Source of the DNA: Lachnospira multipara LB2003
GTDB taxonomy: Bacteria; Bacillota; Clostridia; Lachnospirales; Lachnospiraceae
Assembly: GCF_000702205.1 (NCBI RefSeq)
Contig: NZ_KL370871.1
Span: 62,001-126,000 of the forward strand
Length of the DNA stretch: 64,000 nucleotides
Direction of reading: 5' to 3'
Made by a program: the position numbers and the translations under genes. A model generated the notes under the pieces. It saw only the letters and a list, made by a program, of their open reading frames with translations. It was not told the origin of the DNA and did no database searches. Below, one piece after another: positions 1 to 64,000 of this stretch; the first letter of the stretch is position 1, and each line of letters opens with the position of its first letter.

Positions 1-280
1 TATCATCAATTTTAGTTCTCAAGTATCTAATGTAAACATCTATTATGTTAGTTTCTCCGTAATAATCATATCCGCATACCTTATTAAGTAGTTGTTCCCT
101 ATTTAATACTATGTTTTTGTTCTCCATTAAGCACTTTAACAGCTCAAACTCTCTATTGGTAAGCTCTACTATATCTTGTCCCACCTTTACTTCATGTCTT
201 AAAATCGATAATGAAACATTCTTTATTCTAAGAATCTCATCCTCTGCTATAATGGAGTTTTCCTTATTGCTTTCTCTTTG
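1..280 (-). pseudogene. Detached DNA-binding half of an OmpR-family response regulator (partial, runs off window)
   Basis: Read on the minus strand, this stretch stays open in the same frame as the receiver domain next to it. It encodes a typical winged-helix trans_reg_C domain: VELTNREFELLKCLMENK, then LNREQLL, VCGYDYYGET and DVYIRYLRTKID. Only a TAA codon (281-283) separates it from the receiver. I see no convincing ribosome site or start codon that would let it be translated alone. The 3' end lies outside the window. It is either the lost half of a nonsense-mutated regulator, a read-through product, or the result of a base error in the assembly. Confidence 0.75.
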
Positions 281-661
281 TTAACTATCTTTATTATCAC
301 TTGCCTTATGCTTTATTGCTACACGAATTCTTGCTAATAATTCCTCTATGGCAAAGGGCTTTGTTATATAATCATCTGCTCCTGCATCAAGGCCTGAAAC
401 CTTATCCATCACAGCGTCTCTTGCAGTTAACATAATAACTGGTGTGTTTTTTTGTAATCTTAAACGACGTAATACTTCCAAGCCGTTTAAACCTGGAAGC
501 ATTACATCAAGTAATATTAAATCAAAGTCCATTTCAAGGGCTAAATTAAGTCCTTCTCTACCATCTACACATGTCTGTACTTCATATCCTTCGTGTCCTA
601 ATTCTAGCTCTAAAAATCTAGCTATCTTAACCTCATCCTCTACAATTAGCACTTTGCTCAT
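281..661 (-). CDS. Response regulator receiver domain (OmpR family), truncated by in-frame stop
   Basis: This 126-residue product is a complete CheY-like receiver. It has the acidic pair near residues 8-9 (VEDE), the phospho-acceptor Asp in LILLDVMLPG, the conserved Thr in VIMLTAR, and the Lys in YITKPF. OmpR-family regulators are usually about 225-235 residues. Here translation stops at TAA (281-283) in the inter-domain linker, and the DNA-binding half continues in the same frame beyond it. As written, the product could be phosphorylated but could not bind DNA. A partner kinase is not visible in the window; it would be expected downstream, beyond position 1. The fold is certain; whether the stop is real is not. 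Confidence 0.85.
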   Translation of the reverse strand: MSKVLIVEDEVKIARFLELELGHEGYEVQTCVDGREGLNLALEMDFDLILLDVMLPGLNGLEVLRRLRLQKNTPVIMLTARDAVMDKVSGLDAGADDYITKPFAIEELLARIRVAIKHKASDNKDS

Positions 662-694
662 AACTAAATCCTATTCTTTCTTTATTCTTTAAAT

Positions 695-1234
695 CTAGTT
701 GTTGATTTTGTTTTTTAAATCATCAACTTTATCTGCGCATTTATCGCACATTTCATTAACATCCACACTTACCTTGCCAATCCCAACAAAACTATATCTT
801 ATCTCGAAAAATAATCCTATAATCATTAATGGAATAACAACCCAAAATGCAAAAATTAATAATAAAACAAGGAAAAAAACTGGAATCTTAGCTATTTCTC
901 TGTCGTGTTTTTTTACTAATAAACACACCTCAAAGGATTTGTCTAATACTTTCTTACACCATCTGCATAATGAGGAAAATACATCACTAAATTTTTCATC
1001 CTTAACCGAATTCTCATAATTAGCCTGAGCTCTTGCAAATTGTTCGTCTGTTTTATTTTCACCTTTTTCAACTGTATAAAAGGCAGTTTGACCTTTGTTA
1101 ATTTTACCCATTCTTTCAAGGTAACAAATTGCATCCAAGATATCCTCATTACTATTTTCAAGGGCTATCTTAGCATCTTCATAGCTAACACCTGTCTTTT
1201 CAATGATTTTTTCGACCTTTTCTAACTTATCCAT
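695..1234 (-). CDS. DUF4342-like protein with UBA-like N-terminus and membrane segment
   Basis: A 179-residue protein. Residues 1-45 look like the UBA-like helical domain of the DUF4342 family (KVEKIIEKTGVSYEDAKIAL, then NEDILDAICYLERMG). A charged stretch follows, then one strongly hydrophobic segment (IPVFFLVLLLIFAFWVVIPL, near residues 118-140) and an acidic tail. It probably sits in the cytoplasmic membrane with the UBA-like part inside. DUF4342 proteins are often encoded beside two-component systems, and this gene lies 33 bases upstream of the response regulator on the same strand, so the two are probably co-transcribed. Function is unknown. Confidence 0.7.
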   Translation of the reverse strand: MDKLEKVEKIIEKTGVSYEDAKIALENSNEDILDAICYLERMGKINKGQTAFYTVEKGENKTDEQFARAQANYENSVKDEKFSDVFSSLCRWCKKVLDKSFEVCLLVKKHDREIAKIPVFFLVLLLIFAFWVVIPLMIIGLFFEIRYSFVGIGKVSVDVNEMCDKCADKVDDLKNKINN

Positions 1235-1411
1235 ATCTTATCTCCTTTATTCTAAATTTATTGTATATTTATTATTTGCTAAAGTCCATATTTTTATGAA
1301 TTAACTTAGAGTTGTTATTATATGGCTCCTTAGCTTGTATTTAGAATAAAGCAGTTATATTAATGCTAAATTTAGCAAAGATTAAAATTACATTAAAAAA
1401 GCAAGAAAAAA

Positions 1412-1434
1412 GGACCTGCTAAGTTAGCAGGTCC
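1412..1434 (-). terminator. Intrinsic terminator of the VWA surface protein gene
   Basis: GGACCTGCTAA and TTAGCAGGTCC form a perfect inverted repeat. On the minus strand it is followed by TTTTTTCTTG. It lies 65 bases past the stop codon of the large surface-protein gene. Confidence 0.85.
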
Positions 1435-1498
1435 CTCTCCCTTACTAAAAGATATATTTTGTGTGGGTACACTATATACATCTCTATGTTAGTTTGCT

Positions 1499-4400
1499 TT
1501 AGTCTTCCTTACTTGATTTCTTTGATGTAATGACTACTAAAGCTCCAGCAAATAACATTATTGCCATGAAGTATATCATTCTAGTTCTGTTGTTATCGCC
1601 TGTCTGTGTTGTGTCAGCTGCAACATCTCCAACATCTACTATAGCTTCTTCTGCCGCAACCTCTCCAATATCTACGAAATCTTCATCTGCTGCAATTTCT
1701 CCAATATCTTCTGTTGGTGCTGGCTTTGTAACTACGTCTTCATCTGCTGCAACTTCTGTAGTTGGCTGTGGATTTGTTGGTTTTTCTGTTGGAACTTCCT
1801 TGATAGTGTAGTAAACCTTAATTACATTGTCTTCTACATTATCTGAAACTCCTAATCCTAAACCTTCTACTGATGAGAATTCATATCCATCCTTAATCTT
1901 ATCTTCGTATGAGTTAACCTCTAATCCATAATATTCAGGATTTGTTTCTGTTAATTCTTCATCTAACACATTATCGAAATAATATTCAACAGTCACATCA
2001 AATTTACCTAACTGATAAGTAATATTAATTTCATTATCAACTTTATTTACTCCTAATTTATCTGGTCCTTCTACAAGAACCTCATTTGTATAACCTCTTT
2101 CAGGCATGTTCTTATCTACATCTACATTAATGCTTGTAACTCTTGCGCTTCTTCTAAGGATTACGTTATCAACTGTTTCGTAGTTAACTGTTGCTTTATT
2201 CATTGCCATACCAGTTAATGTTTCAATTGACTCTACTTCTAATTCCTTTGTTTCAGTATTTAATACCTGTTTAAAGTAGTTAATTGTATACTCAACATCT
2301 GCTAAATCAAATGTTACATTTACAATATTCTTATCTGGATTGTATGTTACTTTACCATTTCCTTCTGCATCAAGTTCTGCTACGCCTTCAGCCTCATAAC
2401 CCTCTAAAGTTTCCTTGTAATCTTCTCCAAGATCACTTGCCTTTGTTACATATGGAATATCACTCTCAAATTCTGCTTTATCTTCTACTGTTAAAAATGC
2501 CTCTTCATTATCAATTAAGAAGTAATTAACTGTATACTTAAAGCTATCTTTTTCATAAAGGACAATTACTACATTATCCTCTAAATTCTCTGAAACTACT
2601 GTTGCACTGCCTGCCTGGATTTCACCATCCTTATATCCAAAGTCTGGTTTTTTAGCATTAATTGCATCTGTAATATCAATTCCTTCACCATATGTAGCTT
2701 CTGCATATACTGGATCACCAATTAAATTATTATCTTCTACTGTATCTTTATAGTACTTAATTGTATAACCAATTACTGCCTTAGTATAGATTACATTTAC
2801 TACATTATTGTTAATGTCAGCTGTTACAATCTTAGCACTTGTAGCTTCATCTACTACGCCATCGTTATAACCTTCTTTTGGTTCTGGCTTCTTAGCATTT
2901 AACTCTTCATCAGTAAGTTTAATCTCACTTTCAAAGATTGCATTTTCATTTATTACGTCATCACCAATTTTATTGTTTTCATTAACGCTACCATCATAAT
3001 ATCTAATAATATAACCAACTTTTGCTTTATTTGAATAAAGAACTGTAATCACATTATCAGCTTCGTTAGCACTAATCGTAAGGTCTCCAGAAACAATACC
3101 TGCTTCATAACCATCTGGCTTAGCATATGTATTATCTACGTCTGCTGCTAAAATCTTATCTCCAAAAGTTACTGCATCTTTATTAACTGTTGCTAGAAGA
3201 TACCCATCCTGATCTTTAATTTCATCCTTATAGTACTTGATTACATATTTGAATGCATCCTTTTCATATACTACATTAACTACATTAAGATCTGCATCTT
3301 CTGTTATTGTACCGTTTCCACCTTCACTATAAGAAACTGTTCCATTAACCTTGTAACCTTCTGGTGCCTTACCTTCTACATCTACTGGAATTTGTGTTCC
3401 AAATTCTCCTACTCCTGTAACTGGAGCACCTATTAAATTACTTGGTGCAATTGAATCTTTATAGTAATTAACTTCATATGGTAACTGTGTCTTTGTATCA
3501 TATACTACATTAACTACGTTAAGTGAATCATCAATATTTACTACCTTAGCGCTTCCCTCAGCAATTACGCCAGTATTATAACCAGCTGGTCTAAACTGAC
3601 CTAATAGACTAGCATTAAGTGTTATATCTGATCCTACTTCCATATTAACAAGTGATTCTTTATCTGTTCCAAGGAGTTCACCTTCAAGTGAATCCTTATA
3701 GTAGTTAATTACTACATTGCTCTTAGTCTTCTCATAGTACTTAATTGTTACTTCTTTTGTAGGTGTTACCTTACTTGTAATAACATCTACGCTATTGTTT
3801 GTTGTTGTGTTACCTTCGTATTCAATTCCTTTGAATACTAATTTGTCAGCAGTTAGGTCTTTTGCTGTAACTGTGTGTCTTCCAAATGTTGTGTTTACAA
3901 ATTCATTACTTAGAGTATCATTTGAATTTACATACTCTGTGCTAATATCACCTACCTTATTTCCATTCTCATCTACCTTAATTGAATTAACTTTAATAGA
4001 AGCTTTTGTAATTCCTGCCATAGGAATTGGGAATTCTTGTGTTGCTTCTTCTCCCTTATTGTTAATATAGCTTATTGTTGTTGTTTTATTAGTTGGATAT
4101 GTTTCATCCTCATTCATTGAATCTAACATATCTGGATCTACTACAATTCTATAAGTTAATGTTGCTGGTACGCCTTCATAAATTGTACCTATATTCCAAG
4201 TTAAACTATCTGTTTCCTCGTTATATGCTACATCTCCCTGTGATTTAGATATAACACTATCAACTGTCATTCCCTTTAAATTAAAGCACTCACCCATTGG
4301 ATCCGTTACTACAGCTGATTCCGCTGCATTTCTAATCTTACCTGCAATTGTACTAAATGCTTCACTAATGCTTTGTGCACTATCTGTTGCATACATTACA

Positions 4401-5383
4401 TAATCATCACCTGATGTAAATCCCTTTAAAATTTCCTGTGTACTAGTTGTTAATCCAACACCTATACCATAGATTTCTGCCCCGCTATCCTTAATTAAGT
4501 CAGCTTCATAATCTGTTGCTTTCACAATAACATTCTTTATGTTTGCATATTCTGGTGCTTCATTATTATGTTCACATATTCTATCACTTTCAGGAATTGC
4601 TCTATATAATTCATGTATCGATGAATTACCTTTTCCCATAATTGCATCATTATCATAAACAATTTCTGTTATTTCATATTCGTCTACATCATTTAAATAT
4701 GTTATATATTGTCTTCCTGTATTATACACATCAATATATCTACTACCAGAACCTGTACTAAAATGTTTTGAATTACCAGCTCTACAATAATTATTAATAT
4801 CAAGAGAAATACTCTTAATACCATATGCGTAAGTAGGTTCTCCATCTGTCATAAGCATTACATATTTTCTATCTGCATCTGACGCTTCCAAAATCTGTCT
4901 TGCTTCATATAATCCTGCATGAATATTTGTACCTGTATTGCTATCAATTGTTAAATTATCAATTGCAGTTAATAAAGCATTAAGCGTATCCTTTGTATAT
5001 GTACCTTTATTGCTATAATTTTTTCCATATGTTACAAGAGAAACTGTTGTAACCTCATTTGCTAATAATGCAGAAGCAGCGCTCTTTGCTGCGTTTCTTA
5101 CATTTTTAATTTTATCACCTAACATACTTGTTGAAAGATCTATTACCATTACTACTTCTGTTGTTGTAATAGCTTTCTTACCTGAAACACTAAGGGTAAT
5201 GTCCCATGTATTATCTTCGCCTTCAACTGCCTCAGCAACTTTATTTAATGTTAAAAGTGAAGTATCTTCTGCTGAAGCAACTATTGTTCCAATTGCTCCA
5301 AATAGTGTTGTCAAAATCATTACAGCACTAATAAGTATACTAATATACTTTTTAACTTTGAGTTTCTTAAATATCTTCGCCAT
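1499..5383 (-). CDS. Large VWA-domain surface protein with eight MucBP-like repeats
   Basis: A 1294-residue secreted protein with a Lys-rich N-terminus and hydrophobic signal peptide ending near ASA-ED (residue 38). A von Willebrand A domain follows with the MIDAS motif DLSTS at residues 82-86. A pilin/adhesin-like beta region comes next (to about residue 560), then eight repeats of roughly 70-95 residues. Each repeat opens with a motif like YEVNYYKDS and closes with a motif like NVVNVVYEK, resembling MucBP or listerial beta-grasp stalk repeats. The C-terminus has an acidic Pro/Ala stalk with repeated AADED/IGE units, then TQTGDNN, a hydrophobic segment and KKSSKED. This is the layout of a sortase sorting signal, but without a canonical LPXTG. 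The most likely role is a cell-wall-anchored adhesin. No sortase is encoded in the window. The start is supported by AAGGAGG upstream. Confidence 0.85.
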   Translation of the reverse strand: MAKIFKKLKVKKYISILISAVMILTTLFGAIGTIVASAEDTSLLTLNKVAEAVEGEDNTWDITLSVSGKKAITTTEVVMVIDLSTSMLGDKIKNVRNAAKSAASALLANEVTTVSLVTYGKNYSNKGTYTKDTLNALLTAIDNLTIDSNTGTNIHAGLYEARQILEASDADRKYVMLMTDGEPTYAYGIKSISLDINNYCRAGNSKHFSTGSGSRYIDVYNTGRQYITYLNDVDEYEITEIVYDNDAIMGKGNSSIHELYRAIPESDRICEHNNEAPEYANIKNVIVKATDYEADLIKDSGAEIYGIGVGLTTSTQEILKGFTSGDDYVMYATDSAQSISEAFSTIAGKIRNAAESAVVTDPMGECFNLKGMTVDSVISKSQGDVAYNEETDSLTWNIGTIYEGVPATLTYRIVVDPDMLDSMNEDETYPTNKTTTISYINNKGEEATQEFPIPMAGITKASIKVNSIKVDENGNKVGDISTEYVNSNDTLSNEFVNTTFGRHTVTAKDLTADKLVFKGIEYEGNTTTNNSVDVITSKVTPTKEVTIKYYEKTKSNVVINYYKDSLEGELLGTDKESLVNMEVGSDITLNASLLGQFRPAGYNTGVIAEGSAKVVNIDDSLNVVNVVYDTKTQLPYEVNYYKDSIAPSNLIGAPVTGVGEFGTQIPVDVEGKAPEGYKVNGTVSYSEGGNGTITEDADLNVVNVVYEKDAFKYVIKYYKDEIKDQDGYLLATVNKDAVTFGDKILAADVDNTYAKPDGYEAGIVSGDLTISANEADNVITVLYSNKAKVGYIIRYYDGSVNENNKIGDDVINENAIFESEIKLTDEELNAKKPEPKEGYNDGVVDEATSAKIVTADINNNVVNVIYTKAVIGYTIKYYKDTVEDNNLIGDPVYAEATYGEGIDITDAINAKKPDFGYKDGEIQAGSATVVSENLEDNVVIVLYEKDSFKYTVNYFLIDNEEAFLTVEDKAEFESDIPYVTKASDLGEDYKETLEGYEAEGVAELDAEGNGKVTYNPDKNIVNVTFDLADVEYTINYFKQVLNTETKELEVESIETLTGMAMNKATVNYETVDNVILRRSARVTSINVDVDKNMPERGYTNEVLVEGPDKLGVNKVDNEINITYQLGKFDVTVEYYFDNVLDEELTETNPEYYGLEVNSYEDKIKDGYEFSSVEGLGLGVSDNVEDNVIKVYYTIKEVPTEKPTNPQPTTEVAADEDVVTKPAPTEDIGEIAADEDFVDIGEVAAEEAIVDVGDVAADTTQTGDNNRTRMIYFMAIMLFAGALVVITSKKSSKED

Positions 5384-5430
5384 ATTTCATCCTCCTTAAC
5401 ATAGTCACCCACTACTTTCTTTTGTCCTTT

Positions 5431-5456
5431 AAGTTAACTTCCTTAAAAGTTAACTT
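5431..5456. promoter_or_regulatory. Twin AAGTTAACTT palindromes upstream of the surface-protein gene
   Basis: The perfect 10-base palindrome AAGTTAACTT occurs at 5431-5440 and again at 5447-5456, a 16-base period. Both lie about 50-75 bases upstream of the surface-protein start codon. The arrangement fits two operator half-sites for a dimeric regulator in the leader or promoter. No regulator can be named. I could not place a convincing -35/-10 pair nearby. Confidence 0.4.
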
Positions 5457-5534
5457 TCTTAAAAAGACATCTTTTATTAAATTGTGATCACGTCTTTTGA
5501 TATAAATATATTAGCATTAATATAGCAATCACAA

Positions 5535-5636
5535 ATCCCCCCCTAATAGGGGGATATTTTGACATAAATTTCAGATTGTATTTTTAAAATACATAAGGTA
5601 GTAATACTCATAGTATATTGTAGTACTATAGTACTA
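5535..5636. promoter_or_regulatory. Inverted repeats in the divergent intergenic region 5384-5755
   Basis: This 372-base gap lies between the divergent surface-protein and MATE genes. ATCCCCC (5535-5541) and GGGGGAT (5549-5555) form a perfect 7-base inverted repeat, followed by a TTGACA hexamer at 5559-5564. TAGTACTATAGTACTA at 5621-5636 is fully palindromic. These are probably regulatory sites for the MATE gene. A -10 matching the TTGACA is weak, so the promoter assignment is tentative. I see no gene in the gap. Confidence 0.4.
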
Positions 5637-5755
5637 GTATAGTTGTAATTTCTTTCATTTATGCTAATATTTTTTCTTGTGTATGTATAAAATGTCTTTT
5701 ATATGGTGGGATAAACTGCCCTATATACTTAGATTTACTCAGAAAGGATTTAAAT

Positions 5756-7135
5756 ATGGACTCAAGTAATGTAACTACAACAGATTCTATAAAGAAAAAC
5801 TCTTTAGATATGACTAATGGAAGTATCTTTAAATCTATACTTTTATTTTCAATTCCACTTATACTTGGAAATCTACTACAACAATTATATAACACTGCAG
5901 ATTCCCTAATTGTTGGTAATTTCGTAGGAAAACAAGCCCTTGCCGCTGTTGGATCTAGCGGTATGCTTATATATCTTATATCCTGCTTCTTTTTGGGAGC
6001 TGCAAGTGGTGCTGGCATTATATTGTCTCAATTATACGGTGCTAAAGACTATAAGCGCCTTGATCTATGCCTAAAATCAACTCTTGCAATAGGTATAATT
6101 ATTGGTTTAATAACTTCTATTATTGGTGTTATTTCTGCTAAACCTTTATTAGTTCTTATTAATACATCAAGTGATGTTCTGTCCAATGCAACTATTTATC
6201 TAAGACTGTATTTTGTTGGTATTATCTTTAATGTTATTTATAATATGGCAGCAGGTATTCTAAATGCCTTTGGTGATTCTAAACGATCACTTCTATATTT
6301 AGGAATTGCAAGTGTTGTTAATATAATCTTAGATTTTTATTTTGTAGCATTTTTAAAACTTGGAATTGCCGGAGCTGCCATTGCAACAGATATAAGCCAA
6401 TTTATATCAAGTACACTAGCTATTATTTATCTAGCAAGGACACATCTTCCTTATCATGTGGATATTAGACAGGCTAGATTATATAAGGATATGTCAATTA
6501 AGATTATTATGGTCAGCCTACCAACTGCCATTCAAAATGCAGTAATTGCTCTTTCTAATGTACTAATCCAGGCTGGTGTAAATGCCTATGGGACTAATGC
6601 CACTGCAGGTTTTGCAGCCTATATGAAAGTTGACGGCTTTAATATTTTACCAATACTTAGCATAAGCCTTGCAGCTACTACTTTTATTGGTCAAAATATC
6701 GGTGCTAAAAAAATGGACCGTGTTTATAAAGGTATATGGATTGTTCTTTCTATAGGTCTTGTTTATACCGCCATAATATCAGTTATAATGCTTGGCTTTA
6801 GTAGAGAAATTATCGGACTATTCTCTAGAGATCAAGAAGTTATAAACTATGGTATTCTATCTATTAAAGCACTTGCTCCATTTTATATGTGTTTAAGTAT
6901 ATGCCATTCTCTTGCAGGTTCCATAAGAGGAACTGGCAACACATTGGCACCTATGGTTATTATGTTGCTTTCACTTTGTTTATATAGAATTTTATGGATT
7001 ATTATTATAGCTCCAAAAATCGGAAGTATCTGGGGTGTCCTATTAACATACCCTACATCCTTTATTGTATGCGCCATCCTTATGATAGGTCTTACAATCT
7101 ATGTTTTTTCTCATATAAAGAAAGACGATAACTAA
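5756..7135 (+). CDS. MATE family multidrug/cation antiporter
   Basis: 459 residues with about twelve membrane segments in two pseudo-symmetric halves. The first half opens with the MATE signature SIPLILGNLLQQLYNTADSLIVG (residues about 32-54); the second contains ISLAATTFIGQNIGA. The family couples Na+ or H+ entry to efflux of drugs or metabolites across the cytoplasmic membrane. Length and topology are complete for the NorM/DinF class. AGAAAGGA lies 8 bases before the ATG. The gene stands alone between the divergent surface-protein gene and a terminator, and the palindromes upstream suggest it is regulated. The substrate cannot be inferred. Confidence 0.93.
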   Translation: MDSSNVTTTDSIKKNSLDMTNGSIFKSILLFSIPLILGNLLQQLYNTADSLIVGNFVGKQALAAVGSSGMLIYLISCFFLGAASGAGIILSQLYGAKDYKRLDLCLKSTLAIGIIIGLITSIIGVISAKPLLVLINTSSDVLSNATIYLRLYFVGIIFNVIYNMAAGILNAFGDSKRSLLYLGIASVVNIILDFYFVAFLKLGIAGAAIATDISQFISSTLAIIYLARTHLPYHVDIRQARLYKDMSIKIIMVSLPTAIQNAVIALSNVLIQAGVNAYGTNATAGFAAYMKVDGFNILPILSISLAATTFIGQNIGAKKMDRVYKGIWIVLSIGLVYTAIISVIMLGFSREIIGLFSRDQEVINYGILSIKALAPFYMCLSICHSLAGSIRGTGNTLAPMVIMLLSLCLYRILWIIIIAPKIGSIWGVLLTYPTSFIVCAILMIGLTIYVFSHIKKDDN

Positions 7136-7158
7136 AATAAGACAATAACTAAAATAAA

Positions 7159-7195
7159 CCTCCAAAGAATGATTGTCTCACTCTTTGGAGGTTTT
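7159..7195. terminator. Terminator after the MATE gene, probably bidirectional
   Basis: CCTCCAAAGA (7159-7168) pairs with TCTTTGGAGG (7182-7191), followed by TTTT on the plus strand and preceded by an A-rich run. It lies between the convergent MATE gene and the M29 aminopeptidase gene, so it may serve both. Confidence 0.85.
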
Positions 7196-7222
7196 ACTAT
7201 TTCTTATCAATATGTATGTTTA

Positions 7223-9277
7223 TTATTCGTTAAATGGATCATTTAGACTTAATGTTCCCTCAAGAACAAATCTGCCATTTCTAATAATGTCTGTTCTATT
7301 ATTATCATAATCAACTACTGTAATATTTCCAATTTCATCATATGGAATTGTAATATCTGTGTGGCAATTATAATACGCCTTATCTGGATTGCTTTTTCTA
7401 AGGATTGATACTTCATTATCCCTTGAAATAATTTCCTTGCCATTAGGATTATAAACCTTTACATCTTCTGCTCTATCATAGCATGTGTCTCCTAATGCAA
7501 AGTGTGGGCCCATCTTCTCAACTATAAGGATAGGAAGCTTATAAACTATGTCATATTTATTAGCCATTACATAGGCTGTTGTATTAGTTCCTATGGCAAA
7601 TTCTCCCATTGGAAGAGTTTCATGGTTATAAAGGACGTTAGCCTTAAACATTTCACGACCTTTTTCCATGCCGCCATCTTCATCCTTAAAATTATCGCAA
7701 GAATAGTCAGTTACAAAACCATCCTTTAAATCCACTGTTAAATTAGTAAATTTAAGGTCATTTAAGAATACTGATGAAACATTGATTCTTCCTGTTGTGC
7801 CCTTTAATACTGGTGATGTAAAAGTCTCACCAAGAGGAATATTTACATCTGCAAGGCAATTTTCAAAAACAGTTTCTTTATCTGGATTATTAACCTTCAT
7901 TATAGAAACCTTTATATCAGTTGTATTGCCATTCTGTCCCTTAACTTCCACATACTTAGCTCTATCTAATGCATCAATTATCTTTTCTTGAATAGTCTTA
8001 TATTTGTCATAATCAAGAGTATTTATCTTAACTGTTTCGCCAAAAATCTCTTCAAATTTATCGCCAATTTCTGGTGTTGGATAAGCTATTATTGTAAAGC
8101 TTCTTTCTTCACCCTTAATATAGTTATTAACTATAGCTGACGCTTCATTAGAATACTTTACTATCATTTTCTGCTGCTTATCTGATAATTTATAAGAAAA
8201 ATCATTATTCTCTGGTTCAAATGGTGTTTCGCCAAACACTTCCATTACGGCAGGACCACCATGAACTGATGCTAAGTCCTTATATTTTTCGTAGGCAAGT
8301 CTTGTTGCTCCTAACTTTCTTTCTACAAAATCGTTGTTAAAGTAAAGCGCATAGTCTTGCTTATGGTCATATTCAAATTGCTTATTAGCTATTGCACCAT
8401 AATATCCTACCTTAGCACCACTAATTGTCTTATTTATAGAGTTATAAGCTGCTCTATAAATTGTTGGTTTTAAACCTATCTTTGCAAATTCCTTGATTTC
8501 TTCTCTAACAAGTCTTTCAAAGCCTAGACAAAATCTTATATTTACAGTCTTTTTCTTAGTTATATCTTTACCTGTAAGTTCAAATCCCTTTCTATAGCCT
8601 TCAGTAAATGTACGAGCCATAGAATTTATTTCTTCATCACTTAATGTATTAAGATATTTTGCAGTCTTTAGCTCATTATCTGTAATATATTCCCCAAATT
8701 TGTAGAGATATCTCAAATCTGTTAAATCTGAATCCATAATAATTCTTGTAGCAAAATCCTCATCTGGGTCAAGTAATTCCTTAATTCTTTCTTCAATCAA
8801 ATCATCTGAATAATCACTTACATACCAATAAATTGCATCTTTTAATTCATTTACATTGTTTCCAAATAAATAGCATTCAATAAATAATTCTTGCAATGCT
8901 ACCATTTCATCTAATCTTGTCTCAAAAGCAAGCACAATAAGTCCTCTTAATTCAACATAGAGAAAAGATAGGATTTTTCCTAGATCCTCACCAAAAATCC
9001 CACATGCATATTTAGGATTACCATAACAAGTACCATATAGCTTAGGATCTAATTCTTCATAAAGAGACTTATTTAATTTCTGTAATTCTTCTAATGAGTA
9101 ATCATCTAACTTTCCGCTTTTAGAAAGTTTATAAATCTCATCTAACTTAACTATAAATTTAGCCTCATACATGTAAAATCTAGCTAATTCCTCATTATCT
9201 AGCTCAGCATTCTGGCTGATTTCTTTAATTCTATCAATAGAAAGATTATATCTTTCTTCTAAATTATCATTAAACAT
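7223..9277 (-). CDS. M29-family metallo-aminopeptidase with long N-terminal extension
   Basis: 684 residues. The C-terminal ~370 residues match thermophilic (M29) leucyl aminopeptidases, with likely metal-ligand motifs IPLGETFTSP, MGEFAIGTN and KMGPHFALGD in the expected order. M29 enzymes remove N-terminal residues from peptides using two divalent metal ions and are usually about 370-410 residues long. Here they are preceded by about 300 acidic helical residues of unknown role, a layout I associate with clostridial members of the family. The enzyme is probably cytoplasmic, since no signal peptide is visible. The start lies one base after the stop of the upstream small membrane-protein gene, and its GGGAG ribosome site is inside that gene, so the two are translationally coupled. 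Confidence 0.8.
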   Translation of the reverse strand: MFNDNLEERYNLSIDRIKEISQNAELDNEELARFYMYEAKFIVKLDEIYKLSKSGKLDDYSLEELQKLNKSLYEELDPKLYGTCYGNPKYACGIFGEDLGKILSFLYVELRGLIVLAFETRLDEMVALQELFIECYLFGNNVNELKDAIYWYVSDYSDDLIEERIKELLDPDEDFATRIIMDSDLTDLRYLYKFGEYITDNELKTAKYLNTLSDEEINSMARTFTEGYRKGFELTGKDITKKKTVNIRFCLGFERLVREEIKEFAKIGLKPTIYRAAYNSINKTISGAKVGYYGAIANKQFEYDHKQDYALYFNNDFVERKLGATRLAYEKYKDLASVHGGPAVMEVFGETPFEPENNDFSYKLSDKQQKMIVKYSNEASAIVNNYIKGEERSFTIIAYPTPEIGDKFEEIFGETVKINTLDYDKYKTIQEKIIDALDRAKYVEVKGQNGNTTDIKVSIMKVNNPDKETVFENCLADVNIPLGETFTSPVLKGTTGRINVSSVFLNDLKFTNLTVDLKDGFVTDYSCDNFKDEDGGMEKGREMFKANVLYNHETLPMGEFAIGTNTTAYVMANKYDIVYKLPILIVEKMGPHFALGDTCYDRAEDVKVYNPNGKEIISRDNEVSILRKSNPDKAYYNCHTDITIPYDEIGNITVVDYDNNRTDIIRNGRFVLEGTLSLNDPFNE

Positions 9278-9278
9278 A

Positions 9279-9593
9279 TTATACTCCCATCAATAATATT
9301 GCTAGCATAAAAACAGTTAATATACCGCATAGCATAGAACCTACTTTAGATAAAGTATAGAATTTATCCGATTCCCTAAAGGAAAGCAATCCTATAGCTG
9401 TGCCCATTGATGATAACACAAGACTAAGTAGTGCTAAACTTCCCACCTTTAAACCTGCATTACCATCTGCTAAAGTAGAAATATATATACCATAAGATAA
9501 GCTAGCTAAAGATAGTATACCAAGGGCTGTTGATATAGTTCCACCTAATGTTTGATTTTTATTTGAGAATTTATATTTATTAAAAATTTTCAT
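9279..9593 (-). CDS. Small three-helix membrane protein
   Basis: 104 residues with three hydrophobic segments (near residues 18-38, 50-70 and 82-102) and a basic N-terminus (MKIFNKYKFSNKNQ). I do not recognise a named function; it resembles short clostridial membrane proteins of the DUF6142 type, but I am not sure of that. It sits between vanZ and the aminopeptidase gene on the same strand, with 19 bases upstream and 1 base downstream, so it belongs to one operon with them. Confidence 0.6.
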   Translation of the reverse strand: MKIFNKYKFSNKNQTLGGTISTALGILSLASLSYGIYISTLADGNAGLKVGSLALLSLVLSSMGTAIGLLSFRESDKFYTLSKVGSMLCGILTVFMLAILLMGV

Positions 9594-9612
9594 TTTGATT
9601 TCTCCGATTTAA

Positions 9613-10068
9613 TTATTTCAAAGGCCTTAAAATAACAAATAATAAAAAGCCTATTATTGCACCTATTGTGTTAAGTATAATATCATCCACATCAAATGAG
9701 CCAAGTTTTGTATAGAGCTGCACACATTCAATTACAAAGCTTAAGATGCAAGATAATACTACAGTCTGTAAAAAACCAGATTTTCTAAATACGCAAGGAA
9801 TTAAAAATCCCATTGGCATAAATAAAACTACGTTTCCAGCTAAATTAAGCATTGCCATAGAACCATAGGTTGTATCCCCTAAAAAACTAACGAATCTCTT
9901 AATTTCATTAAATGGTACCAAATTAACATTTAAGGAAACGTCAGTTGTCTGTGCCCAAGAGCCTCCCCTTCCTAAACTCTCTGCAAAAAATACCAAATAA
10001 ATAAGGATTCCTAAATATATAAAAAAACTAAACCACAATGCAATCCCTATTGTTTTCTTATTCTTCAT
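9613..10068 (-). CDS. VanZ-family membrane protein
   Basis: 151 residues with four or five membrane segments and the VanZ pattern: VNLVPFNEIKRF, LNLAGNVVLFMPMGFLIP, then a CXXXSFVIECVQ-like helix followed by FDVDDIILNTIGAIIG. VanZ proteins are found in many Firmicutes. The founding member gives low-level teicoplanin resistance, but most homologues have no proven role. The gene is first in a three-gene unit with the small membrane protein and the M29 aminopeptidase, just after a terminator. Confidence 0.9.
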   Translation of the reverse strand: MKNKKTIGIALWFSFFIYLGILIYLVFFAESLGRGGSWAQTTDVSLNVNLVPFNEIKRFVSFLGDTTYGSMAMLNLAGNVVLFMPMGFLIPCVFRKSGFLQTVVLSCILSFVIECVQLYTKLGSFDVDDIILNTIGAIIGFLLFVILRPLK

Positions 10069-10086
10069 ATTCTCTCCAAACTAAAA

Positions 10087-10114
10087 GATAATGTCCTATT
10101 TCTAGGACATTATC
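10087..10114 (-). terminator. Terminator downstream of the 50-residue gene
   Basis: GATAATGTCCTA and TAGGACATTATC form a perfect 12-base stem with a 4-base loop. On the minus strand TTTTAGTTT follows. It separates the small gene at 10134-10286 from vanZ. Confidence 0.8.
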
Positions 10115-10133
10115 TCCATAAATTCACTCTCTT

Positions 10134-10286
10134 TTAAAATAATGTATCAGACTTATGTGCTAATAGACGTGCACCATTTACAAGCATTACAATTCCAATT
10201 CCAATTCCTGCTGCAATTGTAATAATTCCAAATACAAGGCTTGATACACCTACTGACTTTACTTTTTTATAAAGCTTTTCGTCCAT
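10134..10286 (-). CDS. Small single-pass membrane protein (50 residues)
   Basis: The frame encodes MDEKLYKKVKSVGVSS, then a hydrophobic segment LVFGIITIAAGIGIGIVML and a polar tail ending in HKSDTLF. GGAGG lies about 10 bases before the ATG and an intrinsic terminator follows the stop, so it looks like a real gene. The charged N-terminus and glycine-rich helix suggest a small membrane protein with its tail outside. It lies 53 bases downstream of pyrE. I do not recognise the family. Confidence 0.6.
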   Translation of the reverse strand: MDEKLYKKVKSVGVSSLVFGIITIAAGIGIGIVMLVNGARLLAHKSDTLF

Positions 10287-10339
10287 TATCCCTACCTCCA
10301 TATTATTTTATAACTGCCATATAGCAGATTTATACTTTT

Positions 10340-11020
10340 CTAGTTATTAACAGCACCATATTGCTTATAATATTCATCAATATCAGCTTTGATCTTATCA
10401 TCAATAACAACTTTGCCATTACATTCCTTATTATATAAGTGCTCAACAACATCTGACATAGAAACGATTGCATTAGCAGGGAAGCCATATTTTTCTGTAA
10501 TTTCTACTAAAGCAGACTTCTCTCCCTTGCCTCTTTCCATTCTATTAAGTGATACCATAAGTCCCTTGATTTCAACATCACCCTGAGCCTTAATAATAGG
10601 GAATGTCTCTTCAATCGACTTACCACTTGTTGTTACATCTTCTATAATAACTACTCTATCGCCATCCTTAATTGGGCTACCAAGTAAAATTCCAGCATCA
10701 CCATGATCCTTTGCTTCCTTACGATTAGAGCAATATCTAATTTCCTTACCATATAATTTATGATATGCCATAACAGTTGCTACTGAAAGAGGAATACCCT
10801 TATATGCTGGTCCAAATAATACATCAAAATCATCACCGTAATTATCATGAATTGCCTTAGCATAGTATTCACCTAACTTAGTTAATTGTTCTCCTGTTAC
10901 ATATAAACCAGCGTTCATAAAAAATGGAGATTTTCTACCACTCTTTAATGTAAATTCTCCAAATCTTAACACATCACTTTTAACCATGAATTCAATAAAT
11001 TCCTGCTTGTACTGTTCCAT
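10340..11020 (-). CDS. pyrE: Orotate phosphoribosyltransferase
   Basis: 226 residues. It converts orotate and PRPP to orotidine 5'-monophosphate in UMP synthesis. The PRPP-binding loop is seen as VVIIEDVTTSGKSIEE (near residue 118), and FGPAYKGIPL and NRKEAKDHG are the expected phosphoribosyltransferase contacts. Length is normal for the bacterial type. It lies on the same strand as pyrF-pyrK-pyrD but is separated from them by a chemoreceptor gene with its own terminator, so pyrE is probably transcribed from a promoter just upstream of its start. Confidence 0.95.
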   Translation of the reverse strand: MEQYKQEFIEFMVKSDVLRFGEFTLKSGRKSPFFMNAGLYVTGEQLTKLGEYYAKAIHDNYGDDFDVLFGPAYKGIPLSVATVMAYHKLYGKEIRYCSNRKEAKDHGDAGILLGSPIKDGDRVVIIEDVTTSGKSIEETFPIIKAQGDVEIKGLMVSLNRMERGKGEKSALVEITEKYGFPANAIVSMSDVVEHLYNKECNGKVVIDDKIKADIDEYYKQYGAVNN

Positions 11021-11073
11021 TTTTAATTCCTCACTATCTTTCCTTTATATTATATTAGTTAGGGTAAGACCCT

Positions 11074-11110
11074 AAAAAATAGTCGGAAAAGAAAATCTTT
11101 CCCGACTATT
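11074..11110 (-). terminator. Terminator of the first chemoreceptor gene
   Basis: AATAGTCGG (11078-11086) pairs with CCGACTATT (11102-11110), extended inside by AAAGA/TCTTT. TTTTTT follows on the minus strand. It isolates the chemoreceptor gene from pyrE. Confidence 0.85.
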
Positions 11111-11157
11111 ATACATTGATATTTCAATTCTAGCAATAATTCAAGTTTAAGTTTTCT

Positions 11158-12858
11158 TTACTTAAATACAGATGTTGCATCAGTTAATGTTTCTTTCAAC
11201 TTCTTCATCTTAGACATGTTATTAGCAATATTTTCAATACTTACTACAATATTAGAGATATTTCCATTTACTTCCTGGTTTCTTGCAGCATTTTCTTCTG
11301 ATAATGCGCTTAATTCTTCAACAGAACCAACGATTTCAACACCTATTGACTTTAATGTTTCTGTCTTAGTATCGATTTCTTTGATTTTTTCAATAGAATC
11401 TCTAATTGCATCGTTTAATTCACTAAATCTATTTTGTGCATCATTAATGCTTTGATGTTCATTAGACATTGTTTCCATAATGCCCTCAGCAAGTTTAACA
11501 GTCTCAGATGAATTTTCAAGCATTTCTGCTGCAATCTCTCTAATTGTTGCTGCTGAATCATTACTTTGTTCACTTAACTGACTAATATTTTGAGCTACAA
11601 CTGCAAAACCTTTACCTGCTTCACCTGCACGAGCTGCCTCAATAGAAGCATTTAATGAAAGTAACTTGGTTCTACTAGCAACTCCAATAATAAGTGTAAT
11701 AGCATCATTAATCTTATTAATTGATTCATTAGTAAGTAAAATCTGCTTATTAATTGACTCTACTGCATCTGCACTAATCTTATTAGATGATAATACCTTC
11801 TGCATGCAATCTGCTGCTGCCGAACTTGCCCTATCCATATTATCTGAATTATCTGCAAGCATTGTGATTTTTTCACTAATATCATTAACTGTAACATCCA
11901 TATCAGATACGTTACCATTAACATTTGATACATTTTCTGCCATATGCTGTGCCATACTTGACAATTCTTCAACAGCATTTTCAATCTGACCAGCAGCTGA
12001 TGCTGATTCAGATGATGAAGCCTCAACTCTATCAATTCCCTTTGAAAGATCATCAGTTACACTCTTAACCTTTCCAATAGAATCAGATAACATACCTTGT
12101 ACATTAGTTAAGGCATCAACCATTTTCTTGTTTTCTTTAATCTTACTTGGTATTTCTATGCTAGATTCCAAGTCACCAGAAGCAATTTTTTGTAATGAAT
12201 TTGCAATTAATTCTAATGCCTTTCTAATAACCTTAGACATGAAGTAAATAACTACAACAAAAATTACTGCTAATATAACTGCTGCAATAATCAGCTTGAT
12301 AATTGCTACTTTTATATCATCTTCAATTAAAGAAGCTTTCTTACCAGCAAATGTCATGCCCACAATTTCACCGCTATTAAGCTTTATAGGAGCATAGTGA
12401 ACGTAATATTTTTCGCCATTAACCGTAGCATTTTTACTTTCGTAAGTTTTGCCACTTTGTATAACGGTCTTAATTACTTCATCACTAGCCTTAGTACCTT
12501 CAATTCTCTTACCAGATGAATCCTTAAGAGATGTCATTGCTCTAGTATCACCAATAAATACTGTAAGTTCAACATTTTCATTCTTAAAGCTATCTACGTA
12601 TGTGTAGTCTTTATCGGGCTTGGTAAAAAATGATTCACCTACATTTTCATATAGCTGCTGCACATATGTGTTAAACTGTGCATCAATCACATCCACCTGT
12701 TCATCATATTGTTCTGATAAACTTCCACTAATAATTGTCCCACTAACAATAACTAGTACGCAAGAAACAATTAATGTTGGTAATAATCCAAAAAGCATTA
12801 AGAGTTTAAGCATACTTAACCCTGCAATACCGTTCTTACTACTAACTGAATCTGGCAT
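11158..12858 (-). CDS. Methyl-accepting chemotaxis protein (single Cache sensor)
   Basis: 566 residues. A membrane segment at about 17-45 is followed by an extracellular Cache-type domain of about 140 residues ([35 protein letters not shown]), a second membrane segment, a HAMP region ([18 protein letters not shown]) and a cytoplasmic coiled coil. The kinase-control hairpin tip is [20 protein letters not shown]. It senses a small ligand outside and controls CheA. No che genes lie in the window. The gene sits between pyrD and pyrE, but a promoter at 12900-12928 and a terminator at 11074 make it an independent unit. Its leader carries the CGTGAA motif shared by all three receptor genes here. Confidence 0.95.
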
Positions 12859-12870
12859 ATAATACCTCCT

Positions 12871-12928
12871 ATTATTTTTTCACGGAATTCAATAAATATA
12901 TTATATCACCTATATTGTTTATATTCAA
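12871..12928 (-). promoter_or_regulatory. SigmaA-type promoter and shared leader motif of the first mcp gene
   Basis: On the minus strand, TTGAAT (12923-12928) and TATAAT (12900-12905) are 17 bases apart. CGTGAAAAAATAAT (12871-12884) begins 15 bases after the -10, inside the predicted leader and just before AGGAGG. The same motif is found before the other two chemoreceptor genes. Confidence 0.65.
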
Positions 12929-12994
12929 TTAGTAGTACGAACTTGATGGATTATTAATAATCTGTATATTATTTTGTTTTTAGCTTAATATTTT

Positions 12995-13906
12995 TTATTT
13001 AACACAGCCTATTAATTCATTAATATCCTTCACACCCTGTTTTTCACAGAATTTTTCTAAGCCCTCGATTACCTTAATTGTAGTTGTTGGGTCATTAAAG
13101 TTTGCTGTTCCTACTGAAACCATGCTAGCACCTGCCATAATAAATTCAAGGGCATCTTCTGCACTTCTAATACCTCCCATACCAATTATTGGGAGTTTAA
13201 CAGCATTAGCGACTTCATATATCATACGAACAGCCACTGGCTTAACTGCTGGTCCTGACATGCCACCAGTTTTATTTGCTAGGGCAAAAGTTCTTTTATT
13301 AATATCAATCTTCATACCTGTAAGAGTATTGATAAGAGAAACTGCATCAGCACCACCAGCTTCACAAGCTCTTGCCATATCAGCTATGCTTGTTACATTA
13401 GGTGAAAGTTTCATAATAATAGGCTGTTTAGCTACAGCTTTAACTGCCTTTGTGATTTTTTCAGCTGAAGAAGGCACAGTTCCAAAAGCAATACCACCTT
13501 CTTTAACATTAGGACAAGAAATATTAATTTCAAGCATATCAACAGGTGCACTGCTAAGACGCTTAACTGCTTCAACATACTCTTCCTCTGAGTGACCACA
13601 TACATTTACAATAATCTTAGTATCATATTTCTTAAGAAATGGAATATCTCTTTCTAAAAATGTATCCAGGCCTGGATTTTGAAGACCTATTGCATTAATC
13701 ATTCCACCGTAAGTCTCAGCAATTCTAGGTGTAGGATTTCCTGCCCAAGGAGTAATAGCCACTCCCTTAGTTGTAACTGCTCCAAGTCTATTAAGATCAA
13801 CAAACTCAGAATATTCCATACCTGAACCAAATGTACCAGATGCAACTGTTACAGGATTCTTAAAATCAACACCACAAAGATTAACTCCTAAATTCACATT
13901 ACTCAT
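12995..13906 (-). CDS. pyrD: Dihydroorotate dehydrogenase, class 1B catalytic subunit
   Basis: 303 residues. It oxidises dihydroorotate to orotate with FMN and passes electrons to PyrK. The FMN and substrate residues of the family are visible: VASGTFGSG, NAIGLQNPG, INISCPNVKEGG with the active-site Cys typical of class 1 enzymes, KLSPNV, and IGMGGIRSAEDALEF. Class 1B enzymes use NAD+ through PyrK, which is encoded immediately upstream; the pyrK stop and pyrD start share one base (TAATG). The last part of a pyrF-pyrK-pyrD operon. About 88 bases separate its stop from the next promoter region. Confidence 0.96.
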   Translation of the reverse strand: MSNVNLGVNLCGVDFKNPVTVASGTFGSGMEYSEFVDLNRLGAVTTKGVAITPWAGNPTPRIAETYGGMINAIGLQNPGLDTFLERDIPFLKKYDTKIIVNVCGHSEEEYVEAVKRLSSAPVDMLEINISCPNVKEGGIAFGTVPSSAEKITKAVKAVAKQPIIMKLSPNVTSIADMARACEAGGADAVSLINTLTGMKIDINKRTFALANKTGGMSGPAVKPVAVRMIYEVANAVKLPIIGMGGIRSAEDALEFIMAGASMVSVGTANFNDPTTTIKVIEGLEKFCEKQGVKDINELIGCVK

Positions 13907-14700
13907 TAGATTTCTACCTCCGCTGCATCAAATACTGGACCTTCTTTACAGACCCTTGCATTATTAACCTTTGAATGCTCGTCTTTTTTTGTTGTCTTGC
14001 ACACACATGCAAGACATGCACCAATACCACATGCCATTTTTTCTTCTAGAGAAATATATGCCTTAACACCTAGGCTTTCTGCAAATGTTTTAACGCCCTT
14101 AAGCATTGGAAGTGGGCCACATGCAAAAATCACATCAGCCTCTAAGCCTTCATTCTTAGCTGCATCAATTACATTGCCATGGAAACCTACTGAACCATCG
14201 TCTGTAGCAATATGAACATTAGCACATTTTAAAAATTCATCCTTTAAGAAGTTCTCACTATCTCTATAACCTAGCACCACATCAGTCTGAATATCTAATT
14301 TTGCTGCAAGTTCAAGCATAGGAGGAACACCAATTCCGCCACCAAATAAAAGTGCCTTCTTAAATTCTCTACCTGACTTTAAAACTTCATCCTTAATCTT
14401 ATCAAGTTCATATCCATTTCCAAGTGGGCCCTGAATTGTAAGACTTTCTCCTGCTTTCATCTTAGAAAATTCATCTGTTCCTGCCCCGACTACTCTATAT
14501 ACTATTCTAAGTAAATTACCATCAACTCTACAAATACTAATAGGTCTTGGAAGTAATCTCTCACCATAATTAGAATATACAGAAATAAACTGTCCTGGAA
14601 TTGCGTGTTTTGCAATATCCTTAGTTTCAAACCAAATTTCAAATACGCCGTTGGCAAGCTTAGATGCCTTAGCGATAGTTGCATTTTCTCTAAAAGTCAT
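13906..14700 (-). CDS. pyrK: Dihydroorotate dehydrogenase electron-transfer subunit
   Basis: 264 residues with the ferredoxin-reductase fold. The FAD-binding motif is RPISICRV, the nucleotide-binding region includes GGGIGVPPMLELA, and the C-terminal 2Fe-2S cysteines are seen in MACGIGACLACVCKT with a later Cys in RVCKEG. It moves electrons from PyrD to NAD+. It is translationally coupled to pyrD by a one-base overlap and lies 23 bases after pyrF. Length and motifs are complete. Confidence 0.96.
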   Translation of the reverse strand: MTFRENATIAKASKLANGVFEIWFETKDIAKHAIPGQFISVYSNYGERLLPRPISICRVDGNLLRIVYRVVGAGTDEFSKMKAGESLTIQGPLGNGYELDKIKDEVLKSGREFKKALLFGGGIGVPPMLELAAKLDIQTDVVLGYRDSENFLKDEFLKCANVHIATDDGSVGFHGNVIDAAKNEGLEADVIFACGPLPMLKGVKTFAESLGVKAYISLEEKMACGIGACLACVCKTTKKDEHSKVNNARVCKEGPVFDAAEVEI

Positions 14701-14723
14701 AAAATCTCCTTCTTCAATCTTCT

Positions 14724-15647
14724 CTACTTACCAAGAGCTCCATTAATGTCTGCCTTCATATCTAGTACTGCCTGTCTTGCAGCATCGCCAAAGTTCTTAT
14801 CGCCAAATTTTTTGTAAGCATCCTTTGTGTATGCTGCTATGATACCTCTTGAGCTATTTACAATTGCTCCTAAGCCGTCTTTATTAAAGAAGTCTACTAA
14901 GTCTTTGCCTTGACCACCCTGTGCGCCATATCCTGGTACTAAGATATAGTTTTTAGGCATAACTTTACGAAGTGCTCTACCCATTTCAGGATATGTTGCA
15001 CCTACAACTGCACCAATATTTGAGTATTCGCCATCCATTGACTCATTACCCCATTCTCTTACTTTTTCACCAACTATTTCATAAAGTGGTTTATTATCAA
15101 TTATTCTATCTTGAAATTCTCCTGAAGAAGGATTAGATGTCTTAACGAGAATAAATAGACCTCTGTCATTCTCATTACAAACTTTAATAAATGGATTAAT
15201 ACCATCCGAACCTAGATAAGGATTAACTGTTGCGAAATCCTCGTCAAATGGAGTAAACTCCTTAGAACCAACTTTAATTTTACCAATATGAGCAATAGCA
15301 TAACTCTCTGAAGTAGAACCAATATCGCCTCTCTTAACATCACCAATAACAATTAAGCCCTTATCGTGACAATAATCAACAGTTCTCTTAAATGCAACCA
15401 AGCCAGGAATACCAAACTGTTCATACATAGCAATCTGTGGCTTAACAGCAGGAGCAACATCATATATCTTATCAATAATCTCCTTATTAAACTGCCAAAT
15501 AGCTTCACAAGCTCCCTCTAAGCTTTCACCATATGTTTCAAATGCTGCACTCTTAATGTGTTCTGGAATGAACTTCATCTGAGGATCAAGACCAACAACA
15601 ATAGGAGCGTCAGTCTCAACAATTTTGTTAATTAACTTACTAATCAT
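14724..15647 (-). CDS. pyrF: Orotidine 5'-phosphate decarboxylase
   Basis: 307 residues, the long type of OMP decarboxylase. It makes UMP from OMP. The catalytic motif is VIGDVKRGDIGST (near residue 96), and the phosphate-binding end is GAIVNSSRGI. First gene of the pyrFKD operon, with a good ribosome site (GAAAGGA). A SigmaA promoter about 100 bases upstream leaves a leader of roughly 90 bases. I saw no PyrR-type binding hairpin in it, so the mode of pyrimidine control is unclear. Confidence 0.96.
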   Translation of the reverse strand: MISKLINKIVETDAPIVVGLDPQMKFIPEHIKSAAFETYGESLEGACEAIWQFNKEIIDKIYDVAPAVKPQIAMYEQFGIPGLVAFKRTVDYCHDKGLIVIGDVKRGDIGSTSESYAIAHIGKIKVGSKEFTPFDEDFATVNPYLGSDGINPFIKVCNENDRGLFILVKTSNPSSGEFQDRIIDNKPLYEIVGEKVREWGNESMDGEYSNIGAVVGATYPEMGRALRKVMPKNYILVPGYGAQGGQGKDLVDFFNKDGLGAIVNSSRGIIAAYTKDAYKKFGDKNFGDAARQAVLDMKADINGALGK

Positions 15648-15743
15648 AATTTTTTCCTTTCTCTTTAAGCTTACGTTGTGTATGTATTATACATAGCTTT
15701 CTTTTGGATAAAAAAAATTACGTTTAACTTTCTTATCTGAAAG

Positions 15744-15773
15744 ATTATACAGTATTAACGCCAAAGATTGCAA
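15744..15773 (-). promoter_or_regulatory. pyrF: Promoter of the pyrFKD operon
   Basis: On the minus strand TTGCAA (15768-15773) and TATAAT (15744-15749) are 18 bases apart. The leader to pyrF is about 90 bases and includes a weak CTTTC/GAAAG hairpin and a run of eight T, which might allow pausing or attenuation; this part is inference. Confidence 0.6.
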
Positions 15774-15926
15774 CAAGAAATTTTTATTAATGTACTGATT
15801 ATTTTCTTAATAGTTCCTAATATACTGATAATTGTTACTATAAGTATTCTTGTTTTTATATTTTTTACAATGTATAATTAAATCAATCAAACTTAGTATT
15901 TGAGTAGGGGAAAGGACAACGACATT

Positions 15927-16862
15927 ATGAAACAAACTTCTTTTTTATCATGTGATAAGAAATCCAACATTCACGTGGTAATCTGGGAACCTGACAAAAA
16001 GGTATTTCCAACTCCACTTGCTATTGTTCAAATAGCTCATGGTATGGTGGAATATATTGAACGATATGACGATTTTGCTAGATTCCTAAATAAAGCTGGT
16101 ATCTTAGTTGTTGGTAATGACCACTTAGGGCATGGTCAATCAGCAAAAAGTGATGAAGACTTAGGTTATTTTAGACATGATAAGCCAGAAAATGCCTTAA
16201 TTCTTGATATGCATCACCTTACTAACATTATAAAAGATAAATACCCTAACACACCTTATTTTCTATTAGGACATAGTATGGGATCTTTTATGACTAGAAA
16301 ATATTGCAGCATCTATGGGGACGAACTAGATGGTGTTATTATTTCTGGAACAGGCAATCAATCACCTGCAATTGTAAGTGTTGGGCTTATACTCACTAAC
16401 ATTGTGGGCTTATTTAAAGGAGAACGTTATAGGTCAAAATTTCTTGCTAAGACTATGATGTCTGGCTATAACAAAAGAATTCCAAATGCCAAGACTGCTA
16501 GCGACTGGATTACTAGAGATGAAGAAATTGTAGATAAATATGTTCATAATAAGTATTGTACATTTTTATTTACTGTTAATGCCTATAAGGGAATGTTTAG
16601 AAACATTAAATACATCCAAAAAAAGCATAATATCGACAAAATACCAGCTGACCTTCCAATGCTTATGGCTTCTGGTCTATGTGATCCCGTTGGAGGCTAT
16701 GGTAAGGATGTAAAAAAACTATATACTATCTATTCAAAACACATTAATGACATTACTTTAAAACTTTATGAAAATGATAGACATGAAATTCTAAATGAAC
16801 TAGACAAAGACGTGGTCTATAAAGACATCCTTGACTGGATAAAGCACAGACTAATTAAATAA
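15927..16862 (+). CDS. Alpha/beta hydrolase (monoacylglycerol lipase-like, Hydrolase_4)
   Basis: 311 residues from the ATG at 15927. The nucleophile elbow is LGHSMGSF, the oxyanion region is AHGMVEYIERYDDFA, and the likely catalytic Asp and His are in LCDPVGGYG and NDRHEIL. The fold is that of serine hydrolases acting on lysophospholipids or monoacylglycerols. A longer reading from a TTG at 15900 is possible, but AGGGGAAAGGA (15906-15916) points to the ATG. There is no signal peptide, so the enzyme is cytoplasmic. It is transcribed away from pyrF and ends at its own terminator. Confidence 0.85.
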   Translation: MKQTSFLSCDKKSNIHVVIWEPDKKVFPTPLAIVQIAHGMVEYIERYDDFARFLNKAGILVVGNDHLGHGQSAKSDEDLGYFRHDKPENALILDMHHLTNIIKDKYPNTPYFLLGHSMGSFMTRKYCSIYGDELDGVIISGTGNQSPAIVSVGLILTNIVGLFKGERYRSKFLAKTMMSGYNKRIPNAKTASDWITRDEEIVDKYVHNKYCTFLFTVNAYKGMFRNIKYIQKKHNIDKIPADLPMLMASGLCDPVGGYGKDVKKLYTIYSKHINDITLKLYENDRHEILNELDKDVVYKDILDWIKHRLIK

Positions 16863-16871
16863 TAGACATAA

Positions 16872-16900
16872 AGACCTGATAAGATTTAATTATCAGGTCT
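16872..16900. terminator. Terminator between the convergent hydrolase and LRR genes
   Basis: AGACCTGATAA (16872-16882) pairs with TTATCAGGTCT (16890-16900). A T-rich tract follows on the plus strand. It may also stop the minus-strand LRR transcript. Confidence 0.8.
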
Positions 16901-16942
16901 TTCTATATCTTTCTATATTTATTTTCTTACTTTTCTTTATAA

Positions 16943-17515
16943 CTAATCAGTTATTAGCTTAGCGTTACTCGCACCCCAAGGGCTACCCGTTATGTAATCG
17001 CTATAATAATACACTGTATCAAAACCATTTAGAGCATTTAAGCCAATTGTAAGGGTTGACTTTGGAATAGTTATTTCCTTTATTCCGCTTCCATAAAAAC
17101 ATTCTGCCCCAATAGAAATCAAATTAGATGGCAATTCTATTTCTGTTATTTTTACGCAATTATAAAAACTCCTGTTGCCTATTTTTTTAATGCTTTGTGG
17201 CAAAGTAACATTAGTTATAGTTGTATTAGATTCAAAGGCATTATCTGCTATTTCTATAACCTCATGCCCATCTATTGACTCAGGAATAACAATAAGTGCA
17301 GAATCTCTACCCCAATCAGATAAGCCTGTAATACATACATTCCCCTTCTCATCTAATTCATATGTAAAAATCTTAGGCGTCATTTTCTTAGGTTTTTTCC
17401 CAAAGATTTTAACTCCAAGGACTATTAATAAAACAACTACTAGTCCCGCAATTATCCCACAAGCTATGGAAAAAACATTGTTTTTGCTTTTAGCTTTTAG
17501 TTTTACCTTCTTCAT
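16943..17515 (-). CDS. Membrane-anchored leucine-rich-repeat (BspA-like, LRR_5) protein
   Basis: 190 residues. One membrane segment lies near residues 13-33 (IIAGLVVVLLIVLGVKI). Outside it are four BspA-type repeats with the pattern IADNAFESNTTITNVTLPQSIKKIGNR and IGAECFYGSGIKEITIP. Such repeats mediate protein contacts in many surface proteins of gut Firmicutes. The protein is short for the family, so it probably gives a small extracellular recognition patch. It starts 4 bases after the stop of the GGDEF/HD-GYP gene, so the two form an operon. Confidence 0.8.
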   Translation of the reverse strand: MKKVKLKAKSKNNVFSIACGIIAGLVVVLLIVLGVKIFGKKPKKMTPKIFTYELDEKGNVCITGLSDWGRDSALIVIPESIDGHEVIEIADNAFESNTTITNVTLPQSIKKIGNRSFYNCVKITEIELPSNLISIGAECFYGSGIKEITIPKSTLTIGLNALNGFDTVYYYSDYITGSPWGASNAKLITD

Positions 17516-17519
17516 CTAA

Positions 17520-19529
17520 CTATCCCCTTTTTCTTATAAGCTTAATAAATTCATCTGCAAGTTTTGGGTCAAATTGCGTGCCCTTACACTTAATGATTTC
17601 CTCTATTGCATCCTCCTTAGACATAGCCTTTCTATATGGTCTATCATGTGTCATGGCATCATATGCATCAACAATACTAAACATTCTAGCAAGTAAAGGA
17701 ATATCCTCTCCCATAAGACCGTTAGGATAACCTGTTCCATCAAATCTTTCATGATGACTTAGAATACTAAAGGCTATTGGCTCAAGTTCAGATGCAGCCT
17801 TAGCAATTCTATATCCCTTCTCTGTATGAGTTTTCATAAGTTCTCTTTCATCCTCATCTAATTTGCTAGTCTTCATAAGAATTGAATTAGGTATCGCAAC
17901 CTTACCAACATCATGAAGAGCTGCAAGCATTGATAACTGTGCTTTTACGGTATCTGTTAGCCCTATAAAATCTGCAAATTTTTCACAAAGCTCCCTTTCT
18001 CTTTCAATCTGCTTATCAGTCTGCATATCATATTCATTAAGACCTTGCTTTAAAGAACCAAGAAGTGAACTTCTCTTTGATGTAGTTGATAGCATCTTTT
18101 TATTAACCATGGATTCCCTAGCTAAATTTACACACTTTTCTAAATCAGCCATGTCTGCTATTTCGCAAATACCAAATTCAATATTTACATATATATTTTT
18201 AGTTGATAGACGCTTTCTAATTATTTCTTTTATCTCTGTCATTTGCTCTATAACTTTTATCTCACTTCCATTAAGCAAAATTGCAAAATCACCATCATCA
18301 AGTCTTGCAACAAAATCAGTTTTTTTCGTTTTCTCTATTAAAATATTAGCAAGTCCTATTAGAAGATTATCCCCTGCTGCCTGTCCGAATTTTTCATTAA
18401 TATAAGTCAGGTTATCAATATTACAAACCACAACCCTATTATAATTACTGTCCTTATTTTTCTTATAAAAGCTATATTTATTATAAATTCCTGTTAAGGC
18501 ATCAAAGGTTATTGATTTTTCCAAATCATCATAAGCCTTAGTTAATTCAGTAATATCCTGCATTACCAAAATCATACCAAGCATCCTATTATTATTGCTC
18601 TTTAAATAATGAACTCTACAATCGAAGATATCATCATTAATCTTCCAGGTAAATGTCTCTTTTTTTCTAAGATCTGGGCAATTCTTTTTCTTTATAAACC
18701 AATCAATAGTCTGTTCTCTTGCATCGTATTTTAAATCATCAAAAATCTTAGACATAGCCACATTAAAATCCGCTACAATTCCCTCATAATCAAACAAAAC
18801 AACTGGTACTTTCATGTGATCTATAATCATCTTATGGGTTATATTAAGCATATTCTTCTTTGAAAACCAGAAAGTATTCCAATAGCAAAGAACACCAAGT
18901 AGGGCATAAAAAAGAATTGAAAAATCAAATCTTATATCTACAATACTCGTAATAAATAGTATTTTAAAAATAAGAATTGCGATTCCACCAAATACAATAG
19001 AAATATATCTTCCCCAATAAACAAGAGGAATTCTAATGCATTTAACTATCAATACAGAATTTATCGTAGCAAATATTCCCAAAGTAACTATAGTATGATA
19101 TATAAAAAGACTATTCACCTCATATCCTAAAACATATGAGTTACCTATCATATTCACACTATATCTAATGGCGATTTCATTGAAAATATTAACTATGAAA
19201 ACAACAGAATCAACTGCGACCAAAATGGCAAAAATGCCTTCTAAAATATTGAGATATTTGTTTCTTAATCTGGTAAAATCAAGGCAATAATGATAAAGCG
19301 CAAACAACATTAAATTCTGAAAAATAATGTCATTACTAATTCCAGCTGACATCACAACATAATTATCTGTCAAAAAATTCAGCGTATAAGACATAATAGA
19401 AAGACTAGCAAAAAGATACGTAAGCATGAGACTTCTGCCTATTTTTTCATGCTCAAAATAAGTTCTTATCATCACTCCAACTAATAAAAGAGCGGCTGCT
19501 AAATATAATATAAATAATCCTAGGTTCAT
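17520..19529 (-). CDS. Membrane 7TM-PAS-GGDEF-HD-GYP protein (probable c-di-GMP phosphodiesterase)
   Basis: 669 residues. About seven membrane segments fill residues 1-225, like the N-terminal module of clostridial sensor kinases. A PAS-like domain follows (HMKVPVVLFDYEGIVADFN). The GGDEF domain has DALTGIYNKYSFY, but its active-site loop reads RLDDGDFA where GGDEF is expected, so cyclase activity is unlikely. The HD-GYP domain is complete: LHDVGKVAIP, HHERFDGTGYP and IVDAYDAMTHDRPYR. The likely role is to break down c-di-GMP in response to a membrane signal, with the GGDEF part acting as a GTP or c-di-GMP sensor. It is in an operon with the LRR protein. Confidence 0.9.
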   Translation of the reverse strand: MNLGLFILYLAAALLLVGVMIRTYFEHEKIGRSLMLTYLFASLSIMSYTLNFLTDNYVVMSAGISNDIIFQNLMLFALYHYCLDFTRLRNKYLNILEGIFAILVAVDSVVFIVNIFNEIAIRYSVNMIGNSYVLGYEVNSLFIYHTIVTLGIFATINSVLIVKCIRIPLVYWGRYISIVFGGIAILIFKILFITSIVDIRFDFSILFYALLGVLCYWNTFWFSKKNMLNITHKMIIDHMKVPVVLFDYEGIVADFNVAMSKIFDDLKYDAREQTIDWFIKKKNCPDLRKKETFTWKINDDIFDCRVHYLKSNNNRMLGMILVMQDITELTKAYDDLEKSITFDALTGIYNKYSFYKKNKDSNYNRVVVCNIDNLTYINEKFGQAAGDNLLIGLANILIEKTKKTDFVARLDDGDFAILLNGSEIKVIEQMTEIKEIIRKRLSTKNIYVNIEFGICEIADMADLEKCVNLARESMVNKKMLSTTSKRSSLLGSLKQGLNEYDMQTDKQIERERELCEKFADFIGLTDTVKAQLSMLAALHDVGKVAIPNSILMKTSKLDEDERELMKTHTEKGYRIAKAASELEPIAFSILSHHERFDGTGYPNGLMGEDIPLLARMFSIVDAYDAMTHDRPYRKAMSKEDAIEEIIKCKGTQFDPKLADEFIKLIRKRG

Positions 19530-19632
19530 ATTCTAATCTCCTATATACAACAAATCATTTAACTATATTATAGCTATTTAAGCCGCTCTAGTAAAGCAAT
19601 TTAAACAAATTGCTATATTATTTTTTTATTTT

Positions 19633-20595
19633 TTATTTCATAAGTAAATATATAAAATAAGCCACATATGAAAGAAGTAATACGATACCGCCTACTCTTC
19701 TTAATTCCTTCTTTCTAACAACGCAAAGGAATAGAATTACCATAATAACTGCAGCAATTATTGCATCAATAATAAATGCTGACTGGAATGCTACAGGAAT
19801 AATAAGAGCTGATGTACCAACTACAAATAAGATATTGAAAATGTTACTACCTACAATATTACCTACTGCAAGATCTGCACTTCCTCTCTTAGCTGCTGTA
19901 ACTGAAGTTACAAGTTCAGGAAGAGATGTACCAAGTGCCACAATTGTAAGTCCAATAAGTCTATCTGACATGCCCATAATCTTAGCAATTCCCTTAGCAC
20001 CGTCTACTGCTACATTTGAGCCAAGTACAATTAATACAACACCGATAACAATAAGAATTAATAGCTTCCAGATAGGTAACTTCTTACCTGCTTCTATTTC
20101 ATCTGACTCTTCTTCAGAATCTGAATTCTTATTTTTCTTTGTTCTAACAAAAAGATAAGCTAGATATCCAATAAAGAATACCCATAAAATAATACCATCT
20201 AATCTACCTACTGTTCCATCAAGGCCAAGCAAAAGTAATAGAATTGTTACTACTAAAGTAAAAGGTATATCAATAAATACAGTTGATTTTAATACTGCAA
20301 TTGTTGTAATAGCAGCTGTTAAACCAAGGATTACAGCTACATTTAATATATTACTACCTACTACATTACCAATTGTAATATCAGCACTTCCCTTAAAAGC
20401 TGAAGTAATACTTACAGCTGCTTCTGGTGCTGATGTACCCATGGCAACAATTGTTAAACCAACAATAATTTCTGGAATACCAAGTTTAACTGCGATACCT
20501 GCAGCGCCTTCAACAAACCAATCTGCGCCCTTAACAAGGAACACAAATCCAATTACTAACATAACTAAGAACTTTAACAAACTCAAAAAATCCAA
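19633..20595 (-). CDS. Calcium/sodium antiporter, CaCA family (YrbG-like)
   Basis: 320 residues from the TTG start at 20595, chosen because GGAGG stands 8 bases upstream; a longer reading to 20676 adds 27 residues without a ribosome site. Two alpha-repeats carry the exchanger signatures: GLTIVAMGTSAPE with GNVVGSNILN, and GLTIVALGTSLPE with GNIVGSNIFN. About ten membrane segments are present. A charged loop (SDSEEESDEIEAGKK) near residue 155 separates the halves and may lie in the cytoplasm as a regulatory or metal-binding loop. The protein exchanges Na+ for Ca2+ across the membrane. Confidence 0.92.
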   Translation of the reverse strand: MDFLSLLKFLVMLVIGFVFLVKGADWFVEGAAGIAVKLGIPEIIVGLTIVAMGTSAPEAAVSITSAFKGSADITIGNVVGSNILNVAVILGLTAAITTIAVLKSTVFIDIPFTLVVTILLLLLGLDGTVGRLDGIILWVFFIGYLAYLFVRTKKNKNSDSEEESDEIEAGKKLPIWKLLILIVIGVVLIVLGSNVAVDGAKGIAKIMGMSDRLIGLTIVALGTSLPELVTSVTAAKRGSADLAVGNIVGSNIFNILFVVGTSALIIPVAFQSAFIIDAIIAAVIMVILFLCVVRKKELRRVGGIVLLLSYVAYFIYLLMK

Positions 20596-20686
20596 ATTAA
20601 TTTCCTCCGTATAATTTTTTTGTAACAATACAATGATACAAAAGAAAATTTTTTTCCGCAATCTTTTATATAACACAAAAAATAAA

Positions 20687-20713
20687 TGAATCGTGCAAAA
20701 TATGCACGATTCA
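20687..20713 (-). terminator. Terminator of the second chemoreceptor gene
   Basis: TGAATCGTGCA and TGCACGATTCA form a perfect 11-base stem with loop TATTT on the minus strand, followed by TTTATTTTTTG. Confidence 0.85.
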
Positions 20714-20759
20714 TCATTTTAAATATACATATGTATAAAATTAGCATTCTGATTTAAAT

Positions 20760-22493
20760 CTAATCACGACCCTTTAACTTAAAGTGCTTAACCTCATCAA
20801 CTAAAAGGTCAGCCTCCACATTAATTTCTTTAGATTTATTATAAACATCACTCACACTATTTTTAATCATATCTGTTGTTGCTGCTATTTCCTCACTACT
20901 TGCTGCATTTTCCTCGGCAGAAGCTGAAAGAGATGTTACAAGGTCGTTAACATCCATGAAATTAGAACTAATAACCTTGTTTACATCGGTAATCTTTTTG
21001 ATTGCCTGATTTACCTTATTTATAGAATCAACAATATCAACAAACTTGCCCTTTGTAGCCTCTACAGATTCAGTCTGTGCCCTAACACAGTCCTTTACAA
21101 CCTTACTTTGTTTATCAGCCATTTCACTTGCCTTTGTTAATTCATCAAGCATTTCATTAATGGTACTTGCTGATCCTGCTGACTGTTCTGCTAACTGTCT
21201 AATCTGCTCAGCAACAACTGCAAATCCACGTCCTGCCTCACCTGCTCTTGCTGCTTCAATACTTGCATTAAGTGATAATAAATTTGTCTGAGATGCAATA
21301 TCTGTAATAAGTGAGCTTGATTCACCAATTTTATTAGCTGCCTCTGTAATACTTGAAAGTAGACCAAAAATCTGATTAAAGCTATCTAATGACTCCTTAG
21401 TTACACTAGTAAGTCTTTCTACTTCTGTCATACCTTCTGATGTAACATGATCAATTTCTCCTGAAGCATCAGCTAGATTTTGTGAAGCCTCACCATTTTC
21501 CTCAATAAGTCCTTGAATATCTGTCATATTATCTGAAAGTCTTGTTATGTCTCCAGCCTGTGTTGTTGCTGTAGATGCCATATCATTTACAGCATTAGCT
21601 ACTGCTTCAATTTGATCATTACAAACAGATGCAAGTCCTGATATTTCTTTACTTGAAGATGATACATTATCTGATGAATCATAGATTTGTCCTACAATAT
21701 CAGATAGACCTTCTTGAAGCTTATCTGCTGATTTTGATAAAGAACCAATTTCATCGTCATTATCAAGAATAAATGGATCAAAGGACAAATCATTATTAGC
21801 AAGAGTATTAATATCATCATCAACCTTTACAAGATTAATTCTGATATATCTAATAATATATGTATCAACAATAATTATAATCACATAGAGTATTACAGAC
21901 ACAATCCCTGCTGCCATAATTCCCTTTTCAATGTCGGATTCATGATCTTTTTTAGATTCTGATGCATAGTCCTGAATAATATCTTGAATAACTTCTAGTT
22001 CTCCTCTAGCTGCAATTAAGCTAGTCATTTGTAATGAAATATCACCTGTCTGTGTTGAAAAATCATAGGCTTGGTTTCCAGTGTTATAGTAAGACCAAAA
22101 TGCGGATAAGGCATCGTTTATAGTAGTACTATTATACTTATGTGTTCCAATTTCAGGATACTCTTTAATAAGTGACTCAACATTTCCAATATGATTCTCA
22201 ACTGAGCTTAAATAGTCACTGTAATTTTTAATTAAGGAAGCTGCTTTGTCTTTATCCTCTGAACGTGAATAAATTACAAAATACAATTCAGCCGTTGCCG
22301 CTTTATATAAATCCCTATCGGCAGACAAAATTTCTGAATCTACAGTATACAACTGCTCATAATAGATTTCCTCACTCTTTTTTGAGGTTGTCCTTACTAG
22401 ATTGGCAAAATAAATAGTAAGAATAATGCCAAGTAATCCTAATGGTATAACCATTATCATTAATTTGAGTCTAATGCTTTGGTGTTTAAACAT
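20760..22493 (-). CDS. Methyl-accepting chemotaxis protein (four-helix-bundle type sensor)
   Basis: 577 residues. Membrane segments near residues 10-30 and 190-215 enclose a helical extracellular region of about 160 residues, typical of four-helix-bundle receptors. HAMP and coiled-coil regions follow, with the signalling tip [20 protein letters not shown] and a C-terminal half containing [18 protein letters not shown], where methylation sites would be expected. It controls CheA in taxis. Its leader contains an intrinsic terminator with a competing upstream pairing, and the shared CGTGAA motif follows that terminator. Confidence 0.94.
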
Positions 22494-22510
22494 ACTATTC
22501 CCTCCAGTTT

Positions 22511-22640
22511 ATTATTTAGTTATTCACGAAAAAAAGTCCTAAGCAAAAGATATCACCATCTTTTGCTTAGGACCTAGCTGCAATTTATGAATTGCAAAAG
22601 ATACTAAAAGTATTATAACACTTTTTACAATAAGGGTAAA
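22511..22640 (-). promoter_or_regulatory. Attenuator-like leader of the second mcp gene
   Basis: On the minus strand TTTACC (22635-22640) and TATAAT (22612-22617) are 17 bases apart. Downstream, ATCTTTTGC (22594-22602) runs into a hairpin GCAATTCATAAATTGC (22580-22595). Then comes a 16-base-pair terminator (22536-22573) followed by seven T. The 5' arm of that terminator contains GCAAAAGAT (22558-22566), which can pair with the early ATCTTTTGC. The early pairing and the terminator therefore exclude each other. CGTGAATAACTAAATAAT follows (22511-22528). The hairpin also lies between copA and this gene, so it could simply end the copper operon. No known riboswitch core was recognised. Confidence 0.55.
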
Positions 22641-22662
22641 GTATATTAAACCATTAAAAAAA

Positions 22663-22875
22663 TTAAGCTAAGATATCTAAAACCTTATAATCCTTAGCTT
22701 CAACAGCATGCTTTAAAATTTCATTATCAACATCTGATGATAAGCTAACAATTGCCTCACCTGTTACATGGCTTACTTCTGCCTTATCTACTCCTTCTAA
22801 ACTCTCTAAGGCTTTCTTTACACTAGCCTCGCAATGTCCACACATCATTCCTTCAATTTTAATTGTCTTATTCAT
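22663..22875 (-). CDS. copZ: Possible internal translation start giving a free CopZ-like chaperone
   Basis: Inside the copA frame, AAAGGAG (22884-22890) stands 8 bases before an in-frame ATG at 22875. Starting there would give a 70-residue protein beginning MNKTIKIEGMMCGHCEASV. That is a full-length copper chaperone of the CopZ/HMA fold. Many Firmicutes encode copZ as a separate gene just after copA. Here the two are fused, yet the chaperone start signals remain. This suggests that both a fused ATPase and a free chaperone are made. It is inference until N-terminal evidence exists. Confidence 0.5.
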   Translation of the reverse strand: MNKTIKIEGMMCGHCEASVKKALESLEGVDKAEVSHVTGEAIVSLSSDVDNEILKHAVEAKDYKVLDILA

Positions 22876-25281
22876 TTTTTCGTCTCCTTTATTATTCTTT
22901 TTTTCTTTATTTAAGAAATCATCATTGCTAATAGGGATATTTCCTATATTAACCTGACAATTTTTCTTATCACTGCTTACATATTCATCTGTGTCGTCTT
23001 TTTTAAATAGATTAAGTCTTAGGGCATTAGTTACTACACAAAATGAAGATAAACTCATGGCAAAGGCGCCAAACATAGGATTAAGTGTCCAGCCAAAGGC
23101 ACTAATATATACTCCTGCTGCAAGAGGAATTCCTATGATGTTATAGATAAATGCCCAAAATAGGTTCTCGTATATATTCTTTATGGTCTTTTTCGATAAT
23201 TTAATTGCAATTACAACATCTGAGAGTCGACTCTTCATAAGAACTACATCTGCAGAATCAATAGCTACATCTGTACCTGCCCCTATAGCAAAACCCATAT
23301 CTGCGCTTACTAGGGCTGGTGCATCATTAATACCATCACCTACCATAAGAACCTTGCCTTCTTTTTTTAGCTCTTCAATGACTTTAGCTTTTTCATCTGG
23401 CTTAACTCCTGCTATAACTTTATGAACTCCTGCTAATCGACCTATTTCATTAGCTGTTAGTTCATTATCACCTGTTAGCATAACAACCTTTAAGCCCATT
23501 TCCTTTAATTTAGCTATAGCACTTGCTGAATCAGGTTTAATAGCATCTGCCACAGCAATAAGTCCAAGCACTTTTTCACCCTTAGCAAAAATAAGAGGAG
23601 TCTTTCCCATCTTAGATAATTCATCCACTTTTTTAATAAGTAAAGGATCAATCACTGCAAACTTAGCAATAAATTCCCTATTACCAGCAGTTAAGAGACT
23701 CTCATCCTTTAATTTGGCCATTAGACCATTTCCCTGTACTGCCTTAAAGTCAGTTACAGACTCAGGTTCTAGATTATTGTCCTTGGCATAATTAACCACT
23801 GCATAAGCCAATGGATGTTCTGATTTTATCTCTAGACTTAATGCCAACTTTACTAGTTCTTTATCTGCAATATCAGCTACTGTAATTATATCTGTTACTT
23901 CAGGCTCACCCTTAGTTATAGTACCTGTCTTATCAAGTGCTACAATATTCATCTTACCTGTCTGTTCTAGGGATATGGCCTGCTTAAACATAATTCCGTT
24001 TCTAGCACCAACGCCACTTCCCACCATTATTGCCACTGGTGTTGCAAGACCTAGGGCACACGGACAGCTAATTACAAGAACTGATATTGCCCTTGCAAGA
24101 GCAAAGCCTAAATCTGCTCCCACTGCTATCCAAACTATAAAAGTTACAATAGCAATAGCTATTACAACAGGGACAAATACACCAGATACCTTATCTGCTA
24201 TCTTAGCTATTGGAGCTTTAGTCGCTGCTGCATCTGATACCATCTGAATTATCTTAGAAAGTGAAGTATCTGTACCAACTCTTGTTGCCCTAACCTTAAT
24301 AAAACCTGATTTATTATTAGTTGCTGTAAAAACTGTATCATTAACTTCCTTATCCACAGGAATACTCTCACCTGTAAGACTTGATTCATCAATACTAGTG
24401 CTGCCTTCCACAATAAAGCCATCAATTGGTACATTCTCACCAGGTCTTACACATACAATATCCCCTACAACAACTTCTTCTATAGGCAATTCTATTTCTT
24501 CATTATCTCTTATTACATTGGCTTTTTTAGCTGCGAGCTTAAGTAGGCTCTTTAATGCATTGGTTGTCTTACCCTTTGAAATTGATTCAAGCAATTTACC
24601 AACTGTTATTAATACAAGTATCATAGCAGCTGATTCAAAATACAAGGAATCCATTAATTCATGAGCTTTCATCACCTCGTTATCTGCCACATATCTAGTC
24701 ATTAAAAAAAGAATTGCCACAGACCATAGGTATGAAACACCTGAACCTAGTGCTACTAAAGTATCCATATTAGGTGCGCCATGAATAACTGAATTAAATC
24801 CACTTACAAAAAACTTCTTGTTAATAATAATTATTATGCCTGAAAGTATCATTTGAATTAGGGCTAGTCCTATATGATTGCCTTCAAAAAATGCTGGTAG
24901 CTTAAATCCAAACATCATATGTCCCATGCTAAAATACATAAGCACTAATAGCACAATAACGGATGAGACTAATCTCTTAATTAATATTGGAGTCTGTGTA
25001 TCCTTTAGGCTTTCTTCAATACCTCTAGTTTGACTAGCAGTTAATTTCTTAGAGCCTGCCTTAGTATCTACTAAGGCACTATCATCTCTTTTGCTAGCAC
25101 CGTATCCCGCATTAGTTACTGCCTTTATTATATCCTCTTCCTTGGCATTACCCGTTACGCCCATAGAATTAGTAAGTAAACTAACAGCACAGCTTTCCAC
25201 GCCTTCCACCTTACTTACAGCCTTCTCAACTCTAGCCTGGCAGGCAGCACAACTCATACCCGTAATATTATACTGTTCCAT
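22663..25281 (-). CDS. copA: Copper-exporting P1B-type ATPase with fused C-terminal CopZ-like domain
   Basis: 872 residues. An N-terminal heavy-metal domain has the metal site GMSCAACQ (Cys 11 and 14). Eight membrane segments include the Cu(I) motif SCPCALGLATP. The phosphorylation site is DKTGTITKGE, the ATP-binding HP motif is SEHPLAYA, and the hinge is MVGDGINDAP. After the last membrane helix and a charged linker, a second heavy-metal domain (GMMCGHCEASV) forms residues 803-872. The enzyme exports Cu(I) using ATP. It lies 17 bases downstream of csoR under a promoter with CsoR-type operators. The C-terminal domain has its own ribosome site and ATG, described separately. Confidence 0.95.
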   Translation of the reverse strand: MEQYNITGMSCAACQARVEKAVSKVEGVESCAVSLLTNSMGVTGNAKEEDIIKAVTNAGYGASKRDDSALVDTKAGSKKLTASQTRGIEESLKDTQTPILIKRLVSSVIVLLVLMYFSMGHMMFGFKLPAFFEGNHIGLALIQMILSGIIIIINKKFFVSGFNSVIHGAPNMDTLVALGSGVSYLWSVAILFLMTRYVADNEVMKAHELMDSLYFESAAMILVLITVGKLLESISKGKTTNALKSLLKLAAKKANVIRDNEEIELPIEEVVVGDIVCVRPGENVPIDGFIVEGSTSIDESSLTGESIPVDKEVNDTVFTATNNKSGFIKVRATRVGTDTSLSKIIQMVSDAAATKAPIAKIADKVSGVFVPVVIAIAIVTFIVWIAVGADLGFALARAISVLVISCPCALGLATPVAIMVGSGVGARNGIMFKQAISLEQTGKMNIVALDKTGTITKGEPEVTDIITVADIADKELVKLALSLEIKSEHPLAYAVVNYAKDNNLEPESVTDFKAVQGNGLMAKLKDESLLTAGNREFIAKFAVIDPLLIKKVDELSKMGKTPLIFAKGEKVLGLIAVADAIKPDSASAIAKLKEMGLKVVMLTGDNELTANEIGRLAGVHKVIAGVKPDEKAKVIEELKKEGKVLMVGDGINDAPALVSADMGFAIGAGTDVAIDSADVVLMKSRLSDVVIAIKLSKKTIKNIYENLFWAFIYNIIGIPLAAGVYISAFGWTLNPMFGAFAMSLSSFCVVTNALRLNLFKKDDTDEYVSSDKKNCQVNIGNIPISNDDFLNKEKKNNKGDEKMNKTIKIEGMMCGHCEASVKKALESLEGVDKAEVSHVTGEAIVSLSSDVDNEILKHAVEAKDYKVLDILA

Positions 25282-25298
25282 AAATTCCTTTCTCTTAA

Positions 25299-25658
25299 TT
25301 ACATAAACTTCTGAATAGTCTTAATAAGTTCATCCACAGATTCATCCTTACCCTCTCTTAAATCATTAACAACACATGATTTAATATGATTAGAAAGTAA
25401 GACCTTACTAAAACTTGTAAGAGCACTACTTGCAGCGCTTACCTGATTAAGAACATCTATACAATAAGCATCCTGTTCTATCATCTTCTTAACGCCTCTA
25501 ATCTGCCCTTCAATTCTACTAAGTCTATTAATTAAGTCCTTATATTCCTTATCATCTCGTACTTTCTTCTTATTGCTACAATGACAACATTCTTTATCTT
25601 CACTATTAGTTATCATTTCTAAATCTAAATTTTCTTCATTAGTTACTTTATCCGACAT
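25299..25658 (-). CDS. csoR: CsoR-family copper-sensing transcriptional repressor
   Basis: 119 residues. The helical core has LINRLSRIEGQIRGVKKMIEQDAYCIDVLNQ, and the Cu(I) ligands of the family appear as Cys in YCID and His and Cys in NHIKSC. Members repress copper export genes and release DNA when Cu(I) binds. An N-terminal extension of about 35 residues carries an extra CCHC cluster (ECCHCSNKKK) that may also bind metal. The gene is the first of the csoR-copA operon. Two GC-rich pseudo-palindromes at the promoter are its probable binding sites, so it is likely autoregulated. Confidence 0.93.
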   Translation of the reverse strand: MSDKVTNEENLDLEMITNSEDKECCHCSNKKKVRDDKEYKDLINRLSRIEGQIRGVKKMIEQDAYCIDVLNQVSAASSALTSFSKVLLSNHIKSCVVNDLREGKDESVDELIKTIQKFM

Positions 25659-25724
25659 AAAATCACTCCTTTATTAGCTTCCGACTTATGCCTTAGCTAT
25701 ACACAATTCACACTAAAGCTTTAT

Positions 25725-25780
25725 ATACCCCTGTGGGGTATTTACAGATATATAATATACCCCCACTGGGTATATGTCAA
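25725..25780 (-). promoter_or_regulatory. csoR: csoR-copA promoter with two CsoR-type operators
   Basis: On the minus strand TTGACA (25775-25780) and TATTAT (25752-25757) are exactly 17 bases apart. The spacer is filled by the operator at 25757-25773 (plus strand ATACCCCCACTGGGTAT). A second operator, the perfect palindrome ATACCCCTGTGGGGTAT, lies at 25725-25741 just after the -10. Both fit the known CsoR site pattern TACCC...GGGTA. Confidence 0.85.
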
Positions 25781-25787
25781 CAGATAA

Positions 25788-25835
25788 AAAAAGATAGTCC
25801 ATATGGGTTTAAACCCGCACACAGACTATCTTTTT
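25788..25835 (-). terminator. Terminator of the acyltransferase/glycosyltransferase operon
   Basis: AAAAAGATAGTC (25788-25799) pairs with GACTATCTTTTT (25824-25835), with an inner GGGTTTAAACCC palindrome. A run of seven T follows on the minus strand. It separates the lipid operon from the csoR promoter. Confidence 0.85.
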
Positions 25836-25899
25836 ATGATATTAGATTGTAAACAATAAAATTTATCACTATCTTTTTATAAATTCTTTAGAAATTACT

Positions 25900-26625
25900 T
25901 TATCTACATTCTTTATATCCCCTATCAGCAAACCACTTATGCATATAATTAGTAAGCTCTAATGTATTTAAAGTATAAACTTTAGGCTCAATTCCATCTT
26001 TAGTCAAATCTAATGTCACATTAAAACTACAATGCTTGATTCTTCCAACCTTAATATGATTATTATAGCTTGCACCTACAAATCCTGTATTAGAAGCACT
26101 TGTTGTATGTAGTAAATCGAGTTCGCTAAAAGTATAATCATCATTTAATCTATACATCTTAGTATAAGCTGCTTTAGAAAACTCAAGGCCAATATCCTCA
26201 ATATGTGTGGATTGCATATAGTTATATGTTACATCAATCCAATCTCCATTAACTGCAACTAATAAACTAGGGTCAATTGTTGTTAGAGCCTCTTGTATAA
26301 TTCTTGACTTTGGATACATTATATTGGTAATAGGGTAGTTTATTTCGCCCTTATGTATTCCTTTTTCTATTAATGTGAAAAATACAAAGCCAAAGAAGCC
26401 AAAAAACAAGCCAAAAAATAAACAAGCTCCTCCAATTATAATTTTAGTGCTATCTAAAGGAACAATCAGGCCAAATCTATATAATGGATCATTGAAAGCT
26501 TCTATTATTGATATTAATCCTACGATTAGGAATATAACACCTGCTATGGAAAAACACGTTTTGGGAATCCTTGTATTAGTACCCCACTTTAATAAATGAT
26601 TTCTCTTTTTTTCACTTGGAAACAT
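25900..26625 (-). CDS. Hypothetical membrane protein, last gene of the acyltransferase operon
   Basis: 241 residues. Two membrane segments (near residues 22-42 and 60-88) are followed by a soluble region of about 150 residues with LLVAVNGDWIDVTYNYMQST and no motif I recognise. The ribosome site is AGAGG. It lies 14 bases after the first PlsC-like gene and ends before a strong terminator, so it is the last of five co-transcribed genes. A membrane-bound role in the same lipid or glycolipid pathway is a reasonable guess but unproven. Confidence 0.65.
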   Translation of the reverse strand: MFPSEKKRNHLLKWGTNTRIPKTCFSIAGVIFLIVGLISIIEAFNDPLYRFGLIVPLDSTKIIIGGACLFFGLFFGFFGFVFFTLIEKGIHKGEINYPITNIMYPKSRIIQEALTTIDPSLLVAVNGDWIDVTYNYMQSTHIEDIGLEFSKAAYTKMYRLNDDYTFSELDLLHTTSASNTGFVGASYNNHIKVGRIKHCSFNVTLDLTKDGIEPKVYTLNTLELTNYMHKWFADRGYKECR

Positions 26626-26639
26626 AAATCTTACCTCTA

Positions 26640-27497
26640 TTACTTCAAGCCCGCTATATCGCTTTTATCAAATTCATAATTAAGTTCTTTACCGTAAGCT
26701 AATTCATATGCCTTCTTTTTTTGCTCATAATCCTTCTTCATCATTGCCACGCTATTCTCGCGCTCTGTTAAATTAGGATCAGGATAAATTGCTGGCAATA
26801 CATGTAATACATATTTTACCTTATTAAACTCACTATCTGATTTTCCATCGTCTATATCTATCATCTCAGTAAAAAAAGATAGTATTGGCACATTAAATTT
26901 AGCAGCATAAAAATATGCTCCTCTCTTTGGTGGTCTAGGTTTACGATAATTAAACCACATCTCCTGTTCTGGATAAATAAGTACAATTTCCTTCTTCTTG
27001 GTTAGCAATCGGCTAATTGTACGATGAAAATGTCTATTCATATAATCCTTATCTGGACTTATTGGTATTGTGTCAGCATAATTTGTTAGGAATCTAAGTA
27101 TGCCCTTCATTAACAAATTAGTATCCTGACTTACAATAAACATCTTTTTTCTTCCTGCTTTATATAATCCATATCTTACTATTGTAGTATCCACCGGATT
27201 AAAATGATTACTTGTTGCGATTGCGCCACCCTTAAAGTCTTTAATATTCTCAAGTCCAACAATCTCAGTCTCTTTATTTACCATCTTAGTAGCCAAGTTT
27301 ACAATTCGTCTTGCTATAAAATTACAATATATATATCCAAGACTTCGTCTATGTCTTACAAATTTGCCCAAGATTCTTTTTCTTTCTTCTTTAGATAAAA
27401 CTGCATCATCAATTTCAACTTTATCGTTAAATCTTCCCTCTTTGGCAGAATTTGCGATATTTTGTATTACTACTTCCTTACCGCTTTCTAGTCCCAT
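26640..27497 (-). CDS. PlsC-family lysophospholipid acyltransferase
   Basis: 285 residues from the ATG at 27497, which follows GGAGG; a second ATG 12 bases upstream overlaps that ribosome site. The catalytic motif is SNHFNPVD (the HX4D type), and YPEQEMW takes the place of the family's EGTR-type substrate motif. Members transfer acyl groups to lysophosphatidate or related acceptors at the inner face of the membrane. It is the fourth gene of an operon with two GT8 enzymes and a second PlsC-like protein, which suggests an acylated glycolipid product rather than bulk phospholipid synthesis. Confidence 0.85.
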   Translation of the reverse strand: MGLESGKEVVIQNIANSAKEGRFNDKVEIDDAVLSKEERKRILGKFVRHRRSLGYIYCNFIARRIVNLATKMVNKETEIVGLENIKDFKGGAIATSNHFNPVDTTIVRYGLYKAGRKKMFIVSQDTNLLMKGILRFLTNYADTIPISPDKDYMNRHFHRTISRLLTKKKEIVLIYPEQEMWFNYRKPRPPKRGAYFYAAKFNVPILSFFTEMIDIDDGKSDSEFNKVKYVLHVLPAIYPDPNLTERENSVAMMKKDYEQKKKAYELAYGKELNYEFDKSDIAGLK

Positions 27498-27528
27498 AAA
27501 TACCTCCATTTTTTAAGTCATGTCTAAT

Positions 27529-28488
27529 TTATGCTAAAAGTCTAACCTTCTCACCTGACTCAAAAATCTTCTTAAATGTTGCATCTTCAGAATTTGCTAT
27601 CTTTACAGATGCCTCTAACATTTCATTAGTTTCTTTTGTATCAATATCTTTTTTCTCCTGTGTATAAGCTGCCTTATATTCAAGGATTTCCTGATAATAT
27701 TCGCTTTTTTTAGCATAGTCCCAGAAATACTTCTCGTATTGTACCTTATCATACTGCCATGGCTTATCTGTTAAGTTGTAATGTATTAGCTTTGGTTGTT
27801 CTAATACTGGTTTTCCAAGAGTTGGCATTGCGTCCCACTCATCACTTAAGTACTTAATCTGTCCATGACACATAGCATTAATATAATCCTGGTCTGGTGC
27901 TATTGTTGCAAAATGATACTTATTGTAAAGACGTAGGAAATTCTCTCCCATCTTAACATCTCTTAATCTCTTAAAATCCATTAATAATACGCCTGAATTA
28001 ACGTATTTTTCAGCAGGCTTAATCCCTACAGCCTCCTCCATATAAAGTCTGAAAGGAGGAATATTGCATGTTGATGTGTCTGCAATAGCTCCAATTAAAT
28101 TACCTTCAAGGTCAATATTATAGAACTCAGAAATATCTCCTGGCACAATAATATCGCTATCTATATAAATTCCCTTATCATACTCTGGGAACATATCTGG
28201 TAAGAATAATCTAAAATATATTGTTACTGTCTGATAAATTTCACGAAGTCCAATATTTACAGAAAGATCCTGCATTATTTCTTTCATATAACAAAATTCA
28301 ATTTCAAAATTTTCTCTTGCAAGACTTCCTATTTTTCTTCTATTAGTCTCACTTAATTCACTATAAAGAATGTGAATCTTATAATTATTATCCTTAGAAG
28401 CATTCTCAATTAAAGAATACAAAGCTACACTTAAAAATGGAGCATAATTATCATCTATTGCAAAAAATACTGGTACTGTCTGTCTCAT
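27529..28488 (-). CDS. Glycosyltransferase family 8 protein
   Basis: 319 residues. The GT-A fold of family 8 shows VPVFFAIDDNYAPFLSVALYS at the start, the metal-binding DXD in KGIYIDSDIIV, then YVNSGVLLMDFKRLR and PDQDYINAMC. The acceptor-side motif is LIHYNLTDKPW. GT8 enzymes transfer galactose or glucose from UDP-sugars with retention of configuration. The protein is complete and has no signal peptide, so it is cytoplasmic. It lies 4 bases after another GT8 gene in the same operon. The acceptor is unknown; the acyltransferase neighbours suggest a lipid. Confidence 0.9.
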   Translation of the reverse strand: MRQTVPVFFAIDDNYAPFLSVALYSLIENASKDNNYKIHILYSELSETNRRKIGSLARENFEIEFCYMKEIMQDLSVNIGLREIYQTVTIYFRLFLPDMFPEYDKGIYIDSDIIVPGDISEFYNIDLEGNLIGAIADTSTCNIPPFRLYMEEAVGIKPAEKYVNSGVLLMDFKRLRDVKMGENFLRLYNKYHFATIAPDQDYINAMCHGQIKYLSDEWDAMPTLGKPVLEQPKLIHYNLTDKPWQYDKVQYEKYFWDYAKKSEYYQEILEYKAAYTQEKKDIDTKETNEMLEASVKIANSEDATFKKIFESGEKVRLLA

Positions 28489-28492
28489 TTTT

Positions 28493-29362
28493 TCATCCTT
28501 TCTTTAAAGAGAAATAATCATTAGCCTTTTTGTTGTGATACTCTGCCAATAATTTTTCATATCTATCAAATAAATTGTCGTATTCATGTGTCTTTAATAT
28601 TTCATGAACTTTGTCTATATCCCATGGTTTAACCGTTACCTGTTTAAATTTAGGGAACACTCTAAATGTTGTTGTAAAGTGTCTAAATACAGTATCTGCG
28701 TGATCTCTTCTTTGATCATTATATTTTCTTTCGCATTTTTTCTTATACCTAGCTAGTTTATTAAGTGAGCTTTGATCTGGCATTAACATCTGCTTAGAAA
28801 TGCAACGTTGTCTACTTGCCTTAAAGAGCCCGGTTTCCCTTATCTTAGCCATATTAAGAAGTAACACTCCTGAGTTTACATAATCATATCTTAAAAAATT
28901 ATTCTTCTTTCTAAAGAAGTGTTTACCGTAATAATCTAATACGCCAGCGAATTCATAAGCTTCTATTGACTGATTATAAAACTCGCTAAAATCTTTTTTG
29001 GCTAACACATCAGTATCTAAATATAAAATCTTATCTGGTATTTCAGAAAGTTCATCAGCATACAATCTCAACATGCAACAAGGTGTGAATCTTGTTCCTA
29101 GATTTGCCTCTGGTTTTTCTCTATTAAAGAATGAGGAAACATCAATCTTAGTTATTGTTGAGCCACATCTTTCCCTTTCTAGTAATTCTTCTAAATATGC
29201 TATAAATGTGTCAGATACTGGCTTATAATGCTTACCTGCCATTGTAAGATCAAGAGTTAACACATATATATTTAGAATATCTGTACTATTATCAAGTAAT
29301 GAAGTAATGGACATTAAAAGCCCTCTCTCCATCTTCTTATCGCCACAATATAGTATATTCAT
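28493..29362 (-). CDS. Glycosyltransferase family 8 protein
   Basis: 289 residues. The family pattern is MNILYCGDKKMERGLLMSI at the start, the DXD motif in KILYLDTDVLAKKDF, YVNSGVLLLNMAKIR and PDQSSLNKL. The C-terminal part has a basic stretch (ARYKKKCERKYNDQRRD) and ends shortly after KPWDIDKV. It differs enough from its neighbour to suggest a different sugar or acceptor, so the two may act in sequence. It lies between the second PlsC-like gene (33 bases) and the other GT8 gene (4 bases). Confidence 0.9.
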   Translation of the reverse strand: MNILYCGDKKMERGLLMSITSLLDNSTDILNIYVLTLDLTMAGKHYKPVSDTFIAYLEELLERERCGSTITKIDVSSFFNREKPEANLGTRFTPCCMLRLYADELSEIPDKILYLDTDVLAKKDFSEFYNQSIEAYEFAGVLDYYGKHFFRKKNNFLRYDYVNSGVLLLNMAKIRETGLFKASRQRCISKQMLMPDQSSLNKLARYKKKCERKYNDQRRDHADTVFRHFTTTFRVFPKFKQVTVKPWDIDKVHEILKTHEYDNLFDRYEKLLAEYHNKKANDYFSLKKG

Positions 29363-29395
29363 ATTAATCTCCCATTAAACTTAGTCTTAAATTAG

Positions 29396-30178
29396 CTATC
29401 CCACCTCTTCGTCTTTATTAACGTAAATATAGTCATGATAATCATAGTCGCTTAAACTTGAACGCTCACACATTTTCTTATATACCTTGTCATGCAAGTT
29501 TTTATAAGCCTCCCTCTTTGATAAATTCTCATCTGGATAAAAAGGACCATCATAATACACAACTATCTTTGGTTTATCACTATTTTTATCTTTTTTATAT
29601 GTTACCGTCTGACAAAATGCTGCTACCCCTAGATCTATAGGCATCTTAAAAGACGTGTCGCTAAAGGGACGTATCTTAGTATAATATGGCCATAAATGCG
29701 CCTCTGGATATATTATTACAGGATGTCCATCCTTTATTCTTTTGTTTATCCCTTTTCTAAATTCACGAAATTCCCCTAAGCTAGATGGTGTTGGAATAGC
29801 ACCTATCATTGTAAGTATCTTGCCTATTACCGGAATCCCAAAATTTGATGGACTTACAACTGTATAAATACGTCGTGGACTTGCACCTACTGCTGGTATA
29901 AATACATCACCTATTTGTTGTGTGTGATTACTGTATAGAAAAAATCCTTCCTTTTTTCTAGATGATAAAAGCTTTCTATTCTTATAGCTTACCTTTAAAA
30001 AGAATCTATCATAAATTCTTCCCACAGTATTAACAAGAAATTTGTATAATAAAAAAGAAGATGCTACATAAAAAGGATTATTATGTACCCACTTATAATC
30101 CTCCTTTAGTTTATAATTCTGATTGGAATTTAGAACTAAATCATCGTTATAATCTGAATAATAAAATGTCTTTTTCAT
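29396..30178 (-). CDS. PlsC-like acyltransferase with variant catalytic spacing
   Basis: 260 residues from the ATG at 30178, which has AAGGAGG in front; a longer reading to 30205 has none. The catalytic His is in YSNHTQQIGDVF, where five residues separate His and Asp (HX5D) instead of the usual four. YPEAHLWPY replaces the EGTR-type motif. An N-terminal hydrophobic stretch (PFYVASSFLLYKFLV) would anchor it to the membrane. It is the first gene of the five-gene operon and is read from a strong promoter. The fold assignment is good; the reaction is less certain because of the motif change. Confidence 0.78.
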   Translation of the reverse strand: MKKTFYYSDYNDDLVLNSNQNYKLKEDYKWVHNNPFYVASSFLLYKFLVNTVGRIYDRFFLKVSYKNRKLLSSRKKEGFFLYSNHTQQIGDVFIPAVGASPRRIYTVVSPSNFGIPVIGKILTMIGAIPTPSSLGEFREFRKGINKRIKDGHPVIIYPEAHLWPYYTKIRPFSDTSFKMPIDLGVAAFCQTVTYKKDKNSDKPKIVVYYDGPFYPDENLSKREAYKNLHDKVYKKMCERSSLSDYDYHDYIYVNKDEEVG

Positions 30179-30242
30179 ATATGCCTCCTTTCTTATCACA
30201 AACAAATTGTTTTACTCTTTAAACAAAACACAACCAAGCTTC

Positions 30243-30291
30243 ATTTTAGTATACAATAACTGAATTGTCAATTATCATCACATCAATGTGA
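30243..30291 (-). promoter_or_regulatory. Promoter and upstream palindrome of the acyltransferase/GT8 operon
   Basis: On the minus strand TTGACA (30266-30271) and TAAAAT (30243-30248) are 17 bases apart. The perfect palindrome TCACATCAATGTGA lies at 30278-30291, just upstream of the -35, where an activator would bind. It resembles CRP/FNR-family sites, but no such regulator is in the window. Confidence 0.65.
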
Positions 30292-30352
30292 CATAGTATA
30301 GTTTTGTATAACTCTTTATGTAGTTTTAAAAACCACTTAGCCGCAAAAAAAG

Positions 30353-30397
30353 AAGGACATCATAGATAATCGGACCTGACTTATCTATGACGTCCTT
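30353..30397 (-). terminator. Terminator of the third chemoreceptor gene
   Basis: AAGGACATCATAGATAA (30353-30369) pairs with TTATCTATGACGTCCTT (30381-30397) with one mismatch. TTCTTTTTTTG follows on the minus strand. Confidence 0.85.
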
Positions 30398-30456
30398 CCA
30401 AGCAAAGCTAGCTTTTATATAGAACTCTGGTAGCGGTTACCAAAAGAACTATTAAA

Positions 30457-32511
30457 TTAAATCTTAAAGCCACCTACAACCTCGTCTAATTGTCTTGCAA
30501 TATCGCCTTCCTTAGCTGACATATCTGATACTTCTGTTACTACTGCTGAAACATCTTCTACAGCTCTAAGTGAATCTGATGAGCTTGCTGCTGTTACCTG
30601 TGTAGATTCTGCGATATTATTAATTGCTATACTTACCTCGTTCATTGTACGTTCAATTGTTGCTGACATTTCTGAAATCTGTGAAGAAATCTCATCCACT
30701 TCACTAGCATCATTGCCGTACTGCTTACCTACCTTAACAAACTCCTCATAATCTGGAGTTACTGTATTATTTACGAATCCAAGTATATCCTTTGCATCCT
30801 CAGTAAGCTTTAAGAATGCCTTTTGAACATCTTCTACTGTATCTTGAATCTTAGTTACTGTTTCTGTTGTATCACCTGCAAGTTTACCAATTTCTGATGC
30901 AACTACTGCAAAGCCCTTACCTTGCTCACCAGCTCTAGCAGCTTCAATACTAGCATTTAATGAAAGAAGATTTATTTGTTCTGCAATATTTGAAATAATT
31001 CCTGCAAGAGTTCCAATTGACTCAACTATCTGAGCATTATCAATACTCTTTTGTAATGATTCATCATACTGCTTTGAAAGATTAATTGCATTGTCATATG
31101 CTAATCTACTTCTTTCTTCAACATCCTTAGCTCTAATCATAATCTCGTTAGCCATATTCTTAGAACGAAGTGCCTGCTCTGAAAGAATAGATGCTGATGA
31201 ATTAACCTCTTCTGTTGAAGCGTTAACTTCCTGTGTTGCAGCTGATGATGACATTACAGCTTCATTAATATCTGACATATTAACCTTGATTAGATTAAAC
31301 TTATTAGATAATTCTGAAGTTGCATTATTAAGCATATTAGCACTTGTATTAATCGATTCTGAATGTGACGCAATGGATTTGATAATTGACTTACTTGATG
31401 AGTACATATCATTAAGTGAATTACCAAGAGCTCCTATTTCATCCACATCTGTTACCTTAATACTATCAACTGTATAATCACCATCTGCCAAATGCTTAGC
31501 AAAATCTGTAAGTTTAGATAACTTGGTTGTTAATCCCTTAATTACAAAGTATACAATTAATGTACCTGCTATAACTGCAAATAGACAAATTACGAATAAC
31601 TTTGTAACTAAATCAACAATTGGTTCATCTAATTCCTTATTAGGAATGTTAATTGCAAGCTTCCAACCTGTAGTATCAATAGTCTTCCAATAAGTATGAA
31701 CCTTTAAATTGCTATCATTGGTATAACTTGTAATACCACCATCACCTGCAAGTATTTCTTCACCTGCTTTTGCAAGAGACTTGTTATTGGCATTTGTTAT
31801 CTTAACTCCCTTTGATACATAATCATTATTTCTAAATCCAATAAATGTACCATCTGATGAAAGCAATAATGCATAACCTTCTTTACCTACTTTAATAGCA
31901 GTTGTGATTTCCTGAATATCTGTAATCTCAATATCTACAGTTACGCATCCAATAAAGGCACCACTAGGACTCTTAATTGGTGATGCACATGTCATCATTA
32001 TTAAACCACTAGTCTGATCGTAATATGGATCTGTATAAATTGTAGCCATATTCTGCTTTACTTTTGTGTAGTATTCCTGGCTAAAATAATCATATTCTGC
32101 GTTGGAATAATCATATGTGATTTCAATTCCATTATCACCTCTTTGAGCATATGGACCCCAGATTGCTTCTCCCTGGTATACTCCTGGCTCAAACCAATAA
32201 CCTGAACCTAAAATCCTATCATATGTTACAACTACTTTCTGCAAGCCTTGCTCTAATTGCTGTCGTGTACTTCTATCATATGATTCAGATATAAGTCCCG
32301 CTTCGGTTTCAGCTGTTGCACCAACTCTTGTTAATACATTTTTAATGTTATTAACTTCACCATTAAGTGCATTCTCCATTAACTCGTCATTAGATCTTGA
32401 TATTGATGCTCTGGATAAATTAGCACTCACAAGAGTTAGTATGGCCATTGCAATTATAATTGCAGGCAATAAAAAACTTAACAATTTAACGCTAATATGC
32501 TTAAATTTCAT
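30457..32511 (-). CDS. Methyl-accepting chemotaxis protein (double Cache sensor)
   Basis: 684 residues. Between membrane segments near residues 10-32 and 290-312 lies a dCache_1 domain with RILGSGYWFEPG, EYDYFSQEYYTKVK, TDPYYDQTSGLIMMTCASPI and GCVTVDIEI. This tyrosine/tryptophan/aspartate pattern is typical of receptors for amino acids or other small amines. HAMP (TTKLSKLTDFAKHLADGDY) and the signalling tip [20 protein letters not shown] follow. It controls CheA. It has its own SigmaA promoter and terminator and shares the CGTGAA leader motif with the other two receptor genes. Confidence 0.95.
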   Translation of the reverse strand: MKFKHISVKLLSFLLPAIIIAMAILTLVSANLSRASISRSNDELMENALNGEVNNIKNVLTRVGATAETEAGLISESYDRSTRQQLEQGLQKVVVTYDRILGSGYWFEPGVYQGEAIWGPYAQRGDNGIEITYDYSNAEYDYFSQEYYTKVKQNMATIYTDPYYDQTSGLIMMTCASPIKSPSGAFIGCVTVDIEITDIQEITTAIKVGKEGYALLLSSDGTFIGFRNNDYVSKGVKITNANNKSLAKAGEEILAGDGGITSYTNDSNLKVHTYWKTIDTTGWKLAINIPNKELDEPIVDLVTKLFVICLFAVIAGTLIVYFVIKGLTTKLSKLTDFAKHLADGDYTVDSIKVTDVDEIGALGNSLNDMYSSSKSIIKSIASHSESINTSANMLNNATSELSNKFNLIKVNMSDINEAVMSSSAATQEVNASTEEVNSSASILSEQALRSKNMANEIMIRAKDVEERSRLAYDNAINLSKQYDESLQKSIDNAQIVESIGTLAGIISNIAEQINLLSLNASIEAARAGEQGKGFAVVASEIGKLAGDTTETVTKIQDTVEDVQKAFLKLTEDAKDILGFVNNTVTPDYEEFVKVGKQYGNDASEVDEISSQISEMSATIERTMNEVSIAINNIAESTQVTAASSSDSLRAVEDVSAVVTEVSDMSAKEGDIARQLDEVVGGFKI

Positions 32512-32532
32512 ATTCTTTACCCCCGAAACTTG

Positions 32533-32591
32533 TATTTAATTTTTCACGACTGGTTTAGCTTTACTATAACATTTTTTTTGAGAATTTTCAA
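32533..32591 (-). promoter_or_regulatory. SigmaA-type promoter and shared leader motif of the third mcp gene
   Basis: On the minus strand TTGAAA (32586-32591) and TATAGT (32563-32568) are 17 bases apart. CGTGAAAAATTAAATA (32533-32548) begins 14 bases after the -10, nearly the same position as in the first mcp leader. Confidence 0.7.
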
Positions 32592-32643
32592 CGCGTTCGT
32601 TATAAATGTATATTATTAGTATATTAAGAAATAGAGCATAAAA

Positions 32644-32678
32644 AAATCTTTGCAAGCCTTAAAGCTATGCAAAGATTT
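32644..32678 (-). terminator. Terminator of the zinc operon
   Basis: AAATCTTTGCA (32644-32654) pairs with TGCAAAGATTT (32668-32678), followed by a run of seven T on the minus strand, shortly after the tcdA stop. Confidence 0.85.
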
Positions 32679-32688
32679 CATTTTATTT

Positions 32689-33411
32689 TTATTTAATTAG
32701 GTCCTTAACAACTTCACTTGCAAGAATAAGTCCTGCCACAGATGGAACAAAAGAAATACTTCCTGGAATACTTCTTTTCTTAGTCTCTTCCATTTCCTTT
32801 AAAAGCTCCTCTTCTGAAACGTTAGGACTTATTGGAACTTCCTTTGAATAAACCACTTTTAAATTTTTTACCTGACGTTTTTTAAGTTCCCTTCTCATAA
32901 CCTTAGCAAGGGGACACATACTTGTCTTGTAAATGTCTGCCACTTCAAACATAGTAGGATCAAGCTTATTACCTGCACCCATTGCACTAATTACTGGTGT
33001 GTTAGCATTTTTCGCCTGCATAATTATATCTATCTTAGCTGTAACTGTATCTACTGCATCCACCACATAGTCATATTGGCTAAAATCGAATTCATCTCTT
33101 GTTTCCGGCAAATAAAAACAATTGTGGGCAATTACTTCACAATCAGGATTAATATCCTTTATTCTTTCTTTAAAAGCCTCAACCTTACTTATTCCTATGG
33201 TCTTATAGCTTGCTATAATCTGCCTATTAATATTGCTTTCTGATACCACGTCCTTATCAACAATATCAATATGACCAATTCCAGCTCTAACCAGTGCTTC
33301 TACCACATATCCACCAACTCCACCAACTCCAAAGATACAAACTCTTTTAGAATTTAATTTATAGAGAGCATCGCTTCCAAGAAGCACTTCTGTTCTTTTA
33401 AAACGTTCCAT
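32689..33411 (-). CDS. tcdA: tRNA threonylcarbamoyladenosine dehydratase (E1-like, ThiF/HesA fold)
   Basis: 240 residues. The adenylate-binding site is VCIFGVGGVGGYVVEALVRAG, with the Arg-containing SNINRQIIAS and the conserved DAVDTVTAK. TcdA uses ATP to cyclise t6A37 in tRNA to ct6A. The CPLAKVMRRELKK segment and SIPGSISFVPSVAGLI C-terminus also fit this subfamily. The gene is not expected with zinc transport, yet its ATG shares a base with the znuB stop (TAATG), so it is translationally coupled as the last gene of zur-znuACB. Confidence 0.9.
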   Translation of the reverse strand: MERFKRTEVLLGSDALYKLNSKRVCIFGVGGVGGYVVEALVRAGIGHIDIVDKDVVSESNINRQIIASYKTIGISKVEAFKERIKDINPDCEVIAHNCFYLPETRDEFDFSQYDYVVDAVDTVTAKIDIIMQAKNANTPVISAMGAGNKLDPTMFEVADIYKTSMCPLAKVMRRELKKRQVKNLKVVYSKEVPISPNVSEEELLKEMEETKKRSIPGSISFVPSVAGLILASEVVKDLIK

Positions 33412-34241
33412 TAATTTTTTCTCCCAATTATAACTGTTATAAGATATAATACTAAGTCTGCTGCCACAATTGTTGCGCCTACTGGTGTTGAGAATAGAAT
33501 TGAAACAATCATACCAACTAGGGCACAGATTACTGACATAATTGCTGATGCTATAACTACACCCTTAAAGTTATTAATAATTCTCATTGCTGAAAGGGCT
33601 GGGAATATAATTAAAGCTGATATAAGAAGAGAACCAACTAAATTCATTCCTATTACAATTATAATTGCAATTAATACTGCAATAAGTAAATTATAAGCAT
33701 CTGTCTTAGTTCCTGTGGCTTTTGCAAAATTCTCATCAAAAGTCACTGCAAAAATCTTATTATAAAAAACAATAAATGTTAATATAACCACAATTGAAAG
33801 AACAATACACATTACAACTTCTGACATATCAAGTGTAAGAATTGATGTTGAACCAAAAAGTGTTGTACACACATCACCTGCTACATTAGCTGATGTGGCA
33901 AACACATTCATGAGTAAATAACCTATGGCAAGGGATGATACAGAAAGCATTGCAATTGCTGCATCACCTTTAACCTTAGTATTCTGGCCTGTACGAAGTA
34001 GAAGTATTGCACTTATAACTGTAACTGGCAAAATAAGCACATTAATATCTGCTAATTTTAAAACAGATGCCACTGCCATGGCGCCAAATGCCACATGAGA
34101 TAAGCCATCACCTATAAATGAATATCTTTTTAATACAAGTGTTACACCAAGAAGAGATGAACAAAGTGCTATTAAAACTCCAACTACAATTGCATATCTT
34201 ACAAAAGGGAAGCTTAAATAATACATGAGAGTACTAATCAT
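33411..34241 (-). CDS. znuB: Zinc/manganese ABC transporter permease (ZnuB/AdcB type)
   Basis: 276 residues with eight or nine membrane segments of the ABC-3 permease family: LLGVTLVLKRYSFIGDGLSHVAFGAMA near the start and NLVGSLLISALIIFPALSAM, which forms the coupling helix region. It carries metal ions released by the binding protein into the cell. It overlaps znuC by 8 bases and tcdA by 1 base. Zinc is the likely substrate because the operon starts with a Zur-like regulator and has a Fur-family box, but manganese cannot be excluded. Confidence 0.9.
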   Translation of the reverse strand: MISTLMYYLSFPFVRYAIVVGVLIALCSSLLGVTLVLKRYSFIGDGLSHVAFGAMAVASVLKLADINVLILPVTVISAILLLRTGQNTKVKGDAAIAMLSVSSLAIGYLLMNVFATSANVAGDVCTTLFGSTSILTLDMSEVVMCIVLSIVVILTFIVFYNKIFAVTFDENFAKATGTKTDAYNLLIAVLIAIIIVIGMNLVGSLLISALIIFPALSAMRIINNFKGVVIASAIMSVICALVGMIVSILFSTPVGATIVAADLVLYLITVIIGRKN

Positions 34242-34977
34242 TTTCTTTATTTACGCTCCTTTCCACTTTCTTTACAGTTTCTAAATCGCCATCAAATTCT
34301 TTTCTTGCGTCACTGTCTATATAATCAAGTGTCTTACCAAAGAATTTCTGTGTCTGATTTACAAGTAAAATCTTATTAGAATACTTAATTGCTGATGGCA
34401 TATCATGGCTAACCATTATAACTGTTAATCCTTCAGAATTAAGATCACTAATTAATTTATAAAATTCTTCTGTTACTTTAGGATCTAGTCCTGTTGTTGG
34501 TTCATCTAAAACCAATAATTTTGATGTGGCGCAAAGAGCTCTAGCTAGCAAAACTCTTTGTTTTTGACCACCTGAAAGATTTCTATAACACTTCTTTTTT
34601 AAATGTGTTATGTCCATTTTATTCATAGCTCTAGCAGCTATTTCTTTTTCGTTTTTTGTATAAAAAGGACGTAGACCACTTTTTGATAATAATCCTGAAA
34701 GTACTATTTCCTCAACGGATGCAGGAAAATCTTTCTGAACTAATGTGTGCTGTGGTAAATAGCCTATTTCATAAGGCATAAGTCCATCCATATATTCTAG
34801 ATTTCCTTCTATGGGCTTAATTAGATGAAGCAATGTCTTCATAAGTGTACTTTTACCTGCTCCATTCTCACCTATAATACATAGGTAATCCCCCTCATCT
34901 ACAGTAAAGTTAAGTCCCGTTGCTACAGCCTTCCCCTCATAACCTACTGATAAATTGTTAACCTTAATAATAGACAT
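34234..34977 (-). CDS. znuC: Zinc/manganese ABC transporter ATP-binding protein (ZnuC/AdcC type)
   Basis: 247 residues. Walker A is GENGAGKSTLM, the Q-loop is YLPQHTLV, the signature is LSGGQKQRVLLARAL, Walker B is LLVLDEPTTGLD and the switch His is in MVSHD. It powers the ZnuB permease. It lies 29 bases after znuA and its stop overlaps the znuB start. Confidence 0.92.
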   Translation of the reverse strand: MSIIKVNNLSVGYEGKAVATGLNFTVDEGDYLCIIGENGAGKSTLMKTLLHLIKPIEGNLEYMDGLMPYEIGYLPQHTLVQKDFPASVEEIVLSGLLSKSGLRPFYTKNEKEIAARAMNKMDITHLKKKCYRNLSGGQKQRVLLARALCATSKLLVLDEPTTGLDPKVTEEFYKLISDLNSEGLTVIMVSHDMPSAIKYSNKILLVNQTQKFFGKTLDYIDSDARKEFDGDLETVKKVERSVNKEND

Positions 34978-35006
34978 ATTCTACTTCCTTTCATGTCTTT
35001 TTTATT

Positions 35007-36017
35007 CTAATTTGCTAATACATCCTTAAGAATGCTTAAGTTATCCTGCATAATAGACATATATGATGTTCCCTTTGCTATATCTGATCCCTTAACTGAC
35101 TGCATTGAGTTAAGTGTCACAATCTTAGCATCCTTGTTATTAGAACTGTTAATAATTGTATTAGCTATCTTCTTATCAGAATTCTCAATTGTAATCACAT
35201 ATTTAGCATTTAGGCTATTAATCTTTTCAGCAAGAAAACTAATTGTTTCAAAGCTTGCCTCTGTCTCTGCTGAGCATCCAACAAATGCTGCAAAATAATC
35301 AAGATCATAGTCATTAGTCATATAAACAAATGGGAATCTATCTCCAAAAATCAATGTCTTAATTGTTGCATTATTTACTACGTCTTTATATTGATTATCA
35401 AGTTCAGTTAACTCTGTTATATATCTATTAGAATTCTCTGTGTAAATAGCACTATTTTCTGAATCCATTTCACAAATAGCTGATGTTATATTCTTAACTG
35501 ACTTAATAGCATTATTAAGTGATAACCAAACATGCTCATCATATTCGATTTCTTCTGATTCCTCTGACTCCTCAGATTCTTCTGCTTGCATACCTTCTTT
35601 TAATTCTTCTTCAATTACGTTATCTTTAAGCACTTCCATTAAATTGATTGCTTTCTGATTCTTATTCTTGGCATTAGATGTTGCATCAATTGCCCATTCA
35701 TCAGATTCTCCACCAACAAAAATAAACATATCTGCATTAGCTATTAATGCTATATCTGCTGTTGTTGGCTGAAAGCTATGTAAATCAGCTCCCTGGTCTA
35801 ATAAAAGTGTTACATTTACATTGTCATTGTCGCCTACAATATTAGTTACCCAATCATAAATTGGAAAAATTGTGCACACTATCTGATATTTAGCATCCAT
35901 ATTAGCTGACTGATAGTGAGTATTCTTAACGCCTGATTTAGAACAAGCTACTAGTGATGTTGTAAGCATTACAAAAGAAAAAAGTGTTACAAGTGCCTTT
36001 TTTACTAAAGATTTCAT
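35007..36017 (-). CDS. znuA: Zinc ABC transporter substrate-binding lipoprotein (ZnuA/AdcA type)
   Basis: 336 residues. The signal peptide ends in a lipobox (LVACSKSG), so the protein is anchored to the outer face of the membrane. Likely metal ligands are His in GADLHSFQPT and DEHVWLSL. The usual His-rich loop is replaced by an acidic run (EESEESEESEEIEYDEH near residues 147-162). The third ligand region reads FGDRFPFVYMTNDYDLDYF, without the His usual in ZnuA, followed by GCSAETEAS. This looks like a clostridial subgroup. The gene lies 17 bases after the zur-like gene. Confidence 0.88.
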   Translation of the reverse strand: MKSLVKKALVTLFSFVMLTTSLVACSKSGVKNTHYQSANMDAKYQIVCTIFPIYDWVTNIVGDNDNVNVTLLLDQGADLHSFQPTTADIALIANADMFIFVGGESDEWAIDATSNAKNKNQKAINLMEVLKDNVIEEELKEGMQAEESEESEESEEIEYDEHVWLSLNNAIKSVKNITSAICEMDSENSAIYTENSNRYITELTELDNQYKDVVNNATIKTLIFGDRFPFVYMTNDYDLDYFAAFVGCSAETEASFETISFLAEKINSLNAKYVITIENSDKKIANTIINSSNNKDAKIVTLNSMQSVKGSDIAKGTSYMSIMQDNLSILKDVLAN

Positions 36018-36034
36018 ATTGTCTCCCTTATTAA

Positions 36035-36520
36035 TTAATGATGATTATGTCCACAGGTACAAATTCCTGCCATATGTTCTTTCTCATTATGGCAGGCAAA
36101 AATTCCTTCTTTTTCTGCTTTCTTATTACAATTAGGGCAAACTCCCATTAATACTGATTCCTTACAATCAAGATTAAATCCCATCTTATCATTAACATAT
36201 GTATATAACACTGTCATTATATCTTCTTCTAAATGAATAACATGACCGCATATCTTACATTGCAAATGCAAATGCTTGCAGCAGGAATCATTCTTCTCAG
36301 TATATGAGTAATAAGCGCAATCATCCGATACATTCTTGGATTTAAGAAGTTCTCCTTTATCGCTCATCTTATCTAAGTTACGATATATTGTGGCAAGGTT
36401 AACGTTATTCCCGTTGTCCACTAAATACTGATAAACAGCTTGAGCTGTTACCCTTTCATCGCAATGATTCTTAAAATATTCCATTATACAATCTCTTGCT
36501 TTTGTTTTATATTCTTTCAT
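36035..36520 (-). CDS. zur: Fur-family regulator, probably Zur
   Basis: 161 residues. The winged helix (TAQAVYQYLVDNGNNVNLATIYRNLDKM) and dimer domain with His-rich metal sites (CCKHLHLQCKICGHVIHLEED) are complete. Structural zinc Cys pairs are CKIC and CPNC. The tail has a second metal-rich segment (CHNEKEH, CTCGHNHH). It is the first gene of the zinc operon and is preceded by a promoter with a TGCAAA-CCT-TTTGCA box, so it probably represses its own operon when zinc is sufficient. Manganese or iron specificity is not excluded from sequence. Confidence 0.88.
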   Translation of the reverse strand: MKEYKTKARDCIMEYFKNHCDERVTAQAVYQYLVDNGNNVNLATIYRNLDKMSDKGELLKSKNVSDDCAYYSYTEKNDSCCKHLHLQCKICGHVIHLEEDIMTVLYTYVNDKMGFNLDCKESVLMGVCPNCNKKAEKEGIFACHNEKEHMAGICTCGHNHH

Positions 36521-36546
36521 ATTCTATTCCTCATTAACTATCAATT

Positions 36547-36610
36547 TGCAAACCTTTTGCATTTTAACACTTCACACTTTTCTTGTCAATAAATTTGCAA
36601 TTTATTCGCA
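36547..36610 (-). promoter_or_regulatory. zur: zur-znu promoter with Fur-family boxes
   Basis: On the minus strand TTGACA (36584-36589) and TAAAAT (36561-36566) are 17 bases apart. The perfect palindrome TGCAAACCTTTTGCA (36547-36561) covers the start-site side, and a looser copy TTGCAATTTATTCGCA (36595-36610) lies upstream of the -35, overlapping the galM stop region. Confidence 0.75.
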
Positions 36611-37645
36611 TTTTTCAATATCAACAAAATATTCTGTTTTTTCTTTGTATTCTTCCCCTGCCTTAAGCACTACACTTGGGAAATTAGGATGATTAATTGC
36701 ATCTGGATAACCCTGTGCTTCAAGGGCATAACCGCCTCTATCCACATAAGTAACACCATCTTTAGCTTTTCTATCACTTCCTAAATAATTGCCTGTATAT
36801 AACTGAATTCCTGGCTGTGTTGTATACATCTCTAGCTTTATCTTGGAATTTGGTCCTATTAACTCACATGCCTTATTAAAGTCTCTTAGCTTACCATTAA
36901 TGCACCAGTTTCTATCAAAGCCTTTACTCCACTTTATTTGATCATAATCTGAATCTATATTATTGCCTATTGGCTGTAATTGTCTTAAATCAAGGGGTGT
37001 ACCAGCTACACTTACTATTGTACCATCAGGTACTGTCTTATTATCTGTTCTTAAAAAGTAGTCTGCATTTATACTTATTAAATGATTACTTATATCTCCT
37101 GATTCATGTCCTTCTAAATTAAAATATGCATGGTTTGTTAGATTAACTATTGTATCTTTATTACAATGTCCATTATATTCAAGTCTAAGGGATTTTTCTG
37201 TAAGGGTATATCTAACATATATATCCAAATCTCCTGGATAATTTTCTTCCATGTCAGGACTAAATAAGTGAAGGGTTACAGAATTCTCACTTATATTGTC
37301 TATATCCCATATCTTTTTTGAAAAACCAATTTTTCCACCGTGACTTGAATTTCCCTGGCTATTCTTATATAGCTTATATTCTATTCCATTAAGTTTAAAA
37401 CTTGCATTGGATATTCTATTAGTACAACGTCCCACAATACATCCAAAGCACTTATCCTGTTCTATATAATCCTCTAAATTATCAAAACCTAGTACTATAT
37501 CCTTTATATTGCCATCCTTATCTGGAACACAAAATGACTGAATAATTGCACCATATGTCAAAACCTTAGCGCTTAACTTTCCACTATGTAATTCAATCAT
37601 ATAAACTTCCCTACCATCTGGCATAAATCCAAAGCTTTTTTTCAT
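36602..37645 (-). CDS. galM: Aldose 1-epimerase (mutarotase)
   Basis: 347 residues from the ATG at 37645, preceded by GGGAGG. It interconverts alpha and beta forms of galactose and glucose. Substrate motifs are IVGRCTNRIS, NSSHGG, the catalytic His in NLTNHAYFNLEGH, FDRNWCING and the catalytic Glu in GYALEAQGYPDAINHP. The length is normal. It follows a terminator and lies just before the zinc operon promoter on the same strand. I saw no clear terminator at its 3' end, so read-through into zur is possible. Confidence 0.93.
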   Translation of the reverse strand: MKKSFGFMPDGREVYMIELHSGKLSAKVLTYGAIIQSFCVPDKDGNIKDIVLGFDNLEDYIEQDKCFGCIVGRCTNRISNASFKLNGIEYKLYKNSQGNSSHGGKIGFSKKIWDIDNISENSVTLHLFSPDMEENYPGDLDIYVRYTLTEKSLRLEYNGHCNKDTIVNLTNHAYFNLEGHESGDISNHLISINADYFLRTDNKTVPDGTIVSVAGTPLDLRQLQPIGNNIDSDYDQIKWSKGFDRNWCINGKLRDFNKACELIGPNSKIKLEMYTTQPGIQLYTGNYLGSDRKAKDGVTYVDRGGYALEAQGYPDAINHPNFPSVVLKAGEEYKEKTEYFVDIEKCE

Positions 37646-37675
37646 AAAAACCTCCCTATTCACTGCATTAAAAAA

Positions 37676-37708
37676 CCAACTGCTAATGTATTATACACTA
37701 GCAGTTGG
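37676..37708 (-). terminator. Terminator of the KDPG aldolase gene
   Basis: CCAACTGCTA (37676-37685) pairs with TAGCAGTTGG (37699-37708). TTTTTT follows on the minus strand. Confidence 0.85.
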
Positions 37709-37745
37709 CTAAATTATACATATCTTATATTCATTTTATAATGAA

Positions 37746-38387
37746 TTACTTATTACGAATGCTTGCAGCAAGTGCCTTAGCTTCAGCTGTCATTTCCTTA
37801 ATCTTATCGAATTCGCCAGCCTTGATTAAGTCACCCTTAACCATCCAAGAACCACCACAGCAGAAGATCTTATCGCATTCAAGATATTCTGTAATATTCT
37901 TAGCGTTGATTCCACCTGTAGGCATGATTCTTACGTTAGTGTAAGCAGCTGTCATAGCCTTGATCATCTTAAGTCCGCCTGCAGCTTCAGCTGGGAAGAA
38001 CTTAACTCTTGTAAGGCCTCTCTTAACAGCCTGAGCAAGTTCAGATGGTGTAACAATACCTGGGCAAACAGGAATGTTCTTCTCTAAACAATAATCAACG
38101 ATTTCTGGATCGAAACCTGGAGCAACGATCATTTCTGCACCTGCAGCTACAGCTCTATCAACCTGCTCTGTTGTAAGAACAGTACCAGCGATAAGTAACA
38201 TCTCTGGATAAGCCTTCTTAATTTCTCTGATTGATTCTTCAGCTGCTGCTGTACGGAATGTAACCTCAGCACATGGAATACCACCTTCAACTAATGCCTT
38301 AGCAAGAGGTACTGCATCCTTAACATCGTTTAAAACTACTACTGGAATAACTCCAAGTTCTTCCATTTTCTCATCAATAGCACCCAT
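37746..38387 (-). CDS. eda: 2-dehydro-3-deoxyphosphogluconate/4-hydroxy-2-oxoglutarate aldolase
   Basis: 213 residues of the class I KDPG aldolase family. The Schiff-base Lys is in RVKFFPAEAAGG, the catalytic Glu in CAEVTFRT, and PTGGINAKN binds phosphate. It cleaves KDPG to pyruvate and glyceraldehyde 3-phosphate in sugar-acid breakdown. The base composition and codon use are slightly more GC-rich than the neighbours, usual for a well-expressed gene. It is a single-gene unit with a promoter, a palindromic operator and a terminator. No KDG kinase or uronate gene is adjacent in the window. Confidence 0.94.
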   Translation of the reverse strand: MGAIDEKMEELGVIPVVVLNDVKDAVPLAKALVEGGIPCAEVTFRTAAAEESIREIKKAYPEMLLIAGTVLTTEQVDRAVAAGAEMIVAPGFDPEIVDYCLEKNIPVCPGIVTPSELAQAVKRGLTRVKFFPAEAAGGLKMIKAMTAAYTNVRIMPTGGINAKNITEYLECDKIFCCGGSWMVKGDLIKAGEFDKIKEMTAEAKALAASIRNK

Positions 38388-38415
38388 TTTTATATTATCC
38401 TCCTTTAAACTATAT

Positions 38416-38434
38416 ATAGGCTTTGCCTATTATA
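38416..38434 (-). promoter_or_regulatory. eda: Promoter -10 and palindrome of the KDPG aldolase gene
   Basis: On the minus strand an extended -10 (TGCTATAAT, hexamer at 38429-38434) is preceded by TTTACC 16 bases upstream. ATAGGCTTTGCCTAT (38416-38430) is a perfect palindrome over the start-site region and looks like a repressor operator. Confidence 0.55.
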
Positions 38435-38473
38435 GCACACTTTTTTTAAAGGTAAAAGAATTTATTTTTCATC

Positions 38474-38502
38474 TTGACTTCATAAGTGCGTCACGTTACT
38501 AT
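38474..38502 (+). promoter_or_regulatory. putP: Promoter of the putP gene
   Basis: TTGACT (38474-38479) and TACTAT (38497-38502) are 17 bases apart, about 80 bases before the ATG, which has AAAGGAG in front. Confidence 0.55.
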
Positions 38503-38584
38503 GGTAAAGTATACTTATAAAATCAGATATGTTATATTTAGTCGTGATTTTTTGATGTACAATTTAAATAAAGGAGAATAAATT

Positions 38585-40096
38585 ATGACAGCTCAGGTCT
38601 GTTTAACTGTTACCATTGCAGTCTATCTTATTATGATGATTGTTGTTGGTATTGTATTTTCTAAAGATAATGAAGATACAAGTGATTTTTATTTAGGCGG
38701 TAGAAAGCTTGGACCTTTCGTTACTGCTATGAGTGCTGAAGCTTCCGATATGAGTAGCTGGCTTTTAATGGGTATTCCTGGACTTGCTTATTTATCTGGA
38801 CTTGCTGATCCTTTCTGGACAATTCTTGGTTTGGCTCTTGGTACTTATATTAACTGGCTTTTTGTTGCCAAAAAAGTACGTAAGCAAACAGAAATACTTG
38901 AAGCAATAACTGTACCTGAATATTTTTCAAAGCGTTTTGATGATAAGAAGAATATCTTAACTTGTATTTCTGCTTTAATTATTGTTATATTCTTCATTCC
39001 TTATACAGCATCTGGTTTTGCTGCATGTGGTAAATTGTTTAATACACTTTTTGGTGTTAATTACTTACTTGCCATGATTGTAAGTGCTATTATCATTGCA
39101 CTTTACTGTACTATGGGCGGTTTTAAGGCTGTTTGTACAACTGATTTAATTCAGGGTATTTGTATGACTATTGCTTTATTTATTGTTATTATTTTTGGTA
39201 TTAATGAAGCTGGTGGTTTAACAGCTGTTATTAATAACGCTAAAGATCTTCCAGGCTTCTTTAGTATCACAAAGATACATAATTCAGACACTAATACTGC
39301 TAGTCCATATTCCGTTATTACAGCAATTTCAATGCTTGCATGGGGCCTTGGTTATTTTGGTATGCCACACATTCTTATTCGATTTATGGCTATTGGCGAT
39401 GTTGACAAAATCAAAACTTCTAGACGTGTAGCTAGTATATGGGTTGTAATTTCTATGTCTGTTGCCCTTCTTATTGGTATTGTAGGTCTTGGTATGAGCG
39501 CTCATGGCATTATTCCTACATTTACTAACTCTGGAGACTCAGAAAGAATTATTATTCATATTGCTAACCTTATGAGTAGTTATGGATTATTCCCTGCAAT
39601 TGTTGCTGGTCTTATCCTTGCTGGTATTCTTGCCGCTACAATGTCAACTGCAGATTCACAGCTTCTTGCTTCTGCTTCTGCTATATCTTCTGACCTTATT
39701 CAGTCTTTCTTTGGTAAAAAATTATCTGATGAAATGTCAGTTAAGATTGCAAAACTTACTGTTGTGATTATTTCTGTAATTGCCATCTTTATTGCAAGAG
39801 ATCCTAATAGTTCCGTATTTTCTATTGTATCTTTTGCTTGGGCTGGATTTGGTGCTTCCTTTGGACCTGTTGTATTACTTGCTCTTTTTTGGAAGCGTTC
39901 AACTAAAGAAGGGGCTCTTTGTGGAATGATTGTGGGTGCTATCTTAGTATTTGTATGGAAATATATTATAAGTGGCCTTGGTGGTTTCTTTGCTATATAT
40001 GAACTTTTACCTGCATTTATTATTGCTTTAATTGTAAATATTATAGTTAGCCTTTTAACTAAGGCACCTACAGATGTGGTTAAGAAGCTATCTTAA
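38585..40096 (+). CDS. putP: Sodium/proline symporter
   Basis: 503 residues with about thirteen membrane segments of the SSS family. Family motifs include FYLGGRKLGPFVTAMSAEASDMSSWLL, the Na+ site Ser residues in MSTADSQLLASASAIS, and GMPHILIRFMAI. PutP takes up proline with Na+, for osmotic balance or as a nutrient. Length and motifs match PutP rather than pantothenate or sugar symporters. It stands alone between a promoter and a bidirectional terminator. Confidence 0.93.
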   Translation: MTAQVCLTVTIAVYLIMMIVVGIVFSKDNEDTSDFYLGGRKLGPFVTAMSAEASDMSSWLLMGIPGLAYLSGLADPFWTILGLALGTYINWLFVAKKVRKQTEILEAITVPEYFSKRFDDKKNILTCISALIIVIFFIPYTASGFAACGKLFNTLFGVNYLLAMIVSAIIIALYCTMGGFKAVCTTDLIQGICMTIALFIVIIFGINEAGGLTAVINNAKDLPGFFSITKIHNSDTNTASPYSVITAISMLAWGLGYFGMPHILIRFMAIGDVDKIKTSRRVASIWVVISMSVALLIGIVGLGMSAHGIIPTFTNSGDSERIIIHIANLMSSYGLFPAIVAGLILAGILAATMSTADSQLLASASAISSDLIQSFFGKKLSDEMSVKIAKLTVVIISVIAIFIARDPNSSVFSIVSFAWAGFGASFGPVVLLALFWKRSTKEGALCGMIVGAILVFVWKYIISGLGGFFAIYELLPAFIIALIVNIIVSLLTKAPTDVVKKLS

Positions 40097-40141
40097 ATCA
40101 GATATTATATATTGTAAAAAATAGACATTTTAATTTTGTAA

Positions 40142-40186
40142 AAAAAGGACATAAGAATCAAAATAATTGATTCCTATGTCCTTTTT
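40142..40186. terminator. Bidirectional terminator between putP and the 53-residue gene
   Basis: AAAAAGGACATAAGAATCAA pairs with TTGATTCCTATGTCCTTTTT, with T runs on both strands. It sits between convergent genes. Confidence 0.85.
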
Positions 40187-40189
40187 ATT

Positions 40190-40351
40190 CTAATCTTCAA
40201 TATCGTCATCTAAATGACTAAATGGATTATAGTTCTTAGAATTTCTGTCCTCATCTGGAGCATCATCTAATTTTGCATACTTAAAGAGTTTCTCGATTTC
40301 ATCAAGATCCTCATCCTTCTTATTCTTAAAAATTTCATCCATTGGATTCAT
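40190..40351 (-). CDS. Small acidic hypothetical protein (53 residues)
   Basis: The frame starts MNPMDEIFKNKKDEDLDEIEK and ends in FSHLDDDIED. It is strongly acidic and has no membrane segment. A purine-rich GGGAAAGGCGG lies about 7 bases before the ATG, and the stop is directly followed by a terminator, which supports a real gene. I do not recognise the family. It could be a small adaptor or regulator; nothing in the neighbourhood says more. Confidence 0.55.
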   Translation of the reverse strand: MNPMDEIFKNKKDEDLDEIEKLFKYAKLDDAPDEDRNSKNYNPFSHLDDDIED

Positions 40352-40449
40352 AAATTTACCGCCTTTCCCTAAGATATATCTGAAAACGCTTTTTCTATAT
40401 TTAAATAGTAAAGCATATAATAACAGATTTTAATTTCAATGTAAAATCC

Positions 40450-41304
40450 CTATTGTGCATTTTCATTAGGTGTCTTTTTTACATGATTTCCTACTATTTC
40501 AGATACATCTGTAATTGTTACAAAAGCCGACTCATTAGATTCCCTTACAATTTTTCTTAGAGTTGCCACTTCAATTCTTGTTATTACGCAGTATAAAATA
40601 CACTTCTTATCAGATGAAATAAGACCCTGGCCATCCATCATAGTACAGGTTCTGCCTAGCTTTTTATATATTTCACCTGCTAGTTCTTCACCATTTTGTG
40701 TTATTATCATTGCAGCTTTTCCTTGATCTAGGCCCTCTTCAACCATATCAATTATCTTAAATGATATAAAGTATGTCAAAAGGGAATAAAGCGCCCTATC
40801 CCATCCAAACAAAAATCCTGCTGTTGCGTAAATAAAAATATTAATTATAAAAACCACCTGACCCACAGAAAATGAGCTTTTCCTGCTTAATAAAAGTGCC
40901 ACAGTCTCTGTTCCATCAAGGCATCCTCCTCCTCTAAGTACAAATCCTACTCCAAGCCCTAGTAACACGCCTCCAAAAACTACCCCAAGTAGCGCATCCT
41001 CTGTTACATATTTTAAATTGGCAAAAACAGCTAATGATACTGAAAAAAGAATCATTGAATAAATTGCTGCTATAAAAAATCCCTTACCCATATTCTTAAG
41101 TCCCACAATTAGAAATGGTATATTAAGCACAAATGTAAGTATACCAAGGGTTATTCCCGTTAACTGGGAAATAATCATACTTACACCTACAACTCCTCCA
41201 TCTAATACTAGTACTGGCACTAAAAATTCCTCAATAGCAAAAGCGGCAAATACTGCACCTATTGTTAAATATAAAAAACTTGCTATTTCTCTTTTCCCCT
41301 TCAT
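40450..41304 (-). CDS. YitT family membrane protein (DUF161 plus DUF2179)
   Basis: 284 residues. Five or six membrane segments cover residues 1-200 with the family motif GFVLRGGGCLDGTETVALLLSRKS. A cytoplasmic DUF2179 domain follows (AAMIITQNGEELAGEIYKKLGRTCTMMDGQGL). The function of the family is not settled. Its promoter begins exactly at the end of the truncated MocR-like gene upstream. Confidence 0.9.
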   Translation of the reverse strand: MKGKREIASFLYLTIGAVFAAFAIEEFLVPVLVLDGGVVGVSMIISQLTGITLGILTFVLNIPFLIVGLKNMGKGFFIAAIYSMILFSVSLAVFANLKYVTEDALLGVVFGGVLLGLGVGFVLRGGGCLDGTETVALLLSRKSSFSVGQVVFIINIFIYATAGFLFGWDRALYSLLTYFISFKIIDMVEEGLDQGKAAMIITQNGEELAGEIYKKLGRTCTMMDGQGLISSDKKCILYCVITRIEVATLRKIVRESNESAFVTITDVSEIVGNHVKKTPNENAQ

Positions 41305-41346
41305 TAAATTATCACCTCTAACTTTTATAACTAACCCTTATGATTA

Positions 41347-41375
41347 ATTATAAAAATCGAATAAATTATAGTCAA
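41347..41375 (-). promoter_or_regulatory. Promoter of the yitT-like gene
   Basis: On the minus strand TTGACT (41370-41375) and TATAAT (41347-41352) are 17 bases apart. The -35 hexamer contains the TGA stop codon of the MocR-like gene. Confidence 0.7.
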
Positions 41376-42526
41376 GCTTTATAATTGTTATTTTGTATAT
41401 CATTTCTCTTTTTTCTTCTAATCCTATTTATATGTCTTTCAAACTCTCCATTTTTTAATAATTCCATAATTAAGTATTGCTCAAAAATAGGCACAGTACA
41501 TGAATAAAAGCCCAGTTTTTTATTGAATTTTTCCACTAAATCCCTAGGTAAAATCATATATCCTATACGCATAGAAGGCGCTATTGTTCTAGAAAAAGTA
41601 TTTATATAGATTACATTTACATCACTTGCCATTGAAAAAAGCGGCTCTTCAAGCTTTCTTGAAACTGTAAGTTCTGAGTCAAAATTATCTTCTATAATTA
41701 TTCCATTTCTTTTTCTCGCCCAATTTAAATACTCATTTTTCTTAGAAATATCAGCAGTTATACCTGATGGATAGCTATTAAATGGTGTCACATGCAATAA
41801 TTTAGCCTTTGTCATCTCCAACTTATCCGATGATATTCCATTGTCTGATAAATCAAGCATATCACAAACTAAGCCAAAGGATTCATACACTAATCGTATC
41901 TTATTATATGACGGATTTTCTATTGCTACATATTTTTGATGTCCTAAAAACTGCGCAATTAAGCCATAAAAATACTCAGCACCAGACCCTATTATTACCT
42001 GCTGTGCTTGTATATGTATTCCTCTGCTTCTTGCCAAATAAAAACATATTTCATTTCTAAGCTCTATACATCCATAATTAGGTGATTTTATTAGAAGCTT
42101 ATCACCATAATCAAGCAATATTTTTCTTATGGTTTTATTTAATACAGAAATTGGAAAATCGCCCTTCTTTTCTTCATTTTTCCCATCATCACCCTTATCA
42201 TAAGCATTATAATCACTGTTAGCATTAGCTTTATTAGCGCCTTTATCATTTATTCTATTCTCTAATTTATTGCCTATAAAATCTTCATCCTTAAAAATAA
42301 CAAAAACACCGCTTCTCTCTTTTGACCTTGTATAACCCTCTTCATTAAGTAGAGTTATTGCATGTTCTACTGTAATAACGCTAGTTTCCGTGTCTGCAGC
42401 AATTGTTCGCTTTGATGGCAATTTACTGCCATAAGGATAAACCCCATCAACAATATTCTTTACAAGTCCCTCGTATAGTTGAATATATGCCGGTTTTTCT
42501 ACTTTATTATCTATTTTTATATTCAT
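41372..42526 (-). CDS. MocR/PdxR-like GntR regulator, C-terminally short and lacking the PLP lysine
   Basis: 384 residues. An N-terminal GntR winged helix (AYIQLYEGLVKNIVDGVYPYGSKLPSKR, VITVEHAITLLNEEGY) is joined by a long charged linker (about 82-122) to an aminotransferase-like domain. The expected PLP-lysine motif TFSKT reads TFSRT (Arg at residue 313). The TPSHQYPTG-type motif reads TPFNSYPSG and EDDYDSE reads EDNFDSE. The protein stops about 60 residues later, whereas MocR proteins usually have about 100 more. It may bind DNA without bound PLP, or be decaying. It is divergent from an ECF transporter S component, its likely target. Confidence 0.8.
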   Translation of the reverse strand: MNIKIDNKVEKPAYIQLYEGLVKNIVDGVYPYGSKLPSKRTIAADTETSVITVEHAITLLNEEGYTRSKERSGVFVIFKDEDFIGNKLENRINDKGANKANANSDYNAYDKGDDGKNEEKKGDFPISVLNKTIRKILLDYGDKLLIKSPNYGCIELRNEICFYLARSRGIHIQAQQVIIGSGAEYFYGLIAQFLGHQKYVAIENPSYNKIRLVYESFGLVCDMLDLSDNGISSDKLEMTKAKLLHVTPFNSYPSGITADISKKNEYLNWARKRNGIIIEDNFDSELTVSRKLEEPLFSMASDVNVIYINTFSRTIAPSMRIGYMILPRDLVEKFNKKLGFYSCTVPIFEQYLIMELLKNGEFERHINRIRRKKRNDIQNNNYKA

Positions 42527-42578
42527 CTGGTTATATTAAAAACTCCTTTTCTGGTTATTTCTATATACTCAGTTTAAT
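42527..42578 (+). promoter_or_regulatory. Direct repeats in the MocR-like/ECF divergent promoter
   Basis: CTGGTTAT occurs at 42527-42534 and 42551-42558, 24 bases apart, in the 92-base gap between the divergent genes. The second copy overlaps a possible -35 (CTGGTT) with TTTAAT at 42573-42578. MocR-type regulators are known to bind direct repeats, so this is the probable operator. Confidence 0.45.
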
Positions 42579-42618
42579 GGTAATCTTTCAGAAACAAAAA
42601 GTAAAGGAGCAATGGAAA

Positions 42619-43197
42619 ATGATTACTAAAAATAATACTTATAACGAAGTAAACAACTCACAAAAGATAAACCCAATAAGAATTACTATTACAGCATTGT
42701 TTATAGCACTTAATATAGCCTTTTCATCTTTTGGTTTACCTGTACCTGGTGGTCATGTTTATCTATGTGATATGGTTATCTGCCTTGCTGCTTTAATACT
42801 AAATCCTTTTGAAAGCTTTATTGTTGGCGGTGTGGGTTCTTTTTTGGGAGACTTAATTTTTTACCCCTTAACAATGTTTGTTTCATTAATAACTCATGGA
42901 CTTCAAGCATTAGTTATTTCTTTAATCGCCCATCACAGCTTTAAAGATAGACCTAAGCTTGCATCTATTATTGCAGTAATTGTCGGTGGACTTGTTATGG
43001 TTCTTGGCTACACACTTGGTAAAGCCTTTGTTTATAGTACTAAGGAATACGCTATTCTTACTATGCCTTATGAAATTACACAAACTTACCTTGGGGCAAT
43101 TCTTTCAATAATACTTGCTTATAGATATAAAATTAAAGCAAGCTGCCTTAATCTTATTAATAGACATAATAACAGACATCTTGAGGCTACAAACTAA
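42619..43197 (+). CDS. ECF transporter substrate-binding (S) component
   Basis: 192 residues from the ATG at 42619, which follows AAAGGAG; the open frame runs further upstream but overlaps the divergent regulator. Six membrane segments are visible, with the S-component pattern ITALFIALNIAFSSFGLPVPGG, YLCDMVICLAALILNPFESFIVGGVGSFLGDL and THGLQALVISLIAH. S components bind a vitamin and dock on a shared energising module, which is not encoded here. The divergent MocR/PdxR-like gene suggests vitamin B6; thiE, convergent downstream, would instead suggest a thiamine precursor. Neither is proven. Confidence 0.85.
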   Translation: MITKNNTYNEVNNSQKINPIRITITALFIALNIAFSSFGLPVPGGHVYLCDMVICLAALILNPFESFIVGGVGSFLGDLIFYPLTMFVSLITHGLQALVISLIAHHSFKDRPKLASIIAVIVGGLVMVLGYTLGKAFVYSTKEYAILTMPYEITQTYLGAILSIILAYRYKIKASCLNLINRHNNRHLEATN

Positions 43198-43206
43198 TTA
43201 ATAATA

Positions 43207-43253
43207 AAAGCTTGTTAGAGCAGGAAAAACCTATTCCTAATCTAACAAGCTTT
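43207..43253. terminator. Terminator between the ECF gene and thiE
   Basis: AAAGCTTGTTAGA (43207-43219) pairs with TCTAACAAGCTTT (43241-43253). The genes on either side are convergent, so it may work both ways. Confidence 0.85.
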
Positions 43254-43272
43254 ACTTTTATTAGTTAATCAC

Positions 43273-43911
43273 TTATTTAATCATATCTTCTGAAAGTTTT
43301 CTTAATTCTTCACATTCAGCCTTTATATCATCAGCTGCAAAAATTGCACTAACTAAAGCAACTCCGTCAACTCCTGTGCCCTTTAGCTTAGATATATTGT
43401 CCTTTTTTATACCACCTATTGCTACAACAGGCACAGATACTGCCTTACAGATATCAGATACAACACTTAAGTCAAGCACACTGGCATCTTTTTTAGTTGA
43501 TGTTGAAAATATAGCGCCTACCCCTAAACAATCTGCGCCATTTTTAACAGCTTCAACCGCTTCTTTAACAGAATGAGCTGAAACTCCTATCATCATCTTG
43601 TCTCCCACAAGTTCTCTAACCCTTCCTGCTGCCATATCATCTTGTCCTACATGAATTCCATCTGCTCCACATTTAATCGCAACTTCCACATTGTCATTTA
43701 TAAAAAAAGGAACCTTGTATTTATTACACAATGCTTTAATCTTAATAGCTTCCTTTAAAAACTCCTCGTCTGATAAATTCTTTTCTCTTAACTGAAGGCA
43801 AGTAATTCCTCCTTTAAGAGCTTCCTCTACCTGTTCATAAAGACTTTGTTTACCTGTCCAGGCCCTGTCTGTTACTGCATAGAGCAACATATTTTTCTTA
43901 TCGCACTTCAT
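43273..43911 (-). CDS. thiE: Thiamine-phosphate synthase
   Basis: 212 residues from the ATG at 43911, 8 bases after GAAGG; a GTG nine bases upstream overlaps the ribosome site. It joins HMP diphosphate and thiazole phosphate into thiamine phosphate. Motifs are YAVTDRAW, CLQLREKNLSDEEF, PFFINDNVEVAIKCGADGIHVGQDDM and VVAIGGI. The length is normal. No TPP riboswitch was found upstream, and no other thi gene is in the window, so it may serve salvage. Confidence 0.94.
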   Translation of the reverse strand: MKCDKKNMLLYAVTDRAWTGKQSLYEQVEEALKGGITCLQLREKNLSDEEFLKEAIKIKALCNKYKVPFFINDNVEVAIKCGADGIHVGQDDMAAGRVRELVGDKMMIGVSAHSVKEAVEAVKNGADCLGVGAIFSTSTKKDASVLDLSVVSDICKAVSVPVVAIGGIKKDNISKLKGTGVDGVALVSAIFAADDIKAECEELRKLSEDMIK

Positions 43912-44015
43912 ATCTAGCACCTTCTTCTAAATTTTTGGGAGTCATGTTGTAAACTGCATATTTCCTCCATCTGCTCTATATTATCATAAATCAAAACAAA
44001 TGTAGGAAAGATTAT

Positions 44016-44657
44016 CTAATTTAAATCAATTTTTCTTTTACACATATTTGCAACTTCATTATCATGTGTAACTATTATAATTGTCTTACCTAATTTATTA
44101 AATTTTATTAATTCCTCCATTATCAAGTCTCTATTATTTTTATCAAGCGATCCAGTCGGTTCATCTGCAAGTATTATCGGTGTATCTTTTATCATTAGCC
44201 TAATTAAAGCTACTCGTTGTTGCTCTCCACCACTTAGTTGATAAACCTTCTTTTTTAGAAGATTCACCAATCCAAATTTTTGTAAATAAAACAAAACCTC
44301 ATCATTTTTTTCTTTATTTTTCATTTTCTTATAACTGAATGCCAGTTTTATATTCCATTCTACTGTTTCATCTTCCACCAAACCATAATTTTGAAATAAA
44401 TACCCAATATAATTTCTTCTAATCATCATAGCTTCTCTTGAATCAACATTTTTTATTTGTTTTCCATTTATTAAATATTCACCATCTGATGGATTAATTA
44501 TTAAACCTAATATATTCAGCAAAGTAGTCTTTCCTCTTCCACTTTCACCAACAATTGCAATCATATCTCCACTCATAACAGATAAATTTACTCCTGATAA
44601 TACCTCATTATTATCATATTTTTTTGATATTCCTTTTAATAATAAAATCTCATTCAT
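44016..44657 (-). CDS. ABC transporter ATP-binding protein, lactococcin-972 exporter type
   Basis: 213 residues. Walker A is GESGRGKTTLL, the Q-loop is LFQNYGLVEDETVEWNIKLA, the signature is LSGGEQQRVALIRL and Walker B is IILADEPTGSLD. The Q-loop phrase is characteristic of the group linked to lactococcin-972-type bacteriocin export. It lies 3 bases after the DUF1430-like membrane protein gene, its partner. The pair either exports a bacteriocin-like peptide or protects the cell from one. The base composition is noticeably more AT-rich than in housekeeping genes nearby. Confidence 0.88.
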   Translation of the reverse strand: MNEILLLKGISKKYDNNEVLSGVNLSVMSGDMIAIVGESGRGKTTLLNILGLIINPSDGEYLINGKQIKNVDSREAMMIRRNYIGYLFQNYGLVEDETVEWNIKLAFSYKKMKNKEKNDEVLFYLQKFGLVNLLKKKVYQLSGGEQQRVALIRLMIKDTPIILADEPTGSLDKNNRDLIMEELIKFNKLGKTIIIVTHDNEVANMCKRKIDLN

Positions 44658-44660
44658 TAA

Positions 44661-46652
44661 TCATTCCCCTTTCATTATATCTGATATAGACTTAATTATT
44701 TCCTTGTTAAAAATCATTATTATAAATATTAGATCTGCTACTATTCCTATAATCATTGCAAATATATTTTGTTTTAAAGCAAGCAAAAAAAACGTTATTA
44801 TAAGCAACAACAAATCATAAAATAACTGCGATTGAAGAATTTTAAAATTAGAAAAGCCCATTAAATATTTAATAGCGTATTTTTTACGATTTATCATTAT
44901 CTCTAAATAGCAAGAAAAATACACTATTAATATTAGTGTTGCAATAAATAAGATTACAAATATTATTGCTTGATCTACAATAAACTCATAATATCTTATA
45001 TCATCTGATAAAGGTGTTAATAAAGTTGCAGATGACAGCATTTCATTTAATGAATATTTAACTAACATTTTCTGATATTCTGATCTATCAGGTAATTTAA
45101 ATGATAGTTTTCCTTTAGCTAATTCTTCCAAATACCAAGTGCCTGCTAAATTAGAATCATCTACATATATAATAGAATTAGTTATTTTCTGATTAGATTC
45201 AATTATATATTCATCCAAAATAGGTATATTCTGGTTATCATCAATAAATATAATATTAATATCTCTTATTTCGACTTCATTTTCGTTTTTATAATAAACA
45301 TCATAATTGTAAAGCTCTGAATATTTTTCCTTACAATAATCAATAACTTTATAATCATTCTTATATTTTTTAGGAATCAATATAGTTTTATCCGGTAATT
45401 CATCTATAAATACTCCATTTTCATCTTTTAATTGCATAAAGGTTTTATAATACTTATTATTAACTACTACATAATTATCTTGATATGAATTTAATAAATC
45501 GTTAAAACTAGTATTATATAAATTATAATATGCATCTGTAGAATACGTTGTTATATTGGCATCTATTAACAAGGCTAATTCTTCATTTTCTTCATACATT
45601 CTCTTCATATCATCAGATATTTTTATTATCTCTTCTTTTTTTGAAAAACACTTATCATATTCCTGAGCATTATAACCATTAGATGTAAAATACGTATTCA
45701 ATTGTCTATACTTATTAATATTGTTTAAAGTTTCATTATAATTATCTAATTGAATACTTAATGATGTGATTGATAACGTAATTGCAACTAACAAAATTAT
45801 CTTTGTAAAATTCATTACTAAAGACCAAGCAGGTCTAAAAGTTTTATTTTTTATCATATCACTTATATCTATAAATCTTATACTAATTTGAGTTAACATT
45901 AATTGTATAACAGTTATTAAAACAACAATAGCAATAAAAAATAATAACAAAACCAGATAATTAAAACTAAATCTTTTTATAACACATATATAAGTTACAT
46001 TTAATAACAAAATAACAATAACTGATAATATTTCTAACTTCAGAAATTCATATAAAGAATCTTTTACCATCCTAAAAGCACTAAATCCATTTAACTTTTT
46101 TATTGCATTTATTTTTATACGAGTACATGTATATATAAAAAGAATAACTTGAGTTATTACCAATAAAATTGTAAAATTTACGCCATTGTTCTTTAAAATT
46201 TGAATATAATCTATTGGATTTTCTCCATATGCTTTTATCTCCAATTCTAATTCCTCAGAAATTTTATTCATATCGTTATGATTTAATTCTGTATAAAATA
46301 CACCAATAGAATCAACAAAATCATCTTTTGATAACTCTGCATAAGTTATTTTTTTATCTTTATTAATTGGAACTTTTTTTGAAATTTTAAGATTATTAGA
46401 ATATAGCACTCTATATTCTTGAATTGAATTATTAGATACTGGCTCTTTAACAATTTCTATTTCTGCATTATATTCAACCAAACAGTTATAAATACGCTCT
46501 AAATTATTGCCAGTAACATCATCTATATAATATGCATTTAAATTACTATTTGTTATATTATTTAATATATAAACATCGTAAAAAGATTTGCTAAATATAA
46601 AAGAATATACAAATAGCTGGCCAATAATAAATAAAAGCATGAATTTTTTCAT
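44661..46652 (-). CDS. DUF1430-like bacteriocin-associated integral membrane protein
   Basis: 663 residues. One N-terminal membrane segment, a first extracellular domain of about 140 residues, three or four membrane segments (near 165-260), a large second extracellular region (about 300-560), then three C-terminal segments. This is the FtsX-like layout of the bacteriocin-associated membrane proteins (DUF1430, about 650 residues) that pair with lactococcin-972-type ATPases. Motifs include GENPIDYIQILKNNGVNFT and IMINRKKYAIKYLMGFSNF. It is transcribed from a promoter next to a direct-repeat site of the upstream two-component system. AAGGGGGA is the ribosome site. Confidence 0.8.
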   Translation of the reverse strand: MKKFMLLFIIGQLFVYSFIFSKSFYDVYILNNITNSNLNAYYIDDVTGNNLERIYNCLVEYNAEIEIVKEPVSNNSIQEYRVLYSNNLKISKKVPINKDKKITYAELSKDDFVDSIGVFYTELNHNDMNKISEELELEIKAYGENPIDYIQILKNNGVNFTILLVITQVILFIYTCTRIKINAIKKLNGFSAFRMVKDSLYEFLKLEILSVIVILLLNVTYICVIKRFSFNYLVLLLFFIAIVVLITVIQLMLTQISIRFIDISDMIKNKTFRPAWSLVMNFTKIILLVAITLSITSLSIQLDNYNETLNNINKYRQLNTYFTSNGYNAQEYDKCFSKKEEIIKISDDMKRMYEENEELALLIDANITTYSTDAYYNLYNTSFNDLLNSYQDNYVVVNNKYYKTFMQLKDENGVFIDELPDKTILIPKKYKNDYKVIDYCKEKYSELYNYDVYYKNENEVEIRDINIIFIDDNQNIPILDEYIIESNQKITNSIIYVDDSNLAGTWYLEELAKGKLSFKLPDRSEYQKMLVKYSLNEMLSSATLLTPLSDDIRYYEFIVDQAIIFVILFIATLILIVYFSCYLEIMINRKKYAIKYLMGFSNFKILQSQLFYDLLLLIITFFLLALKQNIFAMIIGIVADLIFIIMIFNKEIIKSISDIMKGE

Positions 46653-46706
46653 AAATAACTATCCCCCTTTTAAAATGCTCTTACCCTTTCTTAATAATAG
46701 CAACAG

Positions 46707-46747
46707 CTTATAACAAGGGGATAATTTTTTCCTAACTTTAAACTAAC
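46707..46747 (-). promoter_or_regulatory. Response-regulator-type direct repeat and promoter of the ABC exporter
   Basis: On the minus strand AAAGTTAG occurs twice (CTAAC cores at 46743-46747 and 46732-46736) with an 11-base period, right after the kinase stop codon. A -10 (TATAAG, 46707-46712) follows at a distance that puts the second repeat over the -35. This is the usual layout for activation by an OmpR-family regulator. Confidence 0.55.
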
Positions 46748-46750
46748 TTT

Positions 46751-48079
46751 TTATCTCAAAGGCAATAATATACACACTTTCATACCTTTTTTTGCATTCT
46801 CAAATTCAACTTTACCATTATGTAATTCAATAATTTTTTTAACAACTATAGTCCCCCAACCATGTAAACTTGAGTTATTGCCTTCCCTATTGTTTAATAC
46901 AATTAATTCTTTATTATCTACTCCTATTCCATCATCAACAAATATAATACTTATTTCCTCTTCTTGCTTCTCTATAACAATATTAATAAAACATTTATAT
47001 TCGTTATGTACAAGACTATTCAATAAAATATTCGTAAAAGCTCTTTTTAACAAATGCTCATCTGCTTCCATATATAATTCATCTGATTTATCATTAGATT
47101 CTAGTTGAATAGTATAATCATTATCATCATACATATTCATAATATCTGCCACGCACTCTCTTATAATTTGATCTAGTTTTGTCCTTTCCTTTTTTATAAT
47201 TATATTGTTAATATCAAGATTATTTAATAGTGATAAATCATCTATCAAGTATTTAATTTTAAATGATTGATTCTGTATAGTTTTAATTTTCATATTTACG
47301 ATTTTATTAGAATCTAATTCTTTTAATTCTTCACATTTTCCTATTATAACTGCTAAAGGAGTTCTAACATCATGAGTTATACCTGACATCCAATCTTTTT
47401 TTATCTTTTCGTTTTCCTGAATTTTTTTCTTCTGCATGTCTATTTTTTTTGATACAATATTTAACGCTTTCGATATATCTTTTAAATCTCCACTTTCTTC
47501 TAAAATAACTTGTTCACCATTTGATAAACTCATTATACCATCTGTTATTTTCTTGATTTTTGTAATAATTTTTTTAGCAAACAATAATGATAATAAAACA
47601 GTTATAATTATATTATTAATAATGGCAATTATAATACATGTAAACATAGTATTTTTACTGATTTTCAAATTTTTCTTCCAATAAAATTTCCCATCATTTC
47701 CTAAAATTGCAAGTCCATTTGGTATTTGTATAATATCAACTGAATAACCTGATAAATACCATTTAGATGCACTTGCTATATCTGATACTGTATACGTCTT
47801 ATTTAATTCATCTGGTAAATCATTCGAATATAGTATTTCACCATTTTCATTTAAAACCATATACCACTTAAAGTTTTTGTCACAATATTCATCAACATAT
47901 TCATTTACTGTGCAAACATTATCTTTTATTTCTATTCCATTTATAAATTTATCAACTGTTATATTTTGTGTTTGAGTTAAAAAATCTAGCACAAATTTCA
48001 AACTTATCATATTTATTAACATCAAAACACTTACAACAATAACAATTGCTTTTATATATTTTTTTATTATCTCCCTCAT
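46751..48079 (-). CDS. Sensor histidine kinase
   Basis: 442 residues. Membrane segments near residues 10-30 and 145-168 enclose an extracellular sensor of about 110 residues (WYMVLNENGEILYSNDLPDELN). The cytoplasmic part has a HAMP-like linker, the phospho-acceptor motif SGITHDVRTPLAVIIGKCEEL, the N-box NILLNSLVHNEY, DDGIGVD and HGWGTIVVKKIIELHNG. It is 9 bases after its response regulator and immediately upstream of the exporter promoter, so the system probably controls the exporter in response to a peptide or cell-envelope signal. Confidence 0.92.
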   Translation of the reverse strand: MREIIKKYIKAIVIVVSVLMLINMISLKFVLDFLTQTQNITVDKFINGIEIKDNVCTVNEYVDEYCDKNFKWYMVLNENGEILYSNDLPDELNKTYTVSDIASASKWYLSGYSVDIIQIPNGLAILGNDGKFYWKKNLKISKNTMFTCIIIAIINNIIITVLLSLLFAKKIITKIKKITDGIMSLSNGEQVILEESGDLKDISKALNIVSKKIDMQKKKIQENEKIKKDWMSGITHDVRTPLAVIIGKCEELKELDSNKIVNMKIKTIQNQSFKIKYLIDDLSLLNNLDINNIIIKKERTKLDQIIRECVADIMNMYDDNDYTIQLESNDKSDELYMEADEHLLKRAFTNILLNSLVHNEYKCFINIVIEKQEEEISIIFVDDGIGVDNKELIVLNNREGNNSSLHGWGTIVVKKIIELHNGKVEFENAKKGMKVCILLPLR

Positions 48080-48088
48080 TTTTCCTCA

Positions 48089-48787
48089 CTAATTAACTAT
48101 AAGTTTATACCCTATTCCTTTAATTGTTTTTAAATATTTAGGCTCTGACGGGTTTTCTTCTATCTTATTTCTAATTCTGCGTATATGCATTATCAAGCTT
48201 TGTTCATTTCCACTTATATCCTCTCCCCATATAGCATCAGCTATTGCATCTTTTGTTAACACTCTATTTTTATTCTCATATAGTTTACTCAAAATTTCTC
48301 TTTCCATGGCTGTCAGGTTTACACTTTTATCATTATTTATTACAACATTTTGTGAAAAATCGATTATTACATCACCCAAAATACATTTTTGTGTTTCCTG
48401 TAACTTTATTTTATAGCTTCTTCTTAATATTGCATTTATTCTAAACACTAATTCTTTCATAATAAATGGCTTAGTTATATAATCATCTGCACCAAGTCCT
48501 AAACCAATTAATTTATCAACATCTTCATCCTTTGCAGTTAAAAAGATAACTGGTATATCTGAAGAACTTCTGACATATTTTAATAATTCATATCCATCTC
48601 CATCAGGTAACATAATATCTAAAACAAGTATATGTGGTTTTTCTTTTAAAAATGTTTTTTTGGCTTCTTCTATTGTAGAAGTTTTAAAAATACGATAAAA
48701 CCCTTCTTGTTTTAAACCATTCTCTATATGATTTAATATTTCATTCTCATCATCTAATAATAATATTTTATACTCCCTTATATTCAT
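48089..48787 (-). CDS. OmpR-family response regulator
   Basis: 232 residues from the ATG at 48787, which follows AAGGAGG. The receiver has LLDDENE, the phospho-acceptor Asp in ILVLDIMLPDGDG, VIFLTAK and YITKPF. The winged helix has VNLTAMEREILSKLYENKNRV, IWGEDISGNEQSLIMHIRRIRNKI and IKGIGYKL. It is intact, unlike the regulator at the left edge of the window. It is paired with the kinase downstream and probably binds the GTTAG direct repeats before the ABC exporter. Confidence 0.93.
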   Translation of the reverse strand: MNIREYKILLLDDENEILNHIENGLKQEGFYRIFKTSTIEEAKKTFLKEKPHILVLDIMLPDGDGYELLKYVRSSSDIPVIFLTAKDEDVDKLIGLGLGADDYITKPFIMKELVFRINAILRRSYKIKLQETQKCILGDVIIDFSQNVVINNDKSVNLTAMEREILSKLYENKNRVLTKDAIADAIWGEDISGNEQSLIMHIRRIRNKIEENPSEPKYLKTIKGIGYKLIVN

Positions 48788-48889
48788 GTAACCCTCCTTT
48801 TGTCTATATTTTATAATTAAATTCACTTCTTTTAAAGTCTTAAAATCAAAAAATAAAAGCCCTAAAGACTAGAATTTGCGCGTTTCTAC

Positions 48890-49021
48890 GAGCGGTGCAA
48901 GGATGTACCGAATTGGCTGTCGGGAGCTTGCTCACGGACAGACATATTCGTGTGCAGACTTATAGTGCGACAGCGCGACATGAGCATGAAGCGTAGCAGA
49001 ATGCGAATAAAGTCACCGCTC
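48890..49021. ncRNA. Candidate structured RNA/DNA in module X (copy A)
   Basis: GAGCGGTG (48890-48897) pairs with CACCGCTC (49014-49021), enclosing 116 bases. Inside are an arm at 48917-48941 (CTGTC/GACAG with GAGC/GCTC), an arm closed by TATTCG (48945-48950) and CGAATA (49004-49009), and an alternative hairpin GGTGCA/TGTACC. Between the two copies the differences in the stems are G-U compatible (TGTACC versus TGCACC; GAGC versus GGGC), which suggests that the structure is kept. Either strand could be the functional one. Transcription is not shown. Confidence 0.5.
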
Positions 49022-49360
49022 AACAAATCTCAATTTACTAATTTAACTGTCTTCAATTATACAGAATTCTGTTGAATGTCAATTAAAATTGACCCACAGA
49101 GGGTGCAAAATAAAAGACTACTTAGGTTCATTTTCTGAGCCTATAGGTTGCTGGCCAGATTGCCCAAATCAAGGAAAAAGTCTGGAAAAAGATTAGATTT
49201 CCGGTCTTGGAAAAGTTCAATATTTTTACAGCTAATCCAAACCACAAAAAAAAGCCCCAAAAAGGCAACAAATTCTTGCCTTTTCGGTGTTTTATAAAAC
49301 TAGAATTGCCTATATGCGTAAAATAAAATTGAAAAAGATGAAAAACACAGAAGAAATCTT

Positions 49361-49437
49361 GAGATTTGTTGCCCTACAGGGGAATTATTCCTTAATATGG
49401 GCAACTACGAATCTTCATATGGGCAACCATAAATCTC
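49361..49437. repeat. Long-stem structure with repeated GGGCAAC in module Y
   Basis: GAGATTTGTTGCCC (49361-49374) pairs with GGGCAACCATAAATCTC (49421-49437) apart from a three-base bulge. A second GGGCAAC at 49399-49405 competes for the same arm. Inside lie CCCTACAGGGG and GGAATTATTCC hairpins. GAGATTTGTTG is also complementary to CAACAAATCTC at the end of module X (49021-49031). A terminator-like hairpin on the minus strand (49260-49284, then GGGGC and eight T) lies elsewhere in Y. Confidence 0.5.
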
Positions 49438-49573
49438 TATAATCCACGAATCTCTATAATCTCTTTTACATGATCATTTATCTTTTCCTCTCTTATTTTC
49501 AATTTGTTTTCTTGCTCTCTGTTTTGAGCTTGAAGTCATTATCGACAAATCTGAATTTATCTAATCTTTAGGG

Positions 49574-49612
49574 CTAATAATTATATTCAAATCTAGGGAA
49601 TAACACTCCATT
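49574..49612 (-). pseudogene. 3' remnant of a hemerythrin gene
   Basis: The minus strand reads NGVLFPRFEYNY and stop. The first nine residues equal the end of the hemerythrin encoded at 51021-51560 (NGVLFPRFE). It begins one base after the GNAT stop codon and runs directly into the (split) copy of the same terminator. This is a duplicated gene tail, not a gene of its own. Confidence 0.65.
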
Positions 49613-49613
49613 G

Positions 49614-49976
49614 TTACTTTCTATGTTTAGGAATAGCGCATGCTTCATTTCCAGTCATTTCCAAAGCCTTTCTAGCTTCAGCCTCTGGATCAATTAAGCA
49701 GTCACTATATTCCTTATTTTTATTAAACCACTTTACTGCATAAGAACAAGTGAGTTCTGCCTTAGCATTTCTTTTCTTTAATTCCTTTGCGAGTAATTCC
49801 ATTAATATTCCTGCAACTCCCTGTCCTCTTAAAGAAGGATCAACAACTGTATGTGTTACTTCAACCTTTCCTTCTTCAAACTCAGGAAAATCAACATATG
49901 CAATTATATTATCATTCTCGTCTTTTAAATATATTTTTTCCTTTGAAATTATAAAATCATTAACATTAACTGCCAT
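49614..49976 (-). CDS. GNAT-family N-acetyltransferase (YjdJ-like)
   Basis: 120 residues, a short GNAT of the Gcn5-related acetyltransferase group. The acetyl-CoA site is VVDPSLRGQGVAGILMELLAKELKKR, followed by ELTCSYAVKWFNKNKEY. It acetylates an unknown amine. AGGAGG stands before the start. It is 16 bases after the SdpI-like gene, so they form an operon. Its stop codon is followed directly by a duplicated hemerythrin tail. Confidence 0.87.
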   Translation of the reverse strand: MAVNVNDFIISKEKIYLKDENDNIIAYVDFPEFEEGKVEVTHTVVDPSLRGQGVAGILMELLAKELKKRNAKAELTCSYAVKWFNKNKEYSDCLIDPEAEARKALEMTGNEACAIPKHRK

Positions 49977-49992
49977 AAAAGCCTCCTTTATA

Positions 49993-50706
49993 TTATTTTA
50001 CATTTATTGTTCTTTCTTCATCATATACTTTTTTAGAATATATCATAGTTGCTATAACAGCCACTAATATATAAGCAAGCATTAGAAAAACTCCAACAAT
50101 TGATTGCCTTATAAACACGGCTGTAACAATAGTTAAAAGTCCGCTAATCATTAGTGCATAGGCGCCAAATCTATTAGATTTTCTCCAAGTTCTGTCATTA
50201 TACATACTAAAAGAGGTTCTTATTCCTACTATCTTATTCATCTTAGTCCTAGTCATAAAGTTTGCTAAAACAATTATTAACACTCCCGTTCCAATTATTT
50301 CAATTTTAATACTATCTACTGACATTGTTACAGCATCCGTATTTATTAAGTTAATAGCTTTATAAAGGCCAAAAGCTTCCATAAATATAAAAAAGATAGT
50401 TTCACATAAGCCAACAATATCTAACACTTTAGCATTAGCAAGTAATGACTTAATTTCCTTATCTTCTGTGCTTCTAGTTGCTTTCCTCTCAAAATACATT
50501 GAAAATGCTATCCAAAAAATCCCCATTACAATAATTATAATTGGGAAAATGAAATTCTCATATTTACTTCCCCATCTATCCACAACTCCATTTAAATCAT
50601 AATGCATAGGCATCTTTTCAGGTAAAAAGCTCATTAACACAGCCATTACAACTAAATTAACAACTGCTAATACACACATAATTTTTCTAATTACATTATT
50701 CTTCAT
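49993..50706 (-). CDS. SdpI-like membrane protein with DUF1648 domain
   Basis: 237 residues with six membrane segments. DUF1648 is seen as MPMHYDLNGVVDRWGSKYENF, and the SdpI motif as VGIRTSFSMYNDRTWRKSNRFGAYAL. The founding SdpI protects Bacillus from the SdpC killing peptide and captures its repressor. Most homologues are uncharacterised, so immunity is only a hypothesis here. It heads a two-gene unit with the GNAT. The location next to a bacteriocin-type exporter is suggestive. Confidence 0.85.
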   Translation of the reverse strand: MKNNVIRKIMCVLAVVNLVVMAVLMSFLPEKMPMHYDLNGVVDRWGSKYENFIFPIIIIVMGIFWIAFSMYFERKATRSTEDKEIKSLLANAKVLDIVGLCETIFFIFMEAFGLYKAINLINTDAVTMSVDSIKIEIIGTGVLIIVLANFMTRTKMNKIVGIRTSFSMYNDRTWRKSNRFGAYALMISGLLTIVTAVFIRQSIVGVFLMLAYILVAVIATMIYSKKVYDEERTINVK

Positions 50707-50842
50707 AATCTTTCTCTCCTTTAAATTGACTAATCCACATAACTAACTCTTGAAAAACTGTTGCGTTAATTTCATAATAAACAAAATATTTCTCCTTTGT
50801 CAAAGCAATTCAAAAATTATTTTAAATTGCAAACATAAAAAA

Positions 50843-50877
50843 GCCCTAAAGACTAGAATTTATCTAATCTTTAGGGC
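50843..50877 (-). terminator. Intact terminator of the hemerythrin gene
   Basis: GCCCTAAAGA (50843-50852) pairs with TCTTTAGGGC (50868-50877), and TTTTTT follows on the minus strand. It is the uninterrupted version of the hairpin that copy A of the large repeat splits. Confidence 0.8.
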
Positions 50878-50888
50878 TAATAGTTTTA

Positions 50889-51047
50889 GTAAAGCGGGCA
50901 TTCGGAATCCGCTTCGCTACTTCCTCATGAACGCAGTGGCACTTTGTGCCACCTGTCAGAAGGGGCTTTAACCCCTTCTGACACTAGTAAGCTTTATACC
51001 CCCGCTTAAAGCTTACGCTTTTAAAGCAGGGGATTGCTTACACTGCG
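50889..51047. repeat. 159-bp four-hairpin module inserted in the hemerythrin 3' end
   Basis: Compared with the duplicated tail at 49574-49612, extra sequence begins after GGGCTAATAGTTTTA and ends before TTCAAATCTAGGG. It is much more GC-rich than its surroundings and folds into four successive hairpins: AAGCGG/CCGCTT, GTGGCAC-TTT-GTGCCAC, GTCAGAAGGGG/CCCCTTCTGAC, and GTAAGC/GCTTAC enclosing CCCC/GGGG. It encodes nothing except the last codons of the hemerythrin. It resembles REP-like or other small palindromic repeats. No second copy is visible in the window. Confidence 0.65.
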
Positions 51048-51560
51048 TTCAAATCTAGGGAATAGGACTCCATTTTCCTTAGACTCATGCTCTGAAATAT
51101 CCGCAAATAACTCTTGCATCTTTCTGTAAATAAAAGATAAATTGTCATCTTCCTTCTTATAGCTAAAGTTATCTGATAACTTAGTCATTTTCACAATTCG
51201 TTCTTCCGCTTTTCCATGCTCATTTTCTAAATCCGATATCTTAAGTAAAAGTTCCTTATTATCTACATTTGACATAATCATCATAGGAAAAACCTCAAAT
51301 TCTTCCTTTTCAAAATGTCTTTTTAATTCAAAAGTCATTCTTTTAAACTCGCCAAAAGTTTCTGATATTTTGTCATCAAGTTGAGGATTTCTTTTTTCAT
51401 AATTCTTTATATCTTCAATTATAAAATCCATTAATTCCAATTCTTTTTTGTGATGCTTTGTTCTTATATCATAAATCAACTCTGAAACTGACATGTTAGA
51501 CACTAATGCTTCTTTATCTACTCTTTTCTTCAAATCCTCTATCATTTCCTTACTAATCAT
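51021..51560 (-). CDS. Hemerythrin-domain protein with altered C-terminus
   Basis: 179 residues of helical hemerythrin fold. Likely di-iron ligands are His in IRTKHHKKE, HFEKEEFEVFP, ENEHGKAEE and SEHESKENGVLFPRFE. Bacterial members bind oxygen or iron, or help repair iron-sulfur clusters under oxidative and nitrosative stress. The last residues, RSVSNPLL, and the stop codon come from the inserted hairpin module; a sister gene tail in the window ends in YNY instead. The core is intact, so it is probably active. It is a single gene with the terminator at 50843 downstream. Confidence 0.87.
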   Translation of the reverse strand: MISKEMIEDLKKRVDKEALVSNMSVSELIYDIRTKHHKKELELMDFIIEDIKNYEKRNPQLDDKISETFGEFKRMTFELKRHFEKEEFEVFPMMIMSNVDNKELLLKISDLENEHGKAEERIVKMTKLSDNFSYKKEDDNLSFIYRKMQELFADISEHESKENGVLFPRFERSVSNPLL

Positions 51561-51672
51561 AAAATCACTCCTTTATCTAAACCCATTTCTTAATAGAGAA
51601 TTATATAACTTTATACCAAGTTTTTCTGTGGCTATAACCACAAATTTAATTTTTATAAAAATTAGCCATAAA

Positions 51673-51700
51673 AAACAGAGGCAATCTCTTGCCTCTGTTT
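51673..51700 (-). terminator. Terminator of the NhaC-type gene
   Basis: AAACAGAGGCA (51673-51683) pairs with TGCCTCTGTTT (51690-51700), followed by a T run on the minus strand. Confidence 0.85.
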
Positions 51701-51713
51701 CCTAATAAGCTAT

Positions 51714-53030
51714 CTAATCATTCTTTTTTCTATCAAACACGATTGAAATTATAACAAATAAGCATAATACAAATGGATAAATCAAGTATGGAATAAAGTT
51801 AAAGCTTGGAATTCCTGCAATACTTGATGCCACAAGTAACTGTGCGCCATAAGGGATAATTCCCTGCATAATACATGAACTTACATCAAGTAATGATGCT
51901 ACTTTTCTAGCTTCTATTTTATATTCGTCTCCAATTTCCTTAGCAATTGGTGCTGCTACTACAATAGCTACAGTATTATTAGCTGTTGCAAGATCCATAA
52001 AGGCTGTAAGAACTGAAATGCCAAACATTGCTCCCTTTCTTTTTTTAGCCTTTTTACGTATTAGCTGTAATATAGCCTCAAATCCACCATTGTTCTTTAT
52101 TAATGCAGTAACACTTGCAACTAATATTGTTACAATCATTGTTTCAAACATTCCTGAAATACCAGTTCCAATAGATGATAGTGCTGTTGCATAAACCAAA
52201 GAACCTGTTACAATACCAACAAGAATAAAAGTTATAATTCCTATAGTCAAAACAATAAATACATTAATACCTATAACAGACATAATAAGTACTAAGAAGT
52301 AAGGCAAGGCCTGTAATATATTATAATCAAAATCACCTATTAATTCGCCTTTATTCATAAATGAGTATACAACTAAAATCACAAATGTAATTATTGCTGC
52401 TGGTAGTGCAACCTTTACATTAGTTCTAAATTTATCCTTCATAGCAACTCCCTGTGTCTTAGTAGCTGCAATTGTTGTATCTGAGATAAATGATAAGTTA
52501 TCACCAAACATCGATCCACCTACAACTGCTCCAACACACAATGGAAGAGATAATCCATTAGTTGCAATTGCCACAGCAATAGGTACAAGTACTGTAATAG
52601 AACCAACACTAGTTCCCATAGCCATAGAAATCAAACATGCTATAAGAAAAAGTCCAGGTACTTCAAAACCTGTAGGAATAATACTTAATAACATATTCGC
52701 TGTACTTGTTGCTCCACCAGCCGCAGAGGCTATACCACTAAAAGCACCAGCTAGAATAAATATAAATAACATAGTTACAATATTATCATCGCCAATTCCC
52801 ATTGCGCATAAATGAATCTTATCCTCAAAGCTTATCTTTCTATTCTGAAAAAAAGCACATATTAAAGAAATACTAAACGCCAAAACTACAGAAACTACAT
52901 AAAAGCCCATCTGTCCATCAAGGGGATTAATATACTCGAAATAAATACCATTACCTAAATAAAGAATTAAAAAAACGGCTATTGGAAATAACGCTCCTAA
53001 ATTAGCCTTCACCTTTTGTTCATTTGCCAT
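51714..53030 (-). CDS. Na+/H+ antiporter, NhaC family
   Basis: 438 residues with about eleven membrane segments. Family motifs include GTSVGSITVLVPIAVAIA, GAVVGGSMFGDNLSFISDTTIAATKTQG and ASLLDVSSCIMQGIIPYGAQLL. It exchanges Na+ (or an organic anion in some members) for H+ across the membrane. It is complete, has AAGGAG before the start and forms its own transcription unit. Confidence 0.9.
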   Translation of the reverse strand: MANEQKVKANLGALFPIAVFLILYLGNGIYFEYINPLDGQMGFYVVSVVLAFSISLICAFFQNRKISFEDKIHLCAMGIGDDNIVTMLFIFILAGAFSGIASAAGGATSTANMLLSIIPTGFEVPGLFLIACLISMAMGTSVGSITVLVPIAVAIATNGLSLPLCVGAVVGGSMFGDNLSFISDTTIAATKTQGVAMKDKFRTNVKVALPAAIITFVILVVYSFMNKGELIGDFDYNILQALPYFLVLIMSVIGINVFIVLTIGIITFILVGIVTGSLVYATALSSIGTGISGMFETMIVTILVASVTALIKNNGGFEAILQLIRKKAKKRKGAMFGISVLTAFMDLATANNTVAIVVAAPIAKEIGDEYKIEARKVASLLDVSSCIMQGIIPYGAQLLVASSIAGIPSFNFIPYLIYPFVLCLFVIISIVFDRKKND

Positions 53031-53179
53031 ATCATTAGCTCCTTAATTAAAAACATTCCTCTTGTTTATCTATTTATTACGTTAAAGTAAAAAAATGCTT
53101 TTCTATTTTATCAAAGGAATTAAAATTTCTCAACTATATTAGATAATTTTTTTGCTAACAAAATCCTTTTACAAAAATA

Positions 53180-53214
53180 AAGATCAGCAAAGCTATTATT
53201 ACTCTTTGCTGACC
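53180..53214 (-). terminator. Terminator of the HD-GYP gene
   Basis: AGATCAGCAAAG pairs with CTTTGCTGACCT with one mismatch, loop of 11 bases, then TTTATTTTTG on the minus strand. Confidence 0.8.
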
Positions 53215-53250
53215 TTTGTATATTTATTATAAATATTTACTATAAATGTA

Positions 53251-54624
53251 TTACTTTTCTGTATCAACAAGGTCTACTTTTCTACTTTTTATAAGACCAA
53301 GCATAACATCTGCAATCTTAGGATCAAATTGTAATCCCTTGTTTTTTTCTATCTCTGAAATAATAGTTTCTCTATCTAATTTATTCCTATAGATTCTATT
53401 AGTATTCATTGCATCATATGCATCTGCAACACATATGATTCTTGCTATTAGTGGGATTTCCTCACCTACTAAGCCAACAGGATATCCTCCTCCGTCATAT
53501 CTTTCATGGTGAAAAAGCGCTCCAAGTTCCACATCTTTTAAGCTCTTAAATCGCTTAAGAATTTCTCCGCCCATTAAGGTATGAGCTTTAATAATCTCAA
53601 ATTCCTCGCCAGTTAATCTACTTGGCTTATCAAGAATATTATCTGGGACGCCAATTTTTCCACAATCATGAAGAAGAGCAATATAATAGATTCTATCAAG
53701 TTCATCTCCTTCAAATCCAAGTTCCTTAGCAATCATTCTCGTATAGATAGCTACTCTTTTAGAATGACCGTTAGTATACGGATCTTTGGCATCAATAAAG
53801 CCAGTAAATGTCTCAATAGACTCATTAATTATCTTATTATCTCTCTCATGCTGAATCATATATTTCTTAATCTTTTGTGTGGTTATAATATTAATAATCA
53901 ATACCAAGATCCAAATAATCAAAGCTAAAAATGAAATTATAAAGAAAACATCTGTAGCTAGCATCCTATGTATCTTGTAATATAATGAAAATGATAAATT
54001 CTCAACCTCTACATTCATAGGAAAATACATAATAATACCAGGTGTTGTAGCTTCATTAGCTTCAATAGGTATTTCCTTAGCATTAAGAGTAGAACTTGGC
54101 CAGTAAACCAAATAGTCACCTGGCTTCATTACTACAAGTTCTTCACCATCCACTCTAAATATATCAAAATTATAATCATTAGTATTAAAGTCTCTTAAAT
54201 CCGGCACAGTTGCCACATATTCATTATCATCTCTAAATTGATGAATCTCTATTGCACCATTCCATCCTTGAGAAATATATGCTTCTTGATTAAACTGTAA
54301 TTTAAAATGAAAATCATTTATCCTATCCTTGCTGTTATTAAAAATTGTAAAATCATAAGTATAGGCCTGATAATTATTATCAGTAAGTCCTTCGTTATTA
54401 AAGTCAAAAATCTTTCCCCAAGTACTAGTTCTAGGAATAACACTAAGGCCAATATTCTTTCTAACAACTTCTTTATTTAAAAATTCATACCCCACAAAGC
54501 TTTCTATATGTTGCTTTTTATTGTATAGCCTAACCCTTACTACACTAGCAAGTAAACAAGAAAATATAATTATAAAAGCAATGATAAATCCTATTATAGA
54601 CTTTTTTCTTTTATTCTTATTCAC
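53251..54624 (-). CDS. Membrane HD-GYP domain protein (probable c-di-GMP phosphodiesterase)
   Basis: 457 residues from the GTG at 54624, seven bases after AGGAG; a longer reading from a TTG at 54648 would place that ribosome site inside the gene. A membrane anchor (residues about 10-30) is followed by an extracellular beta-rich domain of about 190 residues (FHFKLQFNQEAYISQGWNGAIEI), a second membrane segment, and a complete HD-GYP domain: LLHDCGKIGVPDNIL, HHERYDGGGYP and VADAYDAMNTNRIYR. It probably breaks down c-di-GMP in response to something bound outside, perhaps a polysaccharide, judging by the CBM-like outer domain (inference). Confidence 0.88.
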   Translation of the reverse strand: MNKNKRKKSIIGFIIAFIIIFSCLLASVVRVRLYNKKQHIESFVGYEFLNKEVVRKNIGLSVIPRTSTWGKIFDFNNEGLTDNNYQAYTYDFTIFNNSKDRINDFHFKLQFNQEAYISQGWNGAIEIHQFRDDNEYVATVPDLRDFNTNDYNFDIFRVDGEELVVMKPGDYLVYWPSSTLNAKEIPIEANEATTPGIIMYFPMNVEVENLSFSLYYKIHRMLATDVFFIISFLALIIWILVLIINIITTQKIKKYMIQHERDNKIINESIETFTGFIDAKDPYTNGHSKRVAIYTRMIAKELGFEGDELDRIYYIALLHDCGKIGVPDNILDKPSRLTGEEFEIIKAHTLMGGEILKRFKSLKDVELGALFHHERYDGGGYPVGLVGEEIPLIARIICVADAYDAMNTNRIYRNKLDRETIISEIEKNKGLQFDPKIADVMLGLIKSRKVDLVDTEK

Positions 54625-54701
54625 GACTATGCTCCTACAAAAACCCAAAATATTTTTTAATACACTTTTAATATATCAAAATTATACATACTTTTAAACT
54701 T

Positions 54702-55469
54702 CTAATTTATTAACATACTAAAAAGCATTAAAATTCCCATACATATTGGCTGATGAAGTAAATAAATAAGAAGACTATGTTGACCAATATTAGTTAAAGC
54801 TGGGATTCTAAACTTCATTAACTTTAAAAAGGATAGCTTGTCAAAAAGGCCTAAATCCTTACAAATCCTGTGTAGAGCATAACCTGAAACAAATAAAAAA
54901 AACCAAGGTAAAATCGGAAAATAATCTGCAGATACAAAGCCCTCTTTTAAAAAACCAAAGGGAACAAGTATATGATACTTATATAGCCAATCCGGCAGTC
55001 TAATTAGCTTGATTCTATGAAATCCTAAATGTCTTTGAGGTATTGAAAAGGTAATTAAAAACGCAAGTAAAGATATAATAAAAACAAGCACTGATGGTAG
55101 CTTAATCAATAACTTATCCGCCACTATCATTATTAACATAGATGCTCCAATAAGGAATAAGACTCCATAAAAAATTGCTATGTCAGGCCCCATAAAAGCT
55201 GTAACAGCAGTAATAAGAATTCCGCATAAACTAACAGTTATACCTCTTTTTAGCTTTCCATTACTATTAAAATTCCACACAAATCCTGACAAAAAAATAA
55301 ATGAGATACAAATAAACTGCTCCCATATATACACCTCTGGCATATAAATCCAGTTAGAATTGCTTTTTATTAGCACAAAATAATCATAACAAAAATGATA
55401 TGCCACCATGTTAAGAACTATAAATCCCCTATAGGCATCTAATAAGTATAACCTATTGCTCTTGTCCAT
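54702..55469 (-). CDS. DUF1624 heparan-alpha-glucosaminide N-acetyltransferase-like membrane protein
   Basis: 255 residues with seven or eight membrane segments. It opens with the DUF1624 signature RLYLLDAYRGFIVLNMVAYHFCYDYF and includes ICISFIFLSGFVWNF and HSLLIYLLHQPICMG near the end. Members resemble membrane acyltransferases that modify sugars at the cell surface, but the bacterial substrate is unknown. It stands alone upstream of the HD-GYP gene. Confidence 0.85.
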   Translation of the reverse strand: MDKSNRLYLLDAYRGFIVLNMVAYHFCYDYFVLIKSNSNWIYMPEVYIWEQFICISFIFLSGFVWNFNSNGKLKRGITVSLCGILITAVTAFMGPDIAIFYGVLFLIGASMLIMIVADKLLIKLPSVLVFIISLLAFLITFSIPQRHLGFHRIKLIRLPDWLYKYHILVPFGFLKEGFVSADYFPILPWFFLFVSGYALHRICKDLGLFDKLSFLKLMKFRIPALTNIGQHSLLIYLLHQPICMGILMLFSMLIN

Positions 55470-55540
55470 ATAATCCTCTTTTTATTTATTCATAAATTTT
55501 CGTAAATATTATAATGTTAACTCTAGTAAAAAAGCAATCA

Positions 55541-55669
55541 CTAAAAAATAACTGTCATTGTTGTACCAACGTTTGGAGCACTATCCACCATTATCTTGGC
55601 ATCGTGAAGCTCTACTATATGTTTTACAATTGCAAGTCCAAGGCCTGTTCCGCCTGTGGCCTTTGATCT
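55541..55669 (-). pseudogene. C-terminal remnant of a sensor histidine kinase
   Basis: The minus strand reads RSKATGGTGLGLAIVKHIVELHD and ends GTTMTVIF with a stop codon. This is the G2 box and last helix of a PhoR-type kinase. All upstream parts of the kinase are missing; the reading frame is joined, out of frame, to a piece of response regulator. Confidence 0.75.
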
Positions 55670-55758
55670 ACTCTTATATCAATAATTTCACCATTAACCC
55701 TTACTTCTCTTTTGTCATTATTTATACTTATTTCCTCAAATGTAAGTTCCTTTATTAT
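55670..55758 (-). pseudogene. Response regulator fragment fused by deletion to the kinase remnant
   Basis: The minus strand reads KELTFEEISINNDKREVRVNG and EIIDI, typical of the start of an OmpR-type DNA-binding domain. The frame then shifts into the kinase remnant, so a deletion removed the rest of the regulator and most of the kinase. Its 5' side is bounded by module Y of the large repeat. Confidence 0.6.
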
Positions 55759-56361
55759 GTTCATTTTCTGAACCTATAGGTTGCTGGCCGGATTGCCCAA
55801 ATCAAGGAAAAAGTCTGGAAAAAGATTAGATTTCCGGTCTTGGGAAAGTTCAATATTTTTACAGCTAATCCAAACCACACAAAAAAGCTCCAAAAAGGCA
55901 ACAAATTCTTGTCTTTTCGGTGTTTTATAAAACTAGAATTGCCTATATGCGTAAAATAAGATTGAAAAAGATGAAAAGCAAAGAAGAAATCTTGAGATTT
56001 GTTGCCCTACAGGGGAATTATTCCTTAATATGGGCAACTACGAATCTTCATATGGGCAACCATAAATCTCTATAATCTCTTTTACATGATCATTTATCTT
56101 TTCCTCTCTTATTTTCAACTTGTTTTCTTGCTCTCTGTTTTGAGCTTGAAGTCATTATCGACAAATCTAAATTTGCGCGTTTCTACGAGCGGTGCAAGGA
56201 TGCACCGAATTGGCTGTCGGGGGCTTGCTCACGGACAGACATATTCGTGTGCAGACTTATAGTGCGACAGCGCGACATGAGCATGAAGCGTAGCAGAATG
56301 CGAATACAGTCACCGCTCAACAAATCTCAATTTACTAATTTACCTGTCTTCAATTATACCG
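55759..56361. mobile_element. Non-coding structured repeat, copy B (module Y then module X)
   Basis: Module Y (55759-56168, 410 bp) is joined through AAATTT (56169-56174) to module X (56175 to about 56361). Compared with copy A the order is reversed, the spacer is missing, and Y lacks a 17-base tandem repetition (AATCTCTATAATC plus CACG). The structured core of X is at 56187-56318. The Y-to-X junction here carries a hexamer in the place where copy A has its flanking GAATTT. This fits a unit copied through a circular or head-to-tail form. It separates a two-component remnant from the truncated Na/Pi gene. Confidence 0.7.
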
Positions 56362-56419
56362 AATCCTCATCAACAATTAAATATCGTTGCAATAATTCCT
56401 CATACTCTTTATTAAACAT
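56354..56419 (-). pseudogene. 21-codon gene start cut by module X
   Basis: AGGAG is followed by ATG (56417-56419) and MFNKEYEELLQRYLIVDEDSV, after which the stop codon comes from module X. A proper ribosome site with such a short product suggests the beginning of a longer gene whose remainder was replaced by the repeat. The family cannot be recognised from so little. Confidence 0.4.
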
Positions 56420-56444
56420 TTCTCGCTCCTCATTTGAAAAGCTC

Positions 56445-57341
56445 TTAAGAAACTAAATCTGTTGTAAGTTCTTCTGCATTCTTACCATCAGGAATTGTGA
56501 CTACAGCAAGCTTAACAAGATAATCAGAAAATGGGAAAAATATAATTGTTGCACCTATGTTAAATAAGCTATGTATAACAGCAATTCCAGCAGCATTAGC
56601 TGCGCTGCCTAAAAACGCAAAATTTACAAAAGTATTTAAACTATAGAACACCAGCATAAAAATACATGTTCCAATTAAATTAAAATATAGATGCACCATT
56701 GCAGCTCTTCTTGCATTTTTGCTTGCTCCAATTGATGAAATGATTGATGTAACGCAAGTTCCTATATTTTGTCCCATAATAATTGGCAATGCCACAGAAT
56801 AATGAACAGCTCCTGTTGCACATAAGGCCTGAAGTATACCCACTGATGCAGACGAACTCTGAATAATAGCCGTAAGGATTGCAAAACCTAACAGTATTGC
56901 TCCCACATCTTTTTTCTTAGAATCACCCTTTCCAGGCATAAAAAGAAAAACTCCAATAAACGCAAAGATAGGAGAAAAAGATGAAGGTTTTAAAAGCTTC
57001 AACCAAAGGCTACTAGCCTCAATTCCTGTAAGGGATAACATCCAGGATGTAATTGTTGTACCAATATTTGCACCCATAATAATGCCAACTGCCTGGGACA
57101 ATTTCATAATCCCTGAGTTAACAAAACCCACTACCATAACCGTAGTGGCTGAGGATGACTGTATAACGGCTGTAACACCAGCTCCCAAAAGAACTGCAAA
57201 AACTCTTCTCGTAGTTAATTTTTCCAAAATCATTTCAAGCTTACCACCAGCCATCTTAGAAAGACCATCTCCCATAACACTCATTCCATATAGGAAAAGT
57301 GATAAGCCACCTATCATACTTAATACACTAAAAATATCCAT
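56445..57341 (-). CDS. Na/Pi cotransporter family protein, short form without PhoU domain
   Basis: 298 residues. Two inverted repeats carry the QSSS signatures: GAGVTAVIQSSSATTVMVVGF with MGANIGTTITSW, and TAIIQSSSASVGILQALCATG with MGQNIGTCVTSI. The family imports phosphate with Na+. Many bacterial members have a cytoplasmic PhoU-like domain after the membrane part (about 550 residues in all); this one stops 25 residues after the last helix, close to the large repeat. It may be a natural short form or a truncation. Confidence 0.87.
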   Translation of the reverse strand: MDIFSVLSMIGGLSLFLYGMSVMGDGLSKMAGGKLEMILEKLTTRRVFAVLLGAGVTAVIQSSSATTVMVVGFVNSGIMKLSQAVGIIMGANIGTTITSWMLSLTGIEASSLWLKLLKPSSFSPIFAFIGVFLFMPGKGDSKKKDVGAILLGFAILTAIIQSSSASVGILQALCATGAVHYSVALPIIMGQNIGTCVTSIISSIGASKNARRAAMVHLYFNLIGTCIFMLVFYSLNTFVNFAFLGSAANAAGIAVIHSLFNIGATIIFFPFSDYLVKLAVVTIPDGKNAEELTTDLVS

Positions 57342-57495
57342 ACAAATTCCTTTCTAGCTTTATTCTTAACCAATTATTAGAATAAAGGTAAAAAGTAAAA
57401 TGTATGGACATAGTTATGTAAAATCTGTGTAAAAAACATTAAGATTTTTGCTATATTTGAGTCTGCTAAAAAACTATGACAAATACGTTTCCGTT

Positions 57496-58080
57496 TTATT
57501 CAATGCTAATGGTTATAGTAACATCTCCATTGGAAAGAAGATCAGTCATTTCTTTCGTATTCTTATCAGATATATGTCCAAGTCTTGTATATGACCAGCT
57601 ATTAGAACCATAGAACACTACCATCTGATTTCCGGAGTATAGTACAATGTCGCCTGAACTCGTTGTTGTCTGCTTATCATCTCTTGGCAAGCTCTGTCCT
57701 ATTGAACCCACCTGTTCAAAACCACCATACATTGACATCTGAATTGTAACATCACCGTCTTCAGCCATATCCTTAAGTGCCTCTACAGCTTGGTTATCTT
57801 CCCAATCCACATTAACTTTTGTATCGCCGATTTTCATTGTCATAGAACTACCTCCAATAGCTTCATCCTCTGCTGATTCATCTTTTTCTGTCGGCTGATA
57901 CATAGTTGTTCCCTCCGACATAACATTCTCTTCTAGACTTTCCGTTTCATTATTTTCTAATACTGATATTTCAGTTGCCGCATTCTGATTATCGCCGGAA
58001 TTTATTGTATTTCCTGAACATGCGCTCATACAAAACATTATTGTCATGCAGAATGCTATCAAAATCATTTTAGTTTTCAT
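57496..58080 (-). CDS. Lipoprotein with cyclophilin-like fold domain
   Basis: 194 residues from the ATG at 58080, 8 bases after AAAGGA. The signal peptide ends with lipobox FCMSACSG. A low-complexity acidic linker follows, then a cyclophilin-like domain: MKIGDTKVNVDWEDNQAVEAL, MYGGFEQVGSIGQSLPRDD, GDIVLYSGNQMVVFYGSNSWSYTRLGHI. Such domains are common in clostridial genes near flavodoxin-like proteins. Function is unknown. Last of a four-gene operon with a flavoprotein, a hydrolase and a 71-residue protein. Confidence 0.85.
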   Translation of the reverse strand: MKTKMILIAFCMTIMFCMSACSGNTINSGDNQNAATEISVLENNETESLEENVMSEGTTMYQPTEKDESAEDEAIGGSSMTMKIGDTKVNVDWEDNQAVEALKDMAEDGDVTIQMSMYGGFEQVGSIGQSLPRDDKQTTTSSGDIVLYSGNQMVVFYGSNSWSYTRLGHISDKNTKEMTDLLSNGDVTITISIE

Positions 58081-58092
58081 CGCAAACATCCT

Positions 58093-58635
58093 TTATTTTA
58101 AAGATTTTCCAAACTCAAAAGCTTCGTTTAACTCTTCTGTTTTCCCGGAAGCCTCACCCATATCGCCTATGCCTCCGCAAAATAAGGAAGCGGAGAATTC
58201 TGCCTTTTCAAAACAGTCAACCCATCCCTGAAGTCCGCTTTCAGCCTTTTTAGGCACAAACTCTTCATCCTCAGCTGCAACAGAGAGCATATATACATTT
58301 CTAAATTTATAATCTGAAGGATACAAAGGATTGAGTCTGTCCAAAAGAGTCTTCATCTGGCCACTCATCTCGTAGTAATAAATTGGAGTTGCAAAAACAA
58401 GGGTATCTGCATTCTTTACTTTTTCTGCAATCTCTACTGCATCATCATTAATGACACATTTCTGGGTATTCTGACAGGCAAGACAACCTATACAAAAACC
58501 TATGCTCTTCCCTTTTAGACTTATATGCTCCACATCATGTCCTGACGCTTTTGCTCCTTCTATAAGCTTTTCAGTAAGTATATCTGAATTGCTATTTGCA
58601 CGAAGGCTTGTTGAAATTACTAATACTTTGCTCAT
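58093..58635 (-). CDS. Flavodoxin-like NADPH-dependent FMN reductase (iron-sulfur flavoprotein type)
   Basis: 180 residues. The FMN-binding start is VLVISTSLRANSNSDILTEKL. CIGCLACQNTQKC near residues 49-61 gives four closely spaced Cys as in iron-sulfur flavoproteins. DTLVFATPIYYYEMSGQMKTLLDRL is the family core. It probably reduces quinones or other small oxidants. It is 13 bases after the hydrolase gene and 12 bases before the lipoprotein gene. Confidence 0.9.
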   Translation of the reverse strand: MSKVLVISTSLRANSNSDILTEKLIEGAKASGHDVEHISLKGKSIGFCIGCLACQNTQKCVINDDAVEIAEKVKNADTLVFATPIYYYEMSGQMKTLLDRLNPLYPSDYKFRNVYMLSVAAEDEEFVPKKAESGLQGWVDCFEKAEFSASLFCGGIGDMGEASGKTEELNEAFEFGKSLK

Positions 58636-58648
58636 ATCATCCCGTCCT

Positions 58649-59650
58649 TTATTTCAAATTCTCCTTAAAGAAGCTTTCCAACTTGTCAAATGGAATATAA
58701 TCCTTATCTCCACCGTCATAGAGATCAGTATGTACTGCATCAGGAATTATCATAAGTTCCTTATTATCTGCATACTTGCTGTCTTTTACCATGTCTGCAT
58801 ATGCATCCTTTGAAAAATAACATGAATGTGCTTTTTCTCCGTGAACTAGTAAAACAGCACTTCTGATTTCGTTACTGTACTTAAGTATTGGCTGATTAAC
58901 AAATGACTCACAGCCTATTACATTCCAGCCGCCGTTGGAATTAAGACTTCTCTTATGATAACCTCTGTCAGTCTTGTAGTAGTCATAATAATCTTTTACA
59001 AAGAAAGGCGCATCCTCAGGGAGTGGATCTACAACTCCACCGCCAAGCTTATATTCACCAGTCTTAAGGTCTTCAAGTCTCTGAGCGCACATGGCAGCTC
59101 TCTTCTGATATCTTGCTTCCTCACTGTCCTCTGAGTCAAAATATCCCTTGGCGTTTACTCTTGTCATGTCATACATTGTCATTGCAGCTGTAGCTTTGAT
59201 TCTTGTATCAAGAGCTGCTGTGTTTACAGCCATGCCGCCCCATCCACAGATACCGATAATTCCGATTCTCTCAGGATCTACTTTTTCATTAAGTGAAAGG
59301 AAATCTACTGCTGCCATAAAGTCTTCTGTATTAATGTCTGGCGATGCCATATATCTTACATTTCCACCGGACTCTCCTGTAAATGATGGGTCAAATGCTA
59401 TTGTTAAAAATCCTCTTTCTGCCATTGTCTGCGCATAGAGACCTGAACACTGCTCTTTTACTGCGCCAAAAGGTCCACTTACAACAATTGCAGATAGCTT
59501 ACCTTCTGCATTCTTTGGCACATACATATCCGCTGCAAGGGTAATTCCATATCTGTTTACAAATGTAACTTTACTGTGATCTACCTTATCACTTTTCTTA
59601 AATGTCTTATCCCACTCTGTTACTAGCTTTAAATCTTCTTTTTTAATCAT
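58649..59650 (-). CDS. Alpha/beta hydrolase of the YcjY/dienelactone hydrolase type
   Basis: 333 residues. VTFVNRYGITLAADMYVPK opens the fold, and the nucleophile elbow reads IGICGWGGMAV, with Cys where most hydrolases have Ser, as in dienelactone hydrolases. The acid and His lie in LLVHGEKAHSCYFS and PDAVHTDLYDGG. No signal peptide. Substrate unknown. AGGAGG stands before the start. Second gene of the LysR-linked operon. Confidence 0.88.
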   Translation of the reverse strand: MIKKEDLKLVTEWDKTFKKSDKVDHSKVTFVNRYGITLAADMYVPKNAEGKLSAIVVSGPFGAVKEQCSGLYAQTMAERGFLTIAFDPSFTGESGGNVRYMASPDINTEDFMAAVDFLSLNEKVDPERIGIIGICGWGGMAVNTAALDTRIKATAAMTMYDMTRVNAKGYFDSEDSEEARYQKRAAMCAQRLEDLKTGEYKLGGGVVDPLPEDAPFFVKDYYDYYKTDRGYHKRSLNSNGGWNVIGCESFVNQPILKYSNEIRSAVLLVHGEKAHSCYFSKDAYADMVKDSKYADNKELMIIPDAVHTDLYDGGDKDYIPFDKLESFFKENLK

Positions 59651-59667
59651 TTTGTTATCCTCCTAAA

Positions 59668-59883
59668 TTATTTTTCTTTCTGAATCTGTCTTATCAAAAA
59701 ATCCATATTATCAACTTTTTTCTGGCTGGCATGAAGTTCATCCATAAGGTGACAACGGCATTTCCGTAGGTCTCGAAGGAGCGTATCAGTATCGCCTTCA
59801 TCATACATTTTCTTCATGAAACATATTTGTTTATCGTCACAGCCCATATCTGAAAGGTTTTCAAGAATTTTCTTTGTATCCAT
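59668..59883 (-). CDS. Small coiled-coil protein resembling a MerR C-terminal domain
   Basis: 71 residues, helical and charged: DDKQICFMKKMYDEGDTDTLLRDLRKCRCHLMDELHASQKKVDNMDFLIRQI. The pattern is like the C-terminal coiled coil of MerR-type regulators without the DNA-binding part. It has two Cys in RKCRCH that might sense redox state or metal. It is the first gene of the operon divergent from a LysR gene. Small proteins of this type often accompany reductase operons in clostridia, as far as I recall. Function unknown. Confidence 0.6.
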   Translation of the reverse strand: MDTKKILENLSDMGCDDKQICFMKKMYDEGDTDTLLRDLRKCRCHLMDELHASQKKVDNMDFLIRQIQKEK

Positions 59884-60004
59884 TTTATTTCTCCTTCTAA
59901 TTATATATTAAAGCCTTGACCTGATTTTCGCTAATGAATATAATTAATATCATGATATTTATTTTTGGAATAACATATTAACGGTAAGCTTTATGGAGGT
60001 TTTC

Positions 60005-60877
60005 ATGGAAATAAAAAATCTCAGATACTTTCTTGCAGTTGCCAGGGAAGAAAATATGTCAAAAGCTGCTGAGCAGCTTCATGTATCACAACCTACTCTT
60101 TCAAAGACATTAAAAGCACTAGAGGAAGAACTTGGGAAAAAATTGTTTGTCAGACACAGCTTCAGTATTTCACTTACTGATGAAGGTATGCTTCTTCGTG
60201 ACCGCGCCCAGGATCTTGTGGCTATGTCAGATAAAATCGAACAGGAATTTAACTCCTTAGATGATATAACAGGTGGGAATATATATTTTGGACTAGCAGA
60301 AAGCTATCAAATCAGATACCTTGCCAGAGAGATTTATAAACTAAAAGAAAAATACCCTAATCTTACTTATCATATAACCAGCGGAGACACTGAGCAAGTT
60401 ACTGAAAAGCTTGATAAGGGTATTTTAGACTTTGCCGTAATATGTGAAACACCTGACAGTAATAAATATGAATATATAAAATTTCCGGAAGCTGATGTTT
60501 GGGGAGCAATCATTTCTTCATCTCATTCCCTTGCAAAGAAAAAAGTCATCCATGTCTCTGACCTGATAGGACAACCTCTATTTGTCTCAGAGCAGAGTTG
60601 GAACAATGAAATCAAAGCATGGGCCAAAGACAAATATCCGGAACTTAAGCTTGAGGGATCCTTTAGACTTTCCTATAATGGCTCTGTATTTGCAAAAGAA
60701 AATCTTGGAATTCTTCTCACTTTTAAAAATCTAATAAATACTGAAGGAACAGACATAGTATTCAGACCTCTTTCACCAGAGCTGAAGTCAGAACTATATC
60801 TCATATGGAATAAATATCAGACCTTTACACCTATTGCTGAAAAGTTTCTAGAGCAGATAAAAAAGACTTTCAGGTAA
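60005..60877 (+). CDS. LysR-family transcriptional regulator
   Basis: 290 residues from the ATG at 60005, just after GGAGG. The winged helix is MEIKNLRYFLAVAREENMSKAAEQLHVSQPTLSKTLKALEEELGKKLF and a periplasmic-binding-protein-like effector domain follows. It is divergent from the 71-aa/hydrolase/flavoprotein/lipoprotein operon, with about 120 bases between them, and very probably controls it in response to a metabolite. Confidence 0.94.
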   Translation: MEIKNLRYFLAVAREENMSKAAEQLHVSQPTLSKTLKALEEELGKKLFVRHSFSISLTDEGMLLRDRAQDLVAMSDKIEQEFNSLDDITGGNIYFGLAESYQIRYLAREIYKLKEKYPNLTYHITSGDTEQVTEKLDKGILDFAVICETPDSNKYEYIKFPEADVWGAIISSSHSLAKKKVIHVSDLIGQPLFVSEQSWNNEIKAWAKDKYPELKLEGSFRLSYNGSVFAKENLGILLTFKNLINTEGTDIVFRPLSPELKSELYLIWNKYQTFTPIAEKFLEQIKKTFR

Positions 60878-60966
60878 TCCGCTTTTACACCTGGTCATTA
60901 AAGTTAATATTTCCTCTCGTAAATGCTATTTGCTTTACTGGCCTCATTAGAATTTGTAATCATACT

Positions 60967-61824
60967 CTAGTGAAGGTTTAGCACAAATTTTACAAATCCT
61001 GGATCATCATGATTTACAATTTCACTGTGACCTAAATCCTTTGACGCAATTTTATTCATTTCTTCATCTGTAAGATCAAAATCCCAGATATCAATATTCT
61101 GCTCCATACGCTCTACATGTGTAGACTTTGGAATAATAGACACACCTCTCTGCGCATTCCATTTAAGAACTACCTGTGCTGCACTCTTTCCATATTTATT
61201 TCCAATTGCTGTAAGCTCAGGGTCTGTGAATATACCATGTTTTCCTTCAGCAAGTGGTCCCCATGCCTGTGGTACTACTCCGTAAGCCTTCATGTTCTCA
61301 AGGGCTCCTTCCTGTACAAAGAATGGATGAAGCTCTACCTGATTAACTGCAGGGATTATTTCAACGGTTTCGCAGAAGTTAGCCAAGATAGCTGGATAAA
61401 AATTAGCAACTCCAATTGCCTTTGTAAGTCCTTCTTTATATGCTCTTGTGATTCCTCTGTATGCTGCAAAGTAATCTCCCATAGGCTGGTGAAGAAGGAT
61501 AAGATCAGCATAGTCCATATCAAGCTTCTTAAGTGAAGTCTTTACTGCTTCATAGGCAGCTTCCTCTGTCTTCATATCGCTTACCCATACCTTAGTAGTA
61601 ATAAACAATTCTTCTCTTGTTACAAGTCCATCTGCAATCGCTCTTGCTACACCCTTTCCCACAGCTTCCTCATTCATATATGAAGCTGCTGTATCAAGAA
61701 GTCTATAGCCTGTTTTTATAGCATCATAAACTACTCTTTCGCATTCCCCCGCATCAGGAATTTGAAAAACTCCAAATCCTTCAAGTGGCATTCTTGCTCC
61801 TGTATTAAGTGTTACATATTCCAT
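60967..61824 (-). CDS. Aldo/keto reductase (2,5-diketo-D-gluconate reductase-like)
   Basis: 285 residues from the ATG at 61824, after GGAGG. The catalytic tetrad is visible: Asp in RLLDTAASY with the Tyr of SYMNEEAVG, Lys in ITTKVW and His in LILLHQPMGD. The NADPH loop is IPKSTHVERMEQNIDIWDF. It reduces an unknown aldehyde or ketone with NAD(P)H. A LysR gene is divergent 150 bases away and probably regulates it. Confidence 0.93.
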   Translation of the reverse strand: MEYVTLNTGARMPLEGFGVFQIPDAGECERVVYDAIKTGYRLLDTAASYMNEEAVGKGVARAIADGLVTREELFITTKVWVSDMKTEEAAYEAVKTSLKKLDMDYADLILLHQPMGDYFAAYRGITRAYKEGLTKAIGVANFYPAILANFCETVEIIPAVNQVELHPFFVQEGALENMKAYGVVPQAWGPLAEGKHGIFTDPELTAIGNKYGKSAAQVVLKWNAQRGVSIIPKSTHVERMEQNIDIWDFDLTDEEMNKIASKDLGHSEIVNHDDPGFVKFVLNLH

Positions 61825-61974
61825 TGTTTTTACCTCCAAAATATCATTGCTTTATGTTTTTCATATGTTTCTTGTTGATATTATGCTAACAAAAAAGAAA
61901 ATAATAGTACAATGCCAATTGAGTATTGTGCTATACTTAAAACGTATAGTAATGTTATTTCAAGGAGGTTTCAT

Positions 61975-62826
61975 ATGATAGAGATATATTTGCTTGAACA
62001 ATTAGATGCTTTCGCTAGATACGGTACTTTGTCAAAGGCTTCAGAAGAACTCCATCTGACTCAGCCATCACTGACAAGATCTATGCAGAAATTAGAAGAG
62101 CTTCTCGGAGTTCCAATATTTGAGCGCACCAAAAACAGGTTATCATTAAACGAGAATGGATTACTGGCTGCAGATTACGCGAGACGCATACTAAATGAAG
62201 AACAGCACATGATAGATCACCTTCGTGCCCTTGAGAGAAGTAAAAGAACTATCGCAGTCGGTTCTGTGGGTCCGGGACCTCTTATGGAGTTTATCCCTTC
62301 TCTCTCAGCACTATTCCCTGACATGTCAATAATCTCAGAAAACAAGTCAGAAGATGAACTGATATCCGGTCTAAGGGACAACCAATATCAATTCATTATC
62401 CTTTCCCGTCCATTAGAGGATGATGAATTCATTTGCGAAAAATATGATTCTGAACAGCTTTACGTTTCACTGCCAAAGAGCCATCGATTCGCAAAAAAGA
62501 AAAAGCTTTCTTTCCGTGAACTAAACGGCGAAAGCTTTTTAATGCTGTCTGAAATTGGAATATGGGATAAGCTTGTACGAGAAGAAATGCCCGATTCTAA
62601 GTTCATTATACAAAACGACTATGACGCTCTTGGACAACTTATAGAATCCTCAACTCTGCCTAATTTTGCCACCGATATAACAATTCGCACTTATGAAAGC
62701 ATGAATCTTCCTAGCAGATCTATTCCAGACAGAGTGCTCATTCCCATTAGCGATGACAGTGCTACTGTTACTTTTTATTTGATTTCAGATAAAAACATCG
62801 CTTCAAAATACAAAGTTAAATTTTAA
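61975..62826 (+). CDS. LysR-family transcriptional regulator
   Basis: 283 residues from the ATG at 61975, preceded by AAGGAGG; the open frame extends upstream without a ribosome site. The winged helix is MIEIYLLEQLDAFARYGTLSKASEELHLTQPSLTRSMQKLEELLGVPIF, followed by an effector-binding domain. It is divergent from the aldo/keto reductase gene, its probable target. The 2-enoate-reductase-like gene beyond it is convergent. Confidence 0.93.
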   Translation: MIEIYLLEQLDAFARYGTLSKASEELHLTQPSLTRSMQKLEELLGVPIFERTKNRLSLNENGLLAADYARRILNEEQHMIDHLRALERSKRTIAVGSVGPGPLMEFIPSLSALFPDMSIISENKSEDELISGLRDNQYQFIILSRPLEDDEFICEKYDSEQLYVSLPKSHRFAKKKKLSFRELNGESFLMLSEIGIWDKLVREEMPDSKFIIQNDYDALGQLIESSTLPNFATDITIRTYESMNLPSRSIPDRVLIPISDDSATVTFYLISDKNIASKYKVKF

Positions 62827-62859
62827 TTTTTAAGACTCCGTGTGTTTTTCGCCTCATAA

Positions 62860-62883
62860 AGCTCTCTGCGCACACGCAGAGCT
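62860..62883. terminator. Hairpin between the LysR and flavoenzyme genes
   Basis: AGCTCTCTGCG (62860-62870) pairs with CGCAGAGCT (62875-62883), with a bulge. It lies between two convergent genes and is GC-rich; the T tract is poor, so it is a likely but not certain terminator. Confidence 0.6.
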
Positions 62884-62900
62884 CTACGAAGCTCATTTTA

Positions 62901-64000
62901 TCATATACGAATCCCTGCTTCATAGCCTTCCTGAATTCCCCTGTATCCATTCTTGGCACGCTCATGACAGTCTCCGACAGATACCACTGTAAAATCACAG
63001 TCAGTTAAAGACTCTTCCAGAACTGTATTTGCACGGACACCAATAGCGATTACTACCGTGTCAACATCCGTGATCTCAGCACAGGATTCGTCTTTCTTGT
63101 ACACAACGCCGTGTTCCTTCACTTCCTGCACTGCAGCAGAAGTAAGCACCTTTACTCCATGCTCCGCCATTCTCTTTTTCAGATAATAAGTCGGAGCCGG
63201 TTCGCCATCCTTCACAATCTGCGAAAGCATTTCAACTACCGTCACATCCCCGCAGCCATGCTCGGCCAAATAATCCGCTGTCTCTGCTCCTACAAGTCCG
63301 CCTCCAATCACAACAACCTTGTTTCCGACTTCTGCTTCTCCCCTAAGTACCTTTTGCGCAACAACACCATATTCCTGCAGTCCTTTGATTGGCGGCATGG
63401 CAGGATTTGAGCCTGTCGCAAGAATGACAGCATCCGGATTCATCTCTTCCAATGTTTCTTTTGTGACATCAACATGGAAACGCACTTCCACGCCAAGCTT
63501 CTCAAGCATATACTTCTGCCAAACAATGAAAGATGAGAAATCCCCTTTTGCCATCGGAATAGAAGCTGCAATCCATTGGCCGCCAAGCTCTCCCGATTTT
63601 TCCAAAAGAGTAACCTTGTGTCCTCTGCCTGCGGCTGCGATTGCTGCTTCACAGCCAGAAACTCCGCCGCCTACAACCACAAGCTTTTTCGGCTCTGCAG
63701 TAGGAGAAATGTCATATACATCTTCCATGCCTGTGAGAGGATTTACAAGACAGCGGATTGGATGTCCCTGCTCATGTTCCCCAGCGCATCCTTGGACACA
63801 GCCGATACAATGAAGAATGGAAGCAAAGTCACCACGGCGTGCTTTCTCCGGCATTTCCGGATCTGCAAGAGAGGCTCTTCCCATCGTACAAAGATCAGCG
63901 CTTCCGGATGTAAGGATACTCTCCGCAAGCAGCGGGTCATTGATCCTGCCGACTGCGATAACCGGAATATCCACTACCGTTTTCAATGCAGCCGCATGAT
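62901..64000 (-). CDS. 2-enoate reductase-type NADH:flavin oxidoreductase (3' part, runs off window)
   Basis: The frame is open from the right edge of the window to the stop at 62901-62903; the N-terminal part is outside. What is seen is the end of an Old-Yellow-Enzyme barrel (VIAVGRINDPLLAESIL, CTMGRASLADPEM), the 4Fe-4S cluster Cys (HCIGCVQGC and IRCLVNP), then FAD/NAD domains (KLVVVGGGVSGCEAAIAAAGRGHKV, VILATGSNPA, KVVVIGGGLVGAETADYL, VVSVGDCHERAKNG). Such enzymes reduce activated C=C bonds in anaerobes (2-enoate reductase, FldZ, BaiCD). The base composition is about half G+C, far higher than most of the window, so recent transfer is likely. Confidence 0.9.
   Translation of the reverse strand, partial: HAAALKTVVDIPVIAVGRINDPLLAESILTSGSADLCTMGRASLADPEMPEKARRGDFASILHCIGCVQGCAGEHEQGHPIRCLVNPLTGMEDVYDISPTAEPKKLVVVGGGVSGCEAAIAAAGRGHKVTLLEKSGELGGQWIAASIPMAKGDFSSFIVWQKYMLEKLGVEVRFHVDVTKETLEEMNPDAVILATGSNPAMPPIKGLQEYGVVAQKVLRGEAEVGNKVVVIGGGLVGAETADYLAEHGCGDVTVVEMLSQIVKDGEPAPTYYLKKRMAEHGVKVLTSAAVQEVKEHGVVYKKDESCAEITDVDTVVIAIGVRANTVLEESLTDCDFTVVSVGDCHERAKNGYRGIQEGYEAGIRI

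Follow-up and report, generated by a model that had tools for sequence, protein, structure and literature searches.

The window, the whole 64,000-nucleotide stretch of Lachnospira multipara LB2003 analysed here (contig NZ_KL370871.1, positions 62,001 to 126,000), carries two nearly identical copies of a small folded element, module X, together with a third, divergent member. Stretches 48873-49070 and 56170-56367, which hold copies A and B, are 97% identical; two further copies on contig C1 of the same genome are 94 and 95% identical, and over the 145-nt element all four are 96.6-99.3% alike. The divergent member, not mentioned in the initial annotation, lies on the minus strand at 50892-51017 (model R1, 39.4 bits, E 6.5e-8). 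Within the 281,000 bases of the genome that were searched, window included, two more divergent members were found on C1, at 72739-72864 (36.1 bits) and 96117-96242 (36.4 bits). These last two (L060:2739-2864 and L061:6117-6242) are 97% alike and inverted. Coordinates of the features are collected in Table 1.

Table 1 Module X, its companions and its insertion sites, in window coordinates
Feature	Position	Strand	Evidence or remark
Target terminator-like hairpin AGCCCTAAAGACTAGAATTT	left half 48858..48877, right half 49559-49575	+	
6-bp direct repeat GAATTT, left copy at the insertion point	48872..48877	+	6-nt flank overlap in G002
Module X copy A: 5' motif TGCGCGTTTCTAC and folded core	48877..49021	+	R1 match 145.9 bits, E 1.3e-35 (copy is a member of the R1 model's own alignment)
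681-bp unit (X, promoter-like piece, D1, D4), missing from the G002 empty site	48878..49558	.	
P1 closing stem, 5' strand GAGCGGTG	48890..48897	+	minimum-energy fold; pair counts
P2 long arm, fast-changing stem; tip GGGAGCTTGCTCAC at 48922-48935	48899..48961	+	own-arm pairing test
P3 hairpin GTGC-GACA-GCGC	48965..48976	+	98.5% of cells paired, double changes in 4/4 pairs (model-aligned set A4)
P4 arm with tandem GA/GA internal loop	48979..49009	+	folding of copies; pair counts
P1 closing stem, 3' strand CACCGCTC	49014..49021	+	minimum-energy fold
Promoter-like TTGACA-15 nt-TATAAT beside X, facing response-regulator-like ORF 48089-48826	49056..49082	-	read from sequence
Module D1 next to copy A, with terminator-like hairpin 49254-49287 inside	49122..49421	.	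97% identical to 55755-56054; terminator scan
Module D4 next to copy A	49444..49558	.	97% identical to 56060-56174
Second GAATTT, end of the 681-bp unit	49553-49558		
Third, divergent member: 159-bp insertion relative to G007	50889..51047	-	
Module D1 of copy B	55755..56054	.	repeat comparison
Promoter-like (sigma-70-like, 10/12) TTCATA-18-TATAAT, about 100 nt upstream of copy B, same strand	56047..56076	+	
Module D4 of copy B	56060..56174	.	repeat comparison
Module X copy B, with D1-D4 ahead of X	56174..56318	+	R1 match 141.5 bits (copy is a member of the R1 model's own alignment)

On the plus strand, the minimum-energy fold of copy A consists of the 8-bp stem GAGCGGTG/CACCGCTC and three inner arms (-50.6 kcal/mol), and none of 200 shuffles was as good (z -4.10). 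The minus strand reaches -38.1 kcal/mol (z -1.60), matched by 12 of 200 shuffles. Folded with DNA parameters, copy A gives a z of -2.59 (2 of 200 shuffles as good) and a minimum-energy shape that differs from the consensus in P3 and P4. The folded, repeated module described in the initial annotation is thus real, and the closing stem of 8 bp is recovered as drawn, with three inner arms. Three positions differ between copies A and B over the 145 nt: two of them (48906 T/C and 48925 A/G) agree with the claim that the stem substitutions are G-U compatible, and the third (49010 A/C) lies in a junction. The core is also GC-richer than its surroundings, as had been said (G+C 53%; flanks 25% and 33%, whole window 33%). 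The proposed switch, in which GGTG would pair with two partners, is not conserved: among the 85 of 95 family copies used for the test, GGTGC, which ends the P1 5' strand, has a local second partner in the form of an exact Watson-Crick 5-mer in six only. All six belong to one near-identical lineage, and copy A joins them only if a G-U pair is allowed. We therefore set aside a conserved riboswitch-like switch based on this pairing.

Both copies are accompanied by modules D1 and D4, but in a permuted order: X, D1, D4 at copy A and D1, D4, X at copy B. Such a permutation would be natural for a circular intermediate, yet it is no proof of one. The promoter-like piece beside copy A has a 15-nt spacer, outside the 16-18 range of our promoter scanner; on its own strand, copy A is preceded by a 9/12 sigma-70-like site at 48733-48761. 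Words resembling the promoter-like site of copy B precede one of the two C1 copies, and neither copy A nor the other C1 copy. The genes flanking copies A and B are minus-strand ORFs, so both copies lie antisense to their neighbours on either side. Read on the minus strand, D4 (49444-49558 and 56060-56174) could encode a short conserved peptide, SKQRARKQIENKRGKDK-like, that is also found as the C-terminus of ORF L008:10146-10889. At locus L008 and at about 29-97 kb of C1, accessory-looking genes (acetyltransferase, metallo-hydrolase, methyltransferase and transporter, as judged from their sequences) are parted by D4/D1 modules in a cassette-array-like manner, the modules bearing a terminator and a TTGACA-15-TATAAT piece.

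Empty sites were found in two sister genomes. In one of the same genus (G002), a first match ends at window position 48877 (98%) and a second starts at 49553 (95%), with 6 nt of G002 shared by both. Hairpin AGCCCTAAAGACTAGAATTTATCTAATCTTTAGGGCT is intact in G002, and in the window its loop holds the 681-bp unit between two copies of GAATTT; the intact hairpin argues against a secondary deletion in G002 in place of an insertion in the window genome. At the third member, the matches of G007 run to 50888 and from 51048, on adjacent bases of that genome (93% over 91 nt and 80% over 2,015 nt). No target duplication accompanies this insertion, against the 6-bp repeat at that of copy A. ORF 51021-51560 stops 4 nt ahead of the start of the R1 match at 50892-51017; its final codons fall within the 159-bp insert and were seemingly supplied by the third member. 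A hairpin like the target hairpin of copy A stands nearby, around 50840-50878. Judged from these alignments, with an empty site facing the element at two places, the X element moves. Phage, plasmid and viral-contig collections contained no match to a 753-bp stretch or to the core pattern.

The element is widespread. Of 61 genomes searched at the DNA level, the present one among them, 14 gave matches, with five in a genome of the same family (G028) and seven partial ones in a genome of the window's genus (G014). With a covariance model trained on 16 copies, 224 of the 397 genomes searched in the bacterial family gave a match at E <= 0.001, where E-values are rough and copy numbers are lower bounds, at most eight candidates being scored per genome. 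In a named sequence collection the core pattern occurs in 104 stretches. The 80 of these whose titles were listed bear the name Lachnospiraceae, one of five genera of Lachnospiraceae (Agathobacter, Acetatifactor, Lachnospira, Mediterraneibacter and Hominifimenecus) or Clostridia, Clostridiales, Clostridium or Eubacterium. A contig of Agathobacter ruminis JK623 is among the carriers of the pattern. This is probably an X-element family of Lachnospiraceae. When eleven divergent copies were folded, nine shared a common architecture, with P2 stems unlike in sequence; those of G012 and G017 were different. What recurs is the motif preceding P1, a P2 tip with a short loop (frequently GGGAGCTTGCTCAC), a P3 hairpin of the GACA type and tandem GA mismatches in the P4 arm. 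Some copies (L125, L142, L149 and L023) are followed by additional tandem P3-P4 (or P2) units, as though the element grew or decayed by tandem duplication.

From 100 model matches in the 85 loci searched, two duplicate listings and three partial matches were removed, leaving 95 copies. When 16 copies were aligned with MAFFT without constraint, pairing was kept in 94.4% of 445 cells, and compensatory base-pair changes occur at 9 of 28 pairs. The covariation score of 0.272 exceeds those of slid controls (up to 0.053) and shuffles (up to 0.103); one of the five measures, that of further pair types (18), is not above shuffles (17.8). With 98 distinct model-aligned rows, an alignment that leans towards the model used to build it, 94.8% of 2,614 cells pair, double changes are seen at 26 of 28 pairs and the score rises to 0.496, with controls at 0.071 or less. 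The fast-changing P2 was treated separately, on 79 distinct arms from 80 of the 95 copies. Its own two arms pair at a mean of -18.9 kcal/mol, compared to -6.0 for arms taken from other copies, and the own partner ranks in the top 10% for 78 of the 79. The conserved fold of the X family is real, and the covariation test proposed alongside the initial annotation is passed. The given strand folds better than its complement in 93 of 95 copies, with RNA and DNA parameters alike: this bias says that one strand matters, and does not tell which type of molecule, RNA or DNA, is folded.

RNAs under selection accept G-U far more readily than A-C, and the two can be counted. In 25 tRNAs from the examined loci, GU:AC is 30:0 with a G-U share of 6.1%; in 30 SRP RNAs it is 214:1 with a share of 22.6%. 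The test detects the strand, because these ratios collapse on the wrong one (0:21 for tRNA, 7:13 for SRP RNA). X was counted over its modelled pairs in 68 representatives (clustering at 85% identity), which gave 35:20 (p 0.058) and a G-U share of 2.0%. Split by part, it amounts to 14:3 in P1, 6:1 in P3, 9:9 in P4, 3:4 in the tip and 3:3 in the P2 base. The P2 arm, at 55:15 (p 1.7e-6), falls between the rest of X and the RNA controls. Put through the control procedure, thirty of the 95 X copies gave 37:21 as given and 50:32 when reverse-complemented, and the consensus fold is nearly equal on both (-30.9 and -28.9, respectively). REP hairpins of E. coli K-12 gave 5:3 (36 distinct strings) and a G-U share of 1.7% (42 distinct places), in a control limited to 300 kb, 8 informative cells and a provisional consensus. 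Other mismatches outnumber both classes in X (72 such cells in the 68 representatives; 10.2% unpaired cells in the 30 copies), so misalignment may have contributed to the A-C count, and the argument stands more firmly on the low G-U share. The pairing pattern of X is unlike that of the two RNA controls. A structured RNA gene would be expected to show compensatory changes, as X does, and G-U far above A-C, which X, at 35:20, does not. Of the claim that module X is a conserved structured RNA, then, the conserved fold stands on covariation, while the RNA part is called into question by the missing or weak wobble, the antisense position of copies A and B and the mobility of the DNA. A mixed RNA and DNA history of X is possible.

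At its own cut-offs, Rfam finds nothing in the window. The nearest family is Clostridiales-1 (RF01699), which X matches at 18.5 bits (E 0.061; gathering cut-off 48). Two X relatives reach 43.9 and 40.9 bits, both below 48, and among 20 loci with X-family members none attains the cut-off and two are sub-threshold; conversely, the X model scores 25.7 bits at best on 30 Clostridiales-1 loci. Both have a closing stem, a long arm with a GCUUGC-type tip and, nearly letter for letter, a UGAGC...GCGAAUG tandem-GA arm. They differ in the remaining arms: the GA arm is third in Clostridiales-1 and is followed by a GGAUUG...CAAUCC arm, whereas X lacks the latter and has an additional GACA hairpin third, before its GA arm. 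Like X, Clostridiales-1 is devoid of the wobble signature: 27 copies from the 30 loci give 15:9 on the given strand and 15:21 on the reverse complement. By these model comparisons we take it to be a distant structural relative of X. It was present in 83 of 150 genomes of the same bacterial family, with up to 17 scored matches each. Weinberg et al. 2010 (PMC2864571) class Clostridiales-1 as probably RNA and probably not cis-regulatory. Among the listings returned by a literature search on Clostridiales-1/RF01699 and Lachnospiraceae mobile repeats, none pointed to mobility.

The fold of X is conserved, the element is dispersed, and at two places it is precisely inserted with the empty site kept in a sister species. 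We tentatively read X as a member of a group of mobile, non-coding DNA elements of small size (about 150-170 bp), whose functional fold is a single DNA strand and not a transcript, and give this a little less than an even chance. One strand of the element would fold into a four-way junction, and this folded single strand would be the shape that a trans-acting recombinase or transposase probably recognises; both the single-stranded DNA form and its recognition by such an enzyme are what we infer from the observations above. In this genome X shares the 681-bp unit with promoter-like and terminator modules, within the loop of a terminator-like hairpin, and the promoter-like piece of the unit would point at a two-component/ABC gene cluster. 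Counted in favour of this reading are the two empty sites, the dispersal, the pairing pattern and the 14 module-X-like copies, none of which has a P2 T-run of five or more. Counted against it are G-U still above A-C in the core and in P2, the 10/12 promoter-like site facing copy B on the X strand, a DNA fold that, for copy A by itself, beats shuffles only moderately, and target repeats of unequal length, 6 bp at one insertion and 0 bp at the other. To these we add the lack of any match in the phage, plasmid and viral-contig collections, the small size of the REP control and the lack of an integron integrase over cut-off and of any Y1 transposase match.

Known elements offer partial parallels. 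REP/BIME sequences of E. coli are likewise non-coding, dispersed, folded and extragenic, with a G-U share of about 2%; they are single hairpins, where X forms a four-way junction some 150 nt long. A Y1 transposase (PF01797) goes with REPs; it had no match in this genome, with 22 of the 46 genomes searched being positive. MITEs and PATE-type non-autonomous insertion sequences resemble X as small non-coding mobile units with empty sites. By eye, X has no clear terminal inverted repeats, and the constant target duplication of MITEs is not found either, with 6 bp at copy A and 0 bp at the third member.

Two rivals place the function of X in a transcript. In the first, which we regard as a serious but somewhat unlikely alternative, X is a genuine structured non-coding RNA related to Clostridiales-1 as a sister class; it would be carried about by mobile DNA but do its work as RNA. 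Such an RNA would account for the strong covariation and the constant better-folding strand, for the RNA-like CUUG-type tip, GACA loop and tandem GA motifs, and for the GU:AC ratios in P2, P1 and P3; the 10/12 site before copy B, which has a similar counterpart at one of the two C1 copies, could serve as its promoter. It agrees poorly with the G-U share of 2.0% and with the counts in P4, tip and P2 base when set beside 30:0 and 214:1 in the controls. Nor does it fit the 9/12 site that is all copy A has on its own strand. Of 92 copies (the three in the window being omitted), 56 share their strand with the upstream neighbour, 34 have it on the opposite strand and two lack one; both neighbours are opposite in 17, seven of them module-X-like. 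A same-strand neighbour is present at just one of the 12 non-window copies that are module-X-like and absent at the other 11, which also counts against an RNA. The other rival, which we think unlikely, makes X mainly a gene-end (3' UTR) structure, where P2 terminates the upstream gene and the remainder protects the end of the transcript. Indeed, 23 copies begin within 15 nt of a same-strand upstream stop codon. In 86 of the 95 copies examined for it, a P2 T-run of five or more is present in 19 of these 23, in none of the 14 module-X-like copies and in 11 of 49 others, the first two sets being hand-picked; from its sequence, P2 of the gene-end members looks like an intrinsic terminator. But termination at P2 would leave P3, P4 and the P1 3' strand untranscribed with the gene, so this reading fails to explain their covariation, and a working terminator there would point to DNA again. 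Module X itself lacks the T-run and is antisense to its neighbours. The gene ends of rubrerythrin and S9 recur among X carriers, yet the model finds X at only 4 of 30 rubrerythrin and 1 of 30 S9 loci, although these were the best matches to the carriers' proteins and not a random sample. On these figures we rejected rubrerythrin and S9 as vertical 3' UTR partners of X. Remnants of X can be discerned at some other rubrerythrin and S9 loci.

A further rival keeps X as DNA but makes it an attC-like recombination site, where X and the modules and genes around it would be cassettes exchanged at ACAAAYYNRRAKTT-like sites by a tyrosine recombinase via circular intermediates; we give it a small probability. 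Integron attC sites fold from the bottom strand, are placed between short accessory genes and have a variable arm, with core sites GTTRRRY / RYYYAAC. X is similar in its folded strand, which is the non-coding one, in its place between genes and in its variable arm. By inspection, the own-genome copies seem to lack the GTTRRRY core and carry GACAAAT or AACAAAT; some relatives carry GTTAAAT or ATTTAAC. Cassette exchange would suit the permuted order of X, D1 and D4 between copies A and B. It would also suit a 12-nt motif, AAAYYNNRADTT, which flanks 9 of 95 copies on both sides, all nine of the module-X lineage, and five on one side, compared to 26 of 16,800 random windows, the motif being derived from the same copies in which it was counted. 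It is missing from both sides of the other 81. A 14-nt form of it clusters on C1, where 9 of 11 matches between 10 and 130 kb fall at 73-85 kb (two being one palindromic place). The enzyme speaks against this rival. Of seven matches to the integron integrase profile (TIGR02249) in this genome, the best scores 39.1 where the cut-off is 265 bits, and no tyrosine recombinase (eight matches in all) was seen less than 100 kb from any of the four X copies. Tyrosine recombinases near D1-like repeats on C8 and C10 were dropped as candidates, the repeats being only 70-71% alike; the family model found no member in 20 kb and 17 kb around them.

Beyond this genome, the reading of X as mobile DNA folded from one strand could be extended to a large class of four-way junctions, mostly absent from Rfam and including the Clostridiales-1 'sRNA'. 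The class would be single-strand-folding mobile DNA and not RNA, and circular cassettes moved by a recombinase would scatter promoters and terminators and build integron-like arrays in Gram-positive gut bacteria that have no integron integrase. This generalisation is speculative, and we hold it to be doubtful. If it were true, strong covariation by itself would be no proof of RNA, and a catalogued RNA family with its wider sister family would turn out to be mobile DNA. A common vehicle for promoters and terminators in gut bacteria would have been identified as well, raising the question of the enzyme that moves it. Counting wobble pairs against mismatches offers a cheap test for other repeated, intergenic 'orphan' RNA families.

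Several of the Clostridiales-1 loci (L083-L112) have a nearby hairpin bearing the same GGGTCAAAAG words, suggesting, from the letters, a mobile element with repeats at both ends. Across the X family, 125 of 161 distinct neighbour ORFs were scanned, and Phage_integrase matches occur in five of these 125. A tyrosine recombinase is the next neighbour at L139, L154 and L174 by a named match, and at L021 and L173 by similarity. Type I restriction-modification genes also recur next to the element: four neighbour ORFs of one cluster (at L128, L147, L171 and L179) fit the four N6_Mtase matches, and the L147 ORF, scanned singly, is hsdM-like.
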